Positions 1 through 64,000 of a DNA stretch of 64,000 nt are shown here, piece after piece. Position numbers and translations under genes: made by a program. Position 1 is the first letter of the stretch, and every line of letters begins with the position of its first letter. Source of the stretch: Flavobacterium sp. I-STPP5a (GTDB taxonomy: Bacteria > Bacteroidota > Bacteroidia > Flavobacteriales > Flavobacteriaceae); the NCBI RefSeq assembly GCF_009764685.1, contig NZ_VHLM01000078.1:1-64000 (forward strand). Reading direction: 5' to 3'. A model generated the notes under the pieces. It did not search any database and was not told where the DNA came from. It was given only the letters and a program-made list of their open reading frames with translations.

Positions 1-518
1 TCTAAGCCCGCATAATTTCTAGCAGAACTAAAATAGTAATCCTCTGGTGAGCTAACTACTTTCTCTTTTACAGGATTGTTATGGATATAATTCACTTTTT
101 GTTTTATGAACCAATTGGTTTCTATTATTTCAGCGTGATAGCCGTCTTGCCATACTTTATAGCTTTGGTCTCTCTTAAGATGCGCACACGCTTGTTCAAA
201 ATAGGCCAAAAGCCACTCCCTGCGACTCTCTGGTTCCTCTTTAATCGTTTGAATAATTTTCTTGGAAGTGTATTTTTTAAAATCACGCATGACATCAGAT
301 AGAATAAAACCATTTGTGGCTTTGCACATTAAATGGATATGACTGTTCATAATGCAATACGCATAAATCTCAAGTCCTTTCTTCTCCTGACAATATTGCA
401 AAGCATTAATAATATTATACTTTTGGTTGAGTCGAGTAAATATATCAACCCAACCTACTGTTGTAATGGTTATAAAATATGCCTGATCTGTAGTTGTTGC
501 TTTATATTTTGTTGACAT
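1..518 (-). mobile_element. REP-associated tyrosine transposase (RAYT), copy 1, cut by window edge
   Basis: Y1/HUH single-strand transposase of the TnpA_REP (RAYT) family. On the minus strand the reading frame starts with ATG at 518 and runs off position 1. It aligns without gaps to the second copy at 2398-2952, with scattered substitutions (about four changes in the 62 codons I compared). The HUH motif (NSHIHLM) and the region that carries the catalytic tyrosine (YIHNNPVK) are both encoded. The 3' end lies outside the window, so I cannot say whether the gene is complete. RAYTs act on REP palindromes, and one lies just upstream at 635-664. Confidence 0.85.
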
Positions 519-634
519 TTTTTTATTTAAAAAAACAATAAAAGCTACAAATAAAACAATTACATATCTTTTATTTTTTGGTTTTCGTGTAAATTTGTTT
601 TGAGGTTACGGATTATGCTTGTGCTCATCGTTCT

Positions 635-664
635 GGGCACAGATTACAAATCCGCGCTATCGGG
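635..664 (+). repeat. REP palindrome, copy a
   Basis: The unit begins GGGCAC and ends CCGCGCTATCGGG, with a short palindrome (GATTAC/AAATC) in the middle. It matches in reverse the unit at 2269-2298 and, with compensatory changes in the stem, the unit at 2971-2998. It sits upstream of RAYT copy 1, as expected for a RAYT-associated REP. Confidence 0.7.
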
Positions 665-835
665 TTTTACGTTAAAAGTCGGGAGACTTTGACATGTTTA
701 CGGTTTTTAAGAACTTTAAAAAAAACGCAAAAGTCATGAGACTTTGGGGAGCGGGGCTTTTGGAGCGACTTTTGACGTGTTTACGGTTTTCAAGAACTTT
801 TAAAAAAACGCAAAGTCATGAGACTTTGCGGAGCG

Positions 836-940
836 GGTCGCGTTTTTTCTGTAATTAACAGACAAACTCCATACATAAACACATATAAATTTGCCTGTTA
901 ATTTTTAAAACATCACTTGTTTTTTATCATAGAATGCGCT
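836..940 (+). pseudogene. IS110-family transposase 3' remnant, copy 1
   Basis: Bases 838-940 repeat 3409-3511 almost exactly; one difference is seen (catcacTtg against catcacCtg). The frame from 836 to the stop at 899-901 encodes only the last 21 residues of the transposase (GRVFSVINRQTP...), followed by about 40 bases of IS end. The IS end runs directly into a REP-type GCGCTATC sequence. IS110 elements are known to target REP sequences in other bacteria. This fragment cannot be functional. Confidence 0.65.
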
Positions 941-1020
941 ATCAATATCGAGAATACTCGTCATATCCGAGCTATCGGGTATCAATATCGAGAATGCTCG
1001 TCATATCCGAGCCATCGGGG
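941..1020 (+). repeat. Two tandem 40-bp repeats
   Basis: Units 941-980 and 981-1020 both begin ATCAATATCGAGAAT and end with GAGC(T/C)ATCGGG; they differ at three positions. A third, slightly diverged unit is at 3150-3189. The unit tail resembles the end of the REP, so this may be a degenerate paired REP. Confidence 0.75.
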
Positions 1021-1166
1021 ATTTAAAATGGCGCGAAGTCAGAGACATTCGCGCAGCAACCCACAGTCTTTAAGTACGTTTTTTTGAATACTTCGAGCAG
1101 CTGGCTATTAAAAAAAACGCAAAGTCATGAGACTTTGCGGAGCGGGGGGCGGGTCGGGCTTATTTA

Positions 1167-2183
1167 TTATATATTCTCATAAACAAATAAATTGTTGTCT
1201 ACATCTCGAATATACATTCTATTGTTATGAAATTTTAAATTATCAATTTTGTTAGCTTCTTTTACATTTAAAATCCATTCATAGTAACCATCGTGAAGGT
1301 TGATTGCAATTATAAAACTTTGGCCAGAATCATAAACCGCATACCAAAGTAAACCTTCGTGGTATATAACACCATAACCTACTGCACCGTATTTTTCTCC
1401 ATTATACTCAAAATCTGGAAAGCCATTATACTCCCAGCCATAACCAGATCGCAAACCTGTATCTAAATTAATTTTACTGAGAGAATGGTTAGTACCTACA
1501 TAACCGATATTGCCAACCACTTCTATAACATCTGCATAACCATCTGTTGCCCAATTTATTTTGCCTGTAGCTATATTAATACTAATATAGCCTAATTCAG
1601 AAACTATAATTACATTGTCATTATAGATTTTCATTGCTCTAATTGTCCCTTTTTTCTCTTGTATTAAAATATCATTGATGTTATGAGTCCATATTTTTTC
1701 GTTGTCAAGTGTAAATAAACCTAAGGAATCAGAATTTGCAGAGATTATTAAATTATCTGAAATTAAAAAATCAACAAAACCGAGACCTAAAGTAATTGGC
1801 ATCTTTTTTAAAATCTTACTAGTTTCAAGATTAATAAGTATGAAACATTTTATACGCCCAATATAAGCAGAAGCGATATAATAGTTTTTAAAATCATTCC
1901 CTTTTATATTTAAAGTATATTCTAGTTTTTTTATTATAATTAATTTATGGTCTGTTAAATTTAAAAGATATGAATCGTATGAATTAGATTCTGTAATAAA
2001 AATATTATTTTGATATATAACAATATCATAAGCCGTAACGTGATCCAGCTTGTTTTGTAACTTTAAATCATTGCTTAATAAAGTCAAATGAGAAATAGTT
2101 TGATTGCCTTGTATTGTTATCAAATCATCATTATGGAATTGATATATTAATACGTCTTTGATTTTTTTTAGAAATTGATACAT
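1167..2183 (-). CDS. Hypothetical beta-propeller (PQQ/WD40-like) protein
   Basis: I do not recognise a named family. The 338-residue protein has no signal peptide or membrane segment. It is made of short beta-rich repeats with recurring hydrophobic pairs and phrases such as INLETSK, INIATGKINW, INLDTGL and INLHDGYYEW, which are typical of PQQ-like propeller blades. The gene lies between two inverted RAYT copies, and a 5'-truncated reading frame ends two bases before its ATG. Since a toxin remnant and its immunity gene lie 2 kb away, it might be a displaced immunity or accessory protein, but this is only a contextual guess. It starts at the first ATG (2183). Confidence 0.6.
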   Translation of the reverse strand: MYQFLKKIKDVLIYQFHNDDLITIQGNQTISHLTLLSNDLKLQNKLDHVTAYDIVIYQNNIFITESNSYDSYLLNLTDHKLIIIKKLEYTLNIKGNDFKNYYIASAYIGRIKCFILINLETSKILKKMPITLGLGFVDFLISDNLIISANSDSLGLFTLDNEKIWTHNINDILIQEKKGTIRAMKIYNDNVIIVSELGYISINIATGKINWATDGYADVIEVVGNIGYVGTNHSLSKINLDTGLRSGYGWEYNGFPDFEYNGEKYGAVGYGVIYHEGLLWYAVYDSGQSFIIAINLHDGYYEWILNVKEANKIDNLKFHNNRMYIRDVDNNLFVYENI

Positions 2184-2185
2184 AA

Positions 2186-2266
2186 TTACTCTGCTATTTT
2201 AAATATTGTTTCGAATATTGAATCATCTTTCAATGCTTCTAATAGCTTTTCAGATTTATTAAATCT
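2186..2266 (-). pseudogene. 5'-truncated reading frame coupled to the propeller gene
   Basis: On the minus strand an open frame ends with a TAA at 2186-2188, two bases before the ATG of the propeller gene. It encodes a plausible C-terminus (FNKSEKLLEALKDDSIFETI, then FKIAE). Its 5' side is replaced by the REP at 2269-2298. The tight spacing suggests that the propeller gene was once the second gene of a coupled pair and that the RAYT/REP insertion removed the first one. Confidence 0.45.
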
Positions 2267-2397
2267 TCCCCGATAGCGCGGATTTGCAATCCGTGCCCAC
2301 AACGATTAGCCTACAAAGCAAATCTACTCCAAAACAAAGAAATACAAGCTATTTATTTGTTTTTTTTGTAGCTTTTATTGTTTTTTTAAATAAAAAA

Positions 2398-2952
2398 ATG
2401 TCAACAAAATATAAAGCAACAACTACAGATCAGGCATATTTTATAACCATTACAACAGTAGGTTGGGTTGATATATTTACTCGACTCAACCAAAAGTATA
2501 ATATTATTAATGCTTTGCAATATTGTCAGGAGAAGAAAGGACTTGAGATTTATGCGTATTGCATTATGAACAGTCATATCCATTTAATGTGCAAAGCCAC
2601 AAATGGTTTTATTCTATCTGATGTCATGCGTGATTTTAAAAAATACACTTCCAAGAAAATTATTCAAACGATTAAAGAGGAACCAAAGAGTCGCAGGGAG
2701 TGGCTATTGGCCTATTTTGAAAAAGCGTGTGCGCATCTTAAGAGAAATCAAAGCTATAAAGTATGGCAAGATGGCTATCACGCTGAAATAATAGAAACCA
2801 ATTGGTTCATAAAACAAAAAGTGAATTATATCCATAACAATCCTGTAAAAGAGAAAGTAGTTGGCTCACAAGAAGATTACTATTTTAGTTCTGCTAGAAA
2901 TTATGCGGGCTTAGAAAATGATTTAGATGTCGTAATGTTGGACTTATTTTAG
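2398..2952 (+). CDS. REP-associated tyrosine transposase (Y1_Tnp/RAYT), copy 2
   Basis: Predicted HUH-type nuclease that nicks and rejoins single-stranded DNA at REP palindromes. The HUH motif is in NSHIHLM, followed by a basic helical segment and the Y1 region YIHNNPVKEKVV, with a candidate catalytic tyrosine. I take ATG 2398 (184 residues), not the upstream in-frame start at 2284, because the extension encodes REP sequence and a Phe-rich stretch. The start MSTKYKATT is also the one conserved in copy 1. The gene looks intact. Confidence 0.88.
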   Translation: MSTKYKATTTDQAYFITITTVGWVDIFTRLNQKYNIINALQYCQEKKGLEIYAYCIMNSHIHLMCKATNGFILSDVMRDFKKYTSKKIIQTIKEEPKSRREWLLAYFEKACAHLKRNQSYKVWQDGYHAEIIETNWFIKQKVNYIHNNPVKEKVVGSQEDYYFSSARNYAGLENDLDVVMLDLF

Positions 2953-2970
2953 ATTGTTGATGAACTTTGT

Positions 2971-2998
2971 GGGCACGGAATGCAATTCCGCGCTATCG
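2971..2998 (+). repeat. REP palindrome, copy c
   Basis: GGGCACGGAAT-GCA-ATTCCGCGC followed by TATCG. The central stem GGAAT/ATTCC replaces GGATT/AATCC of the copy at 2269-2298, a compensatory exchange. It lies 18 bases after the RAYT stop codon. Confidence 0.7.
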
Positions 2999-3098
2999 TT
3001 TGCAGAGACATATCGCCAGCTGGAAATTTCAAAATAAAAAAGCAACAATTTTACTTGTTGCTTTTCTGTTTTTACTTGTATTATTTGACTTTGATTGT

Positions 3099-3189
3099 GG
3101 GCACGGAATGCACCCGAGCGATAGCGAACTGACGAAGTAATTCCACGCTATCACTATCGAGAATGTTCATCATATCCGAGCTATCGGGT
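3099..3189 (+). repeat. Interrupted REP followed by a 40-bp repeat unit
   Basis: A REP begins at 3099 (GGGCACGGAATGCA), is interrupted by about 27 bases (3113-3139, itself containing GAGCGATAGC) and resumes at about 3140 (ATTCCACGCTATC). The 40-bp unit also found at 941-1020 follows directly at 3150-3189. Confidence 0.55.
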
Positions 3190-3220
3190 TTGTCAAATCG
3201 GGATATATCCGCGTAATCGG

Positions 3221-3472
3221 GGTTCGAGTATTAAAGGACGAACCAAAGTGAATCATATGGCAGATAAAAAGATAAAATCAATATTACAAATGTGTGCTTT
3301 AGTGGCAGTGAAACATGATCCACAGCTCAAAGAGTATTATGAACGAAAAAAAGGAGAAGGTAAAAATGCGATGCTAGTTTTAAACAATGTAAAATGTAAA
3401 ATTATTGGTCGCGTTTTTTCTGTAATTAACAGACAAACTCCATACATAAACACATATAAATTTGCCTGTTAA
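3221..3472 (+). pseudogene. IS110-family (Transposase_20) C-terminal remnant, copy 2
   Basis: The frame starting at about 3221 encodes GSSIKGRTKVNHMADKK and then a segment with ALVAVKHDPQLKEYYERK and GKNAMLVLNNVKCKIIGR. This is the conserved C-terminal part of IS110/IS116/IS902 transposases. Only about 83 residues remain of a protein that is usually 320-400 residues long, and the DEDD catalytic half is missing. REP-like sequence directly abuts it upstream. About 40 bases of IS end follow the stop, to about 3511, again meeting REP sequence. Confidence 0.75.
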
Positions 3473-3535
3473 TTTTTAAAACATCACCTGTTTTTTATCA
3501 TAGAATGCGCGATCGGGATTTTTCCCCTTTTTATT

Positions 3536-4237
3536 CTATTTTATATAAGGTTTTTGTATTAAATATTTTTCATCCCATTCATACAATGGTTTTGTCTTTT
3601 CTAATGTTTTTATGATTTTGATATACTTATCATAATCTTTTTTTAATAATTTGTCCTTAGGAGATTCCTTTAGTTCCTGCATAAATATCTCGAACATTTC
3701 CTCTATTAATTCATTATATCCAGGATGTGAACATAGTTTCCAAATAATTACTTTTTTATAAAAACCATCTCCCGAAAATAGATCTGCAATAAAACCATTA
3801 TTTTTTGTTTCTAAAAAAGGCAAAAAATCGCGAATATCCTGCCAATAGTTAAAAAAGGGAATAGCTTCTTGTTCTATATACTGTTGTATAAGTTGACAAG
3901 CTTTATCTATGCCAGCTTCAGTATCTAAACTTACAGGTAATTGAATCAAAATTTCTTGATAATCATGCTTAAAAAGAAATTTGTTTCCAAGAATATCAAT
4001 AGTTGGATTATTTTGTCCTAATTCGTATTTATTATTCAGAATGTTTTCTATTTCAAAAAAAATAATGCTTGATGAAATATTTGTTAAAAAAAAAGCGTTT
4101 AAGTTTCCACAATATATTTTATTTAAAATAGTGTTGTTAATCTTTTCAAGACTTATATAATTCTCTTTTGATATAACAACATTAAAACCCTCAGGTGAAA
4201 TTCCTTCAAATTTTTTAGTTATATATTCTATATTCAT
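3536..4237 (-). CDS. Probable immunity protein of an orphan polymorphic-toxin module
   Basis: The 233-residue protein is acidic, has no signal peptide and belongs to no family I can name. It starts at ATG 4237, seven bases after the stop codon of a reading frame that resembles a polymorphic-toxin C-terminal domain (4245-4688). That order, toxin tip and then immunity gene, is standard for Rhs/Wap-type loci. I infer that it binds and neutralises that toxin. The gene itself is intact. No promoter is obvious upstream of the remnant. Confidence 0.5.
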   Translation of the reverse strand: MNIEYITKKFEGISPEGFNVVISKENYISLEKINNTILNKIYCGNLNAFFLTNISSSIIFFEIENILNNKYELGQNNPTIDILGNKFLFKHDYQEILIQLPVSLDTEAGIDKACQLIQQYIEQEAIPFFNYWQDIRDFLPFLETKNNGFIADLFSGDGFYKKVIIWKLCSHPGYNELIEEMFEIFMQELKESPKDKLLKKDYDKYIKIIKTLEKTKPLYEWDEKYLIQKPYIK

Positions 4238-4244
4238 ATTAAAT

Positions 4245-4688
4245 TTATTTAAAGATTTTAATTGTTTCTGTTATACTCTTCCCATCTCCGTTACTTATTG
4301 ACTTATAAATGTCGGATCTATATATTCTGACTTTATCTCCATTTCTAAGAAAATTATTTGTAAAATTTTTCAAATAATCATCACTACTTTTTACTTCGAA
4401 TTCCAGATATTGTGCACCATTTGCATCCGTAATAACACCTTTTCCATTTGTAAATTTATCAATAATTTCGGATTTTTGGTTAGTTGTCCAAGGGGCATTA
4501 TTGGTTAATTTGCTATCATGATAAATTGCTTTGTAAGTTTTACGACCTCTAGCATCTGTTACTACTGCAATTGGATCTACTAATGCATCATCTAAAATTA
4601 CTTTAGGTTCCCCTACTTGTAATTGTGTATAGTGAGTTCGGTTACCATTGCCACCCCCGCTCTGCGAAGTCTCCTGACTTCGCCCTTT
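4245..4688 (-). pseudogene. Orphan C-terminal domain of a polymorphic (Rhs-type) toxin, no start codon
   Basis: The minus-strand frame is open from an in-frame TAA (4689-4691) to the TAA at 4245-4247 and encodes about 147 residues without any methionine. It opens with a low-complexity linker (SQSGGGNGNRTHYTQLQVGE) that fits a junction between a toxin core and its tip. It continues with a compact domain containing TDARGRKTYKAIYHD, YLEFEVKSSDDYLKNF and RNGDKVRIYRSDIY. The core gene is missing. Such displaced tips act as a reservoir for recombination into a full-length toxin gene in other loci; that role is inferred here. The nuclease or other activity cannot be assigned. Confidence 0.5.
4664..4683 (-). 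repeat. Stem-loop repeat, sixth copy, at the toxin-remnant start
   Basis: GCGAAGTC-AGGA-GACTTCGC on the minus strand, followed by AGAGCGGGGG. It has the same architecture as the copies at 810-829 and 1119-1138, with one stem pair changed on both sides. Here it lies in the toxin frame and encodes RSQETSQSG. Confidence 0.6.
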
Positions 4689-4798
4689 TTATAAATCTTC
4701 ATTTAAAGCAGTAAATCTAATAAAAATCTCACTGCAAGCGCCCGTTTGCAAACATTATATACTTTATGTTTTCACATAATTTTGATACACTATGTATA

Positions 4799-4834
4799 CA
4801 AAAAAACCACGTTGTCTAAACTAGACAACGTGGT
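4799..4834. terminator. Strong rho-independent terminator after the PhoD gene
   Basis: A perfect 13-bp inverted repeat (arms 4806-4818 and 4822-4834, loop AAC) is followed on the minus strand by a T-run (A-run at 4799-4806 on the plus strand). It lies 23 bases past the end of the phosphatase gene. Confidence 0.85.
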
Positions 4835-4856
4835 ATATAAAATAACTAGCAGTGAT

Positions 4857-6614
4857 TTAATTAACTATTTTGGTAAATTCCATGTTAGAGGAATAGGAAT
4901 CCGTACTGGTAGAAGTTACATAAAACCAATCGGCTCTGGCTTGTCCTTGGGTATACGTAACTTTTAAATAGCCTCTTTTAGACACATCAGCATAATGTAA
5001 ATCATCAATTAGCAATGCAAATGCTTCTTGAAATTGGGCTATTTGTGCAGATGCGCCTGCTCCTATACCCAAGTAGGTTTCTAGCCCAGGTGATGTAACT
5101 GATGCTGTTGCAAACTCTGTACCTACTTGTGTCTTTGTTCCACTAAAACCTTCTATTAAACTACCTTGCCAGCCGTTATGGGTATCTCCTGCCAAAGAAA
5201 TCACTTTTTTACCTGCCAGAGCTGCAAATAAAGTTTCTCTCTCTATAGGATAACCATCCCATGCATCTAGGTTATATGGCAAAGTTATGTTAATTCTCGC
5301 TTTTTCGGTAGCAGTAAGAGTAGGATCGTTTTGTAACATTCTCATTTTTATGGTTACAAGCTGCGTTAAGGTGGTTTGAAAAGCAGCTAACGTTTGTGGT
5401 CTTGCACTTCCTGTAGCATCTATTTCTGCTAGTATTGCCGACATTGAAAGTAGCAAATCAGCAGGAATTAGCATTTTAGTCATTAAAACTTGCTGCCCTA
5501 ATACTTGCCACTTTTGTGTACTTGTTGCAACTTTATTGGCTAACCAGCTTAGTTGTTCATTTCCAAGTAATTTTCTGGAAGGGTTTAGTAAATCGGTTTG
5601 AAACGCTGCCGCATTAAACCCACTTGCTGTAAAATAATTTGCATAGTCTAATTGTTTATCTCTAGCAATTACTCTCGTATCTAGCATGTGCAGTGCCACC
5701 AGATTTCCAAATTCAAAGGAGCGATATATTTTTGGGTTTGCTCCTGTTTTTAGCGGAATGTATTCGCTGTAAGCTTTTAAGGCGGATTGTTTTCTTGCCG
5801 AAAAACTTCCTTCATTTAGCTGATGGTTTTCAGCACCATCTTTGTAGGTGTCGTTTGCAATTTCGTGGTCATCCCAAACCGCAATAAACGGCTTTTTTTG
5901 ATGCGCTAATTTTAATTTCGCGTCTCTTCTATATTGCTTGTAACGTGCTCTATAATCTTGTAAAGTAATAATTTCATTTGCAGGGACATGTGTTCTTCCC
6001 AGAGCAAGTGTATTGGCATTGGTACCGTATTGACCCGCACCGTATTCATAAATATAATCTCCTAAATGTACAATTACATCCACATCAGAATTTGCCATTG
6101 CTTCATAAACATTAAAAAGTCCTGCAGCAAAATTAGCACAAGAACAAACCGCCATTTTTACTTGCGGTACGTTATCTCCTGCACTTGGTAACGTAATTGT
6201 TTCCCCTATTTCAGAGACTTCTTTTTGTGCAGTATTAAAAAATCGGTAATACAGTTTAAGATTTGATTTTAAATTTTGAATGTCTATTGCAGCGGTATAA
6301 TCCTTAGATTCGTCTGTTTGAATTGATCCCGTTCGTATTATTTGAGTAAAATTACTATCGGTACTTAATTCCCAATACAATTCCGTAATACCAGCAAAAT
6401 TAGTTGTATACCGTGTCCAGATTATTACACTAGAAGAAGTAGGATCAAAACTAGCAATTCCTTCATTGAAATTTTTTCTTGAAGCGTTTTCTGTATTTTT
6501 GGTTTCTACTTCATCATTATCACAACTTACAAAAGGAATTGTTATCATTGCGGCACCACCAGCAGCAAATAATGATTTTTTGATAAAAGAACGTCTGTCA
6601 AAATGATTGCTCAT
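4857..6614 (-). CDS. PhoD-like alkaline phosphatase/phosphodiesterase, Tat lipoprotein
   Basis: Secreted metal-dependent phosphoesterase that would release phosphate from phosphomono- or diesters. The N-terminus has a twin-arginine motif (RRSFIKK, residues 7-13), an Ala-rich hydrophobic stretch and a lipobox ending at Cys31 (IPFVSC), so a Tat-exported lipoprotein is likely. A PhoD_N-type beta domain (to about residue 150) precedes the catalytic domain. The catalytic domain has VHLGDYIYEYG, VWDDHEIANDT and LAGDTHNGW, the metal-ligand motifs of PhoD enzymes. At 585 residues it is of normal length. It is monocistronic, with a terminator just downstream. A TatA gene is at 39520-39720 in this window. 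Confidence 0.9.
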   Translation of the reverse strand: MSNHFDRRSFIKKSLFAAGGAAMITIPFVSCDNDEVETKNTENASRKNFNEGIASFDPTSSSVIIWTRYTTNFAGITELYWELSTDSNFTQIIRTGSIQTDESKDYTAAIDIQNLKSNLKLYYRFFNTAQKEVSEIGETITLPSAGDNVPQVKMAVCSCANFAAGLFNVYEAMANSDVDVIVHLGDYIYEYGAGQYGTNANTLALGRTHVPANEIITLQDYRARYKQYRRDAKLKLAHQKKPFIAVWDDHEIANDTYKDGAENHQLNEGSFSARKQSALKAYSEYIPLKTGANPKIYRSFEFGNLVALHMLDTRVIARDKQLDYANYFTASGFNAAAFQTDLLNPSRKLLGNEQLSWLANKVATSTQKWQVLGQQVLMTKMLIPADLLLSMSAILAEIDATGSARPQTLAAFQTTLTQLVTIKMRMLQNDPTLTATEKARINITLPYNLDAWDGYPIERETLFAALAGKKVISLAGDTHNGWQGSLIEGFSGTKTQVGTEFATASVTSPGLETYLGIGAGASAQIAQFQEAFALLIDDLHYADVSKRGYLKVTYTQGQARADWFYVTSTSTDSYSSNMEFTKIVN

Positions 6615-7296
6615 AATAATTTAAATTTATTTTTCACAAAACTAATGCAGCACAACTTTTTACATGTTAATGGTAGGTTACCATAAGTAGCTATACTTTA
6701 ATTAAAATGTATAGATTATGTTAACAGAGCAAAATTTAATTGATGTTTTTTTAATATTATTGTATTGGTTTTTCTAGATTACTGTTTTTTTTCAACAATT
6801 TTATTAATAGGTAAATTTTTATGTAAAAATGATGCTATATCATAAAAAATCGGATTTAAAAAAAATATCACCTTGATCAGCACCTTAGCGCTCGCGCCCC
6901 ATCGAATTAACTTAAAAATTTTAGGTTAACATAGCCTGTATTTTAATACTTTTTTGGGCATTTTTTTTCAAATAAAGCAACTGAAATTACAAAGCAATCC
7001 GCAATTTATCCTATCTCTTAATAAAGAACTAATTTGTTGAATAGTTTTAAGTAAAGACTTTTGTCAAAATTTTATCTTATATGAACTAAAAGATTAATAA
7101 AAGGCACACAGCAATTAGAACAAGTATGACATTTGTAAAAGAATCATAAAGATCAAAAGTACTTTTAGACTATCATAATGCAAAAAACGAAGGCCAAAAG
7201 GGGAAAAATTTTGATAAAAAATTAAAATTACAATAATAAAAATCGTCTAGATATAAAAATATACATTTGTACTAAAATCCAACAAAACTTTTTTTT
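6615..7296. other. Intergenic gap between divergent genes
   Basis: 682 bases between the start of the phosphatase gene and the start of the LRR gene. A minus-strand -7 box candidate (TAGTTTTG, 6647-6654) fits the phosphatase. A -7 box for the LRR gene is at 7262-7269. A short GC-rich patch at about 6870-6905 stands out from the AT-rich background but has no fold or coding sense that I can defend. No gene is seen. Confidence 0.5.
7262..7269 (+). promoter_or_regulatory. -7 box (TACATTTG) for the LRR gene
   Basis: Matches the Bacteroidota primary-sigma -7 consensus TAnnTTTG and lies 27 bases before ATG 7297. No clear TTG -33 element is seen. Confidence 0.5.
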
Positions 7297-9015
7297 ATGA
7301 AAACAAAATTACTTTTGATGTTTTTGTTTTTGACGATTTACATGAAAGCCCAAACCAATTTGGTGCCCAATTGAAACTTCGAAAACTGGACATCCTCCTC
7401 ACAACCAAATAATTGGTTTAGATTCTTTAACGGATTAGTATTCCAAAGTACTTCTGCTCAAAATGGAAGTTCGAGTATTAAAATGCAAATTACAAGTGGT
7501 ACTTTTAATTACATCAACAGTGAGTTTTTTCCGGTTGTAGCTGGTAAAACGTATCGCATTACCATGTATCACAAACTCGTTACGGGAACTTTTTCGGCTA
7601 TTGACTTAAGATTGTATCACAAACCAGGTACTTTTAAAACAGAAATTACCAAAAAAACAGATGCTGTAACATCCAGCACCGAATGGAGAAAAATAGAATT
7701 TGACTACACCCCAACCGTTAGCGAATCTATTGAAGTAGATATCTGGACAACAGGTACGCTGAACTCTGAAATTTTAGTTGACAATGTTTCTGTGGTTGAT
7801 GTGGCGACAATTGGTGCTGCTTATACTTTAATCCCTGATGTAAATTTTGAGAAAAAATTAATTGAATTAGGGCATGATTCAGGCGCTCCTGATGGTAAAG
7901 TGTTGACTTCAAATATAGCATCAATAACATCATTAAGTGTTTCTTCTAGCGCAATTGCTGATCTAACTGGAATTGAAGATTTTGTGGCTTTAAATAGTTT
8001 AACATGTTTTTCTAATCAATTACAAGTTCTTGATTTATCCAAAAATCCTGCACTTTCCATGTTATCTTGTTCTAACAACAATATTCAAAGTATAAATTTA
8101 TCAAATCAAATCAACTTGAGAACCTTATATCTTAGATATAATAATTTAAAGAATCTGGACATATCTAATTGTAAAAATATTGTAACTTTAGATTGCAGCA
8201 TGAATAGCGAATTGCCCGCTTTAAATGTTTCAAACAACAAATCTTTACAACAATTAGAACTAATTGCATGCTCATTAACGTCTTTAGATTTATCTCAAAA
8301 TAATGAGTTAACATTGGTAGATTGTACTGCAAACAGGATTACAAATTTGCTTTTACCTGTTTCAAGCACTTTAAAAACACTGCGATGTCCACAAAATAAA
8401 TTAACAAGCATTGATGTGACAAAAAATCAAAATTTGGTAACTTTAGTATGTTCTTTTAATCAACTCCCAAGTCTCAATGTTACCAACAATAAATTAATAC
8501 AATTACTTTATTGTCATGCTAATAAATTAAAAACATTAGATGTTTCTCAAAACACTGTTCTTACTAGCTTATTGTGTCATAACAATTTGCTTGAAAGCTT
8601 GAATTTAAAAAATGCAAATAACCCTTTGATAACAGGTTCTAAAATTCTACTCTACTTAAATCCTAATCTAACTTGTATTCAAGTAGATAGTAAAACTTAT
8701 GCTGATGCCAATTGGTCATCTACTAAAGACCCTGCTGCTTCATTCGCAGAGTCTTGTGGTAATTTATCTACATCAGATATTGTATTTGAAAAACTAAATA
8801 TGTATCCTAACCCAACCAAAGGGGAATTGTACTTTGATAATGTTGCTATCGATAAAATAGCAGTTTATAATGCATTAGGTAAGCTCATGAAGGTTCCCTT
8901 CACAAGTACTAGAAATCACACTACTACAAATTTAGAACAATTACCAGCTGGTATTTATTATATTTACCTTACAAGCGATACGGCTACAACTGTTAAAAAG
9001 GTGATTGTTCAATAA
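7297..9015 (+). pseudogene. Secreted leucine-rich-repeat protein with T9SS tail, interrupted by an in-frame TGA
   Basis: Translation from ATG 7297 gives a signal peptide (MKTKLLLMFLFLTIYMKAQ), then NLVPN, a TGA at 7372-7374, and NFENWTSSSQ in the same frame. The usual motif at this place is PNGNFENW, so a GGA codon has become TGA. After it come a carbohydrate-binding-like beta domain (to about residue 165), some ten short LRRs (DLSKNPAL-, CSNN-, NVSNN-type) and a type A T9SS sorting domain at the C-terminus (YPNPTKGELYFDN to KKVIVQ). Reinitiation at 7483 would lack a signal peptide and could not be secreted. The rest of the frame is undamaged, so the mutation is recent or a base-call error. 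Confidence 0.8.
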
Positions 9016-9040
9016 TTGATTAAAGTTTTTATTAATTTTA

Positions 9041-9080
9041 AAAGACGCTATTTCTTAATTAAAAAAGCGTCTTTTTTTTT
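9041..9080 (+). terminator. Terminator after the LRR gene
   Basis: AAAGACGCT and AGCGTCTTT form a 9-bp stem around an A-rich loop, followed by a run of nine or more T. It starts 26 bases after the stop codon. Confidence 0.8.
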
Positions 9081-9106
9081 AAAAACCTAGAACTGTTTAA
9101 GTATCT

Positions 9107-9139
9107 AGACCTAACAGGTTTTAAAAACCTGTTAGGTCT
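9107..9139. repeat. 33-bp perfect palindrome
   Basis: Two 16-base arms (AGACCTAACAGGTTTT and its complement) flank a single central A. As far as I recall, very similar ACCTAACAGG/CCTGTTAGGT palindromes are scattered between genes in Flavobacterium genomes. There is no T-run long enough to call it a terminator on either strand. Confidence 0.7.
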
Positions 9140-9150
9140 TAACAAAACGT

Positions 9151-9243
9151 TCTCCCCTAGCCCCGATGGAAGTGAAAATCCTTTATTGAGGTCCGTTTTT
9201 TTAACCGAATCTTAATAAAGATTGAAGCGTACAGCGGGACAAC
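9151..9243 (+). ncRNA. Structured RNA-like intergenic element, copy A
   Basis: It shares the blocks GAAGTGAAAATCCTT and AAGATTG-AAC/GCG-ACAGC-GGGA with the minus-strand copy at 14868-14945. Between the blocks is a variable hairpin, here closed by CTTTATT/AATAAAG. The outer pair is CCCG/CGGG here and CCAG/CTGG in the other copy, and an inner AATC/GATT pair is common to both. Conserved flanks with a variable apical stem point to a transcribed RNA family. It may be the Flavobacteria 'Flavo-1' motif, but I cannot verify that. It lies between the LRR pseudogene and the 3' end of dprA. Confidence 0.5.
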
Positions 9244-9381
9244 TCGTGTGCTGGGCAAAAATATACTGCTCCTAGAAAAACACACAAATATTTCCGATGA
9301 AACGGCTTTTGAAATGAACTTTAAAGGATTTGACTCATTTTTAAGACGCTATTTGAATAAAAAACAACCGATTGTCAGGAT

Positions 9382-10482
9382 TTATATTGCTTCGAATAAT
9401 TTGCCGGGTAATGGCCTTATAACGCCTTTTAGCTCCATATTTAAGAGCATTCCTGATATTTTGTAAATAGGGAAATCACAGTGTAGTGCAATAATGTCCA
9501 TCAATTCTTTTCCTGTTTTTAGGAGGTAATCGTATACTTTTTGTTCGTCATCATCAAGCGTTACAAACAATTGCTTTTGTACGGGTTTAGAATCCTGCTG
9601 AATATCCCAATTTAAGATATACACCAAATCAGCGGCGCTAGTGAGTACATTTGCTTTTTGGGTTTTAATGAGGTTGTTGCAGCCTTGGCTGTATTTATCG
9701 GTAACACGGCCGGGAACTGCAAATACGTCTCGGTTGTAATCATTGGCCATATTGGCTGTGATTAAGGAGCCACCTCTATCTGCTGATTCAATAACGATGG
9801 TTGCCTCAGACATGCCTGCAACAATGCGGTTTCTGCGCACAAAGTTTTCTTTGTCTGGGTTGGTAGTGCTCCAGAATTCGGTCATAAAACCTCCGTTTTG
9901 CTCAACTGCAGCTACGTATTTTTTATGCGTTTTGGGATAAATTTGGTTCAATCCATGGGCTACAACGCCTATGGTTTGCAACTGAAATTCTATAGCCAGT
10001 TGATGGGCCACGATATCAACGCCATAGGCAAAACCACTCACGATTATTGGATTAAGAGGAGCCAAATCTGAGATAAATTTTCTACAAAATTCGATGCCGT
10101 ATGCCGTGATTTGTCGGGTACCTACTATGCTTATGATTCTTTTATTTTTTAAATCGATATTTCCGGACTGAAACAATAATAAGGGTCCGTCAAAACAATG
10201 TTTGAGTCGTTCCGGATAATCTTGATCTAAAAAACTGGTTGTCTTAATAGCATTGGCTTTTAGGAATGCTACTTCTTGATTTGCCTTTTCAAATACTGAT
10301 TTATCTTTAATATTTTTTAAAAGCATTGCCCCAACACCATCAATGGTAGCAAGTTGCGAAGTTTTTGATTTAAACACTTCTTCGGCAGAACCACAATGTG
10401 ATAGTAATTTTTTGGCCATAATGTCCCCTACTCCCTCTACACGTTGCAAAGCTAAAATATAAAATAAATCCTGTTCGTTCAT
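9382..10482 (-). CDS. dprA: DNA-processing protein DprA
   Basis: Binds incoming single-stranded DNA during natural transformation and loads RecA on it. The protein has 366 residues. The N-terminal helix-hairpin-helix region (VEGVGDIMAKKLL and IDGVGAMLLKNI, residues 15-60) is followed by the Rossmann-like DprA core (IVGTRQITAYG, VSGFAYGVD, VAHGLNQIYP, RRNRIVAGMSEATIVIESADRGGSLITA). A C-terminal winged-helix segment comes last (from about residue 300). All signature motifs are intact. It is single-gene and divergent from the HU/SPOR gene. Confidence 0.97.
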   Translation of the reverse strand: MNEQDLFYILALQRVEGVGDIMAKKLLSHCGSAEEVFKSKTSQLATIDGVGAMLLKNIKDKSVFEKANQEVAFLKANAIKTTSFLDQDYPERLKHCFDGPLLLFQSGNIDLKNKRIISIVGTRQITAYGIEFCRKFISDLAPLNPIIVSGFAYGVDIVAHQLAIEFQLQTIGVVAHGLNQIYPKTHKKYVAAVEQNGGFMTEFWSTTNPDKENFVRRNRIVAGMSEATIVIESADRGGSLITANMANDYNRDVFAVPGRVTDKYSQGCNNLIKTQKANVLTSAADLVYILNWDIQQDSKPVQKQLFVTLDDDEQKVYDYLLKTGKELMDIIALHCDFPIYKISGMLLNMELKGVIRPLPGKLFEAI

Positions 10483-10548
10483 GCTAAATATTTGAAGGTG
10501 AAATGTATAAATTTTTATGGAAATTGTTAATAAAAATTGTGAATAAAA

Positions 10549-10579
10549 TTGTGATAACTATTTTCATTGTATAACTTTG
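10549..10579 (+). promoter_or_regulatory. Promoter of the HU/SPOR gene
   Basis: TTG at 10549-10551, a 20-base spacer and TAACTTTG at 10572-10579 fit the Bacteroidota -33/-7 pattern. The ATG is only five bases after the -7 box, so the transcript would be leaderless or nearly so. Confidence 0.65.
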
Positions 10580-10584
10580 CTACT

Positions 10585-11532
10585 ATGAAAATCGAAATTT
10601 ACATCGCTCAGCTTTTATATCGTTACCAATGTGTAACTGTACCTGGTTTTGGGGCATTTTTGACTGAAATCCAATCTGCAAAACTAGAGCAAGGTTCTCA
10701 TTCCTTTTCTCCGCCTACCAAAAAAATTGCTTTTAATGCCAATTTGAAAAATAATGATGGTTTGCTGGCCAATCATATTGCGCTAGCAGAGAAAAAATCT
10801 TATGATTATGCAGTAGGCGCCATACAATATGAAGTATTCAAGTGGAAAAAATCATTAGAAGAAAACACGTATTTGACCCTTGATAATATTGGTGATTTAC
10901 GCTTGAATGAAGACAAAAATATAGTTTTCACCCCTTTTGATCAAACCAATTACTTAACCAGTTCTTTTGGTCTAGTTTCGTTTGTTTCACCAGAAGTAAC
11001 AAGACTCATAGAAGAGCAGGTATTACTTACTGAAGATGAGACACAAACGGTTACTTTTATCCCAACTGAACCTAGAACTATTTCTCCATATTTAAAATAT
11101 GCAGCTGTGTTTGTATTAGGTTTAGGACTTGTAGGTAGCGTGGGTTACCCTATGTATGAAAATCAAGTTGCATCCCAAACGTTACTGGTAAAAACTGCAG
11201 TACAAAAACAAGTTCAAAACAAGATTCAAGAAGCTACTTTTATTATTGAAAATCCTATACCAGCTGTTACTTTAACTGTAAAACCTTCAGAAAAAGTAAC
11301 CCTACCATACCACATTATGGCTGGAGTGTATAGAGATCAACATAATGCTGATGAGAGTTTACAAAATCTTAAAAAATTAGGGTTTCCTGCCAGACGTATT
11401 GCTCACAATAAAAATGGGTATTACCCAGTTTTATACGGAAGTTATGCCACATTTGCAGAAGCAGAAAAAGCAAAAAAAGAAATCAACAATACGCACAATC
11501 CTGATGCTTGGATTTTAATAGAATCGCTTTAA
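10585..11532 (+). CDS. HU-CCDC81 and SPOR domain-containing protein
   Basis: A 315-residue inner-membrane protein. Residues 1-130 carry the two bacterial HU-CCDC81 domains (IYIAQLLYRYQCVTVPGFGAF; FNANLKNNDGLLANHIA). One membrane segment lies at about 171-189 (KYAAVFVLGLGLVGSVGY). A SPOR domain, which binds denuded peptidoglycan glycan, ends the protein (about 237-315, YHIMAGVYRD to DAWILIESL). A link between nucleoid or cytoplasmic face and septal cell wall is plausible but inferred. I choose ATG 10585, not TTG 10567, because the latter lies upstream of the -7 box. Confidence 0.88.
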   Translation: MKIEIYIAQLLYRYQCVTVPGFGAFLTEIQSAKLEQGSHSFSPPTKKIAFNANLKNNDGLLANHIALAEKKSYDYAVGAIQYEVFKWKKSLEENTYLTLDNIGDLRLNEDKNIVFTPFDQTNYLTSSFGLVSFVSPEVTRLIEEQVLLTEDETQTVTFIPTEPRTISPYLKYAAVFVLGLGLVGSVGYPMYENQVASQTLLVKTAVQKQVQNKIQEATFIIENPIPAVTLTVKPSEKVTLPYHIMAGVYRDQHNADESLQNLKKLGFPARRIAHNKNGYYPVLYGSYATFAEAEKAKKEINNTHNPDAWILIESL

Positions 11533-11556
11533 ATTACATTTTATCAATGATATAAA

Positions 11557-11592
11557 ATCCCCTAAATAGTAAAATTTATTTAGGGGATTTTT
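11557..11592. terminator. Terminator after the HU/SPOR gene
   Basis: AAATCCCCTAAATA and TATTTAGGGGATTT form a 14-bp stem, followed by eight T on the plus strand. The A-rich 5' side could also serve the convergent DUF2182 gene. Confidence 0.85.
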
Positions 11593-11650
11593 TTTAAACT
11601 TGAATTAACTCTTTGTCCTAATACATCTCAAGTCAAGATTATATTGTTTG

Positions 11651-12415
11651 TTATACCGTTACTAGCTGCTGTAGTCTAATTCTACTTTGAGCAATAATAA
11701 TTTTTATCAATTTCAAACGCAAACTAAAGTTCCAGCGGGGCAATTGCGGGTGTTCCATGTGTTCACTAATCATTATAATTGTAACCGCAATCATGGCTAA
11801 ATTATGACCAGTAGGCAAAAGCATAGGAAACAACATCAAGGCCCATCCTGCTCCTACGCACCATAAACCATGGTAAATTCCGTAAACAAATGCATCTCGT
11901 TTTGCCGACCATCCAAAGGCTGAAAGAGTCCAATGTTCGTGACCTCGGTTCAAACATTGTTGTTTTATAGGGGAGAATTGCCAAATTATAGCTACAATCA
12001 TAAAGCCCAATGCCGGTAAATAAGACATAGGAAATAACAAATTTAACATCATGATAATTGCAATCATGAATACACCTGTTACCATCCATATTAATACATA
12101 ACCTAAAACAAATAACAAAGCATTTAAAAAACGATTCCGTTTCAAGCTTTGCATGTGAATAAGTTGTATGGGTACGATTAATTTGGGTAACATCATAGCC
12201 ACAACCATTAACCCCCAGCCTAATAGCTGGGAGGAAAATGGATTCATTTCTAATAACATTTTTAAGGATCCAGCGGAAGGACCAGATGCAGAAACATGAC
12301 AATGTTCCATAGTCATAATATTCCCAGGATTTACTAATAGCAGTACCCAAACAAGTAAACTGATGCTTATGATTATAAAGTTGATGCTTATTTTACTGTA
12401 TTTTGATAGTTTCAT
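11651..12415 (-). CDS. DUF2182 integral membrane protein, predicted metal-binding
   Basis: A 254-residue polytopic protein with about six or seven membrane segments, the first at residues 11-29. DUF2182 members are annotated as predicted metal-binding membrane proteins. Candidate ligands here are Met/His-rich: NIMTMEHCHV, WGLMVVAMMLPKL, CLNRGHEHW, GIYHGLWCVGAGWALM and ISEHMEH. It starts 16 bases after the stop of the tyrosinase gene on the same strand, so the two are probably co-transcribed. Since tyrosinase needs two copper ions, a role in copper handling is a reasonable inference that I cannot prove. Confidence 0.75.
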   Translation of the reverse strand: MKLSKYSKISINFIIISISLLVWVLLLVNPGNIMTMEHCHVSASGPSAGSLKMLLEMNPFSSQLLGWGLMVVAMMLPKLIVPIQLIHMQSLKRNRFLNALLFVLGYVLIWMVTGVFMIAIIMMLNLLFPMSYLPALGFMIVAIIWQFSPIKQQCLNRGHEHWTLSAFGWSAKRDAFVYGIYHGLWCVGAGWALMLFPMLLPTGHNLAMIAVTIIMISEHMEHPQLPRWNFSLRLKLIKIIIAQSRIRLQQLVTV

Positions 12416-12431
12416 ACTTTACTTTTTTGGT

Positions 12432-14504
12432 TTATTTGCCAGAACGGTAAATTCCTATCCTGCCTACAGTAATTTCACTATTATTAGGCAAAGGATTTGA
12501 TGTTTTTATCTCGACATGGAGCGCTTCCAAAGTGAGGTTATTTGCAAGATGCAAATCATCAACAATACTCGTAATATTAAATTTAAAAGTAAGACCAGAA
12601 CCTCCGTGAGCAGTATTTTTCATGGATGCCATTCGAATACCAAAAAGTGAAACTGTTTTTACTAAGGTCCCGTTTACAAATACGGATAAAAAATTAGCAT
12701 TATTAGTCCCTGTTACATTCTCTAATAAAAGATAAACTTCATCAGGCATTGCGCTTAAAGACGCTTTAAGTAAGCTCCTAGAGACCGATTTCCATGCACT
12801 GGTATCAAGTGCTACACTTGCTTGGGTTGTACCACTATTCAATTTAATAGAATTGCTACTTGCGCCAACTAGCTCAGCATTACTTTTTGAAGGCATAGGA
12901 TGATCATTAGGATTTACAGTAACTCCAAGTTTAGATAAACGCAAAACGGATTTTTCAACTGCGGTAGCTGGAGGTACTTTACTGTATGAAGTTAAGGAAA
13001 GATCATCATAAGTATACGAGTAAAGAGCTTGATTATAATACTTTAAATCAGTAGTGCTATTAACATCATCAGGTGTGTAGTACCATGGTTTTCCACCCGA
13101 GTCCAGTGGCATTGCAAATCTTGAATTTCCTTGCGCTGAAGGACCTGCTAACCAATTTGGATTTGTTGGATTATTATTATTACCTGTTACATTCCAAGCA
13201 GCCCACATTCGATCAATATTGGCATGATGTAGAAAGAAAATAGGGTCTAAACCTGCTAATCCTGGATCAGCCATTAGGCCTTCATATTCCTCACTTGGAG
13301 TGCTAGTAAGACTAATTGTAACAGCACCGGTATTATCTGTTAAACCTGCACCATATGAACCCGTTAAATCGTCATTTATGCAAACTTCTAATAAACCACT
13401 ACTTACATTTGGTACAATAGCCCCATCTCCTATTAAAAAAGGAGTTCCGTCATTTACTCTCCCAACTAGAGCTCCCATAGCTACATTAACCATTGGATAA
13501 AGCGGTTGATTAACTGGAACAACAATATCTGGAGAACCATTAGCATCATATAGTTTACCGCCATTATCATTTGGATCTGCAGTCCAAGCTCCACTCACAA
13601 AGGACACTAAAACTGTGGAACTTCCTTGAACAATATTTATTCCTGTAGATTGCCAAGGTTGGTTTGCTTGCACCGTAAAATTAGTACCTGAAAAAGACCA
13701 AAATTCTGAATTTAATCCTCCAACCATACCGTGCACAAAATTATGAGGATTCATTTCTAAATCTCCAAAACCACCATTGCTATGACTAAAACCTGTTTGT
13801 GCACCACCATAATGATCGCCAAAAATAGTTATGCCTTCTTCGTCAGGAGGCGTTTGTGGATCTTCCTGTGAATCAGCACCGCTACTGTATAAAGTATCCC
13901 ATTGACATTCATCATTAATAGAATTAGTCAAACCCGTTCCCACTATTAAAAATATACCGTTCGTAGGGTTACCCGTAACTCCATATCGTTCTGGTACATA
14001 CAAAGGATTTGCGGTTCCATCAGGCAACTCTGAAGAAGTAAATGCTGGCGGAATATAGTTTTCTTCAAAAATTAGGGATTGACTCATGTAATTCCAATAC
14101 GGTAAGGCCCAATCGCTTGGTCCTCCTAATTCAACTATGGTATCCCTAAGAAGATTTTCAAGAGCTACTAAATACCCTCTATGCCAAGGAGGAAAAAACC
14201 ACGTACCGTGCTGACATTGATTCCAAAACAAACTGATAAAACTTTGATTAGGTAATGTACCAAGATTAGCTGTTGTAGGTATTGAATTGATTTTAGTCCA
14301 GTTAGGATAGCCAGATGGTGCCGTACCTGTACCAAAATCACTCGTTAGATATTCTCCATGAATAGCAGCGTAGAACCACCAACTTGTGGGATCACTAATT
14401 GGTTTTGATTTCATCACGCCTACTGCTTTTGCATACCACAAAAGATCTAAATTCTCAAAGGTACCTCCTTTGTTCCATGCATTCGCTCTTGTAAATGTTG
14501 TCAT
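12432..14504 (-). CDS. Tyrosinase/polyphenol oxidase with a LecA-like lectin insertion
   Basis: Type 3 copper oxidase predicted to oxidise phenols to quinones. Copper A ligands appear to be His49 (AAIHGEY), His99 (CQHGTWFFPPWH) and His108. Copper B ligands are His254 and His258 (PHNFVHGMVGG) and His426/427 (DPIFFLHHANIDRMW). About 30 residues normally separate the copper B motifs; here there are about 165. The extra part, about residues 275-405, has WQSTGINIVQGSS, GALVGRVNDGTPFLIG and CINDDLTGSYGAGLTDNTG, the pattern of PA-IL/LecA-type calcium lectins. A C-terminal beta domain (about 540-688) resembles the plant polyphenol oxidase shield. No signal peptide is visible. 690 residues. Confidence 0.88.
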   Translation of the reverse strand: MTTFTRANAWNKGGTFENLDLLWYAKAVGVMKSKPISDPTSWWFYAAIHGEYLTSDFGTGTAPSGYPNWTKINSIPTTANLGTLPNQSFISLFWNQCQHGTWFFPPWHRGYLVALENLLRDTIVELGGPSDWALPYWNYMSQSLIFEENYIPPAFTSSELPDGTANPLYVPERYGVTGNPTNGIFLIVGTGLTNSINDECQWDTLYSSGADSQEDPQTPPDEEGITIFGDHYGGAQTGFSHSNGGFGDLEMNPHNFVHGMVGGLNSEFWSFSGTNFTVQANQPWQSTGINIVQGSSTVLVSFVSGAWTADPNDNGGKLYDANGSPDIVVPVNQPLYPMVNVAMGALVGRVNDGTPFLIGDGAIVPNVSSGLLEVCINDDLTGSYGAGLTDNTGAVTISLTSTPSEEYEGLMADPGLAGLDPIFFLHHANIDRMWAAWNVTGNNNNPTNPNWLAGPSAQGNSRFAMPLDSGGKPWYYTPDDVNSTTDLKYYNQALYSYTYDDLSLTSYSKVPPATAVEKSVLRLSKLGVTVNPNDHPMPSKSNAELVGASSNSIKLNSGTTQASVALDTSAWKSVSRSLLKASLSAMPDEVYLLLENVTGTNNANFLSVFVNGTLVKTVSLFGIRMASMKNTAHGGSGLTFKFNITSIVDDLHLANNLTLEALHVEIKTSNPLPNNSEITVGRIGIYRSGK
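13270..13730 (-). other. Segment encoding the inserted LecA-like domain
   Basis: This is the part of the tyrosinase gene between the codons for HGMVGG and those for ADPGLAGLDPIFF. It encodes a beta-rich domain with the LecA-family phrases W-TGI-V--G, GALVGR-G-PF-IG and a C-terminal ND...DN-G segment. In LecA the corresponding Asp/Asn residues bind calcium and galactose. Confidence 0.6.
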
Positions 14505-15056
14505 AGTTATTTTTAGTTTAATTGATAGTTTCTATTACAGTTTTTGAACCAAACTAGCGAACGATTTAGCAAATCATATTGCCTTTTGTTGACTGCTAGA
14601 TGGCCACTATTTACTGAATCATTCCTAATTTCAGTTTGATATATCAATCTCTTTCGCCTAATTTAAGAACACACCAAAAATTTAATTTGGTTTATGGGCA
14701 CTCAAAACTAAAACAATTATCACAACGGTAACTGCGTATTTTTACGTGTATTTATGATACTATAAAATGAATGGAGATTTAAAAAGGTATTTTTCTTGTT
14801 AAATAAATGCTCTTGCAGGTGAATTCAGAGCGTCCAAAATTTTATTCCTGGGGATTTTTTTGAGAAGCAATTCCAGCTATCCGTTACAATCTTATACGCC
14901 GAAACCCGGCGCATAAGGATTTTCACTTCTACCTGGGCTATGTTATGGTTACCTCAAGGCGTATTACTTACTTTAGGCTACTTATAAACGTTCTTTTTAA
15001 AGATATTAATTCAGAATCAAAAGAGTATCAAACTATTAGCCTTAAATCAAAAAACC
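14505..15056. other. Gap upstream of the tyrosinase gene
   Basis: 552 bases with no gene. The minus-strand structured element B lies at 14868-14945. I see no convincing TAnnTTTG box for the tyrosinase gene within 60 bases of its ATG. Confidence 0.5.
14868..14945 (-). ncRNA. Structured RNA-like intergenic element, copy B
   Basis: Minus-strand partner of the element at 9151-9243. It has AGCCCAGG, GAAGTGAAAATCCTT, a strong apical hairpin (CTTATGCGCCG-GGTTT-CGGCGTATAAG region) and AAGATTGTAACGGATAGCTGG. The apical stem is completely different in sequence from that of copy A while the flanks are conserved, and the closing pair covaries (CCAG/CTGG against CCCG/CGGG). Confidence 0.5.
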
Positions 15057-17324
15057 TTAATTCAAGCTCGCTTTAAACATGCGCGCTTCTTCCCATGAAA
15101 ATTTTTGGCCGTTTTCTTCCATTAAAGCATTTAAAGATTCCTCTTTGTATCCCGCAAAAGCTTGCTCAAGATCTTGAAGTGTTTGCTCTGATAAAACCTC
15201 TTTAATAGAAACCGCCTTGGTTTGAATCAACTTAACAAAATGAGAGTAGATAGTATTTACGGTAAGTACTCGCAATGCTGCAATTTCTGGTATGCTTTTC
15301 TTTTCTACCCACAGCTCATACGTTTCTTGATAGGTCGATTTCTTTACAACAGCTGTTTTACTTTTCTTTTTAGTATAACGCTGCACATCTTGCTCATCTT
15401 CAATTAAAGTAACATTCAATTCTTTGAACTGTTTTTGAATGGCTTCCGTTTTTCTGTTAATGTATTTTTGGATTTCGTCTGAAGTTAATTTTTCTTTAGA
15501 AATGGTTTCGCCTGCAACCACTGTTTCAATTAAAAGTTGGGCTTTCATTAAACGAAGTACGGCTTTTGTTTGAAATTCCTCTAGCAAAACCAACTCTTCG
15601 TAATAGGCTTTTACTTTCTTGATTCGCTTTATCTCTTCTATTTTCCAAAGGATTTCAAATACCAAGTCGTCCATTGGCTTAAAAAAATAAGAAAATGCTG
15701 CTTGCACTCGAGTTGCTACATGGTTTAGATCTACAGTTTCTGGAGCAAAAAGTTTATTTAATTGATTTATGAATTTTGCAGAAGGTTCAAGTAATTGCTC
15801 AACAATTTCCATTTGTTTTCTGGCCCAAAGCGCATGTTTTGATTTGCCAGTACTTTCAGAATTTTCAGTATAGCTAAACTTGTGGTTGCGCCATTGTTGC
15901 GCTAAATCACTCCAATTAAAACTGTTAACCAAGTATTGATGAATGAAATTCTTAGTTTCAAAGTGCAAGGCGTTTTCTAGAACAGTATCCGAAGCTTTGT
16001 TCAAAGAATAGTCCATTACATCCTGATCGTTTGAAATACCATTCATACGCAGCGGAGAAAGCAAAATAAGCCCATTTAAGGAACGTAAACGTGATAATGC
16101 TACATACGCCTGCCCAGGAAGAAAAACTTGCAATACATCAAGCGCTGCTTTCTCAAAAGTAAGTCCTTGACTTTTATGAACGGTTATCGCCCACGCTAAT
16201 TTGATCGGGTAATGCACAAAAGTGCCTAAAACCTCCTCTTCTATTTCCTTTGTTGTGGCATTTACGGTGTACCGTATGTTTTGCCATTCGTATTTTTCAA
16301 CCTCGATCGTTTTGTTTTCTTCAGGAAATGAAATTACAATTTCTCTGGGCGCGAGAGATTGTACCACACCCATCTTCCCGTTGAAATAATGTTTATCAAA
16401 GGACAAATCATTTTTGACAAACATAATTTGCGAACCCACTTTTAATTTCAAATCATGTTCCACGGGGAAAATTTTATCTGGAAAATCACCCGTGATTTCC
16501 GGTTGAAATACCTGTAGTTTCCCTTCAAGATCCTCAAGCGCTTGTGCGTTTATCGTATCGGCTTTGTGATTGTGGGTAGTTAAAGTGATGTAACCCTTGT
16601 TAGCTTTTAAATCAAAATTAGGTTGTACGTATTGGTTTAAGGTTTGAATGTCAAGAGCGGTGATCTGATTGTTTCTCAAATTGTTCAACACTGAAATAAA
16701 AGTATCATCTGTCTGTCGGAAGATTTTTGATAATTCAATATACAATGGTGGAAACTGCTGAATAACATGGGAATGAAAGAAAAATTTCCCTTTGTAGTAA
16801 TTCCTTAAAGTGCTCCATTCCTCATCCCGTATAACAGGTGGCAATTGCAGTAAATCCCCAATGTACAAAACCTGAACTCCTCCAAAAGGGCTGTTTTTAG
16901 AACGAACTGTTTGCATCATAAAATCTATAGCGTCCAGTAAATCAGCGCGTAACATACTAACTTCATCAATAATTAGCAGCTCCATATTACGAATGACCGA
17001 TTTTTTCAAACCACTCATTTTAAAATGCCTACGCAAAGTAGCCTTCGTTTCAAACTTAGTACTATTAGAGAATTGTGGCGCCGAATTATCTGGAATAAAA
17101 CCTCCAAAAGGCAATTGAAACATGGAATGAATAGTAACCCCTCCAGCATTTAAGGCCGCAATGCCTGTAGGTGCAACGACCACTGTATTCTTATGTGTAG
17201 TAGCAATGATTTCTTTAAGTAAAGTGGTTTTTCCTGTACCAGCTTTTCCTGTTAGAAAAATAGAACGTTGCGTTTGATTGATAAACCGAAGTGTGTAAGC
17301 TGCTGCTTCAGAGATAGTTTGCAT
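15057..17324 (-). CDS. Pif1/RecD-like superfamily 1B helicase with C-terminal HTH domain
   Basis: ATP-dependent 5'-3' DNA helicase by family. The Walker A motif is FLTGKAGTGKTTLL (residues 24-37) and Walker B is LLIIDEVSMLRADLLDAID. The C-terminal helicase motif TVHKSQGLTFEKAALDV and VALSRLRSLNGLILLSPL complete the Pif1-type core (to about residue 440). After a long charged helical region, residues 665-725 form a helicase-associated helix-turn-helix of the RecQ C-terminal (HTH_40) type: TYQETYELWVEKKSIPEIA and NTIYSHFVKLIQTKAVSI. The 755 residues are complete. It is monocistronic with its own -7 box (17345-17352). Confidence 0.88.
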   Translation of the reverse strand: MQTISEAAAYTLRFINQTQRSIFLTGKAGTGKTTLLKEIIATTHKNTVVVAPTGIAALNAGGVTIHSMFQLPFGGFIPDNSAPQFSNSTKFETKATLRRHFKMSGLKKSVIRNMELLIIDEVSMLRADLLDAIDFMMQTVRSKNSPFGGVQVLYIGDLLQLPPVIRDEEWSTLRNYYKGKFFFHSHVIQQFPPLYIELSKIFRQTDDTFISVLNNLRNNQITALDIQTLNQYVQPNFDLKANKGYITLTTHNHKADTINAQALEDLEGKLQVFQPEITGDFPDKIFPVEHDLKLKVGSQIMFVKNDLSFDKHYFNGKMGVVQSLAPREIVISFPEENKTIEVEKYEWQNIRYTVNATTKEIEEEVLGTFVHYPIKLAWAITVHKSQGLTFEKAALDVLQVFLPGQAYVALSRLRSLNGLILLSPLRMNGISNDQDVMDYSLNKASDTVLENALHFETKNFIHQYLVNSFNWSDLAQQWRNHKFSYTENSESTGKSKHALWARKQMEIVEQLLEPSAKFINQLNKLFAPETVDLNHVATRVQAAFSYFFKPMDDLVFEILWKIEEIKRIKKVKAYYEELVLLEEFQTKAVLRLMKAQLLIETVVAGETISKEKLTSDEIQKYINRKTEAIQKQFKELNVTLIEDEQDVQRYTKKKSKTAVVKKSTYQETYELWVEKKSIPEIAALRVLTVNTIYSHFVKLIQTKAVSIKEVLSEQTLQDLEQAFAGYKEESLNALMEENGQKFSWEEARMFKASLN

Positions 17325-17344
17325 TAGGCGTGTATATAAAAAAG

Positions 17345-17352
17345 CAAATATA
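17345..17352 (-). promoter_or_regulatory. -7 box (TATATTTG) for the helicase gene
   Basis: The consensus TAnnTTTG lies on the minus strand 20 bases before the start codon. No TTG at the expected -33 distance is seen. Confidence 0.5.
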
Positions 17353-17683
17353 GTAAACGAAAATTCAATTAAAAATAAGCTGACTATTCTAAATTCGTAA
17401 ATAAAGTAAATTTTTAAGTTTAATCAATCTATTAGTAAACCGATAAATTGAGTAAATAGATCAATCAAAGTAATTAAATGAAATAAAAATTTCTCTTGAT
17501 AGATAGATTTACAAAATATAAAAGATTCAATGCTAAAACCAAGGAATCAAAAACCAGTACGCTTTGGTTTACTAAAAATGAATTCTTTTCCCAATTAAAA
17601 AAAAATATAGCTATAAAAAATAAGCAAAAAAAAACCTTCAATCTAATAATAGATGAAGGCGATTTTTTGAATCTCGATGCTAA
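17353..17683. other. AT-rich gap between the helicase and ompH genes
   Basis: About 330 bases without a convincing gene. The only defined feature is the ompH terminator at 17631-17659. Confidence 0.5.
17627..17659 (-). terminator. Terminator after the OmpH-like gene
   Basis: CCTTC and GAAGG plus ATCTA/TAGAT form a stem with one bulged base around an ATAA loop. On the minus strand it is followed by a run of about eight T (A-run at 17627-17634). Confidence 0.75.
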
Positions 17684-18253
17684 TTATTTTTTAGCTTCTG
17701 CTTTTTCTTCCGTTTTTGCAGGAGCTTTATATTTATCATTCAATGCTTTAATGATATCTTTTGTAATATCAAATTTATCTTCAGCATACAAGATAGAAGC
17801 AGCATCTCCAGTTCCATATATATATGCGTAACCTTTTTCTTTACCGTATGTTTTAATAAATTTCTTTACACCACTTACTAGTGAATCCATTTCTTTACCA
17901 CTTTCAGCTTGTAACTCTTGTGATAAAGCTTGTTGAGCATAACCTAATTGTTGTTCTCTTTTTTGCAATTCAGCCCCTTTTTTCTGAGCCCATTCTTGAC
18001 CATTAGCTTGCGCTTGTGATTGAAAGTTTGCTGCTTCTTGCTTAAATCTATTAATTTCAACTTCTAATTGTCTTCCCTTCTCCTCTGCTTTAGATTTGTA
18101 TTTGGCTTCAAGATCTTTAGCTTCGGTATATTGTTTCATTAATTCAGACGTATCTACATAAGCCGTTTTTACTTCCTTAGATGCTTCTGCTGGTTTGTTA
18201 CAAGATACAAGTGCAATTGTTAAAGCAACAAGTACTAACGCTTTTTTATTCAT
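17684..18253 (-). CDS. OmpH/Skp-family periplasmic chaperone-like lipoprotein
   Basis: The mature region is a long charged coiled coil (about residues 35-130; LEAKYKSKAEEKGRQLEVEI, QKKGAELQKREQQLGYAQQA) typical of OmpH/Skp, which guides outer-membrane proteins through the periplasm. The N-terminus is MNKKALVLVALTIALVSC, a lipoprotein signal with Cys18 in a lipobox. That is unusual for classic Skp but common in Bacteroidota. I use ATG 18253 (189 residues), not the upstream ATG at 18331, because the extension would bury the signal peptide. Tail rich in Lys, Ala and Glu. Confidence 0.85.
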   Translation of the reverse strand: MNKKALVLVALTIALVSCNKPAEASKEVKTAYVDTSELMKQYTEAKDLEAKYKSKAEEKGRQLEVEINRFKQEAANFQSQAQANGQEWAQKKGAELQKREQQLGYAQQALSQELQAESGKEMDSLVSGVKKFIKTYGKEKGYAYIYGTGDAASILYAEDKFDITKDIIKALNDKYKAPAKTEEKAEAKK

Positions 18254-18528
18254 AGTAATTTTATTTATTATTTGAGATTGGTAATTATTAAATTTTGTTG
18301 TGATTGTAAATGATTTTAGTAACAGTGACAAAAATATAAAAAAATAGACAGCATTAGCAAAAACTTAAAAAATTAGTCATTTTAATCGCTATAGTATTTA
18401 CTTATGCACCTAATTAAAAAAATAATTTTAGCCTATTAAAAACGACCCACACAATCGCTTTTAAATTAAAAATTAAAAAAAAGCGATATTATACAGTATT
18501 TAAACTCTAAATAGGGCCTTAAAAGCGC

Positions 18529-19389
18529 TTAAATTGATTTTTGGTCGTTTTTAAGCACATAAATGTGCGATGAGTACTCAGATTTTCTCTTTCCATACCA
18601 ATTTGATTTGAGTCCTGTACAAATTGCCGAAAAATAATTCATTTTTCCAGTTTTGTATTTTTCTGAAAGCAAGCTCACATAAAACGCATCAAATTTCATT
18701 GGAAGTACTTTTACTAATTTCATTCTTTCTTTTTCGAAAAGCATTTCTATAGCTGTTTTCGAAAAATGCCAAAAATGAATAGGCACATCATAAGCTGCCC
18801 AAAAAGTTCCGTACTGTTTTGCATCAAAAGATTTAAAATTAGGAACGGCTACAATCAAAGTTCCATTTGGTTTAAGTAATCGCCTCAGTTCTAAAATTTG
18901 CTCTTCTAAATTAGGAACATGTTCTAGAACATGCCACATGGTAATTACATCAAAAGAATGATTTTCTAATGCTGTTGTTTTTTCAACAAAAGCAACACCT
19001 TTATTTTTTGCTATCGTTTTTGCTTTTTCACTTGGCTCTACTCCTATGGTTTGCCAACCGTTTTGTTTTGCAACAGATAAAAAATCTCCTGTTCCTGCTC
19101 CAATATCCAAAATCCTTCCTTTATCTGGTTGAAAGGAATTAATCAAATCGAGTTTGTTTTTTAATGCAATGCCTTTTACGAAGTGATATGCTTTTTCAAA
19201 CAACGAACGCTTACTGTCAGTATGTGAAATATAATCTACGCTTTCGTAGTACTTTCCTAAATTTTCTAAACTTGGTTGCGGAGTTGTTATCAACATGTCC
19301 AAATCTTCGTCATGATACAACTCAAAAGTTTCTTTTGAAACAGAATAGTCTTTAACGGTTAAAAAATGTTTTTTGTTTAAAATGTCCAT
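18529..19389 (-). CDS. Class I SAM-dependent methyltransferase
   Basis: 286 residues. An N-terminal extension (1-85) precedes a Methyltransf_23-type Rossmann fold. The SAM-binding motif I is ILDIGAGTGDFL (about 93-104); GVEPSEKA and VITMWHVLEHVPN follow. The motif set resembles methyltransferases acting on quinones, sugars or lipids, and the substrate cannot be told. It lies upstream of the ompH gene on the same strand but 275 bases apart, so it is not clearly in the same operon. The short gap to mnmG contains a hairpin at 19425-19458 and a parS-like site. Confidence 0.8.
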   Translation of the reverse strand: MDILNKKHFLTVKDYSVSKETFELYHDEDLDMLITTPQPSLENLGKYYESVDYISHTDSKRSLFEKAYHFVKGIALKNKLDLINSFQPDKGRILDIGAGTGDFLSVAKQNGWQTIGVEPSEKAKTIAKNKGVAFVEKTTALENHSFDVITMWHVLEHVPNLEEQILELRRLLKPNGTLIVAVPNFKSFDAKQYGTFWAAYDVPIHFWHFSKTAIEMLFEKERMKLVKVLPMKFDAFYVSLLSEKYKTGKMNYFSAICTGLKSNWYGKRKSEYSSHIYVLKNDQKSI

Positions 19390-19424
19390 TAATTAAATCT
19401 TCTTTATGTTTTGTTTTTAAACTA

Positions 19425-19458
19425 AACCCTGAAAGCGTTTATCAAAGCTTTCAGGGTT
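19425..19458. terminator. Hairpin between mnmG and the methyltransferase gene
   Basis: AACCCTGAAAGC and GCTTTCAGGGTT form a perfect 12-bp stem with a 10-base loop. There is no clear T-run, so termination is only likely, not certain. Confidence 0.5.
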
Positions 19459-19508
19459 GGAATTATGTATTATTCTAAATTATCAATAACAGCAGGACTT
19501 CACGCCGT

Positions 19509-19524
19509 AGTTTCACGTGGAACA
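19509..19524. other. parS-like site downstream of mnmG
   Basis: AGTTTCACGTGGAACA differs from the bacterial parS consensus TGTTTCACGTGAAACA at two positions. It lies 83 bases after the mnmG stop, about 2 kb from the main cluster. Confidence 0.65.
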
Positions 19525-19606
19525 ATTTTAGTACTCAGTATTCAATAACAGTATAAATAAAAATCGAAGGTCAACTAAGACTATATACTGAATAATGAAG
19601 ACTTAC

Positions 19607-21478
19607 TTAACGCCCCATATAAATCAACAATACAGAAATATCACTTGGAGATACACCACTTATTCTGGAAGCTTGTGAAATAGTAACCGGTCTGATTTTG
19701 GATAATTTCTGTTTGGCTTCAATAGACATAGACTTTATTTTTTCATAATCAAAATTCTCAGGAATCTTAACATCTTCGAGTCTCAATAACTTATCTGCAT
19801 TATTTCGTTCCTTTTCAATATAACCAGAATACTTTACTTGAATTTCCGCTTGTTCTAAAATCTCTTGATCTAAATCGTGCTCATCAATATAAACAGTCAC
19901 TTTTTCGAATTTTAAGATATCTTCTAAATCTATTTGTGGTCTAGAAAAAACTTTAAACATTTTATCCCCTTGCGTAATCAATGCAGTCTTTTTAGATTCT
20001 AAAATAGGATTAGCTTCAGATACAGAAACACTAGTCTCTTTAAAAAAGGCAACCATCTTTTCAGACTCTTTTAATTTATGTTCCATTCTGCGCAAACGAG
20101 CTTCAGAAGCAAGACCAATTTCAAATGACATTGGAGTTAATCTAAAATCTGCATTGTCCTGACGCAATAAAGTTCTGTACTCTGCACGTGAGGTAAACAT
20201 TCTATATGGCTCCTCTGTTCCTTTAGTAATTAAGTCATCTATTAAAACCCCGATATAAGCTTCGTCTCTTTTTAAAATCAAAGGAGCTTTTTCGTTGATC
20301 TTTAAATGCGCATTTATTCCAGCCATCAATCCTTGAGCAGCTGCTTCTTCATATCCTGTAGTTCCGTTTATTTGACCAGCAAAAAACAAACCTGATACTA
20401 ATTTCGTTTCAAGAGTGTGCTTCAATTGCGTTGGTGGAAAATAATCATATTCTATCGCATAACCTGGTCTAAAAAATTTTACGTTTTCAAAACCCACAAC
20501 AGAACGCAAAGCTTTAAATTGAATATCCTCGGGTAAAGAAGTAGAAAAACCATTCACATACACCTCACAGGTATTCCAACCTTCAGGCTCAACAAAAAGT
20601 TGATGTCTTTCTTTATCTGCAAAACGATTAATTTTATCTTCAATAGACGGACAATACCTCGGGCCTAAACTTTTGATACGACCGTTGAACATTGGAGAAC
20701 GATCAAAACCTTCTCTAAGGATGTCATGAACATCAAGAGAAGTATACGTCATGTGACATGATTTTTGGAAAGCCAAAGGTTTAGTGAAATCAGAATAAGA
20801 AAACTTATCCGGCTTGGCATCACCCTTCTCTTCATTCATTTTAGAATAATCAAGTGATCGTCCATCAACACGCGGTGGCGTTCCAGTTTTCATTCGGCCA
20901 GATTCAAAACCAACAGCAACGAGATCTTCAGTAATTCCATAAGAAGCACTCTCCCCTGCACGACCTCCACCAAATTGCTTATCACCAATATGAATCAATC
21001 CATTTAAAAAGGTACCATTTGTAAGCACCACAGATTTTGAACGAATCTCCAAGCCTAATGAAGTTTTGATCCCTTTGACTACTCCATTCTCGATAATCAA
21101 CCCACTAACCATTTCTTGGTAAAAATCAAGATTTGGAGTTCCTTCCAGCATCAACCTCCATTCCTCAGCAAAACGCATTCGGTCACTTTGAACTCTTGGA
21201 GACCACATAGCAGGTCCTTTTGATTTATTGAGCATCTTGAACTGAATTGCCGTCTTGTCTGAAACAATTCCTGAATACCCACCGAGGGCATCAATCTCTC
21301 TAACAATTTGCCCTTTTGCAATTCCACCCATTGCAGGGTTGCAAGACATTTGAGCAATGTTCTGCAAACTCATGGTAACCAAAAGTGTCTTCGAACCTAA
21401 ATTAGCAGCGGCAGCCGCAGCCTCAGAACCAGCATGACCAGCTCCCACTACAATAACATCATATTCTTGATAAAACAT
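19607..21478 (-). CDS. mnmG: tRNA uridine-5-carboxymethylaminomethyl modification enzyme MnmG
   Basis: The FAD-dependent partner of MnmE in making cmnm5U34 in tRNAs. It is 623 residues long, the usual family length. FAD motif VVGAGHAGSEAA (residues 10-21); the GidA signatures SCNPAMGGIAKGQIVREIDALGG, NGTFLNGLIHIG and GTPPRVDGRSLDY; and a C-terminal helical domain ending SRISGVSPSDISVLLIYMGR. Four parS-like sites lie in its 5' leader, between it and ybeY. In many bacteria gidA genes sit near the replication origin and par locus. Confidence 0.98.
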   Translation of the reverse strand: MFYQEYDVIVVGAGHAGSEAAAAAANLGSKTLLVTMSLQNIAQMSCNPAMGGIAKGQIVREIDALGGYSGIVSDKTAIQFKMLNKSKGPAMWSPRVQSDRMRFAEEWRLMLEGTPNLDFYQEMVSGLIIENGVVKGIKTSLGLEIRSKSVVLTNGTFLNGLIHIGDKQFGGGRAGESASYGITEDLVAVGFESGRMKTGTPPRVDGRSLDYSKMNEEKGDAKPDKFSYSDFTKPLAFQKSCHMTYTSLDVHDILREGFDRSPMFNGRIKSLGPRYCPSIEDKINRFADKERHQLFVEPEGWNTCEVYVNGFSTSLPEDIQFKALRSVVGFENVKFFRPGYAIEYDYFPPTQLKHTLETKLVSGLFFAGQINGTTGYEEAAAQGLMAGINAHLKINEKAPLILKRDEAYIGVLIDDLITKGTEEPYRMFTSRAEYRTLLRQDNADFRLTPMSFEIGLASEARLRRMEHKLKESEKMVAFFKETSVSVSEANPILESKKTALITQGDKMFKVFSRPQIDLEDILKFEKVTVYIDEHDLDQEILEQAEIQVKYSGYIEKERNNADKLLRLEDVKIPENFDYEKIKSMSIEAKQKLSKIRPVTISQASRISGVSPSDISVLLIYMGR

Positions 21479-21526
21479 CTATATAAAATTTTAATCCTTA
21501 CGGATTGAATTTAAAAATTCAGTATA

Positions 21527-21697
21527 TGTTCCACGTGGAACTAATTAACAATTTAAAATATATTGTGTTCCACGTGGAACTATATAACAGTTGATACTAT
21601 ATTATGTTTCACGTGGAACAATAAAATACTACTAAAAAATTGTGTTCCACGTGGAACGAAATAGAATAAATAAAAGATTAGTGTTCCACGTGAAACA
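21527..21697. other. parS array: five sites at 38-39-bp spacing
   Basis: Five 16-base sites start at 21527, 21566, 21605, 21643 and 21682. Their sequences are TGTTCCACGTGGAACT (two), TGTTTCACGTGGAACA, TGTTCCACGTGGAACG and TGTTCCACGTGAAACA. All contain the CACGTG core and match parS (TGTTTCACGTGAAACA) with at most three changes. The spacers are AT-rich and unlike each other. Four sites lie in the mnmG leader and the fifth is inside the 3' end of ybeY. They are predicted ParB binding sites for chromosome segregation; parA and parB are not in this window. Confidence 0.88.
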
Positions 21698-22097
21698 TAA
21701 CTATCTTTTCATCTTCTTTCTTTCTCATTAATAATGATTCAGAATCACTCTTGTCTTTATAACCGCAATAATGAAGTATACCGTGCGCTAAGACTCTTTT
21801 TAATTCTTGATCAAAACTTACCTCGAAGTCATTAGAATTATCTTGAACACGTTCAATGGAAATGAAAATATCTCCATTTAATTCATTACCTATAGAGTAA
21901 TCAAAACTAATGATATCTGTAAGAGTATCGTGATTAAGGTACTCAAGATTAATTTTGTGAAGGTATTCATCATCACAAAAAATATAATTTATTTCTCCTT
22001 CCTTTTTATTTTCTGAAACTATTACAGCAGACAACCATGTAGCATAACTATCTTCATTGTCTAATATGAACGTGGATTCGTAATTAAAATTGATCAT
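21678..22097 (-). CDS. ybeY: Endoribonuclease YbeY (rRNA maturation)
   Basis: Single-strand-specific metalloendoribonuclease for 16S rRNA 3'-end processing and ribosome quality control. 139 residues. The signature is LAHGILHYCGYKDKSD, where the classical H-x3-H-x5-H has Asp in the third position. I recall the same in other Bacteroidota members, so it is probably still active. DTLTDIISFDY is the conserved mid-protein motif. The last codons (VMFHVEH) coincide with a parS site. Its ATG overlaps the stop of the upstream DUF4175 gene (ATGA), indicating translational coupling. Confidence 0.93.
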   Translation of the reverse strand: MINFNYESTFILDNEDSYATWLSAVIVSENKKEGEINYIFCDDEYLHKINLEYLNHDTLTDIISFDYSIGNELNGDIFISIERVQDNSNDFEVSFDQELKRVLAHGILHYCGYKDKSDSESLLMRKKEDEKIVMFHVEH

Positions 22098-25000
22098 TTG
22101 CTTTTAAAATAAACTTGAACTTTAGTGTTAAAATTAGAGCGCAAAGGTAGGGATTGTCTATTTAAAATCTCTTTACTATTTAAATATTCTAATAAAGCAG
22201 CTGGAACCCTATTTGAACTACCCTTAAATTCTTTTTGATTTGTATCTGATTGTCTTTTTGTATCTTCACCTTGTTCTTGAATAGCTGTCTTAAGCTTGAG
22301 TAGTTCTTGTTTAATATTCAAAACACGTTGCATATTTTCATTATTAAAACCCTTATTAAGCAACTGCTTTTCTAAAGCTTTCATTTGCTCTAAAGCATTC
22401 TGAGCTTTAGCTCCAATGCCTTTATTGTTAAGTTCATTTTGTAGCGACTCTCTCAACTGGCGTTGTTCTTTATAAATATCCATAATATCTTGAGCTTCTC
22501 CCTCACCAGTTTCACCTTTTGATCCAGATTGAGATGATTTTCCACTACTACCCGGTTTAGGGGTGTTACCACTCTTTTGACCTTGCTTCATTTTATCGGC
22601 TAAGCCATCCATCTTTTTAATAATATCTGGAAGTTGCATTCCTTCATTACTTCCGGGTTTAGGCTTACCTTTACCCATACCCGACATCTGTGATTGCATA
22701 CTGCTTAAAATAGAACTTAAAAAATCAGCTAATTTATTAGCGCTCGAAACTGTGTACTGTTGATGAGATAGCCCTTTTGAAATTTGAGCATCGGTAAAAT
22801 TACTAAGTGACTTATCTAAATTATACGACACAGCTCCAATTTCTTTCGTAATGTCATCTGTAAATCTTGGATTTCTAAGTGATATTGCAAACAAACTATC
22901 ATCGGCATATTTGAACTGTTGTTTCAAATCTTGCTGGATTTTAATGTTTTTATTAAACGCAGGTGAACCTGGTTTAAACTTTTTAAACTGATACATTAGG
23001 TCTTCTTGAGTCAATGAAAATGATAGCAAATTATCTAAAATTTGTCTCAACATAGCAACGTCCTCCTGCATTTGTTCTTGTTCAGCAGACTCCATTTCTT
23101 GCGCCATTTCTTGCGCCATTTGTTTCATCTTTTTAGATGCGTTCTTTTGATTTGATTTAGCTTTTACTTTGTTATTTTTTGATAATTCAGAAATAGCTTT
23201 ATTCAATTCCTCATCAACATCTTTATTTTTAGAATCTGAATTTGGTAAAGATAAAGGTGCTTTTAAATCTTTATTCTCTTTAGACAATGCATCCAGTTCT
23301 TTCTTTAAAGAATTAAATTCATCGTTAATCTCTTTCTGGTTTTCGGTTTTATTGAGTTTATCATCATTATATAAATTCTCTTGCTTATTAGCTAATTTTG
23401 AAAGTTGCTCTTGTAGTTGTTCCGCTTTCTTTTCTACATAATATTTTTTTGTAAGCTCAACTAATTGTTCCAAACTCTTAACTTGATTCTTACTGTTTTG
23501 TTTAAATTTTTCTAACTTAGAAAACAATTGATCATTCTGCATTTTCTCCGTTAAGGATTTTAATTCGTCTAATAACTTATCATTTTTATCTAAATCTTTC
23601 TCGGCTTTCTCTAAACGTTTTTGAAGCTCTTCTTTAAAAGGATCTTTCTTTTCCGTTTTAAATTGAGAAAGGTTTTCATTCATTTTTCTTGTAAAATCTT
23701 TCATAGCACCATCCTGTTTCGATTGACGTTGCATAAAATCATCCAATTTTTGTTGGTCTTTAAAATCCAGATTATCCTTTTCTTTGCCTAGTTGTTGCAA
23801 TTTATCTAAAGACGAAAATTGTTTATCTTGTTGCTTTAAAGATTTAGAAAGTCCAGAAACATTACGGGACTGCGACTCTAAAACTTCAGCTACTTTTTCC
23901 TCTTCAGTTACTACCCTATTTGAGAAAATAGAAGACTTTGAACTTTTGAAATTATGCAAAGCATCAGTATCAAAAACTTCAAAATAATATTCATAATCTA
24001 CACATTCAATAACAGGTAAATTGCTAGGAAAAGCAAAGACAAACTGATCAAACGATGCTTTCTTAACAGCAATAGTTCCACGTTTAACCTGCGATGGATT
24101 CTTACGATCATAATAAACAATTTGTAGTTTCGAAAGTCCATAATCATCAGAGACTTGACCAATAACAAAATTCGCACTAACATTGAGACTATCCGGAGCC
24201 TTAGATACCATGATAGATGGAAACTGATCTGCTATTGTGTTAATTTCATAATTGAGTTTCTCAAAATTAGTAACAGCATTATTAGAAGTAGTAATTTGAT
24301 AATCCAGATTTCTAGAAATTCGTTTAGCTAATTGGAAAGTATTATTAGATTTAACGAAAATAGATTTTTGATTATCTTCAATAAAAGCTACAGATTGTGT
24401 TTTAGATGTGTTCAATTTCCATGTAACCACTGTACCTTCAGGAACCATAGCATTACCTGTGCCTTTGATAATTTCAGAATTTTTATTTAGATAACCCGGA
24501 AATTGTAAATACATTTCAAAGTCGGCAATAGAAGGAACTTCAATTACATTCAATTCATAATCTGGGGATAAAACTCCGTTAGCCTCCACGTGAAACAATA
24601 AAGACTGAATAGGTTTTGTAATTTTAAATGAAAACTCTCCTTGGGCATCCTGTTCCATAAAATAACTTTCATTATTTAAAAAAACGATAATGTTTTCAGG
24701 CATTACTTTACCAACTGTTTTCAAACGTAAAGTAAAATCAGAACCTTGCTCTACTTGTAAATATTTGTTGAGAATAATAAATTTAAATGGCGCTGGTGGC
24801 TGAAAAGGGGAACTAAAATTAACAACACGATTTAAACTTTGAGAAATAACAGCACTGTTTCCCGTGAAATAAATAAGAAAGACCAAAATTATAGGAGCTA
24901 ACGCTAAAGGATAAAACTTAGAATTTGCTTTAAAATTAATAGCATTCCCAAAAGGAATTGGAGAAAGTGTATTGGATTTTTGCTCAATAGAAGCTAAAAC

Positions 25001-25378
25001 TAGTTCCGAAGATACTGAAGATTGATCTTGAGATAGCTGTAAAAAATTGATCAATTTATCTTGAACTTCAGAAAAGTGGGTTCCAATTATAGCTGAAGCT
25101 ACTTTATAATCAATACCCGATTTTAATTTAAAAAGCTTAAAAATTGGAATCAAAATAAAACGAAAGAACAAATAAGCTTCTACAATTATAAATAGAACAA
25201 ATAAAAACGTTCTATAACTAGGTTTAAGCCATAAAAAGTATTCAATAAAAAGGGTAAGTAAAAAATAAATTAGACCTAAACCAATAAAGAAAAGTGATCC
25301 TTTAATGAGTTCATTGGTATAATACTTTTTAATAAAAGCTTCTAGTTTATCGTAAATAACATGCTGACTTTTAAGCAT
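22094..25378 (-). CDS. DUF4175 family large membrane protein
   Basis: 1094 residues. Two membrane segments near residues 27-46 and 55-75 and another at about 158-176 anchor the N-terminus. Beta-rich periplasmic-type domains follow (about 190-480), then a long region of charged coiled coil (about 500-780, many KEL/EELQKRLEKAEKD-type heptads). A Gly/Ser/Lys/Gln-rich low-complexity linker and a helical tail end it. DUF4175 is a Bacteroidota family of unknown function; the architecture suggests an envelope scaffold or mechanosensor. It is translationally coupled to ybeY. A parS half-matching site lies in its coding sequence at 24582-24597. Confidence 0.8.
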   Translation of the reverse strand: MLKSQHVIYDKLEAFIKKYYTNELIKGSLFFIGLGLIYFLLTLFIEYFLWLKPSYRTFLFVLFIIVEAYLFFRFILIPIFKLFKLKSGIDYKVASAIIGTHFSEVQDKLINFLQLSQDQSSVSSELVLASIEQKSNTLSPIPFGNAINFKANSKFYPLALAPIILVFLIYFTGNSAVISQSLNRVVNFSSPFQPPAPFKFIILNKYLQVEQGSDFTLRLKTVGKVMPENIIVFLNNESYFMEQDAQGEFSFKITKPIQSLLFHVEANGVLSPDYELNVIEVPSIADFEMYLQFPGYLNKNSEIIKGTGNAMVPEGTVVTWKLNTSKTQSVAFIEDNQKSIFVKSNNTFQLAKRISRNLDYQITTSNNAVTNFEKLNYEINTIADQFPSIMVSKAPDSLNVSANFVIGQVSDDYGLSKLQIVYYDRKNPSQVKRGTIAVKKASFDQFVFAFPSNLPVIECVDYEYYFEVFDTDALHNFKSSKSSIFSNRVVTEEEKVAEVLESQSRNVSGLSKSLKQQDKQFSSLDKLQQLGKEKDNLDFKDQQKLDDFMQRQSKQDGAMKDFTRKMNENLSQFKTEKKDPFKEELQKRLEKAEKDLDKNDKLLDELKSLTEKMQNDQLFSKLEKFKQNSKNQVKSLEQLVELTKKYYVEKKAEQLQEQLSKLANKQENLYNDDKLNKTENQKEINDEFNSLKKELDALSKENKDLKAPLSLPNSDSKNKDVDEELNKAISELSKNNKVKAKSNQKNASKKMKQMAQEMAQEMESAEQEQMQEDVAMLRQILDNLLSFSLTQEDLMYQFKKFKPGSPAFNKNIKIQQDLKQQFKYADDSLFAISLRNPRFTDDITKEIGAVSYNLDKSLSNFTDAQISKGLSHQQYTVSSANKLADFLSSILSSMQSQMSGMGKGKPKPGSNEGMQLPDIIKKMDGLADKMKQGQKSGNTPKPGSSGKSSQSGSKGETGEGEAQDIMDIYKEQRQLRESLQNELNNKGIGAKAQNALEQMKALEKQLLNKGFNNENMQRVLNIKQELLKLKTAIQEQGEDTKRQSDTNQKEFKGSSNRVPAALLEYLNSKEILNRQSLPLRSNFNTKVQVYFKSK
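24582..24597. other. Weak parS-like site inside the DUF4175 gene
   Basis: GCCTCCACGTGAAACA: the right half (CACGTGAAACA) is perfect parS, the left half is degenerate. It encodes FHVEA on the minus strand, so it also has coding constraint. Confidence 0.45.
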
Positions 25379-25491
25379 AATATTGGTATTTATTTAACCT
25401 ATAAAACTAATAATTTTAATTGATGCAGAATATCAATTTAAGTTAAATAAATATACCAAAATAAGAAAAGCGTAATAAATGTATAGAATTG

Positions 25492-25499
25492 TATCTTTG
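25492..25499 (+). promoter_or_regulatory. -7 box (TATCTTTG) for gltX
   Basis: A TAnnTTTG match 15 bases before the gltX ATG, giving a leader of only about 10 bases. No good -33 element is visible. Confidence 0.55.
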
Positions 25500-25514
25500 C
25501 AATAAAAAAAATCG

Positions 25515-27020
25515 ATGTCTAAACAAGTTCGTGTGCGTTTTGCACCAAGTCCAACTGGACCTTTACATATTGGCGGAGTTCGTACCGCATTATTCAATTA
25601 TTTGTTTGCGAAGAAAAACAATGGTGTTTTCTTTTTACGAATTGAAGATACAGACCAAAATAGATTTGTTCCTGGTGCCGAAGAATATATCATGGAAGCA
25701 TTAGAATGGTTAGGAATTGCTCCTAATGAAACGATTGGTAAAAACGAAAAATTTGGACCTTACCGTCAAAGCGAAAGAAAAGATATATACCAAAAATATG
25801 CAGCTGAATTAATCAATTCAGGCGATGCGTATTATGCATTTGATACCGCAGAAGCCTTAGATGCGGCTAGAAAATTAGAAGAAGAACAAGGAAAAACGTT
25901 TATGTACAATCATACTAACAGAGAAAAATTAGATACTTCTCTAGTAATTTCTACTGAAGAAGCTGCAAAAAGAATTGCTGCTGGAGAACATTATGTAATA
26001 CGTTTTAAAACACCAGTGAATGAAACTTTGCATTTACATGATATTATTCGTGGTGATGTAAAATTTGAAACGAATCTTTTAGACGATAAAGTATTGTTTA
26101 AAAGTGACGGCATGCCAACGTATCATTTGGCTAATATAGTAGATGATCACTTAATGGAAACTTCGCATGTTATTCGTGGTGAAGAATGGTTGCCTTCAAT
26201 GCCTTTACACGTTTTATTGTACAGAGCATTTGGTTGGGAAGCACCGGAATTTGCACATTTACCGCTAATCATGAAACCTATTGGTAACGGAAAATTATCA
26301 AAACGTGATGGAGATAAAATGGGATTCCCTGTATTTCCATTAGATTGGAAAACAGAAGAAGGAGTTTCATCAGGTTATAGAGAGAAAGGATTTTTCCCAG
26401 AAGCGGTCTTAAACTTTTTAGCTTTACTAGGTTGGAACGACGGAACAGATAAAGAATTATTCACATTAGAAGAACTAGTTACAGCATTTGACTTAAATAG
26501 GGTTCACAAATCTGGAGCAAAATTTGATCCTGAAAAAAATAAATGGTTCAATCACCAGTATTTAATCAAACAAGAGGATGCTACTTTAGCAAGAGCCTTC
26601 TCCCCTATTTTGCTTGAAAAAGGTTTTGATGTCGAAGAAACAAAGCTTACTAAAATAGTTTCCTTGATTAAAGAACGTGCCCATTTTGTAACAGAATTTC
26701 GGGAAATGAGTGATTTCTTCTTTGTAACTCCAACCAGTTATGATGAAAAAGCAAGCAAAAACTGGAAAGCTGAAACTCCTGCACTAATGCAAGAATTAAT
26801 ATCTGTAGTGGAGGAAATTACCGATTTCACATCTGCGAATATTGAAACCATAGTAAAAGACTGGATGACGAAAAACGAAATTGGGATGGGCAAAGTTATG
26901 CAACCATTTCGTTTAAGTTTAGTTGGCGCCTTAAAAGGCCCACACCTTTTTGATATTGTGGAAGTAATTGGAAAAGAAGAAACTATTTCAAGAATTCAGA
27001 AAGCAATAGAAAATTTGTAA
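25515..27020 (+). CDS. gltX: Glutamate--tRNA ligase
   Basis: Class I aminoacyl-tRNA synthetase that charges tRNA-Glu. The 501 residues are complete. The HIGH-type motif is PSPTGPLHIGG (residues 11-21), the KMSKS-type motif KLSKR (260-264), and RIEDTDQNR is the conserved glutamate-binding region. The C-terminal helical anticodon domain starts at about residue 340. The start at 25515 follows the -7 box by 15 bases. A terminator follows at 27029-27057. Confidence 0.98.
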   Translation: MSKQVRVRFAPSPTGPLHIGGVRTALFNYLFAKKNNGVFFLRIEDTDQNRFVPGAEEYIMEALEWLGIAPNETIGKNEKFGPYRQSERKDIYQKYAAELINSGDAYYAFDTAEALDAARKLEEEQGKTFMYNHTNREKLDTSLVISTEEAAKRIAAGEHYVIRFKTPVNETLHLHDIIRGDVKFETNLLDDKVLFKSDGMPTYHLANIVDDHLMETSHVIRGEEWLPSMPLHVLLYRAFGWEAPEFAHLPLIMKPIGNGKLSKRDGDKMGFPVFPLDWKTEEGVSSGYREKGFFPEAVLNFLALLGWNDGTDKELFTLEELVTAFDLNRVHKSGAKFDPEKNKWFNHQYLIKQEDATLARAFSPILLEKGFDVEETKLTKIVSLIKERAHFVTEFREMSDFFFVTPTSYDEKASKNWKAETPALMQELISVVEEITDFTSANIETIVKDWMTKNEIGMGKVMQPFRLSLVGALKGPHLFDIVEVIGKEETISRIQKAIENL

Positions 27021-27028
27021 AAACATAT

Positions 27029-27057
27029 AAAACGCCTCAAATTTAAGGCGTTTTTTT
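27029..27057 (+). terminator. Terminator after gltX
   Basis: AAAACGCCT and AGGCGTTTT form a 9-bp stem with an 8-base loop, running into seven T. Confidence 0.88.
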
Positions 27058-27136
27058 ATGCAAAATAAAGAAAGATAAATACGATAATTTGTAAAGTATA
27101 ATTTGTAAATTTATAATTAAACTAAATCAAATTATT

Positions 27137-28126
27137 ATGAACATTGCATTAATTGTAATTTTGGTCTTTGGACTATTCATTTTGTTATCCTCATTTTTTA
27201 CGGTAAAACAACAAACGGCTGTAGTAATAGAACGCTTTGGAAAATTCTTAAGCATTAGACAGTCCGGATTACAACTCAAAATTCCTATTATAGACAGAAT
27301 TGCCGGAAGAGTAAATTTAAAAATCCAACAATTAGATGTTATCATTGAAACGAAAACTAAAGATAACGTATTTGTAAAACTAAAAGTTTCGGTACAATTT
27401 ATGGTTATCAAAGAAACCGTTTATGATGCCTTTTACAAATTAGAATATCCACACGATCAAATTACGTCTTATGTATTTGATGTAGTACGTGCCGAAGTAC
27501 CAAAATTAAAACTAGACGATGTTTTTGAAAGAAAAGATGATATTGCTATTGCCGTAAAAAGAGAATTAAATGAGGCTATGACAACTTATGGTTACACAAT
27601 CATAAACACTTTAGTCACTGATATTGATCCAGATATACAAGTTAAAAATGCAATGAACCGTATTAATGCAGCTGATAGAGAAAAAACCGTGGCAGAATTT
27701 GAAGCTGAAGCATCACGTATTAGAATTGTTGCAAAAGCCGAAGCTGAAGCAGAAAGTAAGCGATTACAAGGACAAGGTATTGCTAACCAACGAAGAGAAA
27801 TTGCAAAAGGTCTTGTGGAAAGTGTGGATGTATTGAATAGAGTTGGTATAAATTCACAAGAAGCATCGGCTTTAATAGTAGTAACGCAACATTATGATAC
27901 ATTGCAAGCCATAGGTGCCGATACAAATTCGAATTTAATTTTATTACCAAATTCACCACAAGCAGGAAGCGATATGTTGAATAATATGATTGCATCATTT
28001 TCAGCTTCCAACCAAGTTGGTGAACTAATGAAAAAAAGAAATGAAAAAGATCACAGATCGAAAGATCATAAAATAGAAAACCACAGTTCAACTGATCATT
28101 CCGAAATTCAGGATAAAGCAGAATAA
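27137..28126 (+). CDS. SPFH/band 7 (stomatin-like) membrane protein
   Basis: 329 residues. One N-terminal membrane anchor (about 3-22) is followed by the SPFH domain (VKQQTAVVIERFGKFLSIRQ, residues 23-42, to about 200) with the stomatin phrase AMNRINAADREKTVAEFEAEA. An Ala/Glu-rich coiled coil then leads to the C-terminal region EASALIVVTQHYDTLQAIG. The tail is a charged Lys/His/Asp-rich stretch (KKRNEKDHRSKDHKIENHSS). Members oligomerise at membranes and scaffold proteases or microdomains. No NfeD gene is adjacent, which is the usual partner in many bacteria. Confidence 0.9.
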   Translation: MNIALIVILVFGLFILLSSFFTVKQQTAVVIERFGKFLSIRQSGLQLKIPIIDRIAGRVNLKIQQLDVIIETKTKDNVFVKLKVSVQFMVIKETVYDAFYKLEYPHDQITSYVFDVVRAEVPKLKLDDVFERKDDIAIAVKRELNEAMTTYGYTIINTLVTDIDPDIQVKNAMNRINAADREKTVAEFEAEASRIRIVAKAEAEAESKRLQGQGIANQRREIAKGLVESVDVLNRVGINSQEASALIVVTQHYDTLQAIGADTNSNLILLPNSPQAGSDMLNNMIASFSASNQVGELMKKRNEKDHRSKDHKIENHSSTDHSEIQDKAE

Positions 28127-28132
28127 AAAATT

Positions 28133-28158
28133 AAAGAGGCCAAGTGCCTCTTTTTTTT
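28133..28158 (+). terminator. Terminator after the SPFH gene
   Basis: AAAGAGGC-CAAGT-GCCTCTTT followed by further T residues; starts seven bases after the stop codon. Confidence 0.88.
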
Positions 28159-28572
28159 GTGCCATCATTATTTTTGAAACTAAAATAAAAAATGAACTCC
28201 TCACCTACTCTTTCATTTTTTTAATAAAATGGTAACCAAAATTATTTTAGCTTTTTAAAAAATAATTTTCACGTGGAAAAACAAAAAAAGTACATTTTCG
28301 AAATTCGTACAGCCTATTGGAACAAATATGTACAAAAAGTAACTGTTTTTACGTCAAAAACTAATTATAACCTCTTGATTGAACGAAATTTTTAAAAACA
28401 TACAAATTGATGACTAAATAAAATTAACGTCTTAAAATTAAAATATAAACGTCAATTTTAATAAATAAAAATAATAATTGTTTAAATTAGAATAGAAATT
28501 AATAATAATAAGAAAACTCCCGATTAAAGGAGTTCTAGTATTGATAATATCTATAATAAAAAAAGTGATTTT
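28159..28572. other. Gap between convergent SPFH and glnS genes
   Basis: 414 AT-rich bases with no gene. They hold a weak parS-like palindrome (28265-28280) and a short AACTCC/GGAGTT hairpin (28515-28534) that may end glnS transcription. Confidence 0.5.
28265..28280. other. Weak parS-like palindrome
   Basis: ATTTTCACGTGGAAAA keeps the TTTCACGTG core with four differences from the full consensus. It lies in non-coding DNA 6.6 kb from the main array, so it may be a low-affinity ParB site. Confidence 0.45.
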
Positions 28573-30663
28573 CTAATTTAATAAAGCAAGCACTTTTTCG
28601 TTTTTTTCTACATTTTTCAATTCTGATAAAATTGCTTCAAATAAAACTAAATTATCAGTATCATTTTTCAAATTCAGAATTGCAGCCACTCGCACCGACG
28701 ACAATTGACTTTTTAATGACATAGTATAAAATTTTTGAACCATATCTGCATCAAACGAATTAATTTCAACTTTATCAGAATATTGAACAATCAAATTAGC
28801 AAATAACAAAGCATTGTTATCATTTTTGATATTTTTGGTAACCGTTTGAACTAACAAACTATAGTTATCAACACTCTTAATGTTTTCAATAATAGGAATT
28901 AAAAGAGCAGCTGCGGCAGTTTCATCTTTTTCCTTAACGTACTTATTCAGATCTTTTTGAGTGTTCATCAAAAGATTTTCTTCTTTTTTGCCCTTTTCTT
29001 CCCAAGCATCTTTTAATCCAACCGTTTTGTTGAAAATAATGGTCTCAACAGAAGAGTCTTTATCAACATTAAAATATCCTAAACGCTGAAATTGAAATTT
29101 ATCACCCGCTTTCACAGTAGCTAAACTGGGCTCTACATATCCTTTTACAACCTGAAGTGAATTCGGATTCATAAAATCTAAGAAGTTTTTATCCTTATGA
29201 CTGTCAGGTGCTTGGTCTAAAAACAATCTGTCATACAAACGAACTTCAGTTTCTAAAGCATGAGCAACTGAAACCCAATGCAAGGTACCCGCAACTTTAC
29301 GTTGGCTAGCTTCACTTCCACTTCCACTCTTACTATCTGCATCATAGGTAGCATGTATTTCAATAATTTCTCCTGAATCATCTCTTACAACGGATTCACC
29401 TTTAATTATATAGGCATTTTTTAAACGTACTTCACGACCAATACTTAATCTAAAAAATTTAGCAGGAGCATCTTCTAAAAAGTCTTCTCTTTCAATAAAC
29501 AAAGTCTTTGAAAAAGGTACTTTTCTGAAACCAGCACTTTCATCTTCTTGATTATTCTCAGCATCCAGCCACTCTTCTTTACCTTCCGGATAGTTGGTAA
29601 TAACCAACTTTATTGGGTCTAAAACAGCCATTACACGTGGCGCAGTTTTATTTAAATCTTCGCGTAAGCAAAATTCTAACAACGAATAATCGATGATATT
29701 TTCGCGTTTAGCAACTCCGATAATTTCGCAAAATTTACGAATAGAATTAGCAGTATAACCTCGTCTGCGTAAACCAGAAATAGTTGGCATTCTAGGATCA
29801 TCCCAACCGTTTACAAAATTTTCTTGAACCAATTGGAGTAATTTACGCTTACTCATTACAGTATAATTCAAGTTCAAACGAGCAAATTCATATTGATTTG
29901 GACGCACTTTCGTATCGTCATAAATTTGATCTAAAAACCAATTGTACAACTCACGGTGCATTACAAATTCTAGAGTACAAATTGAATGTGAAATTTGTTC
30001 TATAAAATCGCTTTCTCCATGAGCATAATCATACATAGGATAGATTTTCCAATCATTACCTGTTCTATGATGATGACGATGTAAGACTCTATACATCAAT
30101 GGATCACGCATCAACATATTAGTAGAAGCCATATCAATTTTGGCACGCAAAACATGACTTCCTTCCGGAAAATCTCCATTTTTCATACCTTCAAATAAAG
30201 TTAAATTCTCCTCAACTGAACGATTTCTATAAGGTCCATCAACACCAGGTTGCGTAGGTGTTCCTTTTTGAGCAGCCATTTCTTCAGAAGACTGACTGTC
30301 TACATACGCCTTTCCATTTTTAATCATAATTACTGCCCAATCATACAATTGCTGAAAGTAATCAGATGCGTAACGTTCTTCAGCCCAGTTAAAGCCCAAC
30401 CAATCTAAGTCTTCTTTGATAGCATCAACATACTCCTGCTCTTCTTTGGCTGGATTAGTATCATCAAAACGTAGATTAACTGGAGCATTATACTTTAGAC
30501 CTAATCCAAAATTCAAGCAAATAGATTTGGCATGACCAATGTGCAAATAACCATTAGGTTCTGGTGGAAAACGGAAACGTAATTTATCTTGAGGAAAACC
30601 GTTTGTTAAACTGTCTTCAATGATTTGTTCTATAAAATGGAGTGATTTTTCTTCAGTTGACAT
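28573..30663 (-). CDS. glnS: Glutamine--tRNA ligase with C-terminal extension
   Basis: Class I synthetase charging tRNA-Gln. HIGH-type motif PPEPNGYLHIGHAKS (residues 33-47) and KMSKS-type VMSKRKL. The beta-barrel anticodon domains run to about residue 550. The protein has 696 residues, about 140 more than the Escherichia coli enzyme. The extra C-terminal part is helical and repeat-like (KDLNKYVKEKDETAAAALLI; LSSVRVAAILNLKNDTDNLV) and fits the GlnS fusion annotated in Bacteroidota as YqeY-like; I cannot confirm the homology by eye. A -7 box is at 30682-30689. Confidence 0.95.
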   Translation of the reverse strand: MSTEEKSLHFIEQIIEDSLTNGFPQDKLRFRFPPEPNGYLHIGHAKSICLNFGLGLKYNAPVNLRFDDTNPAKEEQEYVDAIKEDLDWLGFNWAEERYASDYFQQLYDWAVIMIKNGKAYVDSQSSEEMAAQKGTPTQPGVDGPYRNRSVEENLTLFEGMKNGDFPEGSHVLRAKIDMASTNMLMRDPLMYRVLHRHHHRTGNDWKIYPMYDYAHGESDFIEQISHSICTLEFVMHRELYNWFLDQIYDDTKVRPNQYEFARLNLNYTVMSKRKLLQLVQENFVNGWDDPRMPTISGLRRRGYTANSIRKFCEIIGVAKRENIIDYSLLEFCLREDLNKTAPRVMAVLDPIKLVITNYPEGKEEWLDAENNQEDESAGFRKVPFSKTLFIEREDFLEDAPAKFFRLSIGREVRLKNAYIIKGESVVRDDSGEIIEIHATYDADSKSGSGSEASQRKVAGTLHWVSVAHALETEVRLYDRLFLDQAPDSHKDKNFLDFMNPNSLQVVKGYVEPSLATVKAGDKFQFQRLGYFNVDKDSSVETIIFNKTVGLKDAWEEKGKKEENLLMNTQKDLNKYVKEKDETAAAALLIPIIENIKSVDNYSLLVQTVTKNIKNDNNALLFANLIVQYSDKVEINSFDADMVQKFYTMSLKSQLSSVRVAAILNLKNDTDNLVLFEAILSELKNVEKNEKVLALLN

Positions 30664-30681
30664 CTTTTTGTTTTATTTTAG

Positions 30682-30689
30682 CAAAGATA
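30682..30689 (-). promoter_or_regulatory. -7 box (TATCTTTG) for glnS
   Basis: A consensus TAnnTTTG on the minus strand 18 bases before the glnS start codon. No clear -33 element. Confidence 0.5.
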
Positions 30690-30785
30690 AAAAAAACTTT
30701 AAGGTTTGAGTTTAATGTTTACATTGAAACCAATTAATAGCTGGGATTTCAGCAGTATCTTTATACATAAAACTAACAATCAAAA

Positions 30786-31145
30786 ATGGGAATAATAAAA
30801 CTTAAAAATATCAGAACGTTCTCTTATCACGGTTGCTTGATCGAGGAGGGAAAAATAGGATCAGACTATCTCGTTAATCTAGAAGTAAAAACAGATTTAC
30901 GTAAATCAAGTATATCTGACGATTTAAAAGATACAGTAGATTATGTGCTGTTAAACCGCATTGTAATGGAAGAAATGGACATACGATCAGATTTACTGGA
31001 GCATGTGGCGCATAGAATTGTAAATCGTATTTTTAATGAAATCGCAGCCATATCAAGAATTGTGGTTCAGGTTTCAAAACTAAATCCTCCTATTGGTGGT
31101 GACGTTGAAGCAGTTACTATTGAAATGGAAGAATATAGAAATTAA
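30786..31145 (+). CDS. folB: Dihydroneopterin aldolase
   Basis: Cleaves 7,8-dihydroneopterin to 6-hydroxymethyl-dihydropterin and glycolaldehyde in folate synthesis. 119 residues, normal for FolB. Recognisable parts are IKLKNIRTFSYHGCLIEEGKIG (start), DTVDYVLL, HVAHRIVNRIF and KLNPPIGGDVEAVTIEME, which carries the conserved Lys and the Pro-Pro loop. Single gene just upstream of tRNA-Cys. Confidence 0.94.
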   Translation: MGIIKLKNIRTFSYHGCLIEEGKIGSDYLVNLEVKTDLRKSSISDDLKDTVDYVLLNRIVMEEMDIRSDLLEHVAHRIVNRIFNEIAAISRIVVQVSKLNPPIGGDVEAVTIEMEEYRN

Positions 31146-31213
31146 TTTCTGTCATTCTAAATAAAGAAAATTACTTTGTAATAGAATTATATGTTTTATT
31201 TAGAAATTGAAAC

Positions 31214-31243
31214 TTGCATTTAAGAAATTTTATAGTACATTTG
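31214..31243 (+). promoter_or_regulatory. Promoter of tRNA-Cys
   Basis: TTG (31214-31216), 19-base spacer, TACATTTG (31236-31243): the best match to the Bacteroidota promoter consensus in this region, ending 17 bases before the mature tRNA. Confidence 0.75.
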
Positions 31244-31260
31244 CAAACCAATTAAATATT

Positions 31261-31331
31261 GGCGTCGTGGCCGAGCGGCTAGGCTGGGCTCTGCAAAAGC
31301 TCCTACTCCGGTTCGAATCCGGACGATGCCT
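31261..31331 (+). tRNA. tRNA-Cys (anticodon GCA)
   Basis: A 71-base cloverleaf. Acceptor stem GGCGTCG/CGATGCC (one G-U pair), D arm with GGCCGAGCGGCTAGGC, anticodon stem GGGCT/AGCTC with loop CTGCAAA (GCA), and T arm CCGGTTCGAATCCGG. Discriminator base U73, as usual for tRNA-Cys. CCA is not encoded. Confidence 0.95.
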
Positions 31332-31336
31332 CTAAA

Positions 31337-31363
31337 ACCTTCAAGGAAACTTGAGGGTTTTTT
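31337..31363 (+). terminator. Terminator after tRNA-Cys
   Basis: AACCTTCAAG-GAAA-CTTGAGGGTT followed by seven T, six bases after the tRNA. Confidence 0.85.
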
Positions 31364-31398
31364 TGTGATTTACTTTTAGAAAAAATAAAGTAAAATAA

Positions 31399-31600
31399 TG
31401 GTTCGAATCCGTCCCGAAACTTCGAGAGATGCCTCTAAAACCTTTAAGGACACTTGAGGTTTTTTTTGTGATTTATTTTAAAAACATAAGGTCAAAGGAA
31501 GGTCCGAAAACGTACCTAAGTTTATGGATATAAACCACTTAACTTCAATCAAACTTGAGTTTTTTTTATGGTTTATAGTTTGAAAAATTATTTTTTTTTA
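31399..31600 (+). repeat. Decaying tandem copies of the tRNA-Cys 3' end and terminator
   Basis: The first extra copy begins at 31400 with the T-arm sequence GGTTCGAATCCG, has a 13-base insertion, then repeats GATGCCTCTAAAACCTT (31428-31444; original 31325-31341) and the terminator (CTTGAGG plus T-run, to about 31468). A second, much degraded copy begins at about 31500 (GGTCCGAAAACG) and ends with ACTTCAATCAAACTTGAG and T8 (to about 31568). The repeat period is about 90-105 bases. No integrase is nearby. Confidence 0.75.
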
Positions 31601-31699
31601 AACCATTAAGGTATTAAGAAAATTAAGAGTGAACCAAAAAGAATAATAAATAGCCTATTGATATATAAACCTTAAATGACTTATATGTTCAAATAAAAA

Positions 31700-31733
31700 A
31701 GCCCTGACACTAATGTATTAGAATCAAGGCTTT
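31700..31733 (-). terminator. Terminator after the LysE-type gene
   Basis: AAAGCCCTGA and TCAAGGCTTT pair with one bulge; on the minus strand a T-run follows (A-run at about 31696-31702). Confidence 0.7.
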
Positions 31734-31755
31734 GTTAATTAAAAAGAACTTAAAA

Positions 31756-32436
31756 TTACTTATTCTCTATTTTTTCAAATGCTTTTTTAACCAATTCTTT
31801 TTCTTCGGGAAACCAACCTTGCGTGATTAATACTATCCCAAAAACCATCATTACTACACTTATTCCTTTTTTAATTTTAAGAATATTTACTGGTGTAAGT
31901 TTAGTTTTTAATTGTTTGGCTAACAATATTTTAAAACAATCAATGATTAAATAACTTAGTATTACAGAAATAAAAAACGTTATCATTCTAGAAGTTTGCA
32001 TCTCCAGTTTTGGTCCCACAGATATAATAATGGCAACCCAAAAACCTAGAACGCCTATGTTGATAAAGTTGAGTAAAAAGCCTTTAACAAAAAGACTTAT
32101 GTAATTTTTTTTGACAATTTCTTTGTCAATAATATCGGTATTTATTTTTTGTTCTTTTTTTAATTGAACAAAAGAAATAATGCCGTACGCTAACATAATA
32201 ACACCACCAAAAATGAATAATGCCGGTTGGTCTTTGATACTTTGTATTAATCTGTAACTTCCTAAATACGCAATAGCAATAAAAAAAATATCTCCTAATA
32301 CAACACCTAAATCAAAAACTAAAGCGGCTCTGAATCCTTTTATAATACTGGTTTCAAGTAGTATAAAAAAAACAGGGCCTATCATAAAACTAAGAAATAT
32401 TCCCCAAGGAATACCAGCTAAAATATCGTTTATCAT
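31756..32436 (-). CDS. LysE/RhtB-family exporter
   Basis: A 226-residue inner-membrane protein with six predicted membrane segments (first at about 8-30). The N-terminal motif GIFLSFMIGPVFFILLE corresponds to the LysE family G-x-x-x-S-x-GP signature, and the central LLNFINIGVLGFW to the second conserved block. Members export amino acids or related small molecules; the substrate here is unknown. It starts 42 bases after the head-GIN gene stop on the same strand and may share its transcript. Confidence 0.85.
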   Translation of the reverse strand: MINDILAGIPWGIFLSFMIGPVFFILLETSIIKGFRAALVFDLGVVLGDIFFIAIAYLGSYRLIQSIKDQPALFIFGGVIMLAYGIISFVQLKKEQKINTDIIDKEIVKKNYISLFVKGFLLNFINIGVLGFWVAIIISVGPKLEMQTSRMITFFISVILSYLIIDCFKILLAKQLKTKLTPVNILKIKKGISVVMMVFGIVLITQGWFPEEKELVKKAFEKIENK

Positions 32437-32478
32437 TCAAAATTAAAATTTGTTGCCTGTAAATATACCAAGGATTAT

Positions 32479-33192
32479 CTATTTTTCTTGAATTTTACCA
32501 CCTATGAAAACTTCTTTGTTAATTTGTTTGGGTTTACCATAAATAAAAATAGAACCTCCGGCACGAACTTTTGCATCTACGAGCGTGGTAGCATAAACAT
32601 CTGCTTCACCACCTGCAGAGACACTTATGGCGGTTTGTGTAGTAATTAATTCTTTGGAGCTTAAAGTACCTCCAGATGTAATTATAATGTCCTGATTTGT
32701 TGCTTTTCCAGTTAAGGTAACAATTCCACCAGCATTGACTTTTACATTGACTTTTTGTACGTTTAAATCTAAAATAACTTCGCCACCAGATGTTGCATTT
32801 ACGGCTAAACTGGTCTGTTTAAAATCATATTCACTAGAAACATAAGCACCTTCACTTACTGAAATTTCTTCAATTTTATTAAAATACAATTTTACAGTGA
32901 TGTCATTACCAGAAAGTAATTTTGGGAACGGCATCCTTATTTTTAAAATTCCGTTTTTATTTACCGTCTCTAATTCTTCAGATCGATCACCTGTAATAAC
33001 AATCTTGTTTTCCGAAGCTGGAATTAATACAACTTTAATCTTATCAAAAACTTTAACTTCATCAAAATCACCTAGATTTCTAGATACTTGAGCATTCGTA
33101 ATTTGACTTAAAATTACAAATGCAAGTAGCACTATTTTTTTAGTCCAATTTCTAAAATTACTTTTTTGGTATTCCTGAATCTTTAATTTCAT
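32479..33192 (-). CDS. Secreted head-GIN domain (DUF2807) protein
   Basis: 237 residues. A signal peptide lies near residues 17-34 (KKIVLLAFVILSQITNAQ). The rest is a right-handed beta-helix-like DUF2807 domain, with regular Ser/Gly-Gly turns (NATSGGEVILDLN, VNAGGIVTLTGKA, ITSGGTLSSKEL, VSAGGEADVYAT, VRAGGSIFIYG). Function unknown; members are putative autotransporter-adhesin-like surface proteins. The ATG is five bases after the rnr stop, so it is likely co-transcribed with rnr. An internal ATG could give a shorter signal peptide. Confidence 0.85.
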   Translation of the reverse strand: MKLKIQEYQKSNFRNWTKKIVLLAFVILSQITNAQVSRNLGDFDEVKVFDKIKVVLIPASENKIVITGDRSEELETVNKNGILKIRMPFPKLLSGNDITVKLYFNKIEEISVSEGAYVSSEYDFKQTSLAVNATSGGEVILDLNVQKVNVKVNAGGIVTLTGKATNQDIIITSGGTLSSKELITTQTAISVSAGGEADVYATTLVDAKVRAGGSIFIYGKPKQINKEVFIGGKIQEK

Positions 33193-33197
33193 TTTTT

Positions 33198-35390
33198 TTA
33201 CTTTATAGGTTCGCTAACTCTTCTTAAAAAATTAAAATCCAATTGTTTTTTAACTAAATCGGCATTTTTAACTTTAACGAAAATTTCATCTCCTAATTGC
33301 AATATCTTACCAGAAGTTGCTCCTGTTAATGCATATTGTTTTTCATCGAAAGTGTAATAATCATCACGTATGTCTCGAATACGAACCATTCCTTCGCACT
33401 TATTTTCGATAATTTCAACATAAATTCCCCATTCTGTCACACCCGAAATCACACCCAAAAACTCTTGATCCTGATGATCTTGCATGTATTTTACTTGCAT
33501 GTATTTGATAGAATCACGTTCCGCATTGGTTGCCAAACCTTCCATAGTTGAGGAATGTAAACATTTGGTTTCATACGTTTCTTCATCTACTGATTTTCCT
33601 CCATCAAGGTAAAACTGTAACAAACGGTGCACCATAACATCTGGATAACGACGTATTGGCGATGTAAAATGAGAATAATAATCAAAAGCAAGTCCGTAAT
33701 GACCAATGTTATCTGTAGAATATTTGGCTTTACTCATACTTCTAATAGCCAGTGTATCAATTAAATTTTGCTCTTTTTTACCATTAACATCAGCCATTAA
33801 TTGATTCAAAGATTTCGAAATATCCCCTTTGTTTCTGAAATCAATTTTGTAACCAAACTTAGCAATTACGGTTTGCATGGCTATTAATTTATCTTCATTA
33901 GGCTCATCATGGATTCTATAAATAAAGGTTTTCTTTTGTTTACCAATGTATTCTGCTACTTTTTTATTTGCCAAAAGCATAAACTCTTCAATCAAATGAT
34001 TGGCATCTTTTGAAACTTTAAAGTAAACTCCTTGTGGTTCACCCGCATCGTCTAAATTGAATTTTACTTCGACTTTGTCAAAAGAGATGGCACCATCAGC
34101 CATTCTCTTTTTTCTAAAAATCTTAGCTATTTCATCCATTTTAAGCGTTGCTGCAACAATTTCTGCAGGAACTTGATATGATGCTCCAGTGATCGAAATT
34201 TCTACAGGAATAACATCTTGTTTCGTTTCTATGATGTGTTGCGCTTCTTCGTAAGCAAAACGTTGATCCGAGAAAATTACCGTTCGACCAAACCACTGGT
34301 TTACCACTTGCGCTTTATCAGTAATTTCAAATATGGCCGAAAACGTATATTTCTCTTCATGCGGACGTAAGGAACACGCAAAGTTTGACAACACCTCAGG
34401 TAACATAGGTACTACTCTATCCACTAAATAAACCGATGTGGCACGTTGATAAGCTTCATCATCAAGGATGGTTCCTTCTTCTAAATAATAAGATACATCG
34501 GCAATGTGAATTCCAATTTCGAAATTTCCATTTTCTAATTCTTTGAAAGACAAAGCATCATCAAAATCTTTAGCATCTTTTGGATCTATGGTAAAAGTCA
34601 ATGTATCACGCATATCACGACGATTGGCAATTTCTTCTTCCGTAATCGAAGTATCTATTTTTTGTGCATAAGTTTCAACTTCAATAGGAAACTCTGATGG
34701 TAAACCGTATTCAGCCAAAATAGCATGAATCTCCGTATCATGTTCACCTGGTTTACCTAAAACTTTAACAACGGTCCCAAACGGACTATCAGCACGTTTT
34801 GGCCAATCTTCAATATGTACCAAAACTACATCACCTTGCTCCGCCTCTCCTATTTTATCCTTTGGAATAAAAATATCAGTATACATTTTTGGATTCGCAG
34901 TAGAGACAAAAGCAAAATTAGCTTGGATATCAATTACGCCTACAAAATCTGTTTTGTGTCGTTCTATGACTTCAATAACTTCACCTTCAGGACGTTTTCC
35001 TTTTCTACGGTTGTACACGTAAACTTTAACAATATCTTTATCTAAAGCATGATTCAAGTTTGCGGTAGGAATAAAAACATCATCCTCAAGATCTGGACAA
35101 ACAAAAAAGGCTGTTTTACGACCCGTCATGTCTATTTTACCTTCGTAATAATCTTGACTAGCAGCTTTTACCAAAAATTTACCTGGTTCCGACTCAATAA
35201 TCTTATTTTGTGAGGCTAAAATCTTTAAATCTTTTATTATTTGATTTCTACTCTCTGTATCATCAAGCTCCAACTTTGCTCCTATTTGTTTATAATTGAA
35301 TGCTTTATTAGCACTTTGCGATAGTATTTTTAATATTTTATCCGTGAAATCTTTCCCTTTCTTTATCGGCTTTCTTAATCTTTTACTCAT
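33198..35390 (-). CDS. rnr: Ribonuclease R
   Basis: 3'-5' exoribonuclease of the RNase II/R family. 730 residues: an N-terminal winged-helix/cold-shock region (1-220), the RNB catalytic domain (about 255-580) with DTLTFTIDPKDAKDFDDALS, which holds the metal-binding Asp residues, HIADVSYYL, GLAFDYYSHFTSPIRRYPDVMVHR and ERDSIKYMQVKYM, and a C-terminal S1 domain (about 640-725). Immediately downstream of it on the same strand is the head-GIN gene. It starts 120 bases left of the DUF2007 gene, which is divergent. Confidence 0.97.
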   Translation of the reverse strand: MSKRLRKPIKKGKDFTDKILKILSQSANKAFNYKQIGAKLELDDTESRNQIIKDLKILASQNKIIESEPGKFLVKAASQDYYEGKIDMTGRKTAFFVCPDLEDDVFIPTANLNHALDKDIVKVYVYNRRKGKRPEGEVIEVIERHKTDFVGVIDIQANFAFVSTANPKMYTDIFIPKDKIGEAEQGDVVLVHIEDWPKRADSPFGTVVKVLGKPGEHDTEIHAILAEYGLPSEFPIEVETYAQKIDTSITEEEIANRRDMRDTLTFTIDPKDAKDFDDALSFKELENGNFEIGIHIADVSYYLEEGTILDDEAYQRATSVYLVDRVVPMLPEVLSNFACSLRPHEEKYTFSAIFEITDKAQVVNQWFGRTVIFSDQRFAYEEAQHIIETKQDVIPVEISITGASYQVPAEIVAATLKMDEIAKIFRKKRMADGAISFDKVEVKFNLDDAGEPQGVYFKVSKDANHLIEEFMLLANKKVAEYIGKQKKTFIYRIHDEPNEDKLIAMQTVIAKFGYKIDFRNKGDISKSLNQLMADVNGKKEQNLIDTLAIRSMSKAKYSTDNIGHYGLAFDYYSHFTSPIRRYPDVMVHRLLQFYLDGGKSVDEETYETKCLHSSTMEGLATNAERDSIKYMQVKYMQDHQDQEFLGVISGVTEWGIYVEIIENKCEGMVRIRDIRDDYYTFDEKQYALTGATSGKILQLGDEIFVKVKNADLVKKQLDFNFLRRVSEPIK

Positions 35391-35509
35391 AAATCTTGTT
35401 CTTAAAAGTCTAAAATTACGAAATACTAAAGTGTTATCACTAAAATAGCGCTAGATTTAAATAAAATATAACTTTACGTAATAGTTGTATCTTTATAAAA
35501 ACTATACCA

Positions 35510-35743
35510 ATGGAAGCATTTAAAACGATTGCTATATTCAATTACGCACACGAAATTGTGGTCATCAAACATTTATTAGAGCAAGAAGCAATTGCTTTTT
35601 TTTTCGAAAACGAAAATCTCATAGCAGTCGATCCGTTTGGCAGTTTTGCATACGGCGGAATCAAACTCAAAATTCATCAAAACGATTTTGAAAAAGTGCA
35701 AGCTCTTTTGGATCACTTGAACAACAATTTGAAAATCGTTTGA
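35510..35743 (+). CDS. DUF2007 domain-containing small protein
   Basis: 77 residues, cytoplasmic. The pattern MEAFKTIAIFNYAHEIVVIK, LLEQEAIAFFFENEN and GGIKLKIHQNDFEKVQALL fits the DUF2007 family (putative signal-transducing protein with a ferredoxin-like fold). Its function is unknown. It is the last gene before the AT-rich origin-like region. A near-consensus -7 box (TATCTTTA) precedes it. Confidence 0.8.
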   Translation: MEAFKTIAIFNYAHEIVVIKHLLEQEAIAFFFENENLIAVDPFGSFAYGGIKLKIHQNDFEKVQALLDHLNNNLKIV

Positions 35744-36473
35744 GATCAATTTTAAAAATTTTTGAATTTTCTTTTTTCAAAGTTGTGAACATATATTTAA
35801 ATAAACAAAAAGAAAAATTAAATTTTAAATCCTTCTTGGTTGTTATTATAGTGTGTTAATAATGGCAATAAATTTTTTAAAAATGATATTGAAAATCAGT
35901 TTTAAGATGTTATTTAGACTTATCAACATACTTATATTAGATTAATCTATTGATTTTAAAATAGTTTCTATTTTTAATTAACAACGGTTGATAATTACAA
36001 ATGAAATGTATTTGTAAATAAGTAATTTTTTAAAATTAGTTAATAAAGTACTTTTGAGTATTGATAACTTTTCTAAAAATTCAGCAAACTAAATTAGGAA
36101 TTAATAAGTCAGTTTTGGATTAGTTATTTTTTTCATTTTACCAAAAAATAGTTCTTATTTTCTATCTCAAGTTATCAACATTTTATGTTAACTTAAAGTT
36201 ATCTGAATATCAAGCATTTGCATTTTGGTATTAACAACGTAAAATTTATAATTTATAATTTTAATTGTCATATTGATTTACAGTTATTTACAATTAATTT
36301 GATATTGTTAATAACTACTAACTACCTTATAATTAATACTTTAAATAAAAATGTTTTTTAACACGTAATAATGTTAATAAGAATCAATTTTCCTCAATAA
36401 ACTTAGCTGTATTTACTCCTTAATAGTAGAATAGTTTCTCTAAATTTGCAACACACAACTTAAAACATACAAA
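35744..36473. other. Candidate chromosomal replication origin (oriC)
   Basis: 730 very AT-rich bases without a gene. DnaA-box-like 9-mers: TTATCAACA at 35920-35928 and 36172-36180 (one change from TTATCCACA); on the other strand TTATTAACA at 35854-35862, 36306-36314 and 36372-36380, TTATCAACC at 35986-35994 and TTATCAATA at 36059-36067. An almost pure A/T stretch (about 36236-36300) could be the unwinding element. The TAACTT-A-AAGTTA inverted repeat lies at 36189-36201. The prevailing gene strand flips across this gap, and the parS array is 14 kb away. dnaA is not adjacent, which is common in Bacteroidota. Confidence 0.65.
36441..36448 (+). promoter_or_regulatory. -7 box (TAAATTTG) for rpiB
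   Basis: TAnnTTTG match 25 bases before the rpiB ATG. Confidence 0.55.
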
Positions 36474-36905
36474 ATGAAAATTTCAATAGGAAACGATCAC
36501 GCCGGACCAGATTACAAAAAGGCAATTGTTGAAATGCTTATCGCAAAAGGACATCAAATAACCAATTATGGAACTGATTCAGTTGATAGTGTTGATTATC
36601 CTGATTTTGGACATCCAGTAGCTACTGATGTTACAGAAGGTAAAGCTGATTTAGGAATTGTAATTTGCGGAAGCGGAAACGGAATTGCAATGACTGTTAA
36701 TAAACATGCTCAAGTTCGTGCAGCTTTGTGTTGGACTAAAGAAATTGCAGTTTTAGCGCGCCAACATAATGATGCTAATATTATTAGTATTCCTGCTCGT
36801 TTCACTTCAATTCCACAAGTATTAGAAATGGTTGAAGCTTTTATTACTACTGATTTTGAAGGTGGCAGACACCAAAATCGTGTCAATAAAATAGCCTGTC
36901 CATAA
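36474..36905 (+). CDS. rpiB: Ribose-5-phosphate isomerase B
   Basis: Interconverts ribose-5-phosphate and ribulose-5-phosphate in the pentose phosphate pathway. 143 residues, the family length. Motifs: ISIGNDHAGPDYK (residues 3-15), the catalytic-cysteine loop LGIVICGSGNGIAMTVNKH (Cys66 by count) and ARQHNDANIISIPAR. First gene to the right of the proposed origin. Confidence 0.96.
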   Translation: MKISIGNDHAGPDYKKAIVEMLIAKGHQITNYGTDSVDSVDYPDFGHPVATDVTEGKADLGIVICGSGNGIAMTVNKHAQVRAALCWTKEIAVLARQHNDANIISIPARFTSIPQVLEMVEAFITTDFEGGRHQNRVNKIACP

Positions 36906-36939
36906 AATTTTGGCTGCTTCGCAGCTTTATAATTACATC

Positions 36940-36969
36940 AAGCTCGGTTTTTCACTGGGCTTTTTTTAT
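36940..36969 (+). terminator. Terminator after rpiB
   Basis: AAGCTCGGT and ACTGGGCTT pair with two wobble positions, followed by seven T. A shorter GCTGC-TTC-GCAGC hairpin precedes it at 36913-36927. Confidence 0.7.
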
Positions 36970-36979
36970 TTTCTATTGA

Positions 36980-37270
36980 CTAAATTAATGTTTTATCACT
37001 TAAAATTCCAAAGTTAAAACATAGATAGAGCAGTGCAATTTGTAAAGTAGCAAGTAACCAAAACTTCCATAAATAGCTTTTTTTGGCTGTTTTATGTCTA
37101 AAAAGTAGCATTGCAATTCCGGAACCAAATGTTCCGCCTAGAAATACAAAACTCAAAAGAGTACGTTCAGGTATTCTTTTTTTGTGATTTGTAGCTAAAA
37201 ATTTATCATAACCTATGCTCACAAAAGCGATTAGGTTAATCATAAAAAAGAAACAGAATAAAACAGTCAT
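36980..37270 (-). CDS. DUF1294 family small membrane protein
   Basis: 96 residues with three membrane segments (1-18, about 43-60, about 68-88). It has the family motif SIGYDKFLATNHKKRIPERTLL and GGTFGSGIAMLLFRHKTAKKSYLWKF. Some relatives carry an N-terminal cold-shock domain; this one does not. Function unknown. A -7 box (TATCTTTG, minus strand) is at 37288-37295, in the divergent gap shared with tex. Confidence 0.85.
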   Translation of the reverse strand: MTVLFCFFFMINLIAFVSIGYDKFLATNHKKRIPERTLLSFVFLGGTFGSGIAMLLFRHKTAKKSYLWKFWLLATLQIALLYLCFNFGILSDKTLI

Positions 37271-37287
37271 TTGATTTAAATTAAAGT

Positions 37288-37295
37288 CAAAGATA
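37288..37295 (-). promoter_or_regulatory. -7 box (TATCTTTG) for the DUF1294 gene
   Basis: Consensus match on the minus strand 18 bases before the start codon. Confidence 0.5.
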
Positions 37296-37323
37296 TTATT
37301 TTAGCATTTAGAAAATAGAGACA

Positions 37324-39447
37324 ATGACAAATATAGATTTCATAAAAAAACAGGTTGCTACAGTAGCCATAAACATTCAAAAAACAGTTCAACTTTTACA
37401 AGAAGATTGTACGATTCCGTTTATTTCCCGTTATCGAAAAGATACTACTGGAAATCTAGATGAAGTACAAATTGAACACATTGCCAAGCTTCAAAAAGAA
37501 TACGAAGCGATTGTAAAACGCAAAGAAGGGATCGTAAAATCAATTGAAGAGCAAAACGGATTAACGCCAGAATTAGACAAAAAAATACAACAAAGTTTTG
37601 ATTTACAAGAATTAGAAGATTTGTATTTGCCTTTCAAAAAGAAGAAAAAAACCAAAGCTGATGTGGCTCGAGAAAATGGTTTAGAACCATTAGCGAAAAT
37701 CATCATGGCTCAAAACAAAGAGGATATTGATTTCCTAGCAACGAAATATTTGAACGATAGTGTCCATAATGAAGATGCTGCTTTGCAGGGTGCAAGGGAT
37801 ATTATTGCCGAATGGATCAACGAAAATATTTTTGTTCGTAAACAGTTGCGTCGTTTGTATGAGCGCAAAGCAACCATCACGACCAAAGTAGTAAAAACCA
37901 AAAAAGACGAAGAAGGCGCTCAAAAATTCAACCAATATTTTGATTGGTCTGAACCGTTAACAAAAGCACCTTCGCATAGATTATTAGCAATGCTTCGTGC
38001 CGAAAATGAGGGTTTTATCAAGTTTAAAGTAGAAGTAGATCTTGATGAAGCCTATGATATTATTGACGAATTGGTTTTAAAAGGAGACAGTCCAGCCACG
38101 CCACACGTACAATTAGCCATTGAAGACAGCTACAAACGATTGCTAAATCCTGCTATTTCAAACGAAGCTTTGCAAGAAGCGAAAGCCAAGGCTGATGCCA
38201 ATTCGATTCAGGTTTTTGCTACCAATTTAGGGCAGTTATTGCTTGCGCCACCGTTGGGTGAAAAAAGAATTTTAGCCATCGACCCAGGATTTCGTTCAGG
38301 TTGTAAAGTAGTATGCTTAGACGAAAAAGGCGATTTAATTTACAATGAAACCATTTATCCGCACGCGCCACAAAACGAAACCGCTATGGCCATGAAAAAG
38401 ATAAAATCGATGGTAAACGCCTATAATATTGATGCTATTTCAATAGGTAACGGAACAGCATCGCGCGAAACCGAATTCTTTATTAAAAAAATTGCTTTTG
38501 ATAGAACGGTTCAGGTTTTCATTGTTTCAGAGGCGGGTGCTTCGGTGTATTCCGCTTCCAAAATTGCTCGTGAAGAATTCCCAAATTATGATGTAACCGT
38601 GAGAGGCTCAGTTTCTATCGGTCGCCGATTGAGTGATCCTTTGGCCGAGTTGGTAAAAATTGATCCAAAAGCCATTGGCGTAGGCCAATACCAGCACGAT
38701 GTGGATCAAAGTAAATTGAAAGAAGAACTGGATACTACTGTGGTTCGTTGCGTGAATTCAGTTGGAGTAAACATCAACACTGCGAGTAAACATTTGTTGA
38801 GTTATGTGAGTGGAATAGGCGAGAAGCTAGCCGAAAATATTGTGAATTACCGTTCAGAAAATGGTCCTTTTGAGGATCGAAAACAACTCAAAAAAGTACC
38901 TCGTTTGGGCGAAAAAGCTTTTCAGCAAGGGGCTGCTTTTATTCGAATTAAAGACGGGAAAAATCCATTGGATAACTCAGCCGTTCACCCCGAAGCTTAT
39001 TCAATTGTGGAAAAAATGGCCAAAGATTTGAAGCTGAAAGTCACTGATTTGATTGCTAACAAAGAGAAAACAGCCTTAATTAAACCAGAAAATTACATTA
39101 CGGCTGAAATAGGTTTATTGACTTTAAAAGACATTATTAAAGAATTAGAAAAACCCGGTTTAGACCCTAGAAAAGCTGCAAAAGTTTTCGAATTTGATCC
39201 GAATGTAAAAACCATTAAAGATGTTAGGACTGGAATGATTTTGAACGGAATTGTTAATAACATTACTAATTTTGGTTGTTTTGTAGACTTGGGTATTAAA
39301 GAAAGTGGTTTGGTACACATTTCTCAACTCAAAGCCGGTTTTGTAAGCGATGTCAACGAAGTGGTCAAGTTACACCAGCATGTTACTGTAAAAGTAACCG
39401 AAGTAGATGAGGATAGAAAGCGAATTCAGTTGACGATGGTTTTGTAA
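37324..39447 (+). CDS. Tex family transcription accessory protein, RNA-binding
   Basis: 707 residues, the usual Tex length of about 700-780. N-terminal helical domain with PFISRYRKDTTGNLDEVQI (about 27-45), YqgF-like RNase H fold with AIDPGFRSGCKVVCLDEKG and ISIGNGTASRETE, helix-hairpin-helix segment (VNINTASKHLLSYVSGIGEK), and a C-terminal S1 domain (GMILNGIVNNITNFGCFVDL) from about residue 630. Binds nucleic acid and affects transcription and translation in other bacteria. Confidence 0.95.
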   Translation: MTNIDFIKKQVATVAINIQKTVQLLQEDCTIPFISRYRKDTTGNLDEVQIEHIAKLQKEYEAIVKRKEGIVKSIEEQNGLTPELDKKIQQSFDLQELEDLYLPFKKKKKTKADVARENGLEPLAKIIMAQNKEDIDFLATKYLNDSVHNEDAALQGARDIIAEWINENIFVRKQLRRLYERKATITTKVVKTKKDEEGAQKFNQYFDWSEPLTKAPSHRLLAMLRAENEGFIKFKVEVDLDEAYDIIDELVLKGDSPATPHVQLAIEDSYKRLLNPAISNEALQEAKAKADANSIQVFATNLGQLLLAPPLGEKRILAIDPGFRSGCKVVCLDEKGDLIYNETIYPHAPQNETAMAMKKIKSMVNAYNIDAISIGNGTASRETEFFIKKIAFDRTVQVFIVSEAGASVYSASKIAREEFPNYDVTVRGSVSIGRRLSDPLAELVKIDPKAIGVGQYQHDVDQSKLKEELDTTVVRCVNSVGVNINTASKHLLSYVSGIGEKLAENIVNYRSENGPFEDRKQLKKVPRLGEKAFQQGAAFIRIKDGKNPLDNSAVHPEAYSIVEKMAKDLKLKVTDLIANKEKTALIKPENYITAEIGLLTLKDIIKELEKPGLDPRKAAKVFEFDPNVKTIKDVRTGMILNGIVNNITNFGCFVDLGIKESGLVHISQLKAGFVSDVNEVVKLHQHVTVKVTEVDEDRKRIQLTMVL

Positions 39448-39454
39448 AATAAAA

Positions 39455-39495
39455 AAGCCCTAGTTCTTAAAATGAATTAAGAACTAGGGCTTTCT
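39455..39495. terminator. Bidirectional terminator between tex and tatA
   Basis: AAAGCCCTAGTTCTTAA and TTAAGAACTAGGGCTTT form a perfect 17-bp stem with a six-base loop. A-run on the left and T on the right allow use from both sides. Confidence 0.85.
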
Positions 39496-39519
39496 AAAAT
39501 ATTGTTTTTTAAAAAAAGA

Positions 39520-39720
39520 TTACTCTTTTGTTTCTTCTTTTTTACTTAAAGTCTGGCTGTCTTCTTTTGCAGCATTCTTAAATTCCTTGATCCCACCACC
39601 AAGACCTTTCATTAATTCCGGTATCTTTTTACCACCAAAAAGGAGTAAAACAACAGCAATGATTAAAATCCATTCTGAACCACCCGGCATGAAACCTAAA
39701 GTTATGTTTAAAAAGTTCAT
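39520..39720 (-). CDS. tatA: Sec-independent translocase subunit TatA/TatE
   Basis: 66 residues from ATG 39720. One membrane helix ([20 protein letters not shown], residues 15-34) with the hallmark [20 protein letters not shown] hinge and amphipathic helix, and a Lys/Glu-rich tail. TatA oligomers form the pore of twin-arginine export. The upstream in-frame ATG (39807) would add 29 residues that overlap the -7 box (39746-39753), so I reject it. tatC is not in the window. A Tat-type substrate (PhoD) is at 4857-6614. Confidence 0.93.
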
Positions 39721-39745
39721 ATCTCTAATATTTAAATATAAGTTA

Positions 39746-39753
39746 CAAAGGTA
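39746..39753 (-). promoter_or_regulatory. -7 box (TACCTTTG) for tatA
   Basis: Consensus match on the minus strand 26 bases before the chosen tatA start. Confidence 0.6.
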
Positions 39754-39887
39754 AATAGAAATATGCATCCTAAATTTTTTTTGTTCAGTTTTTTTTGATT
39801 CAATCACCGTTAAAAATTTACTAAATGTGGTATTTTTATTTTAACGGCTTGTAAAAACTAGTAAATACAAGCAATAACAATTATTGT

Positions 39888-39895
39888 TATATTTG
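39888..39895 (+). promoter_or_regulatory. -7 box (TATATTTG) for the 39913 gene
   Basis: Consensus match 17 bases before the ATG. Confidence 0.55.
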
Positions 39896-39912
39896 TTTGA
39901 TAAACAAATTCT

Positions 39913-40419
39913 ATGTCCAAGAAAAGACTAAAACGTAAATTTATAAAGGAAAATTTATTCAATAAGAGGCGTTTAATTATCTTAAACGAGGATACTTTTG
40001 AAGAAACTTTTTCCTTGAAACTTACTTTAATGAATGTATTTGTAGTAGCGAGTGTAGGGGCAATACTTATTATAATTGTTACTACTTTTATAATTGCATT
40101 TACTCCTTTAAGAGAGTTTATACCAGGCTATTCGTCGTCAAAATTAAAAAGAGAAGCCATAGAACTTGCTTTAAAATCAGATTCTTTGTCTAAGGCTATT
40201 AAACAAAATGAGGATTATTTGAACGGAATAAAAAAGGTATTGACTGGAAAATTAGAATACGCAAAATTCAACAAGGATTCCATTTTAGAATCGGCAACTA
40301 CTTCAGATAAAGAAATAGACTTGTCCGCTACTGATGCGGAGTTGGAGTTACGAGAACAAGTTGCACTTGAGGACCAAAAAGCAAAATCATCAGGTTCTAA
40401 AACTAAAAAGTCAAACTAA
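39913..40419 (+). CDS. Conserved single-pass membrane protein, function unknown
   Basis: 168 residues. A very basic N-terminus (MSKKRLKRKFIKENL), one membrane segment (about 41-63) and a periplasmic helical region with FTPLREFIPGYSSSKLKREA, then an acidic and Lys/Ser-rich tail. From memory it resembles the N-terminal part of M23-peptidase-type envelope proteins of Flavobacteria (the PLREYIPGY motif), but no peptidase domain follows. It precedes the GH3-like gene by 27 bases and may be in its operon. Confidence 0.65.
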   Translation: MSKKRLKRKFIKENLFNKRRLIILNEDTFEETFSLKLTLMNVFVVASVGAILIIIVTTFIIAFTPLREFIPGYSSSKLKREAIELALKSDSLSKAIKQNEDYLNGIKKVLTGKLEYAKFNKDSILESATTSDKEIDLSATDAELELREQVALEDQKAKSSGSKTKKSN

Positions 40420-40446
40420 AAATCTTTAAAAAGAAGCACTTACATA

Positions 40447-41958
40447 ATGTCAATAAAATCATTTGCTGCAAAATTATTTGCACATAAAATATACCAGAAA
40501 ACGCAAAAATGGGCAGCAGAACCAGTTGCTACACAGCAAAAAGTATTGCAACAGTTAATTGCTCAAGCAAGCACTACTCAGTTTGGAAAAGACCATCATT
40601 TTGAAAGTATAAAAACCGAAAAAGACTTTGCAAAGCAAGTACCTATTCGAGATTATGAGGCGTTAAAACCTTATGTTGACCGAGTGGTACAAGGCGAAGC
40701 AGATATTCTATGGAAAGGGAAACCTTTGTATTTTGCTAAGACATCAGGAACAACATCCGGAGCAAAGTATATTCCGTTGACTAAGGAATCAATGCCGTAT
40801 CATATTGAGGCTGCTCGCAACGCGATCTTGCATTACATTCATGAAACCGGAAATGCAGATTTTGTAGATGGTAAAATGATTTTCTTGCAAGGAAGCCCGA
40901 TCTTAGAAGAAAAAAACGGAATAAAATTAGGGCGCTTATCCGGAATTGTAGCACATTTTGTTCCAAAATACCTTCAAAAAAATAGAATGCCATCTTGGGA
41001 AACCAATTGTATTGAAGATTGGGAAACCAAAGTAAATGCCATTGTAGAGGAAACGTTTCACGAGAATATGGCTGTGATTTCAGGTATACCTTCTTGGGTG
41101 CAAATGTATTTTGAGAAGTTGCATCAAAAAGGAGGGAAGCCTGTGGGCGAAATTTTTAAAAACTTTAATTTGTTCATTTACGGCGGTGTGAATTATGAAC
41201 CGTATCGGGCGAAGTTTGAGAATTTAATAGGTCGAAAAGTAGACAGCATTGAATTATTTCCAGCTTCGGAAGGATTTTTTGCGTATCAAGATTCTCAAAA
41301 GGAAAAAGGAATGCTGCTACTATTGAACTCCGGAATTTTTTATGAGTTTATCAAAAGTGACGAATTTTATACCGATCCCGATGGTTCGGGACCAAGACGA
41401 TACACCATTGGCGAAGTTGAATTGAGTCTAAATTATGTTTTAATTATTTCAACCAATGCAGGACTTTGGGGGTATAATATTGGTGATACCGTTCAGTTTA
41501 CGAGTTTAAAACCGTATCGCGTCATTGTATCTGGCAGAATCAAACATTACATATCGGCTTTTGGAGAACATGTTATTGGTAAGGAAGTAGAAAGTGCTTT
41601 GCAAGAAGCTATTACTGGAACATCAATCAGAATTAATGAATTTACAGTAGCCCCACAAATCACGCCAGCCGAGGGATTACCGTATCACGAATGGTTTATA
41701 GAATTTGATTCCGAAGGATCCGGAGAACCAGAAAATTTAGAGAATTTTGCGGAAGCGCTGGACAATGCCATGCGAAAACAAAACATGTATTATGATGATT
41801 TGATTGTGGGCAAGGTGTTGCAAAAAGTGGTGGTTACCAAAGTAGTTAAAAACGGTTTTCAAGAATACATGAAATCGATTGGGAAATTAGGGGGTCAAAA
41901 CAAAATTCCAAGACTTTCGAATGATAGAAAGATAGTGGATTTGTTAAAAAGAGAATAA
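40447..41958 (+). CDS. GH3 auxin-responsive promoter family protein
   Basis: Adenylate-forming enzyme of the ANL superfamily. 503 residues. Motifs include AKTSGTTSGAKYIPLT (ATP-binding P-loop, about 98-113), FNLFIYGGVNYEPYR, LFPASEGFFAYQ and VSGRIKHYISAFGEHVIGKEVE (C-terminal domain). In plants GH3 enzymes conjugate amino acids to hormones; bacterial members have no known substrate. It is followed by the DUF6909-type gene after 36 bases, which has its own promoter. Confidence 0.9.
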   Translation: MSIKSFAAKLFAHKIYQKTQKWAAEPVATQQKVLQQLIAQASTTQFGKDHHFESIKTEKDFAKQVPIRDYEALKPYVDRVVQGEADILWKGKPLYFAKTSGTTSGAKYIPLTKESMPYHIEAARNAILHYIHETGNADFVDGKMIFLQGSPILEEKNGIKLGRLSGIVAHFVPKYLQKNRMPSWETNCIEDWETKVNAIVEETFHENMAVISGIPSWVQMYFEKLHQKGGKPVGEIFKNFNLFIYGGVNYEPYRAKFENLIGRKVDSIELFPASEGFFAYQDSQKEKGMLLLLNSGIFYEFIKSDEFYTDPDGSGPRRYTIGEVELSLNYVLIISTNAGLWGYNIGDTVQFTSLKPYRVIVSGRIKHYISAFGEHVIGKEVESALQEAITGTSIRINEFTVAPQITPAEGLPYHEWFIEFDSEGSGEPENLENFAEALDNAMRKQNMYYDDLIVGKVLQKVVVTKVVKNGFQEYMKSIGKLGGQNKIPRLSNDRKIVDLLKRE

Positions 41959-41972
41959 ATGTCATACCTTTG
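41941..41972 (+). promoter_or_regulatory. Promoter for the DUF6909-type gene
   Basis: TTG (41941-41943), 21-base spacer, TACCTTTG (41965-41972), overlapping the 3' end of the GH3-like gene; 22 bases to the ATG. Confidence 0.6.
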
Positions 41973-41994
41973 CAGGTTAGAAAATAAGTAGAAA

Positions 41995-43674
41995 ATGAAA
42001 GAAACAAAAAATATATCGCGCTCAAGAGCACAAGAATCATCGGCAGCAATTGAAAAAATGTACATTACCATGCGCCACCTTTTTAATAGAGGATTTTACA
42101 AGCCAATGGGAGTATCTGGTGATACACTTCGCGAGGCGTTACTTGCTTTACGACCAGAAATTTATGGTAATATTGCCGAAGAGAAAGTAGAATTGAACGG
42201 ACTTTTATACGTAATTGAACGACTTCCGGTAGGAATTGAAGAATGCCGTTTTATCAATCTTACTTCAGACGAAGGTTACTCTAAATCGCATTTTCAAGCT
42301 ATTGTTCCTCCAAAAAGACGTCGTAATTGCTACCGAATTGATGAGGAGCAAATGAATGTCGAAATTACAAGAGGGCGATCAGATATTTACGATATTTTAA
42401 CGCACTTGACCTTCATATTTATTGAATCGCACAAAATCAGGAACCGTGTTTTACTGGATGATGCTGGTGAGGTTTCTCGTGACTGGTACAAACTAGAACA
42501 GGCAGTTTCTCAAAAGAAAAAGCTTACGCAAGTAGAGAAAGAAAAAGCCATCTCGCATGCAGCTAACATATTAGGTAGAACTTTTGCTGAGGTTTTGGAT
42601 ATTTATGATGCCTTTGGTTCAGCAGCTGCACCAGACCGTTTTTTACATGTGATTTATTGGTTAGGAAAATTAGCTATTGAAGAAATAGTTGATGATAATA
42701 AGAGAACAATCACTTTTAGTCCTATTTTAAGAGAACGTTTGGGACACCACATTCATGGCGAAGTTTGGGCTACCAATATTAAAGAGGTTTTAAAAGAAAA
42801 TCAACTTTTAGACCGACCAATTCATGTAATCAGTGCTAATATGCACAGTGTGATGAATTCGATTTTTGCAACTGAAGTTTTAAAAACAAAGTTCAAAGAC
42901 AAATCGGATTTCTTTATTTATGAAGAGCTAAGTAGATCAGGAGCTGATGAGGTACGCAATCAAGTTACTGCAGTTGCATTGAAACAAGGAATGATTTCTT
43001 TGCCAGATTCCTCAGGAACTAATATTGATGTACAAATTTTTGATACAGCTAAAATCAATTGGGCTAAAACATCATTTCCTAGTGCCAAGACTGATGATAA
43101 AAAACCAGTTTTAATAGTGATGGATTATGCTTTTGGGGAGCAAGCCTATGAGACAATTGACGAGTTGTTGAAACCTTTTAAGAAAGACACTTTATTAAAC
43201 GTAGAATCGGTTTCTATTATGGGTAAAGCAGGAATTTTAGAGGGAGGAAAAGGAGATATCATGATTCCAAATGCGCATATAAATGAAGGAACTGCAGACA
43301 ATTATTTTTTTGAAAACGAACTAACGGCTGAGATGTTTGAAGGAAATGACATTGCTGTTTTTGCGGGACCAATGGTAACTGTTTTGGGAACTTCATTACA
43401 GAACAGAGATTTATTAAAGTTTTTCCACGAGTCTACTTGGGGAATTATTGGTCTTGAAATGGAAGGTTCTTATTATCAAAAGGCCATTCAATCTGCCTCA
43501 AAAATTAGAAGAAGTGTTCCTCATGACATCAAAGTACGTTATGCCTATTATGCCTCAGATAATCCGCTTGAAACAGGAAGTACTCTTGCCTCTGGAGGAT
43601 TAGGTACAACAGGTGTAAAACCTACTTACTTGATTACAATTAAAATATTGGAACAAATTTTCAACGTAAAATAA
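41995..43674 (+). CDS. DUF6909-type conserved protein with nucleoside-phosphorylase-like C-terminus
   Basis: 559 residues, cytoplasmic. I recall this family as DUF6909 in Flavobacteriia. Residues 1-200 are helical (AAIEKMYITMRHLFNRGFYK; PPKRRRNCYRIDEEQMNVEI). The C-terminal half resembles nucleoside phosphorylases/nucleosidases: DIAVFAGPMVTVLG and GIIGLEMEGSYYQKAI, where EMEG is like the substrate-binding Glu-Met-Glu motif of the PNP/MTAN fold. Activity unproven. The gene ends nine bases before the Wzz-like gene. Confidence 0.7.
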   Translation: MKETKNISRSRAQESSAAIEKMYITMRHLFNRGFYKPMGVSGDTLREALLALRPEIYGNIAEEKVELNGLLYVIERLPVGIEECRFINLTSDEGYSKSHFQAIVPPKRRRNCYRIDEEQMNVEITRGRSDIYDILTHLTFIFIESHKIRNRVLLDDAGEVSRDWYKLEQAVSQKKKLTQVEKEKAISHAANILGRTFAEVLDIYDAFGSAAAPDRFLHVIYWLGKLAIEEIVDDNKRTITFSPILRERLGHHIHGEVWATNIKEVLKENQLLDRPIHVISANMHSVMNSIFATEVLKTKFKDKSDFFIYEELSRSGADEVRNQVTAVALKQGMISLPDSSGTNIDVQIFDTAKINWAKTSFPSAKTDDKKPVLIVMDYAFGEQAYETIDELLKPFKKDTLLNVESVSIMGKAGILEGGKGDIMIPNAHINEGTADNYFFENELTAEMFEGNDIAVFAGPMVTVLGTSLQNRDLLKFFHESTWGIIGLEMEGSYYQKAIQSASKIRRSVPHDIKVRYAYYASDNPLETGSTLASGGLGTTGVKPTYLITIKILEQIFNVK

Positions 43675-43683
43675 AACTTATAA

Positions 43684-44676
43684 ATGAGTACAAATGTACC
43701 CAATACTACTGAAGAACAAGAAATTGACTTTACTCATATCTCGAAAAAAATAGGTGCTTTATTAGATAATTTTAGCACTTATTTGTTCAGATGTATTCAT
43801 TTTTTTGTCAAAAATGCTCGCATTATTCTTATTCTTTTTATAATAGGTGTTGGACTAGGAGTATATCTAGATTACAGCAATAAAATTTATAAAAGTGAGG
43901 TTACGGTGGCTCCAAACTTTGGTAGTACAGATTATTTGTATTCAAAGATTGATCTATTAAGTGCAAAGTTTAGGGAGCGTGACACTCTTTTTTTGAAAGC
44001 ACTAGGTATAAAGCAGGCTGATAAAATAACCAAAATTACTATAGAACCTGTTGTAGATGTTTACAATTTTATCAATAACAGCGAACAAAATTTCGAATTA
44101 TTGAAATTGATGGCTGAAGATGGCGATTTAAAAGCAATTGTAAAAGAGACAACAACTAGTAAAAACTATGATTTTCATACCATAACGTTTGTAACAAAAG
44201 GAAAGGCAAATAGTAAAATTACTATTCAACCCATTTTAAATTATTTGAATTCAAGCGAGTATTATAAGCAAGTTCAGCAGGTTTCTGTCCAGAATATTCG
44301 AAACAAAATCAAAATTAATGATGGAATCGTTGGTCAAATAGATGGTATTTTAAGTGCTGTTTCGGAGTCGGCTACTGGCAAAAATCAAAAAAGCAATAGT
44401 CTAGTGTATTATAACGAAAATACACAGTTGAATGATGTGATTAAAACTAAAGAACTACTAATAAAGGAAAACGGTATTTTGAAAGTTTCGTTGTTGTCAT
44501 CAAATAAAATTGTTAAGGATATTAGTGCCGTATTAAATATGGAAAGCTCGGGGCTTATCAATGGTAAATTAAAATTGATTTTGCCTTTACTATTTATATT
44601 CCTTTTTATTGCTATCCGGCTATTTACAGCTTTTTACAAAAAGCAATATATAAAAGCAGAACTAAGAGCCTCATAA
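43684..44676 (+). CDS. Wzz-like polysaccharide co-polymerase (chain-length determinant)
   Basis: 330 residues with two membrane helices, at about 46-64 and 298-317, and a large periplasmic domain between them, the topology of Wzz/PCP proteins. IYKSEVTVAPNFGSTDYLYSK follows the first helix, as in Wzz. A Pro-rich C-terminal membrane motif is weak (LILPLLFIFLFIAI). No tyrosine-kinase domain. It opens the polysaccharide locus and would set chain length with the polymerase at 48035. No homology search was possible, so I keep the call general. Confidence 0.6.
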   Translation: MSTNVPNTTEEQEIDFTHISKKIGALLDNFSTYLFRCIHFFVKNARIILILFIIGVGLGVYLDYSNKIYKSEVTVAPNFGSTDYLYSKIDLLSAKFRERDTLFLKALGIKQADKITKITIEPVVDVYNFINNSEQNFELLKLMAEDGDLKAIVKETTTSKNYDFHTITFVTKGKANSKITIQPILNYLNSSEYYKQVQQVSVQNIRNKIKINDGIVGQIDGILSAVSESATGKNQKSNSLVYYNENTQLNDVIKTKELLIKENGILKVSLLSSNKIVKDISAVLNMESSGLINGKLKLILPLLFIFLFIAIRLFTAFYKKQYIKAELRAS

Positions 44677-44828
44677 TACTATCGGTATGTAAGGAATAAT
44701 ATAAGCATGAACAGGATCACGCTTGCATCTACTTATGCTGGCAATATGCAAACAATTGAGATCTATTGCACAACCCATAGTAAAAAGGGTTTATGACACT
44801 CATTTATTAGACATTATTTAAAAAAATT

Positions 44829-45380
44829 ATGAAATTTATTCAGACCAAATTAGACGGCTGCTTTATTATAGATCCTTCAATAATTTCTGACGAAAGAGGA
44901 TATTTTATGGAAAGTTATAATGCAAATACTTTTAAAAACGGGATTAGTCAGGACATTCAATTTGTACAAGATAATCAATCTTTTTCGACAAAAGGTGTTT
45001 TGAGAGGTCTCCATTATCAAACAGGGATTCATGCTCAAGCAAAGTTAGTAAGGGTTTTACAGGGAGAAGTACTAGATGTTGCTGTCGATATTAGACCTAA
45101 TTCTGCAACATTTGGACACTATGTTTCGGTTGTGCTTTCTGGTGATAATCAAAAACAGTTTTTTATACCAAGAGGTTTTGCACATGGATTTTTAGTTTTG
45201 AGCGAAACCGCTACTTTTTTTTATAAGTGCGATAATTTTTATAACAAAGATTCCGAAGCTGGAATTAAGTACAATGATTCTAGCCTAAACATTGATTGGC
45301 AGTTTCTAACAGATGAATTACTTATATCTGAAAAAGACCTACTATTACCTACTTTAGAGAATGCAAAATGCGCTTGGTAG
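44829..45380 (+). CDS. rfbC: dTDP-4-dehydrorhamnose 3,5-epimerase
   Basis: Third step of dTDP-L-rhamnose synthesis. 183 residues, the usual length. RmlC cupin motifs are present: DERGYFMESYN, FVQDNQSFSTKGVLRGLHYQ with the catalytic His (about residue 63), FGHYVSVVLS and FIPRGFAHGFLVLSE. Overlaps rfbD by 13 bases. rfbA and rfbB are not in the window. Confidence 0.95.
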   Translation: MKFIQTKLDGCFIIDPSIISDERGYFMESYNANTFKNGISQDIQFVQDNQSFSTKGVLRGLHYQTGIHAQAKLVRVLQGEVLDVAVDIRPNSATFGHYVSVVLSGDNQKQFFIPRGFAHGFLVLSETATFFYKCDNFYNKDSEAGIKYNDSSLNIDWQFLTDELLISEKDLLLPTLENAKCAW

Positions 45381-46216
45381 TTCTTGTTACCGGTGCAAAT
45401 GGACAAGTAGGGCAGTCTATTCAATTTATTGCAGATAACTATCCTCAAATTGATTTTGTTTTTTGTGATTCAAAATCCCTTGATATTACTGAATCATCAT
45501 CAATTGAAGCTGTTTTTAAGGAAATTAAGCCTGATTTTTGTGTTAATACTGCCGCTTATACGGCAGTGGATCAAGCCGAAAGTCAAGTGGAACAAGCATT
45601 TGCTATCAACGCAAGTGGTGCTAAGAATTTAGCTAAAGCTTGTGCCACTTTCAAAACAATATTAATTCATATTTCTACTGATTTCATTTTTGACGGTCAG
45701 AGTCAAACGCCATATACAGAAGTTTCTTTTCCAAATCCACAAAGCATTTACGGACAATCAAAATTAGATGGTGAAATTGCCATTCAAGAGTGTTTGAAAG
45801 ACTATTTTATTGTGAGGACATCATGGGTTTATTCGCAATTTGGATCTAATTTTAAGAAGTCAATGCTTCGATTAGCTACAGAAAGAGAGCAATTATCAGT
45901 AGTTAATGATCAAATAGGAACGCCTACAAACGCCGTAGATCTAGCAGAAGTAGTGGTGCATATTATATTATATACTGTTGAAAACCCAGAGAAGAATAGG
46001 TTTGGAGTATACCATTTCAGTAACGAAGGACAATGCAGTTGGTTTGAATTTGCTCAAAAAATATTTGAGGTAAATAGCGTAAGTATTGCCTTGAACCCAA
46101 TTCCGAGCAGCAGTTATCCCACACCCGCCCAACGACCAAAATATAGTGTTTTAGATAAAAGTAAAATTAAAAAAGCATTTAACATTACTATTAAAACATG
46201 GGATAAGGCACTGTAA
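45368..46216 (+). CDS. rfbD: dTDP-4-dehydrorhamnose reductase
   Basis: Last step of dTDP-L-rhamnose synthesis, NAD(P)H dependent. 282 residues. Rossmann motif VTGANGQVGQS (residues 7-17), CVNTAAYTAVDQAE, STDFIFDGQ and the YxxxK pair in SIYGQSKLDGE. Normal length for RmlD. The start inside rfbC suggests translational coupling. Confidence 0.95.
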   Translation: MRLVVLVTGANGQVGQSIQFIADNYPQIDFVFCDSKSLDITESSSIEAVFKEIKPDFCVNTAAYTAVDQAESQVEQAFAINASGAKNLAKACATFKTILIHISTDFIFDGQSQTPYTEVSFPNPQSIYGQSKLDGEIAIQECLKDYFIVRTSWVYSQFGSNFKKSMLRLATEREQLSVVNDQIGTPTNAVDLAEVVVHIILYTVENPEKNRFGVYHFSNEGQCSWFEFAQKIFEVNSVSIALNPIPSSSYPTPAQRPKYSVLDKSKIKKAFNITIKTWDKAL

Positions 46217-46242
46217 CGGTGAACAAACTAACTTGATTTTAC

Positions 46243-47487
46243 ATGTTGAAAAAATTATACCGGTCATTTAGCACTCAAATTGCACAGAATTTCTTTTATT
46301 TTGGAGTTGTGAAGTTTGCTAATATAGTCTCCAAGTATCTCTTGTTGGTTTATCTAGTGCGTACCTTAGGAGAACAAGGCTACGGTATTTTGACTTGGGT
46401 AGATTCATTTACACAGTATTTTTTGATACTTGTTAATTTTGGTTTTGATATGTACGTTGCAAAATACATTGTTGAAAACAAAGAGAACAAAACGAAAATA
46501 AATGAGATTATTTCAACTGTTTTAACCATTAAAACTCTTTTGTTTATCATTGGGTTTATTCTCGTGGGATTATTTTCTTTGAATGCTGAAATTGCAAAGC
46601 ATATTCACTTAATTTTTTTAATGCTTGGTATGGGAATTGGCGAGATTTTATTCCCAATTTGGTATTTTCAAGGAATAGAAAAAATGAAACCCATTGCAAT
46701 TGTAAGTGTTGTTTCGCGAACATTGCTTGTTGTGCTTACGCTCTTGTTTGTAAATAACACGCATGACCTTATCATATATGTGTTGATTTTGGTGGTTACT
46801 AATCTTGTTTGGGGCGGCTTAGGTTTTTATTTTTTGGTTAAGATCGCCAAATTTGAATTTATACTTGTTCCTTTTGCAGTTTTAAAACACTATTTTAAGG
46901 AGGGATATTTGTTTTTTTTAGGACGATTTTCTACACTTTTTTTGAACTTTGGAACTATTTTTTTAATTGGATATTTCTGTTCAAAAAGTTTAGTATCTGG
47001 TTTTGATATTGCTTCTAAAATATTGTTTGCTTTTGTTTTTCCATTTGAAGTTATTCAACAGGCAGTTTTTCCTTCCATTGTTAGGACCAGGAGTAAAGTG
47101 TTTCTACAAAAATTAATGCTCTTTACTTTTTGTAGTTCATTGTTTTTTGCAGGAATTATTTTTTATTTTTCAGTTGAATTCATGACTTTTTTTGGTGGGA
47201 CTCAAATGGCAAAATATGCTAGTTTATTAGAATTGTTAGTGGTACTTATTCCTGTAATAAGTTGCTCGATTGTTATGGGAAGTTGTTCCTTAGTAGCATT
47301 TGGTGCTTTGAAAGAATACAATTATGCACTATTGTTTTCATGTTTGCTATATGTTTGCGTGGTGATGCTGCTTTATGTTTTAAATCAAATATCTTTTGCA
47401 AATTTAATTGTACTTCGTATAGGTGTAGATGTATTCATGGTCGTGGTTCTTTTTTATTTTGCATTTAAAAGAAAAACGTTTTTTTAA
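46243..47487 (+). CDS. Wzx-type oligosaccharide flippase
   Basis: Polytopic inner-membrane protein of 414 residues with about 12 membrane segments (MATE/PST superfamily). The N-terminal YFGVVKFANIVSKYLLLVYL and RTLGEQGYGILTW are typical of polysaccharide transporters. It would flip undecaprenyl-linked repeat units across the inner membrane. It lies 26 bases after rfbD. Confidence 0.87.
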   Translation: MLKKLYRSFSTQIAQNFFYFGVVKFANIVSKYLLLVYLVRTLGEQGYGILTWVDSFTQYFLILVNFGFDMYVAKYIVENKENKTKINEIISTVLTIKTLLFIIGFILVGLFSLNAEIAKHIHLIFLMLGMGIGEILFPIWYFQGIEKMKPIAIVSVVSRTLLVVLTLLFVNNTHDLIIYVLILVVTNLVWGGLGFYFLVKIAKFEFILVPFAVLKHYFKEGYLFFLGRFSTLFLNFGTIFLIGYFCSKSLVSGFDIASKILFAFVFPFEVIQQAVFPSIVRTRSKVFLQKLMLFTFCSSLFFAGIIFYFSVEFMTFFGGTQMAKYASLLELLVVLIPVISCSIVMGSCSLVAFGALKEYNYALLFSCLLYVCVVMLLYVLNQISFANLIVLRIGVDVFMVVVLFYFAFKRKTFF

Positions 47488-47569
47488 TCGTACTGTAAAC
47501 GAATCAGATAAATGTAGTAAGGTGGTTGTGATTATAGTAAATTCAGTGATAAAAATTAAAAATTGCTAC

Positions 47570-47577
47570 TATATTTG
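47570..47577 (+). promoter_or_regulatory. -7 box (TATATTTG) inside the polysaccharide locus
   Basis: Consensus match 30 bases before ATG 47607, in a gap of 119 bases after the flippase gene; suggests a second transcript start within the locus. Confidence 0.55.
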
Positions 47578-47606
47578 TGCAAAAAATTGAATTTAAAAAG
47601 ACAAAA

Positions 47607-48017
47607 ATGAAAAATATTATTTATTTAGTACTTGTTTTAGTGCTAGTAGTTTCCTGCAAAGAAGAGGAAAAGAAAACGGATTCGTTCAGTTTAAAAGAAA
47701 TTGTAAATAAACAAAAGTACCAGATGGAATTGTACCAGGTGCAAGATAATGAATACACTGTGGTTGTTTTGAATAGATTTACGGGAAAAGTTTTTATCGG
47801 TAAAAATGCTGCTGGATGGTATGAAGCTACGAATGCAGAAAGTATTACGGCATACAAAACACCAACATACTCCATGAAAGTTTTTAAAGGTCCTGAATCA
47901 AGTCCACAAATTGCTGTGATGGATGAAAAAGAGGGCGATTTGTATATGTATATTGTGGGTCATACTGCTAATTTTTACAATGCAAATGCTACTATTAAAG
48001 CCCTTGAAGATCTATAA
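47607..48017 (+). CDS. Small hypothetical lipoprotein
   Basis: 136 residues from ATG 47607. The lipoprotein signal MKNIIYLVLVLVLVVSC ends with Cys17; then a Glu/Lys-rich linker and a beta-rich domain (YTVVVLNRFTGKVFIGKNAAGWYEA; AVMDEKEGDLYMYIVGHT). I know no named family. I reject the in-frame GTG at 47577 because it overlaps the -7 box. It lies in the polysaccharide locus but need not be part of it. Confidence 0.65.
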   Translation: MKNIIYLVLVLVLVVSCKEEEKKTDSFSLKEIVNKQKYQMELYQVQDNEYTVVVLNRFTGKVFIGKNAAGWYEATNAESITAYKTPTYSMKVFKGPESSPQIAVMDEKEGDLYMYIVGHTANFYNANATIKALEDL

Positions 48018-48034
48018 TTTATTAATATTTTGAA

Positions 48035-49315
48035 ATGATGGTAAGTTTATTTTTCCTATTCTTGCTGATAGGCACGTTCTATTGGAAGCGAAAAATATTT
48101 TTGCTATCACCTGTTGATGTTTTTGTTTTGTTCTTTATTGCCGTACTAGCGGCCACGTTTTTATATCATAATTTTTATCCAAAATATGAGAAATTCAATT
48201 TTTTTGATTTTGATTTTATTGGTAAAAATAAGTTCAATCGAACGTTTTTAGTGTATGTAAAAATGCTTGCTCTTTTTGTAGTAGGTGTTTTTTTATATGG
48301 TTTTTGTAATAAATCATATTTTGTTTTAGCAAAACAACGCATTAAGCTTATTAATGTTCAAAATATAAAGCTAAATACTACTCAAATACGTGCTGTGATT
48401 ATAGTAATAGCTGCAGTTTGTTTGGTCTTGATTTACATTGATTATGGATCTTTATTGTTTTATAGAGTTGATTATATTCCTAAAGAAAACTCTATTTTTA
48501 AGATCATGTACCAAAATTTATTGATTGTTTTATGTCTTCTGTCTGGTATCCTTTATAGAACTAATAAATCGATTGCTGTAATGGCTTTCTTTATTGCCAT
48601 GACTATTGGGATAGGTGTGGGCAGTAGGGCAGCCACTATTTACTTGGTAGCGTTTGGTTTGAGTTATGCTTTATTTTTGACACAGCAGCAGGCGAAGTTA
48701 TTTTTTTTACTTTTCATTCCGTTTGTGGTCGTATTTTTTGGTTATAACATCTCACTCCGTTTAGAGTCGAATATGCATGGTCTAATTCCATATCTAAAAG
48801 TCACAATTTCCAAACCAGAGATTTTGTTCAAGTATACAGTAATGAATATTTATTATACTTTTATTTTTGGATTTTATGCTACTTCAGAAACCATCCATTT
48901 ATATAAAAATGCTTCTGTAGCAAACTTAATTACAACTTTGAGTCCTTTGCCAGGACGATTGACAAATTGGTATGCAATCGCTTCTAAATTAAGGATAAAT
49001 GAGATTGCTCCTTACACCGCTATTGGAGAAATGGCAAAATATCCGATTTTTAGTTACTTGTATTATGTTGCATTGGGGTACTATTTTGCGGCAATGGATT
49101 ATTTCATAAAAAATCAAGTGCTATATAAAAAGTACTTTTGGGCAGCGTTGCAATTTTTACTTTTGGTTTTATATGTTGTTCATAGTTTTGAGTACAACCT
49201 GCGGTCTTCACATCGGTTTATTTATTATTCCATGGTGCTTTATGGGTTCTATGTTATTGTTAAAGCTGTTAAATTACCGTACAAAACAGAATCTAAAACT
49301 ATGACTAAAATATGA
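48035..49315 (+). CDS. Oligosaccharide repeat unit polymerase (Wzy-type)
   Basis: 426 residues with about 11 or 12 membrane segments and short basic loops. The long hydrophobic N-terminal segments and the periplasmic loop around YKNASVANLITTLSPLPGRL, with TAIGEMAKYPIFSY after it, fit Wzy-type polymerases (O-antigen polymerase). It would join repeat units on undecaprenyl pyrophosphate. Its stop overlaps the ATG of the next gene by four bases (ATGA). Confidence 0.78.
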   Translation: MMVSLFFLFLLIGTFYWKRKIFLLSPVDVFVLFFIAVLAATFLYHNFYPKYEKFNFFDFDFIGKNKFNRTFLVYVKMLALFVVGVFLYGFCNKSYFVLAKQRIKLINVQNIKLNTTQIRAVIIVIAAVCLVLIYIDYGSLLFYRVDYIPKENSIFKIMYQNLLIVLCLLSGILYRTNKSIAVMAFFIAMTIGIGVGSRAATIYLVAFGLSYALFLTQQQAKLFFLLFIPFVVVFFGYNISLRLESNMHGLIPYLKVTISKPEILFKYTVMNIYYTFIFGFYATSETIHLYKNASVANLITTLSPLPGRLTNWYAIASKLRINEIAPYTAIGEMAKYPIFSYLYYVALGYYFAAMDYFIKNQVLYKKYFWAALQFLLLVLYVVHSFEYNLRSSHRFIYYSMVLYGFYVIVKAVKLPYKTESKTMTKI

Positions 49316-50526
49316 AAAGTGTGTTGAAAGACGTGACTCTTAAAAATCTGACGCCCTATGTAGCTTTTTTTTGTGGCTTGTATGTATTACTACCTTTTAA
49401 AATAAAACCTATAACTGTGTTTGTGTTTTTTATTTGGAGTCTGGTTTACATTCGTAAAAATAAAATAAAGCAAAAATTTAATTTAAAAATTCTCGCTCTA
49501 GCTAGTACATTCTTTCTTATCTATGCTGTTAGCCTTTTGTTTTCTGAAAATGTTCAAAAAGGAATCACCGTTTTGGTCCGTTGCATTCCCATTGTTGTAA
49601 TTCCGCTAGCGTATTTTTTACTTACGCATGCAGCACGAATACAATTCAACCAAATTTTCAAAAAAACTTTTATTATTGCCGCTAGTGTATACTCTTGTTT
49701 GGTATTTTTTTACTTATTTCAACTGGGTTATTTTAGTCAGAAACATGATTTATTTTACTGTTATTCCTATATAACTCACGAATTTTGGGGTTTTAATGAG
49801 CATCCTATTTACCTTTCGCTATTTTTTGCGGTAGCTTTATTTTTTCTTCTAATGGAAGGATTTAAAAGTAAAATAGCGAATGCCATTTTGTTTATAATTT
49901 TAATTTGTGGACTATTAATTCTGGCTCGAAAAGGTGTGATCGCAGCGTTTTTTGTACTTGCTGGTGTATTTGTAGTGTGTACAAGAGACACGAAACAGAC
50001 TCTTAAATTAGTATTTATTTTCAGTACTTTATTCCTTTTGTCGCTTTGTGTCGCTGAGATTAGAGGCCGTTTTTTAGAAGTTTTTGATAGCAGTAAAGTT
50101 ATAAATAATAAGGAAACTTCCTCTGGTATTAGGTATATTCTATGGAATACAAGTCAAAAAGCAATTGAGAATTCAAATTATTTGGGTGTTGGTGTAGGAG
50201 ATGTTCAAAAAGTGTTAAGCCATGAACTGGCAACAGCTGGCTATACTGTTTTAGCAAAAGAAAATTATAATTCCCACAATCAATATTTACAAATAGGACT
50301 TGCCACTGGTATTTTTGGTATTGTACTTTATGTTTTATCATTGGTTTATATTTTGCTAGACTTTATAAAAAAACAAAATATTGAAGCAGTAATTTTGCTG
50401 CTATTTTTTATGCTTACATTTCTTTTTGAAAGTGTTTTAGAACGGCAAAACGGCATTATCCTGTACTCGTTTGTTATTGGTATGCAACTTTATACTTCTA
50501 AGTATAAGAAAAGTATTCTACGATGA
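49312..50526 (+). CDS. O-antigen ligase-like (WaaL/Wzy_C) membrane protein
   Basis: 404 residues with about 11 membrane segments. The Wzy_C-type region has WGFNEHPIYLSLFFAVALFF and the large loop GVGVGDVQKVLSHEL and ENYNSHNQYLQIGLATGIFG, where SHNQYL corresponds to the ligase His motif. It may ligate polymer to a carrier or act as a polymerase itself. Coupled by four-base overlaps to both neighbours. Confidence 0.8.
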   Translation: MKSVLKDVTLKNLTPYVAFFCGLYVLLPFKIKPITVFVFFIWSLVYIRKNKIKQKFNLKILALASTFFLIYAVSLLFSENVQKGITVLVRCIPIVVIPLAYFLLTHAARIQFNQIFKKTFIIAASVYSCLVFFYLFQLGYFSQKHDLFYCYSYITHEFWGFNEHPIYLSLFFAVALFFLLMEGFKSKIANAILFIILICGLLILARKGVIAAFFVLAGVFVVCTRDTKQTLKLVFIFSTLFLLSLCVAEIRGRFLEVFDSSKVINNKETSSGIRYILWNTSQKAIENSNYLGVGVGDVQKVLSHELATAGYTVLAKENYNSHNQYLQIGLATGIFGIVLYVLSLVYILLDFIKKQNIEAVILLLFFMLTFLFESVLERQNGIILYSFVIGMQLYTSKYKKSILR

Positions 50527-51614
50527 GAAAAAAGTTGTTAATAATAGGACCTTTTCCGGGACCACCAAAAGGAATTAGCTTGTCTAATCAAGTGGTTGCA
50601 AATGGATTTTCTAAAAAAAATTGGCATTTTTCACAAATAAATACAGAAGTATCAGATGCTGTAAACAGTAGTATTGGACAATTTTCGATCGATAAATTGT
50701 CTTTTCTTAAAACCTATTTACAGTTGTACAAAATTTGGAGTGCTCAAGTAGTCTATATTACTATAGGCATTACTTTTTTTGGAGTTTTAAAATATGCACC
50801 TTTTATTTTCTTGGCAAAAATTTTACAAAAAAAATTAGTAGTACATGTGCACAGTAACCATCTCAAAAAAGAATATAGCTCCTTAAAAGGATTCAAAAAG
50901 AAACTCTTTTTTAAAATACTTGCTTCGTTTGATGCGGGAATCGTTCTTAGTAAGTCTCTTAGGGATAACTTAACTCCTTTCATCGTAAATGAGTCTGTTT
51001 ATGAAGTCTATAATTTTGTTGAGGATCAACTAGTAGTCTCAGAGCAAGTGTTACATGAGCGTAAAGATTTTTCAAAAGTGAAGCTATTTTTTTTAAGTAA
51101 TTTACTGGAGGAAAAAGGCATAAATATATTGCTTAAAGTACTGCAAAGATTTCAAAATGAAGGTTTGTCTCTCGAAGTTAGAATTGCTGGTAATACAATT
51201 GAAGGCAACAATCTGGATGATTTATTTTTGAGCTTAGATTCTATTTCCTATTTAGGGACGGTAACGGGTACGGCTAAGCAAGATTTGTTGATTTGGGGTA
51301 ATGTTTTTTGTTTACCAACTTTTTTCAGCATGGAAGGACAACCTATTAGTATCCTCGAGGCAATGGCCTTCAATGCTTTTATTGTGACGACAAAACATGC
51401 AGGAATTCCGGATATCTGTTCAGATTTAAATGCTGTTTTTTGTAATGAAAAAAGTGAAGATGATTTGTATAAACAATTGAAGTACACTATTGATAACTGG
51501 GATCAATTACAAAAAAAAGCGATTGCAAATGGCGTATTTGCTAGAGAAACCTTTACCGAAACTAGGTTTATTAATACTATTGAAGAAATAATTTTAGAAA
51601 CCTTGAGAAGGTAA
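50523..51614 (+). CDS. Glycosyltransferase family 4
   Basis: 363 residues, GT-B fold. N-terminal LLIIGPFPGPPKGISLSNQV, middle HVHSNHLKKEY and FDAGIVLSKSLRDNLTPF, and the C-terminal donor-binding E-x7-E-like segment SMEGQPISILEAMAFNAFIV with KHAGIPDI. Sugar donor and acceptor unknown. It ends directly before the next GT gene (no gap). Confidence 0.88.
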   Translation: MRKKLLIIGPFPGPPKGISLSNQVVANGFSKKNWHFSQINTEVSDAVNSSIGQFSIDKLSFLKTYLQLYKIWSAQVVYITIGITFFGVLKYAPFIFLAKILQKKLVVHVHSNHLKKEYSSLKGFKKKLFFKILASFDAGIVLSKSLRDNLTPFIVNESVYEVYNFVEDQLVVSEQVLHERKDFSKVKLFFLSNLLEEKGINILLKVLQRFQNEGLSLEVRIAGNTIEGNNLDDLFLSLDSISYLGTVTGTAKQDLLIWGNVFCLPTFFSMEGQPISILEAMAFNAFIVTTKHAGIPDICSDLNAVFCNEKSEDDLYKQLKYTIDNWDQLQKKAIANGVFARETFTETRFINTIEEIILETLRR

Positions 51615-52838
51615 ATGGCACTTATGAAAATAACAATTATTGGGCATAATTATTTTCCAGAGGATAGTGGTATAGGTTTATATACGACTGGTATGGCTGA
51701 ATTTTTAGCCTCAAAACATGAGGTAAGTGTAATTTCTGGAGTACCGTATTATCCGCAATGGCAAATACATGAAAATTATGTGAATAGTTCGTTGTTTTTC
51801 ATGGAAACCATAAATAATGTCAAAGTATATAGGTTCAAGCAATATACACCTGCAAAGCCTAATTTTTTCAAACGTGTTTTGCAAATGCTTCATTTTTTTA
51901 TGGGCTCCTTGGTAAATGCTTTTAAAGTAAAAAAAGCGGATGTTATTATCGTGATCATGCCGTTTACACTTTCGATAATTTTGGGTTGGTTTATAAAATG
52001 TTTTAATGGAGGATTATTGTGGGTGCACATACAAGATTTCGAATTTGATGCTGCTTGTAATTCCTTAATAGATTCTAAAAATAAGTGGTATAAAAAAATA
52101 TTATTTTCAATTGAAAGATGGATCATTAACCGAGCCGATTATACTAGTACTATTAGTAAAGGAATGATGTCCAAATTAGCAGAAAAATCAACTCTTATTC
52201 CTGTTTTTTTTCCTAATTGGATTGACTATTCCGTAATTGATCCTAATAAGAAATCGGTTAATTCTATTTTTGGACCAGATACATTTAACATTCTTTACTC
52301 GGGTAACATTGGCGAAAAGCAAGATTGGGACTTTTATATTGAATTTGTAACAGCGATGCAAGCGCATCCAGATTTTCATTTTTATCTAGTAGGAGAGGGA
52401 GCAAAACGAGAAGAAGTGGTACGAAGATTACAAGGAAGAGATAATTTTACCTATTGGGCTCCAGTACAGTACACAGAATTAAGTAATTTATTATGCCATG
52501 CTGATACGCATGTGTTATTTCAAAAACCAGAGTTTAAAGATCTGGTAATGCCTTCAAAAATTTTAGGCATGATGGCTAGTGCAAAGCCATCAATAATTAC
52601 AGGTCATGCTAGTTCTGAGATAAAGGAAACGTTTAAATATTCGCAAGCAGGGTTTTACTTTTCTGAAAATTCTGTGGAGCAGATTAAGAATGTACTTTTT
52701 CAATTGAAATCAGAGCCTGAGAAAGCAAAAGAAATGGGCTTGAAGGCGAGGCAATACGTAATTAATAATCTTGCTTTAGAACATGTTTTAGCCCAGTTTG
52801 AAAAGGACCTTATTAATAAAAAAAATCGCTTTAAATAA
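51615..52838 (+). CDS. Glycosyltransferase family 4 (WcaI-like)
   Basis: 407 residues. N-terminus ITIIGHNYFPEDSGIGLYTT and VISGVPYYPQWQ match the WcaI/ WbpZ-like GT4 subgroup. ILYSGNIGEKQDWDFYIEF, FYLVGEGAKREEVVRRL and LVMPSKILGMMASAKPSIITG form the donor site. ATG 51615 (four codons before the alternative ATG at 51624) directly follows the previous stop. Confidence 0.88.
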   Translation: MALMKITIIGHNYFPEDSGIGLYTTGMAEFLASKHEVSVISGVPYYPQWQIHENYVNSSLFFMETINNVKVYRFKQYTPAKPNFFKRVLQMLHFFMGSLVNAFKVKKADVIIVIMPFTLSIILGWFIKCFNGGLLWVHIQDFEFDAACNSLIDSKNKWYKKILFSIERWIINRADYTSTISKGMMSKLAEKSTLIPVFFPNWIDYSVIDPNKKSVNSIFGPDTFNILYSGNIGEKQDWDFYIEFVTAMQAHPDFHFYLVGEGAKREEVVRRLQGRDNFTYWAPVQYTELSNLLCHADTHVLFQKPEFKDLVMPSKILGMMASAKPSIITGHASSEIKETFKYSQAGFYFSENSVEQIKNVLFQLKSEPEKAKEMGLKARQYVINNLALEHVLAQFEKDLINKKNRFK

Positions 52839-53101
52839 GCTAAACAGACTAGTTGTCTAGAGTTGCGGTGCTAATTTTTTTTAGCCGAAAAACTTATTAT
52901 GTGGAACCGAATTACTATTTTGATATTTATTCGAAAAAATTAAATTGGGTTGAAAATAATAGATAATTCATTTAAGAAGTCGTTTTTTTTAATTCTAAAA
53001 TGCTAATTAAATACTACTAATAAAGCTCATATTGTATGGGTTTTATTTTATCTTGCACCACTAAAAATAAGATTTTTTTAACAAAAGATAATTACATTAC
53101 A

Positions 53102-53848
53102 ATGAAGTATTCTATACTGATCAAGCAATTGTTTATCGTTGCAAAATCCAGATGGGTTTTACAACTAGTTCAAGGAAAACTTTTTTCTTTTGCATCTTTT
53201 GAAGTAGTTTCAAATTTAAAAAAAATGGTACCGGAATTAACCACTATAATTGATGTGGGCGCTAATTCAGGTCAATTTACCAAAGTAGCAGCACATTTAT
53301 ACCCGCAAGCGCAAATACATACTTTTGAGCCATTGCCAGATTTGTATCCAATAATTAAAAAAAAATTCGGCAGTAACCCAAACATAAAAACCTATAATAT
53401 CGCTTTGGGAAATGAGGATGGGACAATTCTATTCAATAAAAATAAATTTGGACATACAAGTTCTGTTCTCGAAATTAGTCAAGATAACATTCATTTTACA
53501 CGAAAAGATAATGAGTTAGAGCAAATAAGAGTCCAAATAAAGAAGTTAGATTCTTTGGCATTACCTGTGGACAAAACAAATTTATCATTACTTAAATTAG
53601 ATGTTCAAGGGTATGAACTTGAGGTTTTAAAAGGAGCCGATGAAACTATAAAGGCTATTGGTTATATAATCATCGAAGCAAACTTAGAGGAGTTATATTC
53701 AAGTCAGCCTTCCTTTAATACGATGAATAATTATCTTCAAGACAAAGGGTTTGAATTGATGGGAATGCTTGATTTTAATCTTGGTAATAAAAACAAATAC
53801 ATTGAGGTTGACTTATTGTACAGGAAAATTTCTCCACAAAACGAATAG
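53102..53848 (+). CDS. FkbM family methyltransferase
   Basis: 248 residues from ATG 53102. SAM-binding motif TTIIDVGANSGQFTKVAAHL, then IHTFEPLPDLYPIIKKKF, and SLLKLDVQGYELEVLKGADE, the FkbM hallmark. Likely O-methylates a sugar of the polymer. The in-frame ATG at 53036 would add 22 residues of unlike composition; the Lys/Leu-rich start at 53102 reads better. The gene is flanked by 200-260-base gaps on each side, so it may be a separate transcript. Confidence 0.87.
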   Translation: MKYSILIKQLFIVAKSRWVLQLVQGKLFSFASFEVVSNLKKMVPELTTIIDVGANSGQFTKVAAHLYPQAQIHTFEPLPDLYPIIKKKFGSNPNIKTYNIALGNEDGTILFNKNKFGHTSSVLEISQDNIHFTRKDNELEQIRVQIKKLDSLALPVDKTNLSLLKLDVQGYELEVLKGADETIKAIGYIIIEANLEELYSSQPSFNTMNNYLQDKGFELMGMLDFNLGNKNKYIEVDLLYRKISPQNE

Positions 53849-54013
53849 TGTTGTTCTTGATGATCCTTTTTCCTCTCTGGTTGGCACCCGAGAATAAAAC
53901 GATGAATTATTGTAAAATCAATAATCTGCCACAATCAATTTATACTTTTAAAATAAAGTTGGGTCTTGTATAGTTATTTTGATTAAATCAAGCCTTTTTT
54001 TGAGAACAAACTA

Positions 54014-54021
54014 TATTTTTG
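54014..54021 (+). promoter_or_regulatory. -7 box (TATTTTTG) for the UXS gene
   Basis: Consensus match 29 bases before ATG 54051. Confidence 0.5.
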
Positions 54022-54050
54022 TACAAACGAAAATCAAATTTTTTTAAATA

Positions 54051-55034
54051 ATGAAAAGAATACTTATCACCGGAGCCGCAGGATTTTTAGGATCACATCT
54101 TTGTGACCGTTTCATAAAAGAAGGCTACCATGTTATTGGGATGGATAATCTCATTACGGGAGATTTAAAAAATATTGAGCATCTTTTCAAATTGGAGCAG
54201 TTTGAATTTTACCATCATGACATCACCAAGTTTGTACACATTCCTGGAAATTTAGACTATATTTTACACTTTGCATCGCCTGCAAGTCCTATTGATTATT
54301 TAAAAATTCCTATACAAACCTTGAAAGTTGGTTCCCTTGGTACTCATAATTTATTGGGATTGGCCAGAGTTAAAAAAGCACGAATTCTTATTGCATCCAC
54401 TTCTGAAGTGTATGGAGATCCATTGGTACACCCACAAACCGAGGAATATTATGGCAACGTAAATACCATAGGACCAAGAGGAGTGTATGACGAAGCCAAA
54501 CGTTTTCAGGAATCTATAACCATGGCATACCACACTTTTCATGGCGTAGAAACAAGAATTGTTCGAATTTTCAATACATACGGACCAAGAATGCGCCTCA
54601 ATGACGGACGTGTTATTCCAGCTTTTATAGGTCAAGCTATTCGTGGCGAGGACTTAACCATTTTTGGCGATGGTATGCAAACCCGTTCTTTTTGCTACGT
54701 TGATGATCAGGTAGAAGGTATTTTTAGATTGTTGCATTCGGATTATGTTTTGCCTGTAAATATTGGAAACCCAGACGAAATTACCATTAAAGATTTTGCC
54801 GAAGAAATCATTAAACTCACAGGTACCAATCAAAAAGTGGTGTACCATCCGTTACCGATAAACGATCCATTACAGCGTCAACCTGATATTACTAAAGCCA
54901 AAGAATTGCTTGGTTGGGAGGCAAAAGTAGGCCGTGCCGAAGGAATGAAAATCACCTACGAGTATTTTAAATCTTTATCTAAGGAAGAACTTTCAAAAGA
55001 AGAGCACAAGGATTTTTCTAAGTATATATTTTAA
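54051..55034 (+). CDS. UDP-glucuronate decarboxylase (UDP-xylose synthase)
   Basis: Extended short-chain dehydrogenase that converts UDP-glucuronate to UDP-xylose. 327 residues. NAD motif [14 protein letters not shown] (residues 5-18), [31 protein letters not shown], the YDEAKRFQE catalytic pair (Tyr-x3-Lys), [19 protein letters not shown] and [14 protein letters not shown] are all UXS-type. Supplies a pentose donor for the polymer. Confidence 0.92.
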
Positions 55035-55146
55035 AAATTTGGTTTCTTTTCATGCTATATTCAAATCGAATGGCTTTAAGAACATTTCATTTTTTTAAAT
55101 AGTACCAAAGCAAGTATGATTACATGCCATTATAATTTGTAATACA

Positions 55147-56499
55147 GTGAAAACCAAAACAGGAAGATATTCTGGTTATATACGTCCCTTTTCATTTGCC
55201 ATTGATTTGTTGATAATCAATGTCTTGTTGTGGTATATGACTGATTTTCCTGTAAAGACACTTTTTTATCCATTATTAATAAGTTTAAGCTGGTTTATAA
55301 TTGCGGCAAACTTGGGATTTTATGAAGTTTACAGGTACACTAAAGTGATTTCTATACTAAATTGTGCCTTAAAACAAGGAGTTGTATTTTCTCTTTTTTG
55401 TCTTGCCTTAGCCTTTTACGACTCCTATAATTCCAGTTTTGAAAGCATTGGGTATTTTACGCTACTGTCGTTAATTATCATTTTAATTGTCAAGCTGGCT
55501 ATTTATTACTTTCTAAAAAAGTATAGGCTATTGTATGGTGGAAACTTTAGAAGAGTAATTTTAATTGGTAATGAAAAAAGTACTGAGCCTTTACAACATT
55601 TTTTTACAGAGAACCCGGATTACGGGTACAAGCTGGAGCGTGTTTTTGAGCTTGAAAAAAACAAGTCTAAAACCCTCAAGGAAAGTTTTGAGTATGTAAT
55701 AGAACATCAAATAGATGAATTGTATTGTTCTATGAGTGATTTAAACCAAAATCAAATCAATGAAATTGTTTTTTTTGCTGATAATAATTTGAAGACATTA
55801 AAGTTTATTCCTAGCGAAAAACAAATTCTTTCCCGGAATTTCACCTTTGAATATTACAATTATATTCCTGTAATATCACTGCGTAACATTCTACTTGATG
55901 ATACTTTGAACAAGGTGATTAAGCGTGTTTTTGATATTGTTTTTTCATTGATCATAATTGCAGGAGTGCTCTCATGGTTGACACCCATACTGGCTATATT
56001 CATTAAATTGGAGTCAAAAGGGCCTTTGCTTTTTATCCAAAAAAGAAATGGATTGAATTACAAAGAATTCTTTTGTTATAAGTTTAGATCTATGGAACTT
56101 AATGATGAAGCCCATTTGAATCAAGTATCAAAAAACGATATTAGAGTTACTAGGGTAGGTCGTTTTATAAGAAAAACAAGTATTGATGAATTACCACAAT
56201 TTTTTAATGTTTTACTGGGCGAAATGTCAGTAGTAGGTCCTAGACCTCACATGGTAAGTCATACCCAGATGTACGCGCTTACTGTGGATAAATTTATGGT
56301 GCGTCATTTTATAAAACCGGGTATTACTGGACTCGCTCAAACAAAGGGGTTTAGAGGAGAAGTGGAGACTGATAAGGACATTATCAACAGGGTGAAATAT
56401 GATATCTTTTATATGGAAAATTGGTCTATTTTATTAGATATTAAAATCATTTTTTTGACCATTTACAATACGATTCGGGGCGATAAAAAAGCATATTGA
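55147..56499 (+). CDS. Undecaprenyl-phosphate sugar phosphotransferase (initiating enzyme)
   Basis: Polyprenol phosphate:hexose-1-P transferase of the WbaP/WcaJ type; it loads the first sugar on the lipid carrier. 450 residues: four membrane segments (about 13-130), a CoA-binding-like middle domain (about 135-245), then the catalytic bacterial sugar transferase domain with VIKRVFDIVFSLIIIAG, LFIQKRNGLNYKEF, CYKFRSM and RKTSIDELPQFFNVLLGEMS and VVGPRPHM. It starts with GTG at 55147; no better ATG exists nearby that keeps the first helix. The next GT gene begins two bases after its stop. Confidence 0.92.
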   Translation: MKTKTGRYSGYIRPFSFAIDLLIINVLLWYMTDFPVKTLFYPLLISLSWFIIAANLGFYEVYRYTKVISILNCALKQGVVFSLFCLALAFYDSYNSSFESIGYFTLLSLIIILIVKLAIYYFLKKYRLLYGGNFRRVILIGNEKSTEPLQHFFTENPDYGYKLERVFELEKNKSKTLKESFEYVIEHQIDELYCSMSDLNQNQINEIVFFADNNLKTLKFIPSEKQILSRNFTFEYYNYIPVISLRNILLDDTLNKVIKRVFDIVFSLIIIAGVLSWLTPILAIFIKLESKGPLLFIQKRNGLNYKEFFCYKFRSMELNDEAHLNQVSKNDIRVTRVGRFIRKTSIDELPQFFNVLLGEMSVVGPRPHMVSHTQMYALTVDKFMVRHFIKPGITGLAQTKGFRGEVETDKDIINRVKYDIFYMENWSILLDIKIIFLTIYNTIRGDKKAY

Positions 56500-56500
56500 T

Positions 56501-57271
56501 ATGAAAAACAATTTAGTATCTATCCTAATGCCCTGCTACAATTCAGAGAAGTACATTCTTGAAGCTATTCTGTCAGTACAGCAACAAACACACACAAATT
56601 GGGAATTGATTCTAGTTGATGATTGTTCTAATGATAGCACTGTATCTATTGCTACAGTAATTGCAAATCAAGACAGCCGAATATGTATTTTTAAACTCCC
56701 TACAAACTCAGGAACAGGCGTTGCTAGAAATACAGCTTTATCAAAAGCCACTGGTAACTATATTGCCTTCCTAGATTCAGATGATAAATGGAAACCCAAT
56801 AAGCTTGAACTACAATTGCAATTCATGCAGCAGCATAAATTACCATTTACTTTTTCTTTTTACGAATGTATGAATGAAGCAGGAACATTATTACACAAAG
56901 GTGTCGAGGCGCCACAGCAACTTACGTATATGCAACTGTTTTTTTGCAATTACATAGGCAATCTCACTGGGATTTATGATGTTTCTTTCTACGGAAAAAT
57001 TCCTATTTCTCATTCTAGAAAAAGACAAGACTGGATGATGTGGATTACCATCCTAAAACCTATAAAAAAAGTGCAGCCCGTACCCGAAAGTTTAGCATTT
57101 TATAGAGTAAGGGCCAACTCTATTTCAGCTGGTAAAATGGCTTTACTCAAACATAATTTTGCAGTATATCGTTCTTTTCATGGATACAACATCATACGGG
57201 CATTATTGTGCATGTTAGTGTTCCTGTTTACGCAACTTTTGGTCAAGCCGCGTTACACAAAAAAATTATAG
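56501..57271 (+). CDS. Glycosyltransferase family 2
   Basis: 256 residues. GT-A motifs: VSILMPCYNSEKYILEAILS, LILVDDCSNDST, NSGTGVARNTALSKATGNYIAFLDSDD (the DxD-like SDD). A hydrophobic C-terminal stretch (RALLCMLVFLFTQLLV) may bind the membrane. Follows the initiating transferase by two bases. Convergent with the CapK-like gene, overlapping by six bases at the 3' ends. Confidence 0.9.
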   Translation: MKNNLVSILMPCYNSEKYILEAILSVQQQTHTNWELILVDDCSNDSTVSIATVIANQDSRICIFKLPTNSGTGVARNTALSKATGNYIAFLDSDDKWKPNKLELQLQFMQQHKLPFTFSFYECMNEAGTLLHKGVEAPQQLTYMQLFFCNYIGNLTGIYDVSFYGKIPISHSRKRQDWMMWITILKPIKKVQPVPESLAFYRVRANSISAGKMALLKHNFAVYRSFHGYNIIRALLCMLVFLFTQLLVKPRYTKKL

Positions 57272-58576
57272 CATAGATTTAAACTGTTTTAGTTTGCCTC
57301 TATTGGTTCTATCTAAGATATTTTTTCGGACGAATATAATGCTCAAATTATGTTCAAGATATAAAGAAATGGCAGCTTCAATTTTTTTAATTTGATTGTT
57401 AACTAGTTCTTTTTCACTTACATAATCAATTTCAAAACAATCTAATTTAGTTTGTTTTATGGTAAATTCTTTTACATTTCCATCATCTTCAATGATACTT
57501 TTAGTCACGTAATAAAATGTAAGACCAGCTGATTTTTTTCCGCTTGGTAAAACAACCACATCATTGGAGCGCCCTATCAATTGTTGTAAAATGGGTTTTT
57601 GTAAGGTGCTTTTTTTATCCAAAATGCCAATATCTCCAATATCGTACCGTATAAACGGATGCGCTTTATTGTACAAAGAGGTGATGACAACACGGCCAGC
57701 TTTACCATAAGGAACTGCTTTATTATTTTCGTCTAAAATTTCAACAAATAAGGTTTCAGAGTTTACCTGCCACAAACCTTCAGGATTTTGAAACGCAATT
57801 AAGTCTAGCTCAGAGGCACCGTATTCATTGATAATAGGAACTCCAAGTTGTTTTTCTAATAAAATTTTATCGTCATCAAAAAGCATTTCAGAGGTAACCA
57901 TACATACCTTTAAACTAGGACAAACAGTGGTTAGTACAATATTGTTTTGCTGTAAAAATTTGGCAAACAAAACAATAGCGCTGGTATACCCATTGATGTA
58001 ATCAAATTTTTTTTGGCTAAAGGTTTTCAAAATCCTTTCTAAAACAACATCTGACAAATCAAATACAGAAAACCGGTATCGATGACTCAAGAAATCTTTG
58101 AACCTTTCTTTTTTATTTCCAATAAAATCCATCGGGATGCCATAAAACCGGGCTTGGTATGAAGTATTAAAATCAATGCCATACCAACCAAAACGGTACA
58201 TGTTTGAAGCCCAAGTCAAAGCATGAGAATAATTGTCTTTTGCAAATATAAATGGAGTACCGCTTGAGCCAGACGTTTTGTTTGTGTAGCAGTTTTTTAA
58301 AGTATATCCACTAGAAAGTCTTTCTTGAAGTGCTTTTTGTAAATTTTGTTTGGTCAAAACGGGTAAATTGTCCCAATTTTTATAATTTTTTGTACCTACA
58401 AGTTCATTGTAAAACGGATTGTTTTCTAAATGATACTGAACAATTTCTCGTTTCTTTCTCTCAATAAATTGCTCATGTTCTTGCGGTGTATCTGCAATTA
58501 TTTTTAGTAATTCCTGCTTTGCTTTACGAATGGGAAACCCGTTCCATTGCAGTGCTATATCAAATAATCGAAACAT
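57266..58576 (-). CDS. CapK/phenylacetate-CoA-ligase-like adenylating enzyme
   Basis: ANL superfamily, PaaK/CapK branch. 436 residues from ATG 58576. ATP-binding loop NKTSGSSGTPFIFAKD; INEYGASELDLIAF; VVITSLYNKAHPFIRYDIGDIG; RSNDVVVLPSGKKSAG. Such genes are often found in capsule loci, perhaps activating an acyl or amino-acid group for sugar decoration; the substrate is unknown. I reject the TTG start at 58600, since that TTG is part of the -7 box. It is the only minus-strand gene of the locus. Confidence 0.82.
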   Translation of the reverse strand: MFRLFDIALQWNGFPIRKAKQELLKIIADTPQEHEQFIERKKREIVQYHLENNPFYNELVGTKNYKNWDNLPVLTKQNLQKALQERLSSGYTLKNCYTNKTSGSSGTPFIFAKDNYSHALTWASNMYRFGWYGIDFNTSYQARFYGIPMDFIGNKKERFKDFLSHRYRFSVFDLSDVVLERILKTFSQKKFDYINGYTSAIVLFAKFLQQNNIVLTTVCPSLKVCMVTSEMLFDDDKILLEKQLGVPIINEYGASELDLIAFQNPEGLWQVNSETLFVEILDENNKAVPYGKAGRVVITSLYNKAHPFIRYDIGDIGILDKKSTLQKPILQQLIGRSNDVVVLPSGKKSAGLTFYYVTKSIIEDDGNVKEFTIKQTKLDCFEIDYVSEKELVNNQIKKIEAAISLYLEHNLSIIFVRKNILDRTNRGKLKQFKSML

Positions 58577-58597
58577 TTTTAGGAAGTATTGAGTAGT

Positions 58598-58605
58598 CAA
58601 AAATA
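58598..58605 (-). promoter_or_regulatory. -7 box (TATTTTTG) for the CapK-like gene
   Basis: Consensus match on the minus strand 21 bases before ATG 58576; it decides that start. Confidence 0.6.
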
Positions 58606-58655
58606 GTATTTATGTCTTACTTATTAGTCGCTTTGGGGAAGTTTTTACTATTTAA

Positions 58656-58687
58656 TTGTTTTTTGAGTTCAAAACCAATTATTTTTG
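58656..58687 (+). promoter_or_regulatory. Promoter of purD
   Basis: TTG (58656-58658), 21-base spacer, TATTTTTG (58680-58687), 23 bases before ATG 58711. It rules out the upstream ATG at 58612. Confidence 0.65.
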
Positions 58688-58710
58688 CACGACAACTAAA
58701 AACAACACAC

Positions 58711-59985
58711 ATGACAATTTTACTACTCGGTTCTGGCGGAAGAGAGCACGCATTTGCTTGGAAAATGGTTCAAAGCCCATTATGCGAAAAACTTTTTGTA
58801 GCTCCTGGAAATGCAGGAACCGCAGCCATTGCAACCAATCTTGCTATGAGTCCAACCGATTTTGAAGCCATAAAAACATTTGCCATTCAAGAGAATGTAG
58901 GCATGGTGGTTGTAGGTCCTGAGGATCCATTGGTAAAGGGGATTTATGATTTCTTTTTAAATGATCCAGCTTTACGTCATATTCCTGTTATTGGTCCTTC
59001 AAAAATAGGCGCTCAGCTAGAAGGGAGTAAGGAATTTGCAAAGGAATTTTTAATCAAACACAACATTCCAACGGCTGCTTATGATAGTTTTACAGCCGAA
59101 ACCGTAGAACAAGGATGTGAATTCTTAGAAACATTGCAACCTCCGTATGTGTTAAAAGCAGATGGTTTGGCCGCTGGTAAAGGCGTTTTGATCATTCAGG
59201 ATTTGGCTGAAGCCAAAGAAGAATTAAGAAACATGCTCGTACATCAAAAATTTGGTGTAGCCAGTTCAAAAGTTGTTATCGAAGAATTTTTGGACGGAAT
59301 AGAACTGAGCTGTTTTGTACTCACAGACGGAAAAAGTTATAAAATATTGCCAACTGCTAAGGATTACAAACGCATTGGCGAAGGCGATACAGGACTTAAT
59401 ACAGGCGGTATGGGAGCTGTTTCTCCAGTTCCTTATGTAGATGCTGTTTTGATGGAAAAAATAGAAACTCGCATTGTAAAACCTACAATTGATGGTTTTC
59501 AAAAAGATGGAATTGCCTACAAAGGTTTTGTTTTCATAGGTTTAATCAATGTTAATAATGAACCTATTGTTATTGAATACAATGTAAGAATGGGAGATCC
59601 AGAGACTGAAGTAGTAATCCCAAGATTACAAACTGATTTGGTCGAATTATTTTTGGCTGTAGCCAATGAAAAACTAGACGAAATCAACTTAGAAATTGAT
59701 CCAAGAAGTGCTACTACCGTAATGCTAGTATCTGGAGGTTATCCAGAAGATTTTGAAAAAGGAAAAGTAATTACGGGACTAGAAAACGTTCAAGATGCTA
59801 TTGTATTTCATGCTGGAACTAAACTTGACCAAGGAGCTATTGTTTCAAATGGGGGTAGAGTGCTAGCCATTACGTCCTACGGAAATGATTTTCAAGAGGC
59901 CATAAAAAAATCTTACCAAAACATAGACAAGCTACATTTTGATAAGATGTTTTTTAGAAAAGACATTGGAAATGATCTTAAATAA
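58711..59985 (+). CDS. purD: Phosphoribosylamine--glycine ligase (GAR synthetase)
   Basis: Second step of purine synthesis. 424 residues from ATG 58711, the usual length. N-terminal LLLGSGGREHAFAWKM, ATP-grasp region with LKADGLAAGKGVLI, EEFLDGIELSCFVLTDG, DYKRIGEGDTGLNTGGMGAVSPVPY, and the metal-binding EYNVRMGDPETEVVIPRL. An upstream in-frame ATG (58612) precedes the promoter and is rejected. Confidence 0.97.
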   Translation: MTILLLGSGGREHAFAWKMVQSPLCEKLFVAPGNAGTAAIATNLAMSPTDFEAIKTFAIQENVGMVVVGPEDPLVKGIYDFFLNDPALRHIPVIGPSKIGAQLEGSKEFAKEFLIKHNIPTAAYDSFTAETVEQGCEFLETLQPPYVLKADGLAAGKGVLIIQDLAEAKEELRNMLVHQKFGVASSKVVIEEFLDGIELSCFVLTDGKSYKILPTAKDYKRIGEGDTGLNTGGMGAVSPVPYVDAVLMEKIETRIVKPTIDGFQKDGIAYKGFVFIGLINVNNEPIVIEYNVRMGDPETEVVIPRLQTDLVELFLAVANEKLDEINLEIDPRSATTVMLVSGGYPEDFEKGKVITGLENVQDAIVFHAGTKLDQGAIVSNGGRVLAITSYGNDFQEAIKKSYQNIDKLHFDKMFFRKDIGNDLK

Positions 59986-59987
59986 TA

Positions 59988-60025
59988 AAAAGAGCTCTCA
60001 ATCCCACTTGGGGTTGAGGGTTCTT
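59988..60025. terminator. Terminator between purD and the convergent small gene
   Basis: CTCTCAATCCC-ACTT-GGGGTTGAGGG hairpin (with one wobble) and flanking A- and T-rich ends; six bases after purD. Confidence 0.75.
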
Positions 60026-60254
60026 ATTTTAAGAAAGAGTGAGCCGTAGTATCTTGATTTTCTGTTCCTGCATCATTAAAGATTTGCAATTGTTTGATCC
60101 AGTATACCATTGCAGATGCACAAATAATCATGAAAATCCAGTTGATGGTATTAGCAACAAACCATGAGCTAAGCTCTAAAGAACGTAAAAAATCTAGAGG
60201 AGCAAATAAAATGTCTACAAATAAGTATTGTATTCCTTCGAAAAATGCTTTCAT
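60024..60254 (-). CDS. DUF6341-type small membrane protein
   Basis: 76 residues with one membrane helix (about 36-53, NTINWIFMIICASAMVYWI) after a hydrophobic N-terminus (MKAFFEGIQYLFVDILFAPL). From memory this is a Flavobacteriia-specific family (DUF6341). Function unknown. Divergent from the DUF6427 gene, as often seen. Confidence 0.65.
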   Translation of the reverse strand: MKAFFEGIQYLFVDILFAPLDFLRSLELSSWFVANTINWIFMIICASAMVYWIKQLQIFNDAGTENQDTTAHSFLK

Positions 60255-60397
60255 AATATATAAATTGATTTAAGTAATTGTTTTGTAAACACGATACTAA
60301 CGAATGTTTTTTAAAATAAAATAATCTTTATTAACAAGCAGGCTTTACTTTTTAAACAAGTATTATATTTACAAACACAAAAGTATAAAATATCCTT

Positions 60398-61327
60398 ATG
60401 ATAACAAGTGTTTTTAGAAAATCTACACCATTAAATTTTTCAGTTGTTGTAATTTTTTTGCTGGTTTTCTTTTTAGCAGTACAATTCCAAGAAACTTCTT
60501 GGATGACATCTTATTTTTTAATGTTTAAAAAAGGGATATCTTTTTGTTTTATAGTTGCTTCGGTGTTTTTAACTGATTTTATTGCCAAAAGAAATGGCTT
60601 GAGTAAAGACAGCACTTTTACGATATTTTTCTTTTTATTGTTCTTGTTATTTTTCCCAAGTATTTTTGACAATATTAATCTCATTATTGCAAATTTTTTT
60701 CTGCTTTTAGCCCTACGCAGATTAATCTCATTACATTCTTTAAAAGCATCCAAAGAGAAAATATTTGATGCTTCGTTATGGATTTTCTTAGCTAGTTTGT
60801 TTCATTTTTGGAGTATCCTTTTTATAGGTTTGGTATTTATTTCTATTATTTTTCACGTAGCCAGAGACTATAGAAACTGGATTTTACCTTTTATTGCTTT
60901 TTTTGTTACCGGAATTATCTTTCTATTATTCACAACGCTCTTTCAAGTTGATAGTTTCTCTTATATCCAAAATAGCCTTCGTGTTAACTTTTCACTAGAT
61001 TATTTCACGAATAATTATCAAAACGGGGCAATGTCTATTTTTGCAACTATTGCTTTGTTTTTTATAATCTCTATGTTTGCTAGTTTGTCCAGTAGACCTC
61101 AAATACTACACACATCCTATAAAAAAGTGATTGCTTCATTCTTTTTAGGAGTTATCATTTATCTTATCTCAGATGATAAAAGTAATGATTTACTGATTTT
61201 TACCTTTGCACCATTAGCCATCATGGCAACCAGTCATATTGAGTTGCCACAAGAAAAATTAAAACAAGAAATTGTAGTTTATGTGATGATTGCTTGCAGT
61301 ATGTTTGCTTTTTTTACGCAATTATAA
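60398..61327 (+). CDS. DUF6427 family polytopic membrane protein
   Basis: 309 residues with about eight to ten membrane segments and few charged loops; begins MITSVFRKSTPLNFSVVVIF. I recall this as DUF6427 of Bacteroidota, often next to upp as here. Function unknown. Its stop overlaps the upp stop by six bases on the opposite strand. Confidence 0.7.
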   Translation: MITSVFRKSTPLNFSVVVIFLLVFFLAVQFQETSWMTSYFLMFKKGISFCFIVASVFLTDFIAKRNGLSKDSTFTIFFFLLFLLFFPSIFDNINLIIANFFLLLALRRLISLHSLKASKEKIFDASLWIFLASLFHFWSILFIGLVFISIIFHVARDYRNWILPFIAFFVTGIIFLLFTTLFQVDSFSYIQNSLRVNFSLDYFTNNYQNGAMSIFATIALFFIISMFASLSSRPQILHTSYKKVIASFFLGVIIYLISDDKSNDLLIFTFAPLAIMATSHIELPQEKLKQEIVVYVMIACSMFAFFTQL

Positions 61328-61975
61328 TTTAATCCCGTAGGCCAAATCGCCTGCATCTCCTAGTCCAGGAACGATATAGCTTTTCTCATTTAGCTTTTCA
61401 TCGAGTGAGGCAACCCATAAGTGACAAGTATCAGGCAATTGTTCTTGCAGGTAAGCAATGCCCTCTGGAGCGGCAATAACCACGGCAATGTGAATTTCTT
61501 TTGGTGTACTATTTTCCATTAGTTTATTGAAAACAGCTACTAGCGATTGTCCTGTAGCAAGCATAGGATCTACTAGAATTAAATTTTTTCCATTGAGGTC
61601 AGTAATGGCTTGGTATTGCACCAAAATATCAAATTCTTCATCATTGTTTGGGTGGTGTCGGTAAGCGGATACAAAACCGTTTTCGGCCTGATCAAAGTAA
61701 TTTAAAAAACCTAAATGCAATGGTAAACCTGCTCTAAGTACTGAACATAAAACAAGTTGATCTGCTATTTCAGTAGTTTTTTTTATTCCTAGAGGTGTTT
61801 GGATTTCAATATTAGTATACTCTAAATTTTTACTTAACTCGTATGCCATTATTTCACCAATACGTTCAATATTTCTTCGGAAACGCATGCTGTCGTTGTG
61901 TACAGTAACATTTCGAATTTGCCCTAAAAAGTGATTAAGGACACTGTTTTCCTCTGATAAATAATGAATTTGCAT
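61322..61975 (-). CDS. upp: Uracil phosphoribosyltransferase
   Basis: Salvages uracil with PRPP to UMP. 217 residues. Type I PRTase motif LILVDPMLATGQSLVAVFNK (about 128-147), SVLRAGLPLHLGFLNYF, and the uracil-binding C-terminal SYIVPGLGDAGDLAYGIKL. Complete. Single gene with convergent neighbour. Confidence 0.96.
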   Translation of the reverse strand: MQIHYLSEENSVLNHFLGQIRNVTVHNDSMRFRRNIERIGEIMAYELSKNLEYTNIEIQTPLGIKKTTEIADQLVLCSVLRAGLPLHLGFLNYFDQAENGFVSAYRHHPNNDEEFDILVQYQAITDLNGKNLILVDPMLATGQSLVAVFNKLMENSTPKEIHIAVVIAAPEGIAYLQEQLPDTCHLWVASLDEKLNEKSYIVPGLGDAGDLAYGIKL

Positions 61976-62034
61976 GGTTTTTTTTTTCGAATTAAACTTA
62001 GTACTTATTTTTTATGGTATAAAAGTATAAAAAG

Positions 62035-62042
62035 TATCTTTG
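62035..62042 (+). promoter_or_regulatory. -7 box (TATCTTTG) for the DUF4254 gene
   Basis: Consensus match 19 bases before ATG 62062. Confidence 0.55.
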
Positions 62043-62061
62043 TGTTTTAATATTTAAAGAT

Positions 62062-62667
62062 ATGTTTTCAAAAATAGCCTACTCCGTATTCGAGCAAAGC
62101 ATCAAGGATTATCACCAGTTTGATAACGTTGATCAACCTATAAACAATCCTTTCCCAAAGGATAAATTTGAACATTTGTTGTATCACAAAAACTGGATTG
62201 ACACCGTTCAATGGCATTTTGAGGATATTGTACGCGATCCAAACATTGATCCAGTTGCTGCTTTATCATTGAAAAGAAGAATTGATGCTTCTAATCAAGA
62301 GCGTACGGATATGGTGGAATATATAGACAGTTATTTTCTTCAAAAATACAGTCAAGTGATGGTTAAAGATCATGCCAAAATCAACTCCGAAAGTCCTGCT
62401 TGGGCGTTTGACCGTTTGTCTATCTTAGCATTAAAAATCTACCACATGCAAGAGGAGGCTACCCGTGCAGAAGCATCGCAAGACCACCGCGACAAATGCC
62501 AAGCTAAATTGAATGTGTTGTTAGAGCAGCGCACTGATTTGTCAACAGCAATTGATGATTTACTTACTGATATTGAAAAGGGAGATAAATTCATGAAAGT
62601 GTACAAACAAATGAAGATGTACAATGATGATGAATTGAATCCTGTTTTGTACCAAAATAAAAAGTAA
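62062..62667 (+). CDS. DUF4254 domain-containing protein
   Basis: 201 residues, helical, no signal or membrane part. The pattern LYHKNWIDTVQWHFEDIVRD and DPVAALSLKRRIDASNQERTD is the core of DUF4254, a Bacteroidota family usually adjacent to a GT9 glycosyltransferase gene, as here. Function unknown; a role in lipopolysaccharide core assembly is suggested only by context. Confidence 0.85.
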   Translation: MFSKIAYSVFEQSIKDYHQFDNVDQPINNPFPKDKFEHLLYHKNWIDTVQWHFEDIVRDPNIDPVAALSLKRRIDASNQERTDMVEYIDSYFLQKYSQVMVKDHAKINSESPAWAFDRLSILALKIYHMQEEATRAEASQDHRDKCQAKLNVLLEQRTDLSTAIDDLLTDIEKGDKFMKVYKQMKMYNDDELNPVLYQNKK

Positions 62668-62754
62668 AAAAGTATTTTGAACCATAAAGCTGTTAGGATT
62701 CATTAAATTTTCTTAATTTTCCTAATGGCTTAATGGTTTTTAAACAACAAATAT

Positions 62755-63810
62755 TTGTCAACTACTATCAAACATATAGCCGTCATGAGACTCTCTGCAA
62801 TGGGAGACGTCGCTATGACTGTTCCTGTTTTACGGGCTTTTGTAAAACAGTATCCACAAATTAAAATTACGGTTATTTCAAGACCGTTTTTCAAACCTTT
62901 TTTTGAGGGAATTCCCAATCTTTCTTTTTTTGCTTTTGATGAAATAGATCGGCACAAAGGATTTGTAGGGTTGTTGCGTTTGTTTAAAGACTTAAAAGGT
63001 TTAAAAATCGACGCCGTTGCAGATTTGCACAGTATATTGCGCTCTAAATTTGTTCGTGTATTTTTTGCCATGAGCGGAAAAAAAACAGCAGCAGTAGATA
63101 AGGGAAGAGCAGCAAAAAAAGCATTGACCCAACCCAAAAACAAAATATTTCAGCAACTGCCTACTATGTTTGAACGACACGTAAAAGTTTTTGAGCAACT
63201 AGGTTTTACCGTTTATATTACGGAACCTGAGTTTCCTGAAAAAGCAGTTTTGAGTCCTGAAATCTTAGAATTAATTGGGAAAAAAAATCAAAAACTGATA
63301 GGTATTGCTCCTTTTGCACAGTACGATTCTAAAGTTTATCCGCAGGATTTAATGCAGGAAGTAATTAATCAATTAGCATTGGATACAACCCAAACCATTT
63401 TGCTTTTTGGCGGAGGAAAAATGGAAATAGAACTCTTATATTCACTTGCATTGAATAAAGAAAATGTGATTGTAGTTGCAGGAAAAATTAAGTTTCAGCA
63501 GGAATTACAACTCATCAGTAACCTAAATGTAATGCTTTCTATGGACTCTGGAAATGCGCATATTGCGGCTATGCTTGGTGTAAAAGTCATTACACTTTGG
63601 GGCGCAACACATCCTTATGCGGGATTCTCACCTTTTAACCAGTCTTTAGAGAATACTTTGGTATCAGATAGGAATCTGTTTCCTAAATTACCAACTTCGG
63701 TTTATGGAAACAAAAAAGTAGTGGGTTATGAAAAGGCCATGCGCACCATTTCCCCAGAAGCTATTGTTTTAAAAATTAATGGTATTTTGGACAACCATTT
63801 AGAATTTTAA
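62755..63810 (+). CDS. Glycosyltransferase family 9 (heptosyltransferase-like)
   Basis: 351 residues. N-terminal IKHIAVMRLSAMGDVAMTVP with the GT9 motif RLSAMGD; GIAPFAQYDSKVYP; ILLFGGGKME; and the ADP-heptose-binding-type SMDSGNAHIAAMLGVKVITLWG. It would add a sugar to the lipopolysaccharide core. I accept TTG at 62755 as the start, because the next ATG (62785) would remove the first beta strand. Follows the DUF4254 gene by 87 bases. Confidence 0.88.
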   Translation: MSTTIKHIAVMRLSAMGDVAMTVPVLRAFVKQYPQIKITVISRPFFKPFFEGIPNLSFFAFDEIDRHKGFVGLLRLFKDLKGLKIDAVADLHSILRSKFVRVFFAMSGKKTAAVDKGRAAKKALTQPKNKIFQQLPTMFERHVKVFEQLGFTVYITEPEFPEKAVLSPEILELIGKKNQKLIGIAPFAQYDSKVYPQDLMQEVINQLALDTTQTILLFGGGKMEIELLYSLALNKENVIVVAGKIKFQQELQLISNLNVMLSMDSGNAHIAAMLGVKVITLWGATHPYAGFSPFNQSLENTLVSDRNLFPKLPTSVYGNKKVVGYEKAMRTISPEAIVLKINGILDNHLEF

Positions 63811-63984
63811 AGCAAAACACCCATCAAAAACCACCCATTTCAGATAAGTTTTCGTTTTTAACACGATGGTTTCCCAAAAGTGATTTCAATCTTTAGAAGT
63901 GCTTTGTGAATTACAATTGTAGTTTTTAAACGCATGGACTTTTTATGTAAGAATAAATTTAACATTAATATAACAAAAACGCAT

Positions 63985-63992
63985 TATTTTTG
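63985..63992 (+). promoter_or_regulatory. -7 box (TATTTTTG) at the window edge
   Basis: A consensus -7 box eight bases from the window end; probably serves a plus-strand gene outside the window. Confidence 0.4.
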
Positions 63993-64000
63993 CAGTAAGA

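Follow-up and report, generated by a model that had tools for sequence, protein, structure and literature searches.

Whether replication of the chromosome starts in the gap that lies between rnr and a small open reading frame on one side and rpiB on the other is the question raised by this locus of Flavobacterium sp. I-STPP5a. The genome is an 86-contig draft of 3.67 Mb, and the window, i.e. the whole stretch of 64 000 nucleotides analysed here, corresponds to bases 1-64000 of contig C44 (87.6 kb), dnaA being on a different contig. The RpiB protein encoded beside the gap matches those of Flavobacterium tiangeerense and F. erciyesense at every one of 142 residues (100% identity). A sequence-only reading had proposed the gap (35744-36473) as the chromosomal replication origin of this strain, and this is very probably what it is: the proposal is supported by the conservation and spacing of box-like 9-mers, the presence of a single strong copy, linkage to parS and a change in the sign of the GC skew. 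The gap and its surroundings are as follows.

35744 to 36473, + strand: intergenic gap with the proposed oriC (five TTAT[CT]AACA, 81% A/T, no inner ATG-initiated open reading frame above 27 aa)
33198 to 35390, - strand: rnr (ribonuclease R), left neighbour (Pfam RNB)
35510 to 35743, + strand: small open reading frame, beside the element in many loci, no Pfam match
36474 to 36905, + strand: rpiB, right neighbour (Pfam LacAB_rpiB)
36441 to 36449, + strand: TAAATTTGC, which from the promoter consensus we take to be the likely -7 element of the rpiB promoter, conserved in 30 genus loci
19509 to 21697, no strand assigned: parS sites, five at 21527-21697 and one at 19509, each with at most one mismatch

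The observation of a box cluster in an A/T-rich, gene-free gap is real. The exact 9-mers are found at the sites given for them (TTATCAACA at 35920 and 36172 on the + strand, TTATTAACA at 35854, 36306 and 36372 on the - strand), and the two near-matches at 35986 and 36059 also exist and are both conserved in the 88-element alignment described below. The five copies of TTAT[CT]AACA within the 730 bp compare with none of 5000 dinucleotide shuffles reaching five (shuffle mean 0.14), and the only 730-bp stretches of the window with five copies are those overlapping the gap (starts 35651-35851). With respect to composition, 81% A/T is the maximum among the 730-bp stretches of the window, which bears out the richness that had been described, but ‘almost pure A/T’ is a little strong because no pure A/T run exceeds 27 bp (that at 36240). 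No open reading frame of 90 aa or more is present, the longest ATG-initiated ones lying wholly inside being of 27 aa, and no Rfam family is found in the gap at threshold. The least stable 500 bp of the window falls in the gap, so that, at the 500-bp scale, easily melted A/T-rich DNA lies beside the boxes. At the scale of 50-200 bp, another gap near 28400 (about 28386-28560), which is very A/T-rich, easily melted and contains no box cluster, is less stable than the origin gap. Across the 64-kb window TTATCAACA is in excess (8 copies vs 1.6 expected), and two copies lie 195 bp apart within a tRNA synthetase gene (28865, 29060).

The conservation of the boxes was followed in an alignment of 88 elements (77 of 80 named loci, at E < 1e-50, ten further loci and the window); an earlier alignment of the DNA upstream of rpiB had included 30 loci, RpiB being found in 112 of 121 genus genomes. 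Of the 80 named loci, 78 have a profile match upstream of rpiB; the two that do not (L173, L182) offer just 1.9 kb of DNA there, and L144, with 105 bp of upstream DNA only, matches the promoter end. The F. johnsoniae locus (L175) carries the element at rpiB. The positions, with per-box counts that are partly circular because the pattern TTATNAACA was picked from the sequence, are listed here.

35783 to 36314, + strand: conserved core of the proposed oriC, eleven box positions at nearly fixed spacing (88-element alignment)
35783 to 35791, + strand: DnaA-box-like, TTGTCAACA or TTTTCAACA in most relatives (87/87 with at most one mismatch of TTATNAACA, 5 exact)
35854 to 35862, - strand: DnaA-box-like, usually CTATTAACA in relatives (78/87 with at most one mismatch, 7 exact)
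35920 to 35928, + strand: strong DnaA-box-like TTATCAACA (72/87 exact)
35975 to 35983, + strand: DnaA-box-like, TAATTAACA (79/87 with at most one mismatch, 8 exact)
35986 to 35994, - strand: DnaA-box-like, TTATCAACC (60/87 with at most one mismatch, 5 exact)
36013 to 36021, - strand: DnaA-box-like, TTAT[TC]TACA (82/87 with at most one mismatch, 0 exact)
36038 to 36046, - strand: DnaA-box-like (87/87 with at most one mismatch, 40/87 exact)
36059 to 36067, - strand: DnaA-box-like, TTATCAATA (68/87 with at most one mismatch, 1 exact)
36172 to 36180, + strand: strongest DnaA-box-like, TTATNAACA, TTATCAACA in the window (85/88 exact)
36228 to 36236, + strand: DnaA-box-like, CTATTAACA in most relatives (76/87 with at most one mismatch, 3 exact)
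36306 to 36314, - strand: DnaA-box-like (48/81 exact)
36372 to 36380, - strand: 9-mer of the sequence-only reading, without conservation (column conservation there mostly 40-60%)
36240 to 36346, no strand assigned: candidate unwinding stretch (27-bp A/T run at 36240; at 36247, the 100-bp stretch that ranks second lowest in stability in the window)

Thus, of the seven sites originally singled out, six are conserved among relatives and that at 36372 is not, and five conserved positions (35783, 35975, 36013, 36038 and 36228) had gone unlisted. The distances between neighbouring boxes are, in order, 71, 66, 55, 11, 27, 25/26, 21, 113, 56 and 78 bp, and nine of the ten vary by no more than 1 bp, the tenth (36228 to 36306) ranging from 77 to 80. 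Spacings of 66, 11, 27 and 56 are each found in 87/87 elements, as is that of 25 or 26; that of 55 is found in 86/87, those of 113 and 21 in 85/87, that of 71 in 78/87 (70 or 72 in the others) and that of 78 in 71/81 (77-80 in the remainder), and the boxes at 35920 and 36172 are 252 or 253 bp apart in 86/88. The box spacings give no sign of helical phasing, i.e. of the use of one helix face. When TTATNNACA words are counted in the 88 elements with the middle letters left free, TTATCAACA (131) and TTATTAACA (106) prevail, against a single copy of the classical TTATCCACA; those with CA, TA, TT, CT or GA in the middle are 14-49 times denser in the element than in the flanks, those with AA 6 times. 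Mean pairwise identity among the 77 named loci is 0.87 in the boxes and 0.65 in the core outside them, vs 0.43 at four-fold sites of rpiB and 0.50 at 36330-36435, and therefore the core is constrained and the stretch beside rpiB hardly so. Two further segments of the element, GTTTTGGATTA at 36112-36122 and TGAATATCAA at 36204-36213, are conserved genus-wide without being box-like and are perhaps sites of another protein.

The cluster, which is DnaA-box-like by sequence only, therefore goes beyond what chance would give, and the canonical box TTATCCACA is not what it is made of. The near-lack of TTATCCACA is not disqualifying because both DoriC and the BUS search admit boxes that are specific to a species, according to the available text of the source (PMC8287927). 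On the protein side, the DnaA of this strain (L001) carries the signature RDHATV, and the solved chains 1j1v and 8btg have a threonine where it has an alanine. The signature of chain 1j1v, from E. coli, is RDHTTV. The alanine in RDHATV could be related to the non-canonical box TTAT(C/T)AACA, which is a lead.

An origin is expected once per chromosome, and this is what is found with R1, a 113-position sequence model of the core derived from alignment A1 (33 sequences, being 33 of 40 aligned rows, among which L013 and L109 aligned poorly). The I-STPP5a genome contains one strong match (E 1.2e-22; next 1.9). At E 0.01, R1 matches 104 of the 121 genus genomes, with a single match in 103 of the 104 and a second, weak one in G071. 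The 17 congeners without a match count against the origin reading; three of them (G118, G022 and G087) carry the element by a wider profile, and two (G027 and G107) have weak matches beside ybeY. The distance to rpiB is not fixed: in G042, in G099 and in eight named loci inserted DNA separates the element from rpiB, leaving the element end 0.6-3.7 kb off, the largest value being that of G099 (L013), which was missed in the 30-locus alignment.

By Pfam, the surrounding genes are rnr, the small open reading frame, rpiB, a DUF1294 gene and tex; the DUF2007 label that had been given to 35510-35743 finds no support in Pfam, which yields no family for it at E 0.001. The parS array is indeed 14 kb from the gap, and parS is present in 14/14 complete congeners. 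The rpiB-parS distance is 16-20 kb in 12 of these 14, 52 kb in G076 and 74 kb in G022, and in both of the latter the element is away from rpiB. Adjacency to dnaA, common among origins and not required, is not found, in keeping with the original remark: rpiB and dnaA are 0.6-1.3 Mb apart in 14/14 complete congeners, taken as circles, and neither TTATNAACA nor TTATCCACA occurs in the 3.2 kb round the dnaA of I-STPP5a. Two Flavo-1 RNAs (RF01705) are also encoded in the window on opposite strands, about 5.6 kb apart, at 9155-9245 (+) and 14866-14943 (-).

The GC skew switches at the element. The cumulative skew of the window has its minimum at 36502, at the end of the gap. All 11 of the 11 complete congeners in which the element is near rpiB show negative skew over the 9 kb on its left and positive skew over the 9 kb on its right (weakest in G119, +0.015); the minimum is thus found locally, in the window and in these 11 genomes. 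Of the 58 named loci longer than 20 kb, 42 have the minimum no more than 1.5 kb from the element, vs 8.5 expected with random placement; in the other 16 it is farther off than that, which counts against the origin reading. Whole-chromosome skew was estimated for three complete chromosomes (G010, G103 and G119), each from twenty samples of 20 kb: G010 and G103 have their minimum at the gap and their maximum opposite it, with the wrong sign in several samples, and in G119 the minimum comes about 0.26 Mb, or two samples, beyond the gap, which also counts against it.

Nine congeners carry the element at a place other than rpiB (G009, G011, G018, G020, G022, G058, G072, G076 and G080; L233-L239, L241 and L286). 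It is directly before gltX in six (G009, G011, G020, G058, G072 and G080), beside ybeY in G018 and G022, for which the stretch examined does not reach gltX, and 1.5 kb from ybeY in G076, where gltX is 32 kb off. Its distance from rpiB is 11-16 kb in six of the nine, 50 kb in G076 and about 75 kb in G022, and in G018 it is on another contig. A residual match stays beside rpiB in G009, G011 and G080, at the end that contains the promoter-like TAAATTTGC. In the window, a DUF4175-like gene lies between ybeY and gltX; a gene matching it (window 22094-25378) separates ybeY from the element in G009, G011 and G080, and was not found in the searched stretches of G058, G072, G076, G018, G020 and G022. 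On their weak matches beside ybeY, G027 and G107 look moved as well.

In a tree of Rnr, RpiB and Tex, one group (support 0.94) comprises G022, G027, G107, G018, G072, G020, G058 and G076 plus G041, which was not counted as moved, and a second (1.00) comprises G011, G009 and G080 and joins species with the rpiB arrangement (0.98). In the element tree, the elements of the second group join rpiB-type elements with supports of 0.86-0.95, and the placement of those of the first is supported at just 0.05. Two moves out of the rpiB gap are the simplest reading, the alternative being an early duplication followed by differing losses. On balance, we favour the view that the origin forms a self-contained unit of about 500 bp. 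It would have left the rnr-rpiB gap for the ybeY-gltX interval near parS on at least two independent occasions (six genomes, drawn from the two clades, have it directly before gltX), keeping its orientation to the gene block and losing the old copy; with every move the intervening genes would have come to be replicated in the opposite direction, as recorded in their strand-specific mutation bias.

If the element is the origin, the genes between both places must have switched replication direction. The coding-strand GC3 skew of rnr is 0.049 in unmoved genomes (33) vs -0.106 in moved ones (11; one-sided permutation p 0.00025), and that of rnr, lysE and a second glutamyl/glutaminyl-tRNA synthetase gene (glnS) taken together is 0.072 (27) vs -0.087 (7 moved; p 0.00005), in permutation tests that treat related genomes as independent, with an unmoved set including 14 loci hand-picked from the 80 named and with G027 and G107 counted as moved on weak matches. 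For tex, outside the interval, the shift is opposite (p 0.95), and for DUF2807 alone the difference between moved and unmoved genomes is not significant (p 0.07); the values of G119, an unmoved genome, are within the moved range. In G058, G072 and G076 the cumulative skew minimum coincides with the new place, and in G018 and G022 it is 2 kb and 6 kb off the moved element, respectively. In G009, G011 and G080 it is nearer the old place, i.e. between the two in G009 and at rpiB in G011 and G080, which could reflect a recent move or count against the element.

Outside the genus, a whole-element profile was applied to the 28 RpiB loci that scored best among other genera in a family sample of 149 genomes, and 23 of them have a related element upstream of rpiB, vs none of 28 reversed, 140 shuffled and 153 other window stretches used as controls. 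This profile outperformed R1, which matches 13 of 249 family genomes, two of them in the genus; of the 11 other-genus R1 matches, four are just upstream of rpiB and several others far from parS or on another contig. In 11 complete other-genus loci the skew decreases as far as the element and at first increases beyond it, but over the 9 kb on its right it is not clearly positive, and the 20-kb skew minimum is at the element in only 3/11. The element is likely to function as an origin there too.

How far could the same observations be accounted for in other ways? The sequence is 81% A/T, and A/T-rich 9-mers might cluster in it by chance; with the shuffles never reaching five, sequence and spacing conserved over the genus, and profile matches in other genera that are absent from the reversed, shuffled and other window controls, the probability left to this explanation is negligible. 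The gap might instead be a regulatory region of rpiB or of the small upstream open reading frame only, with the DnaA-like sites serving transcription control, as its position directly upstream of rpiB and the conserved promoter-like TAAATTTGC at 36441 would suggest. This is very improbable, given that inserts leave the element up to 3.7 kb from rpiB in G042, G099 and eight named loci, that nine congeners carry it in the ybeY-gltX interval, and that the skew tracks it in G058, G072 and G076.

A somewhat larger, although still small, probability goes to the array being a DnaA-titrating or regulatory locus near the origin, similar to datA, with forks starting elsewhere within the surrounding tens of kb. 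The displacement of several skew minima by 1 kb to some kb, and the minima off the element in G009, G011, G018, G022 and G080, are what such a locus would leave. They have to be set against the switch of skew sign across the element in every complete congener with the rpiB arrangement (11/11), one array per genome in 103 of the 104 R1-matched genomes, the absence of TTATNAACA and TTATCCACA round the dnaA of this strain and the presence in the gap of the least stable 500 bp of the window.

With the gap as the origin, DnaA, encoded elsewhere, would bind about eleven non-canonical boxes (TTAT(C/T)AACA and relatives) over 530 bp; the bound protein would oligomerise and then open the adjoining A/T-rich DNA, and two forks would start, leftward through rnr and rightward through rpiB. 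By analogy with B. subtilis and E. coli, opening would perhaps occur beside the strong 36172 box and the 36240 A/T run.

If this is true, dnaA, at which numbering starts in 6/14 complete congeners, is not the origin in the genus. With the origin defined, the direction of replication, strand bias and read-depth estimates of growth rate could be interpreted correctly, and work on DnaA binding in Bacteroidota would have a point of departure. The moved copies would show, as a natural experiment, how quickly mutational strand bias adjusts to a changed replication direction, and bear on whether chromosomal origins can move as small modules.

The oriC of E. coli and other enterobacteria, with its family-fixed box set and spacing and A/T-rich unwinding DNA, is also not next to dnaA; its box consensus differs from that of the gap, and its array is shorter. 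Clustered boxes are common to the gap and to the unwinding region of B. subtilis oriC (DnaA boxes and DnaA-trios), the boxes of which are TTATCCACA, unlike those found here; in B. subtilis a distal box acts at a range of hundreds of bp and in a helically phased manner, which the available text of PMC6669920 interprets as looping. A BUS unit (DnaA boxes, spacer and DnaA-trios) calls for three or more trios no farther than 16 bp from a box, and in DNA as A/T-rich as the gap the relaxed trio pattern would be frequent by chance. Within the Bacteroidetes, Prevotella intermedia OMA14 has multiple DnaA boxes at the skew transition and dnaA elsewhere, and thus shares with the gap a box cluster at the skew turn and a distant dnaA; the same source, in the part available, calls an oriC away from dnaA common in the phylum, per DoriC (PMC4755523). 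The origin proposed here is therefore of a known kind. Blattabacterium is described as having neither dnaA nor boxes in the available portion of PMC2768785, and for Tenacibaculum an Ori-Finder prediction is mentioned, in the part available, without its place (PMC4759079). Closer at hand, the origin of Flavobacterium enshiense R6S-5-6 was put at gltX, where the skew turns positive (PMC9867689), and that of Algorimicrobium at mnmG by Ori-Finder (PMC12843772); in the window, gltX is at 25515-27020, 9 kb from the gap, and mnmG/gidA at 19607-21478, 14 kb from it. Neither the box array nor the moved copies were found described in the open-licence papers to which the search was confined. Thus, the region is about where others place Flavobacteriaceae origins, and the interesting part is the box array and its moved copies: as far as their available text goes, the papers on F. 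enshiense and Algorimicrobium name an indicator gene, whereas here an element is described, with its boxes, their spacing and a variable place in the same gene block.
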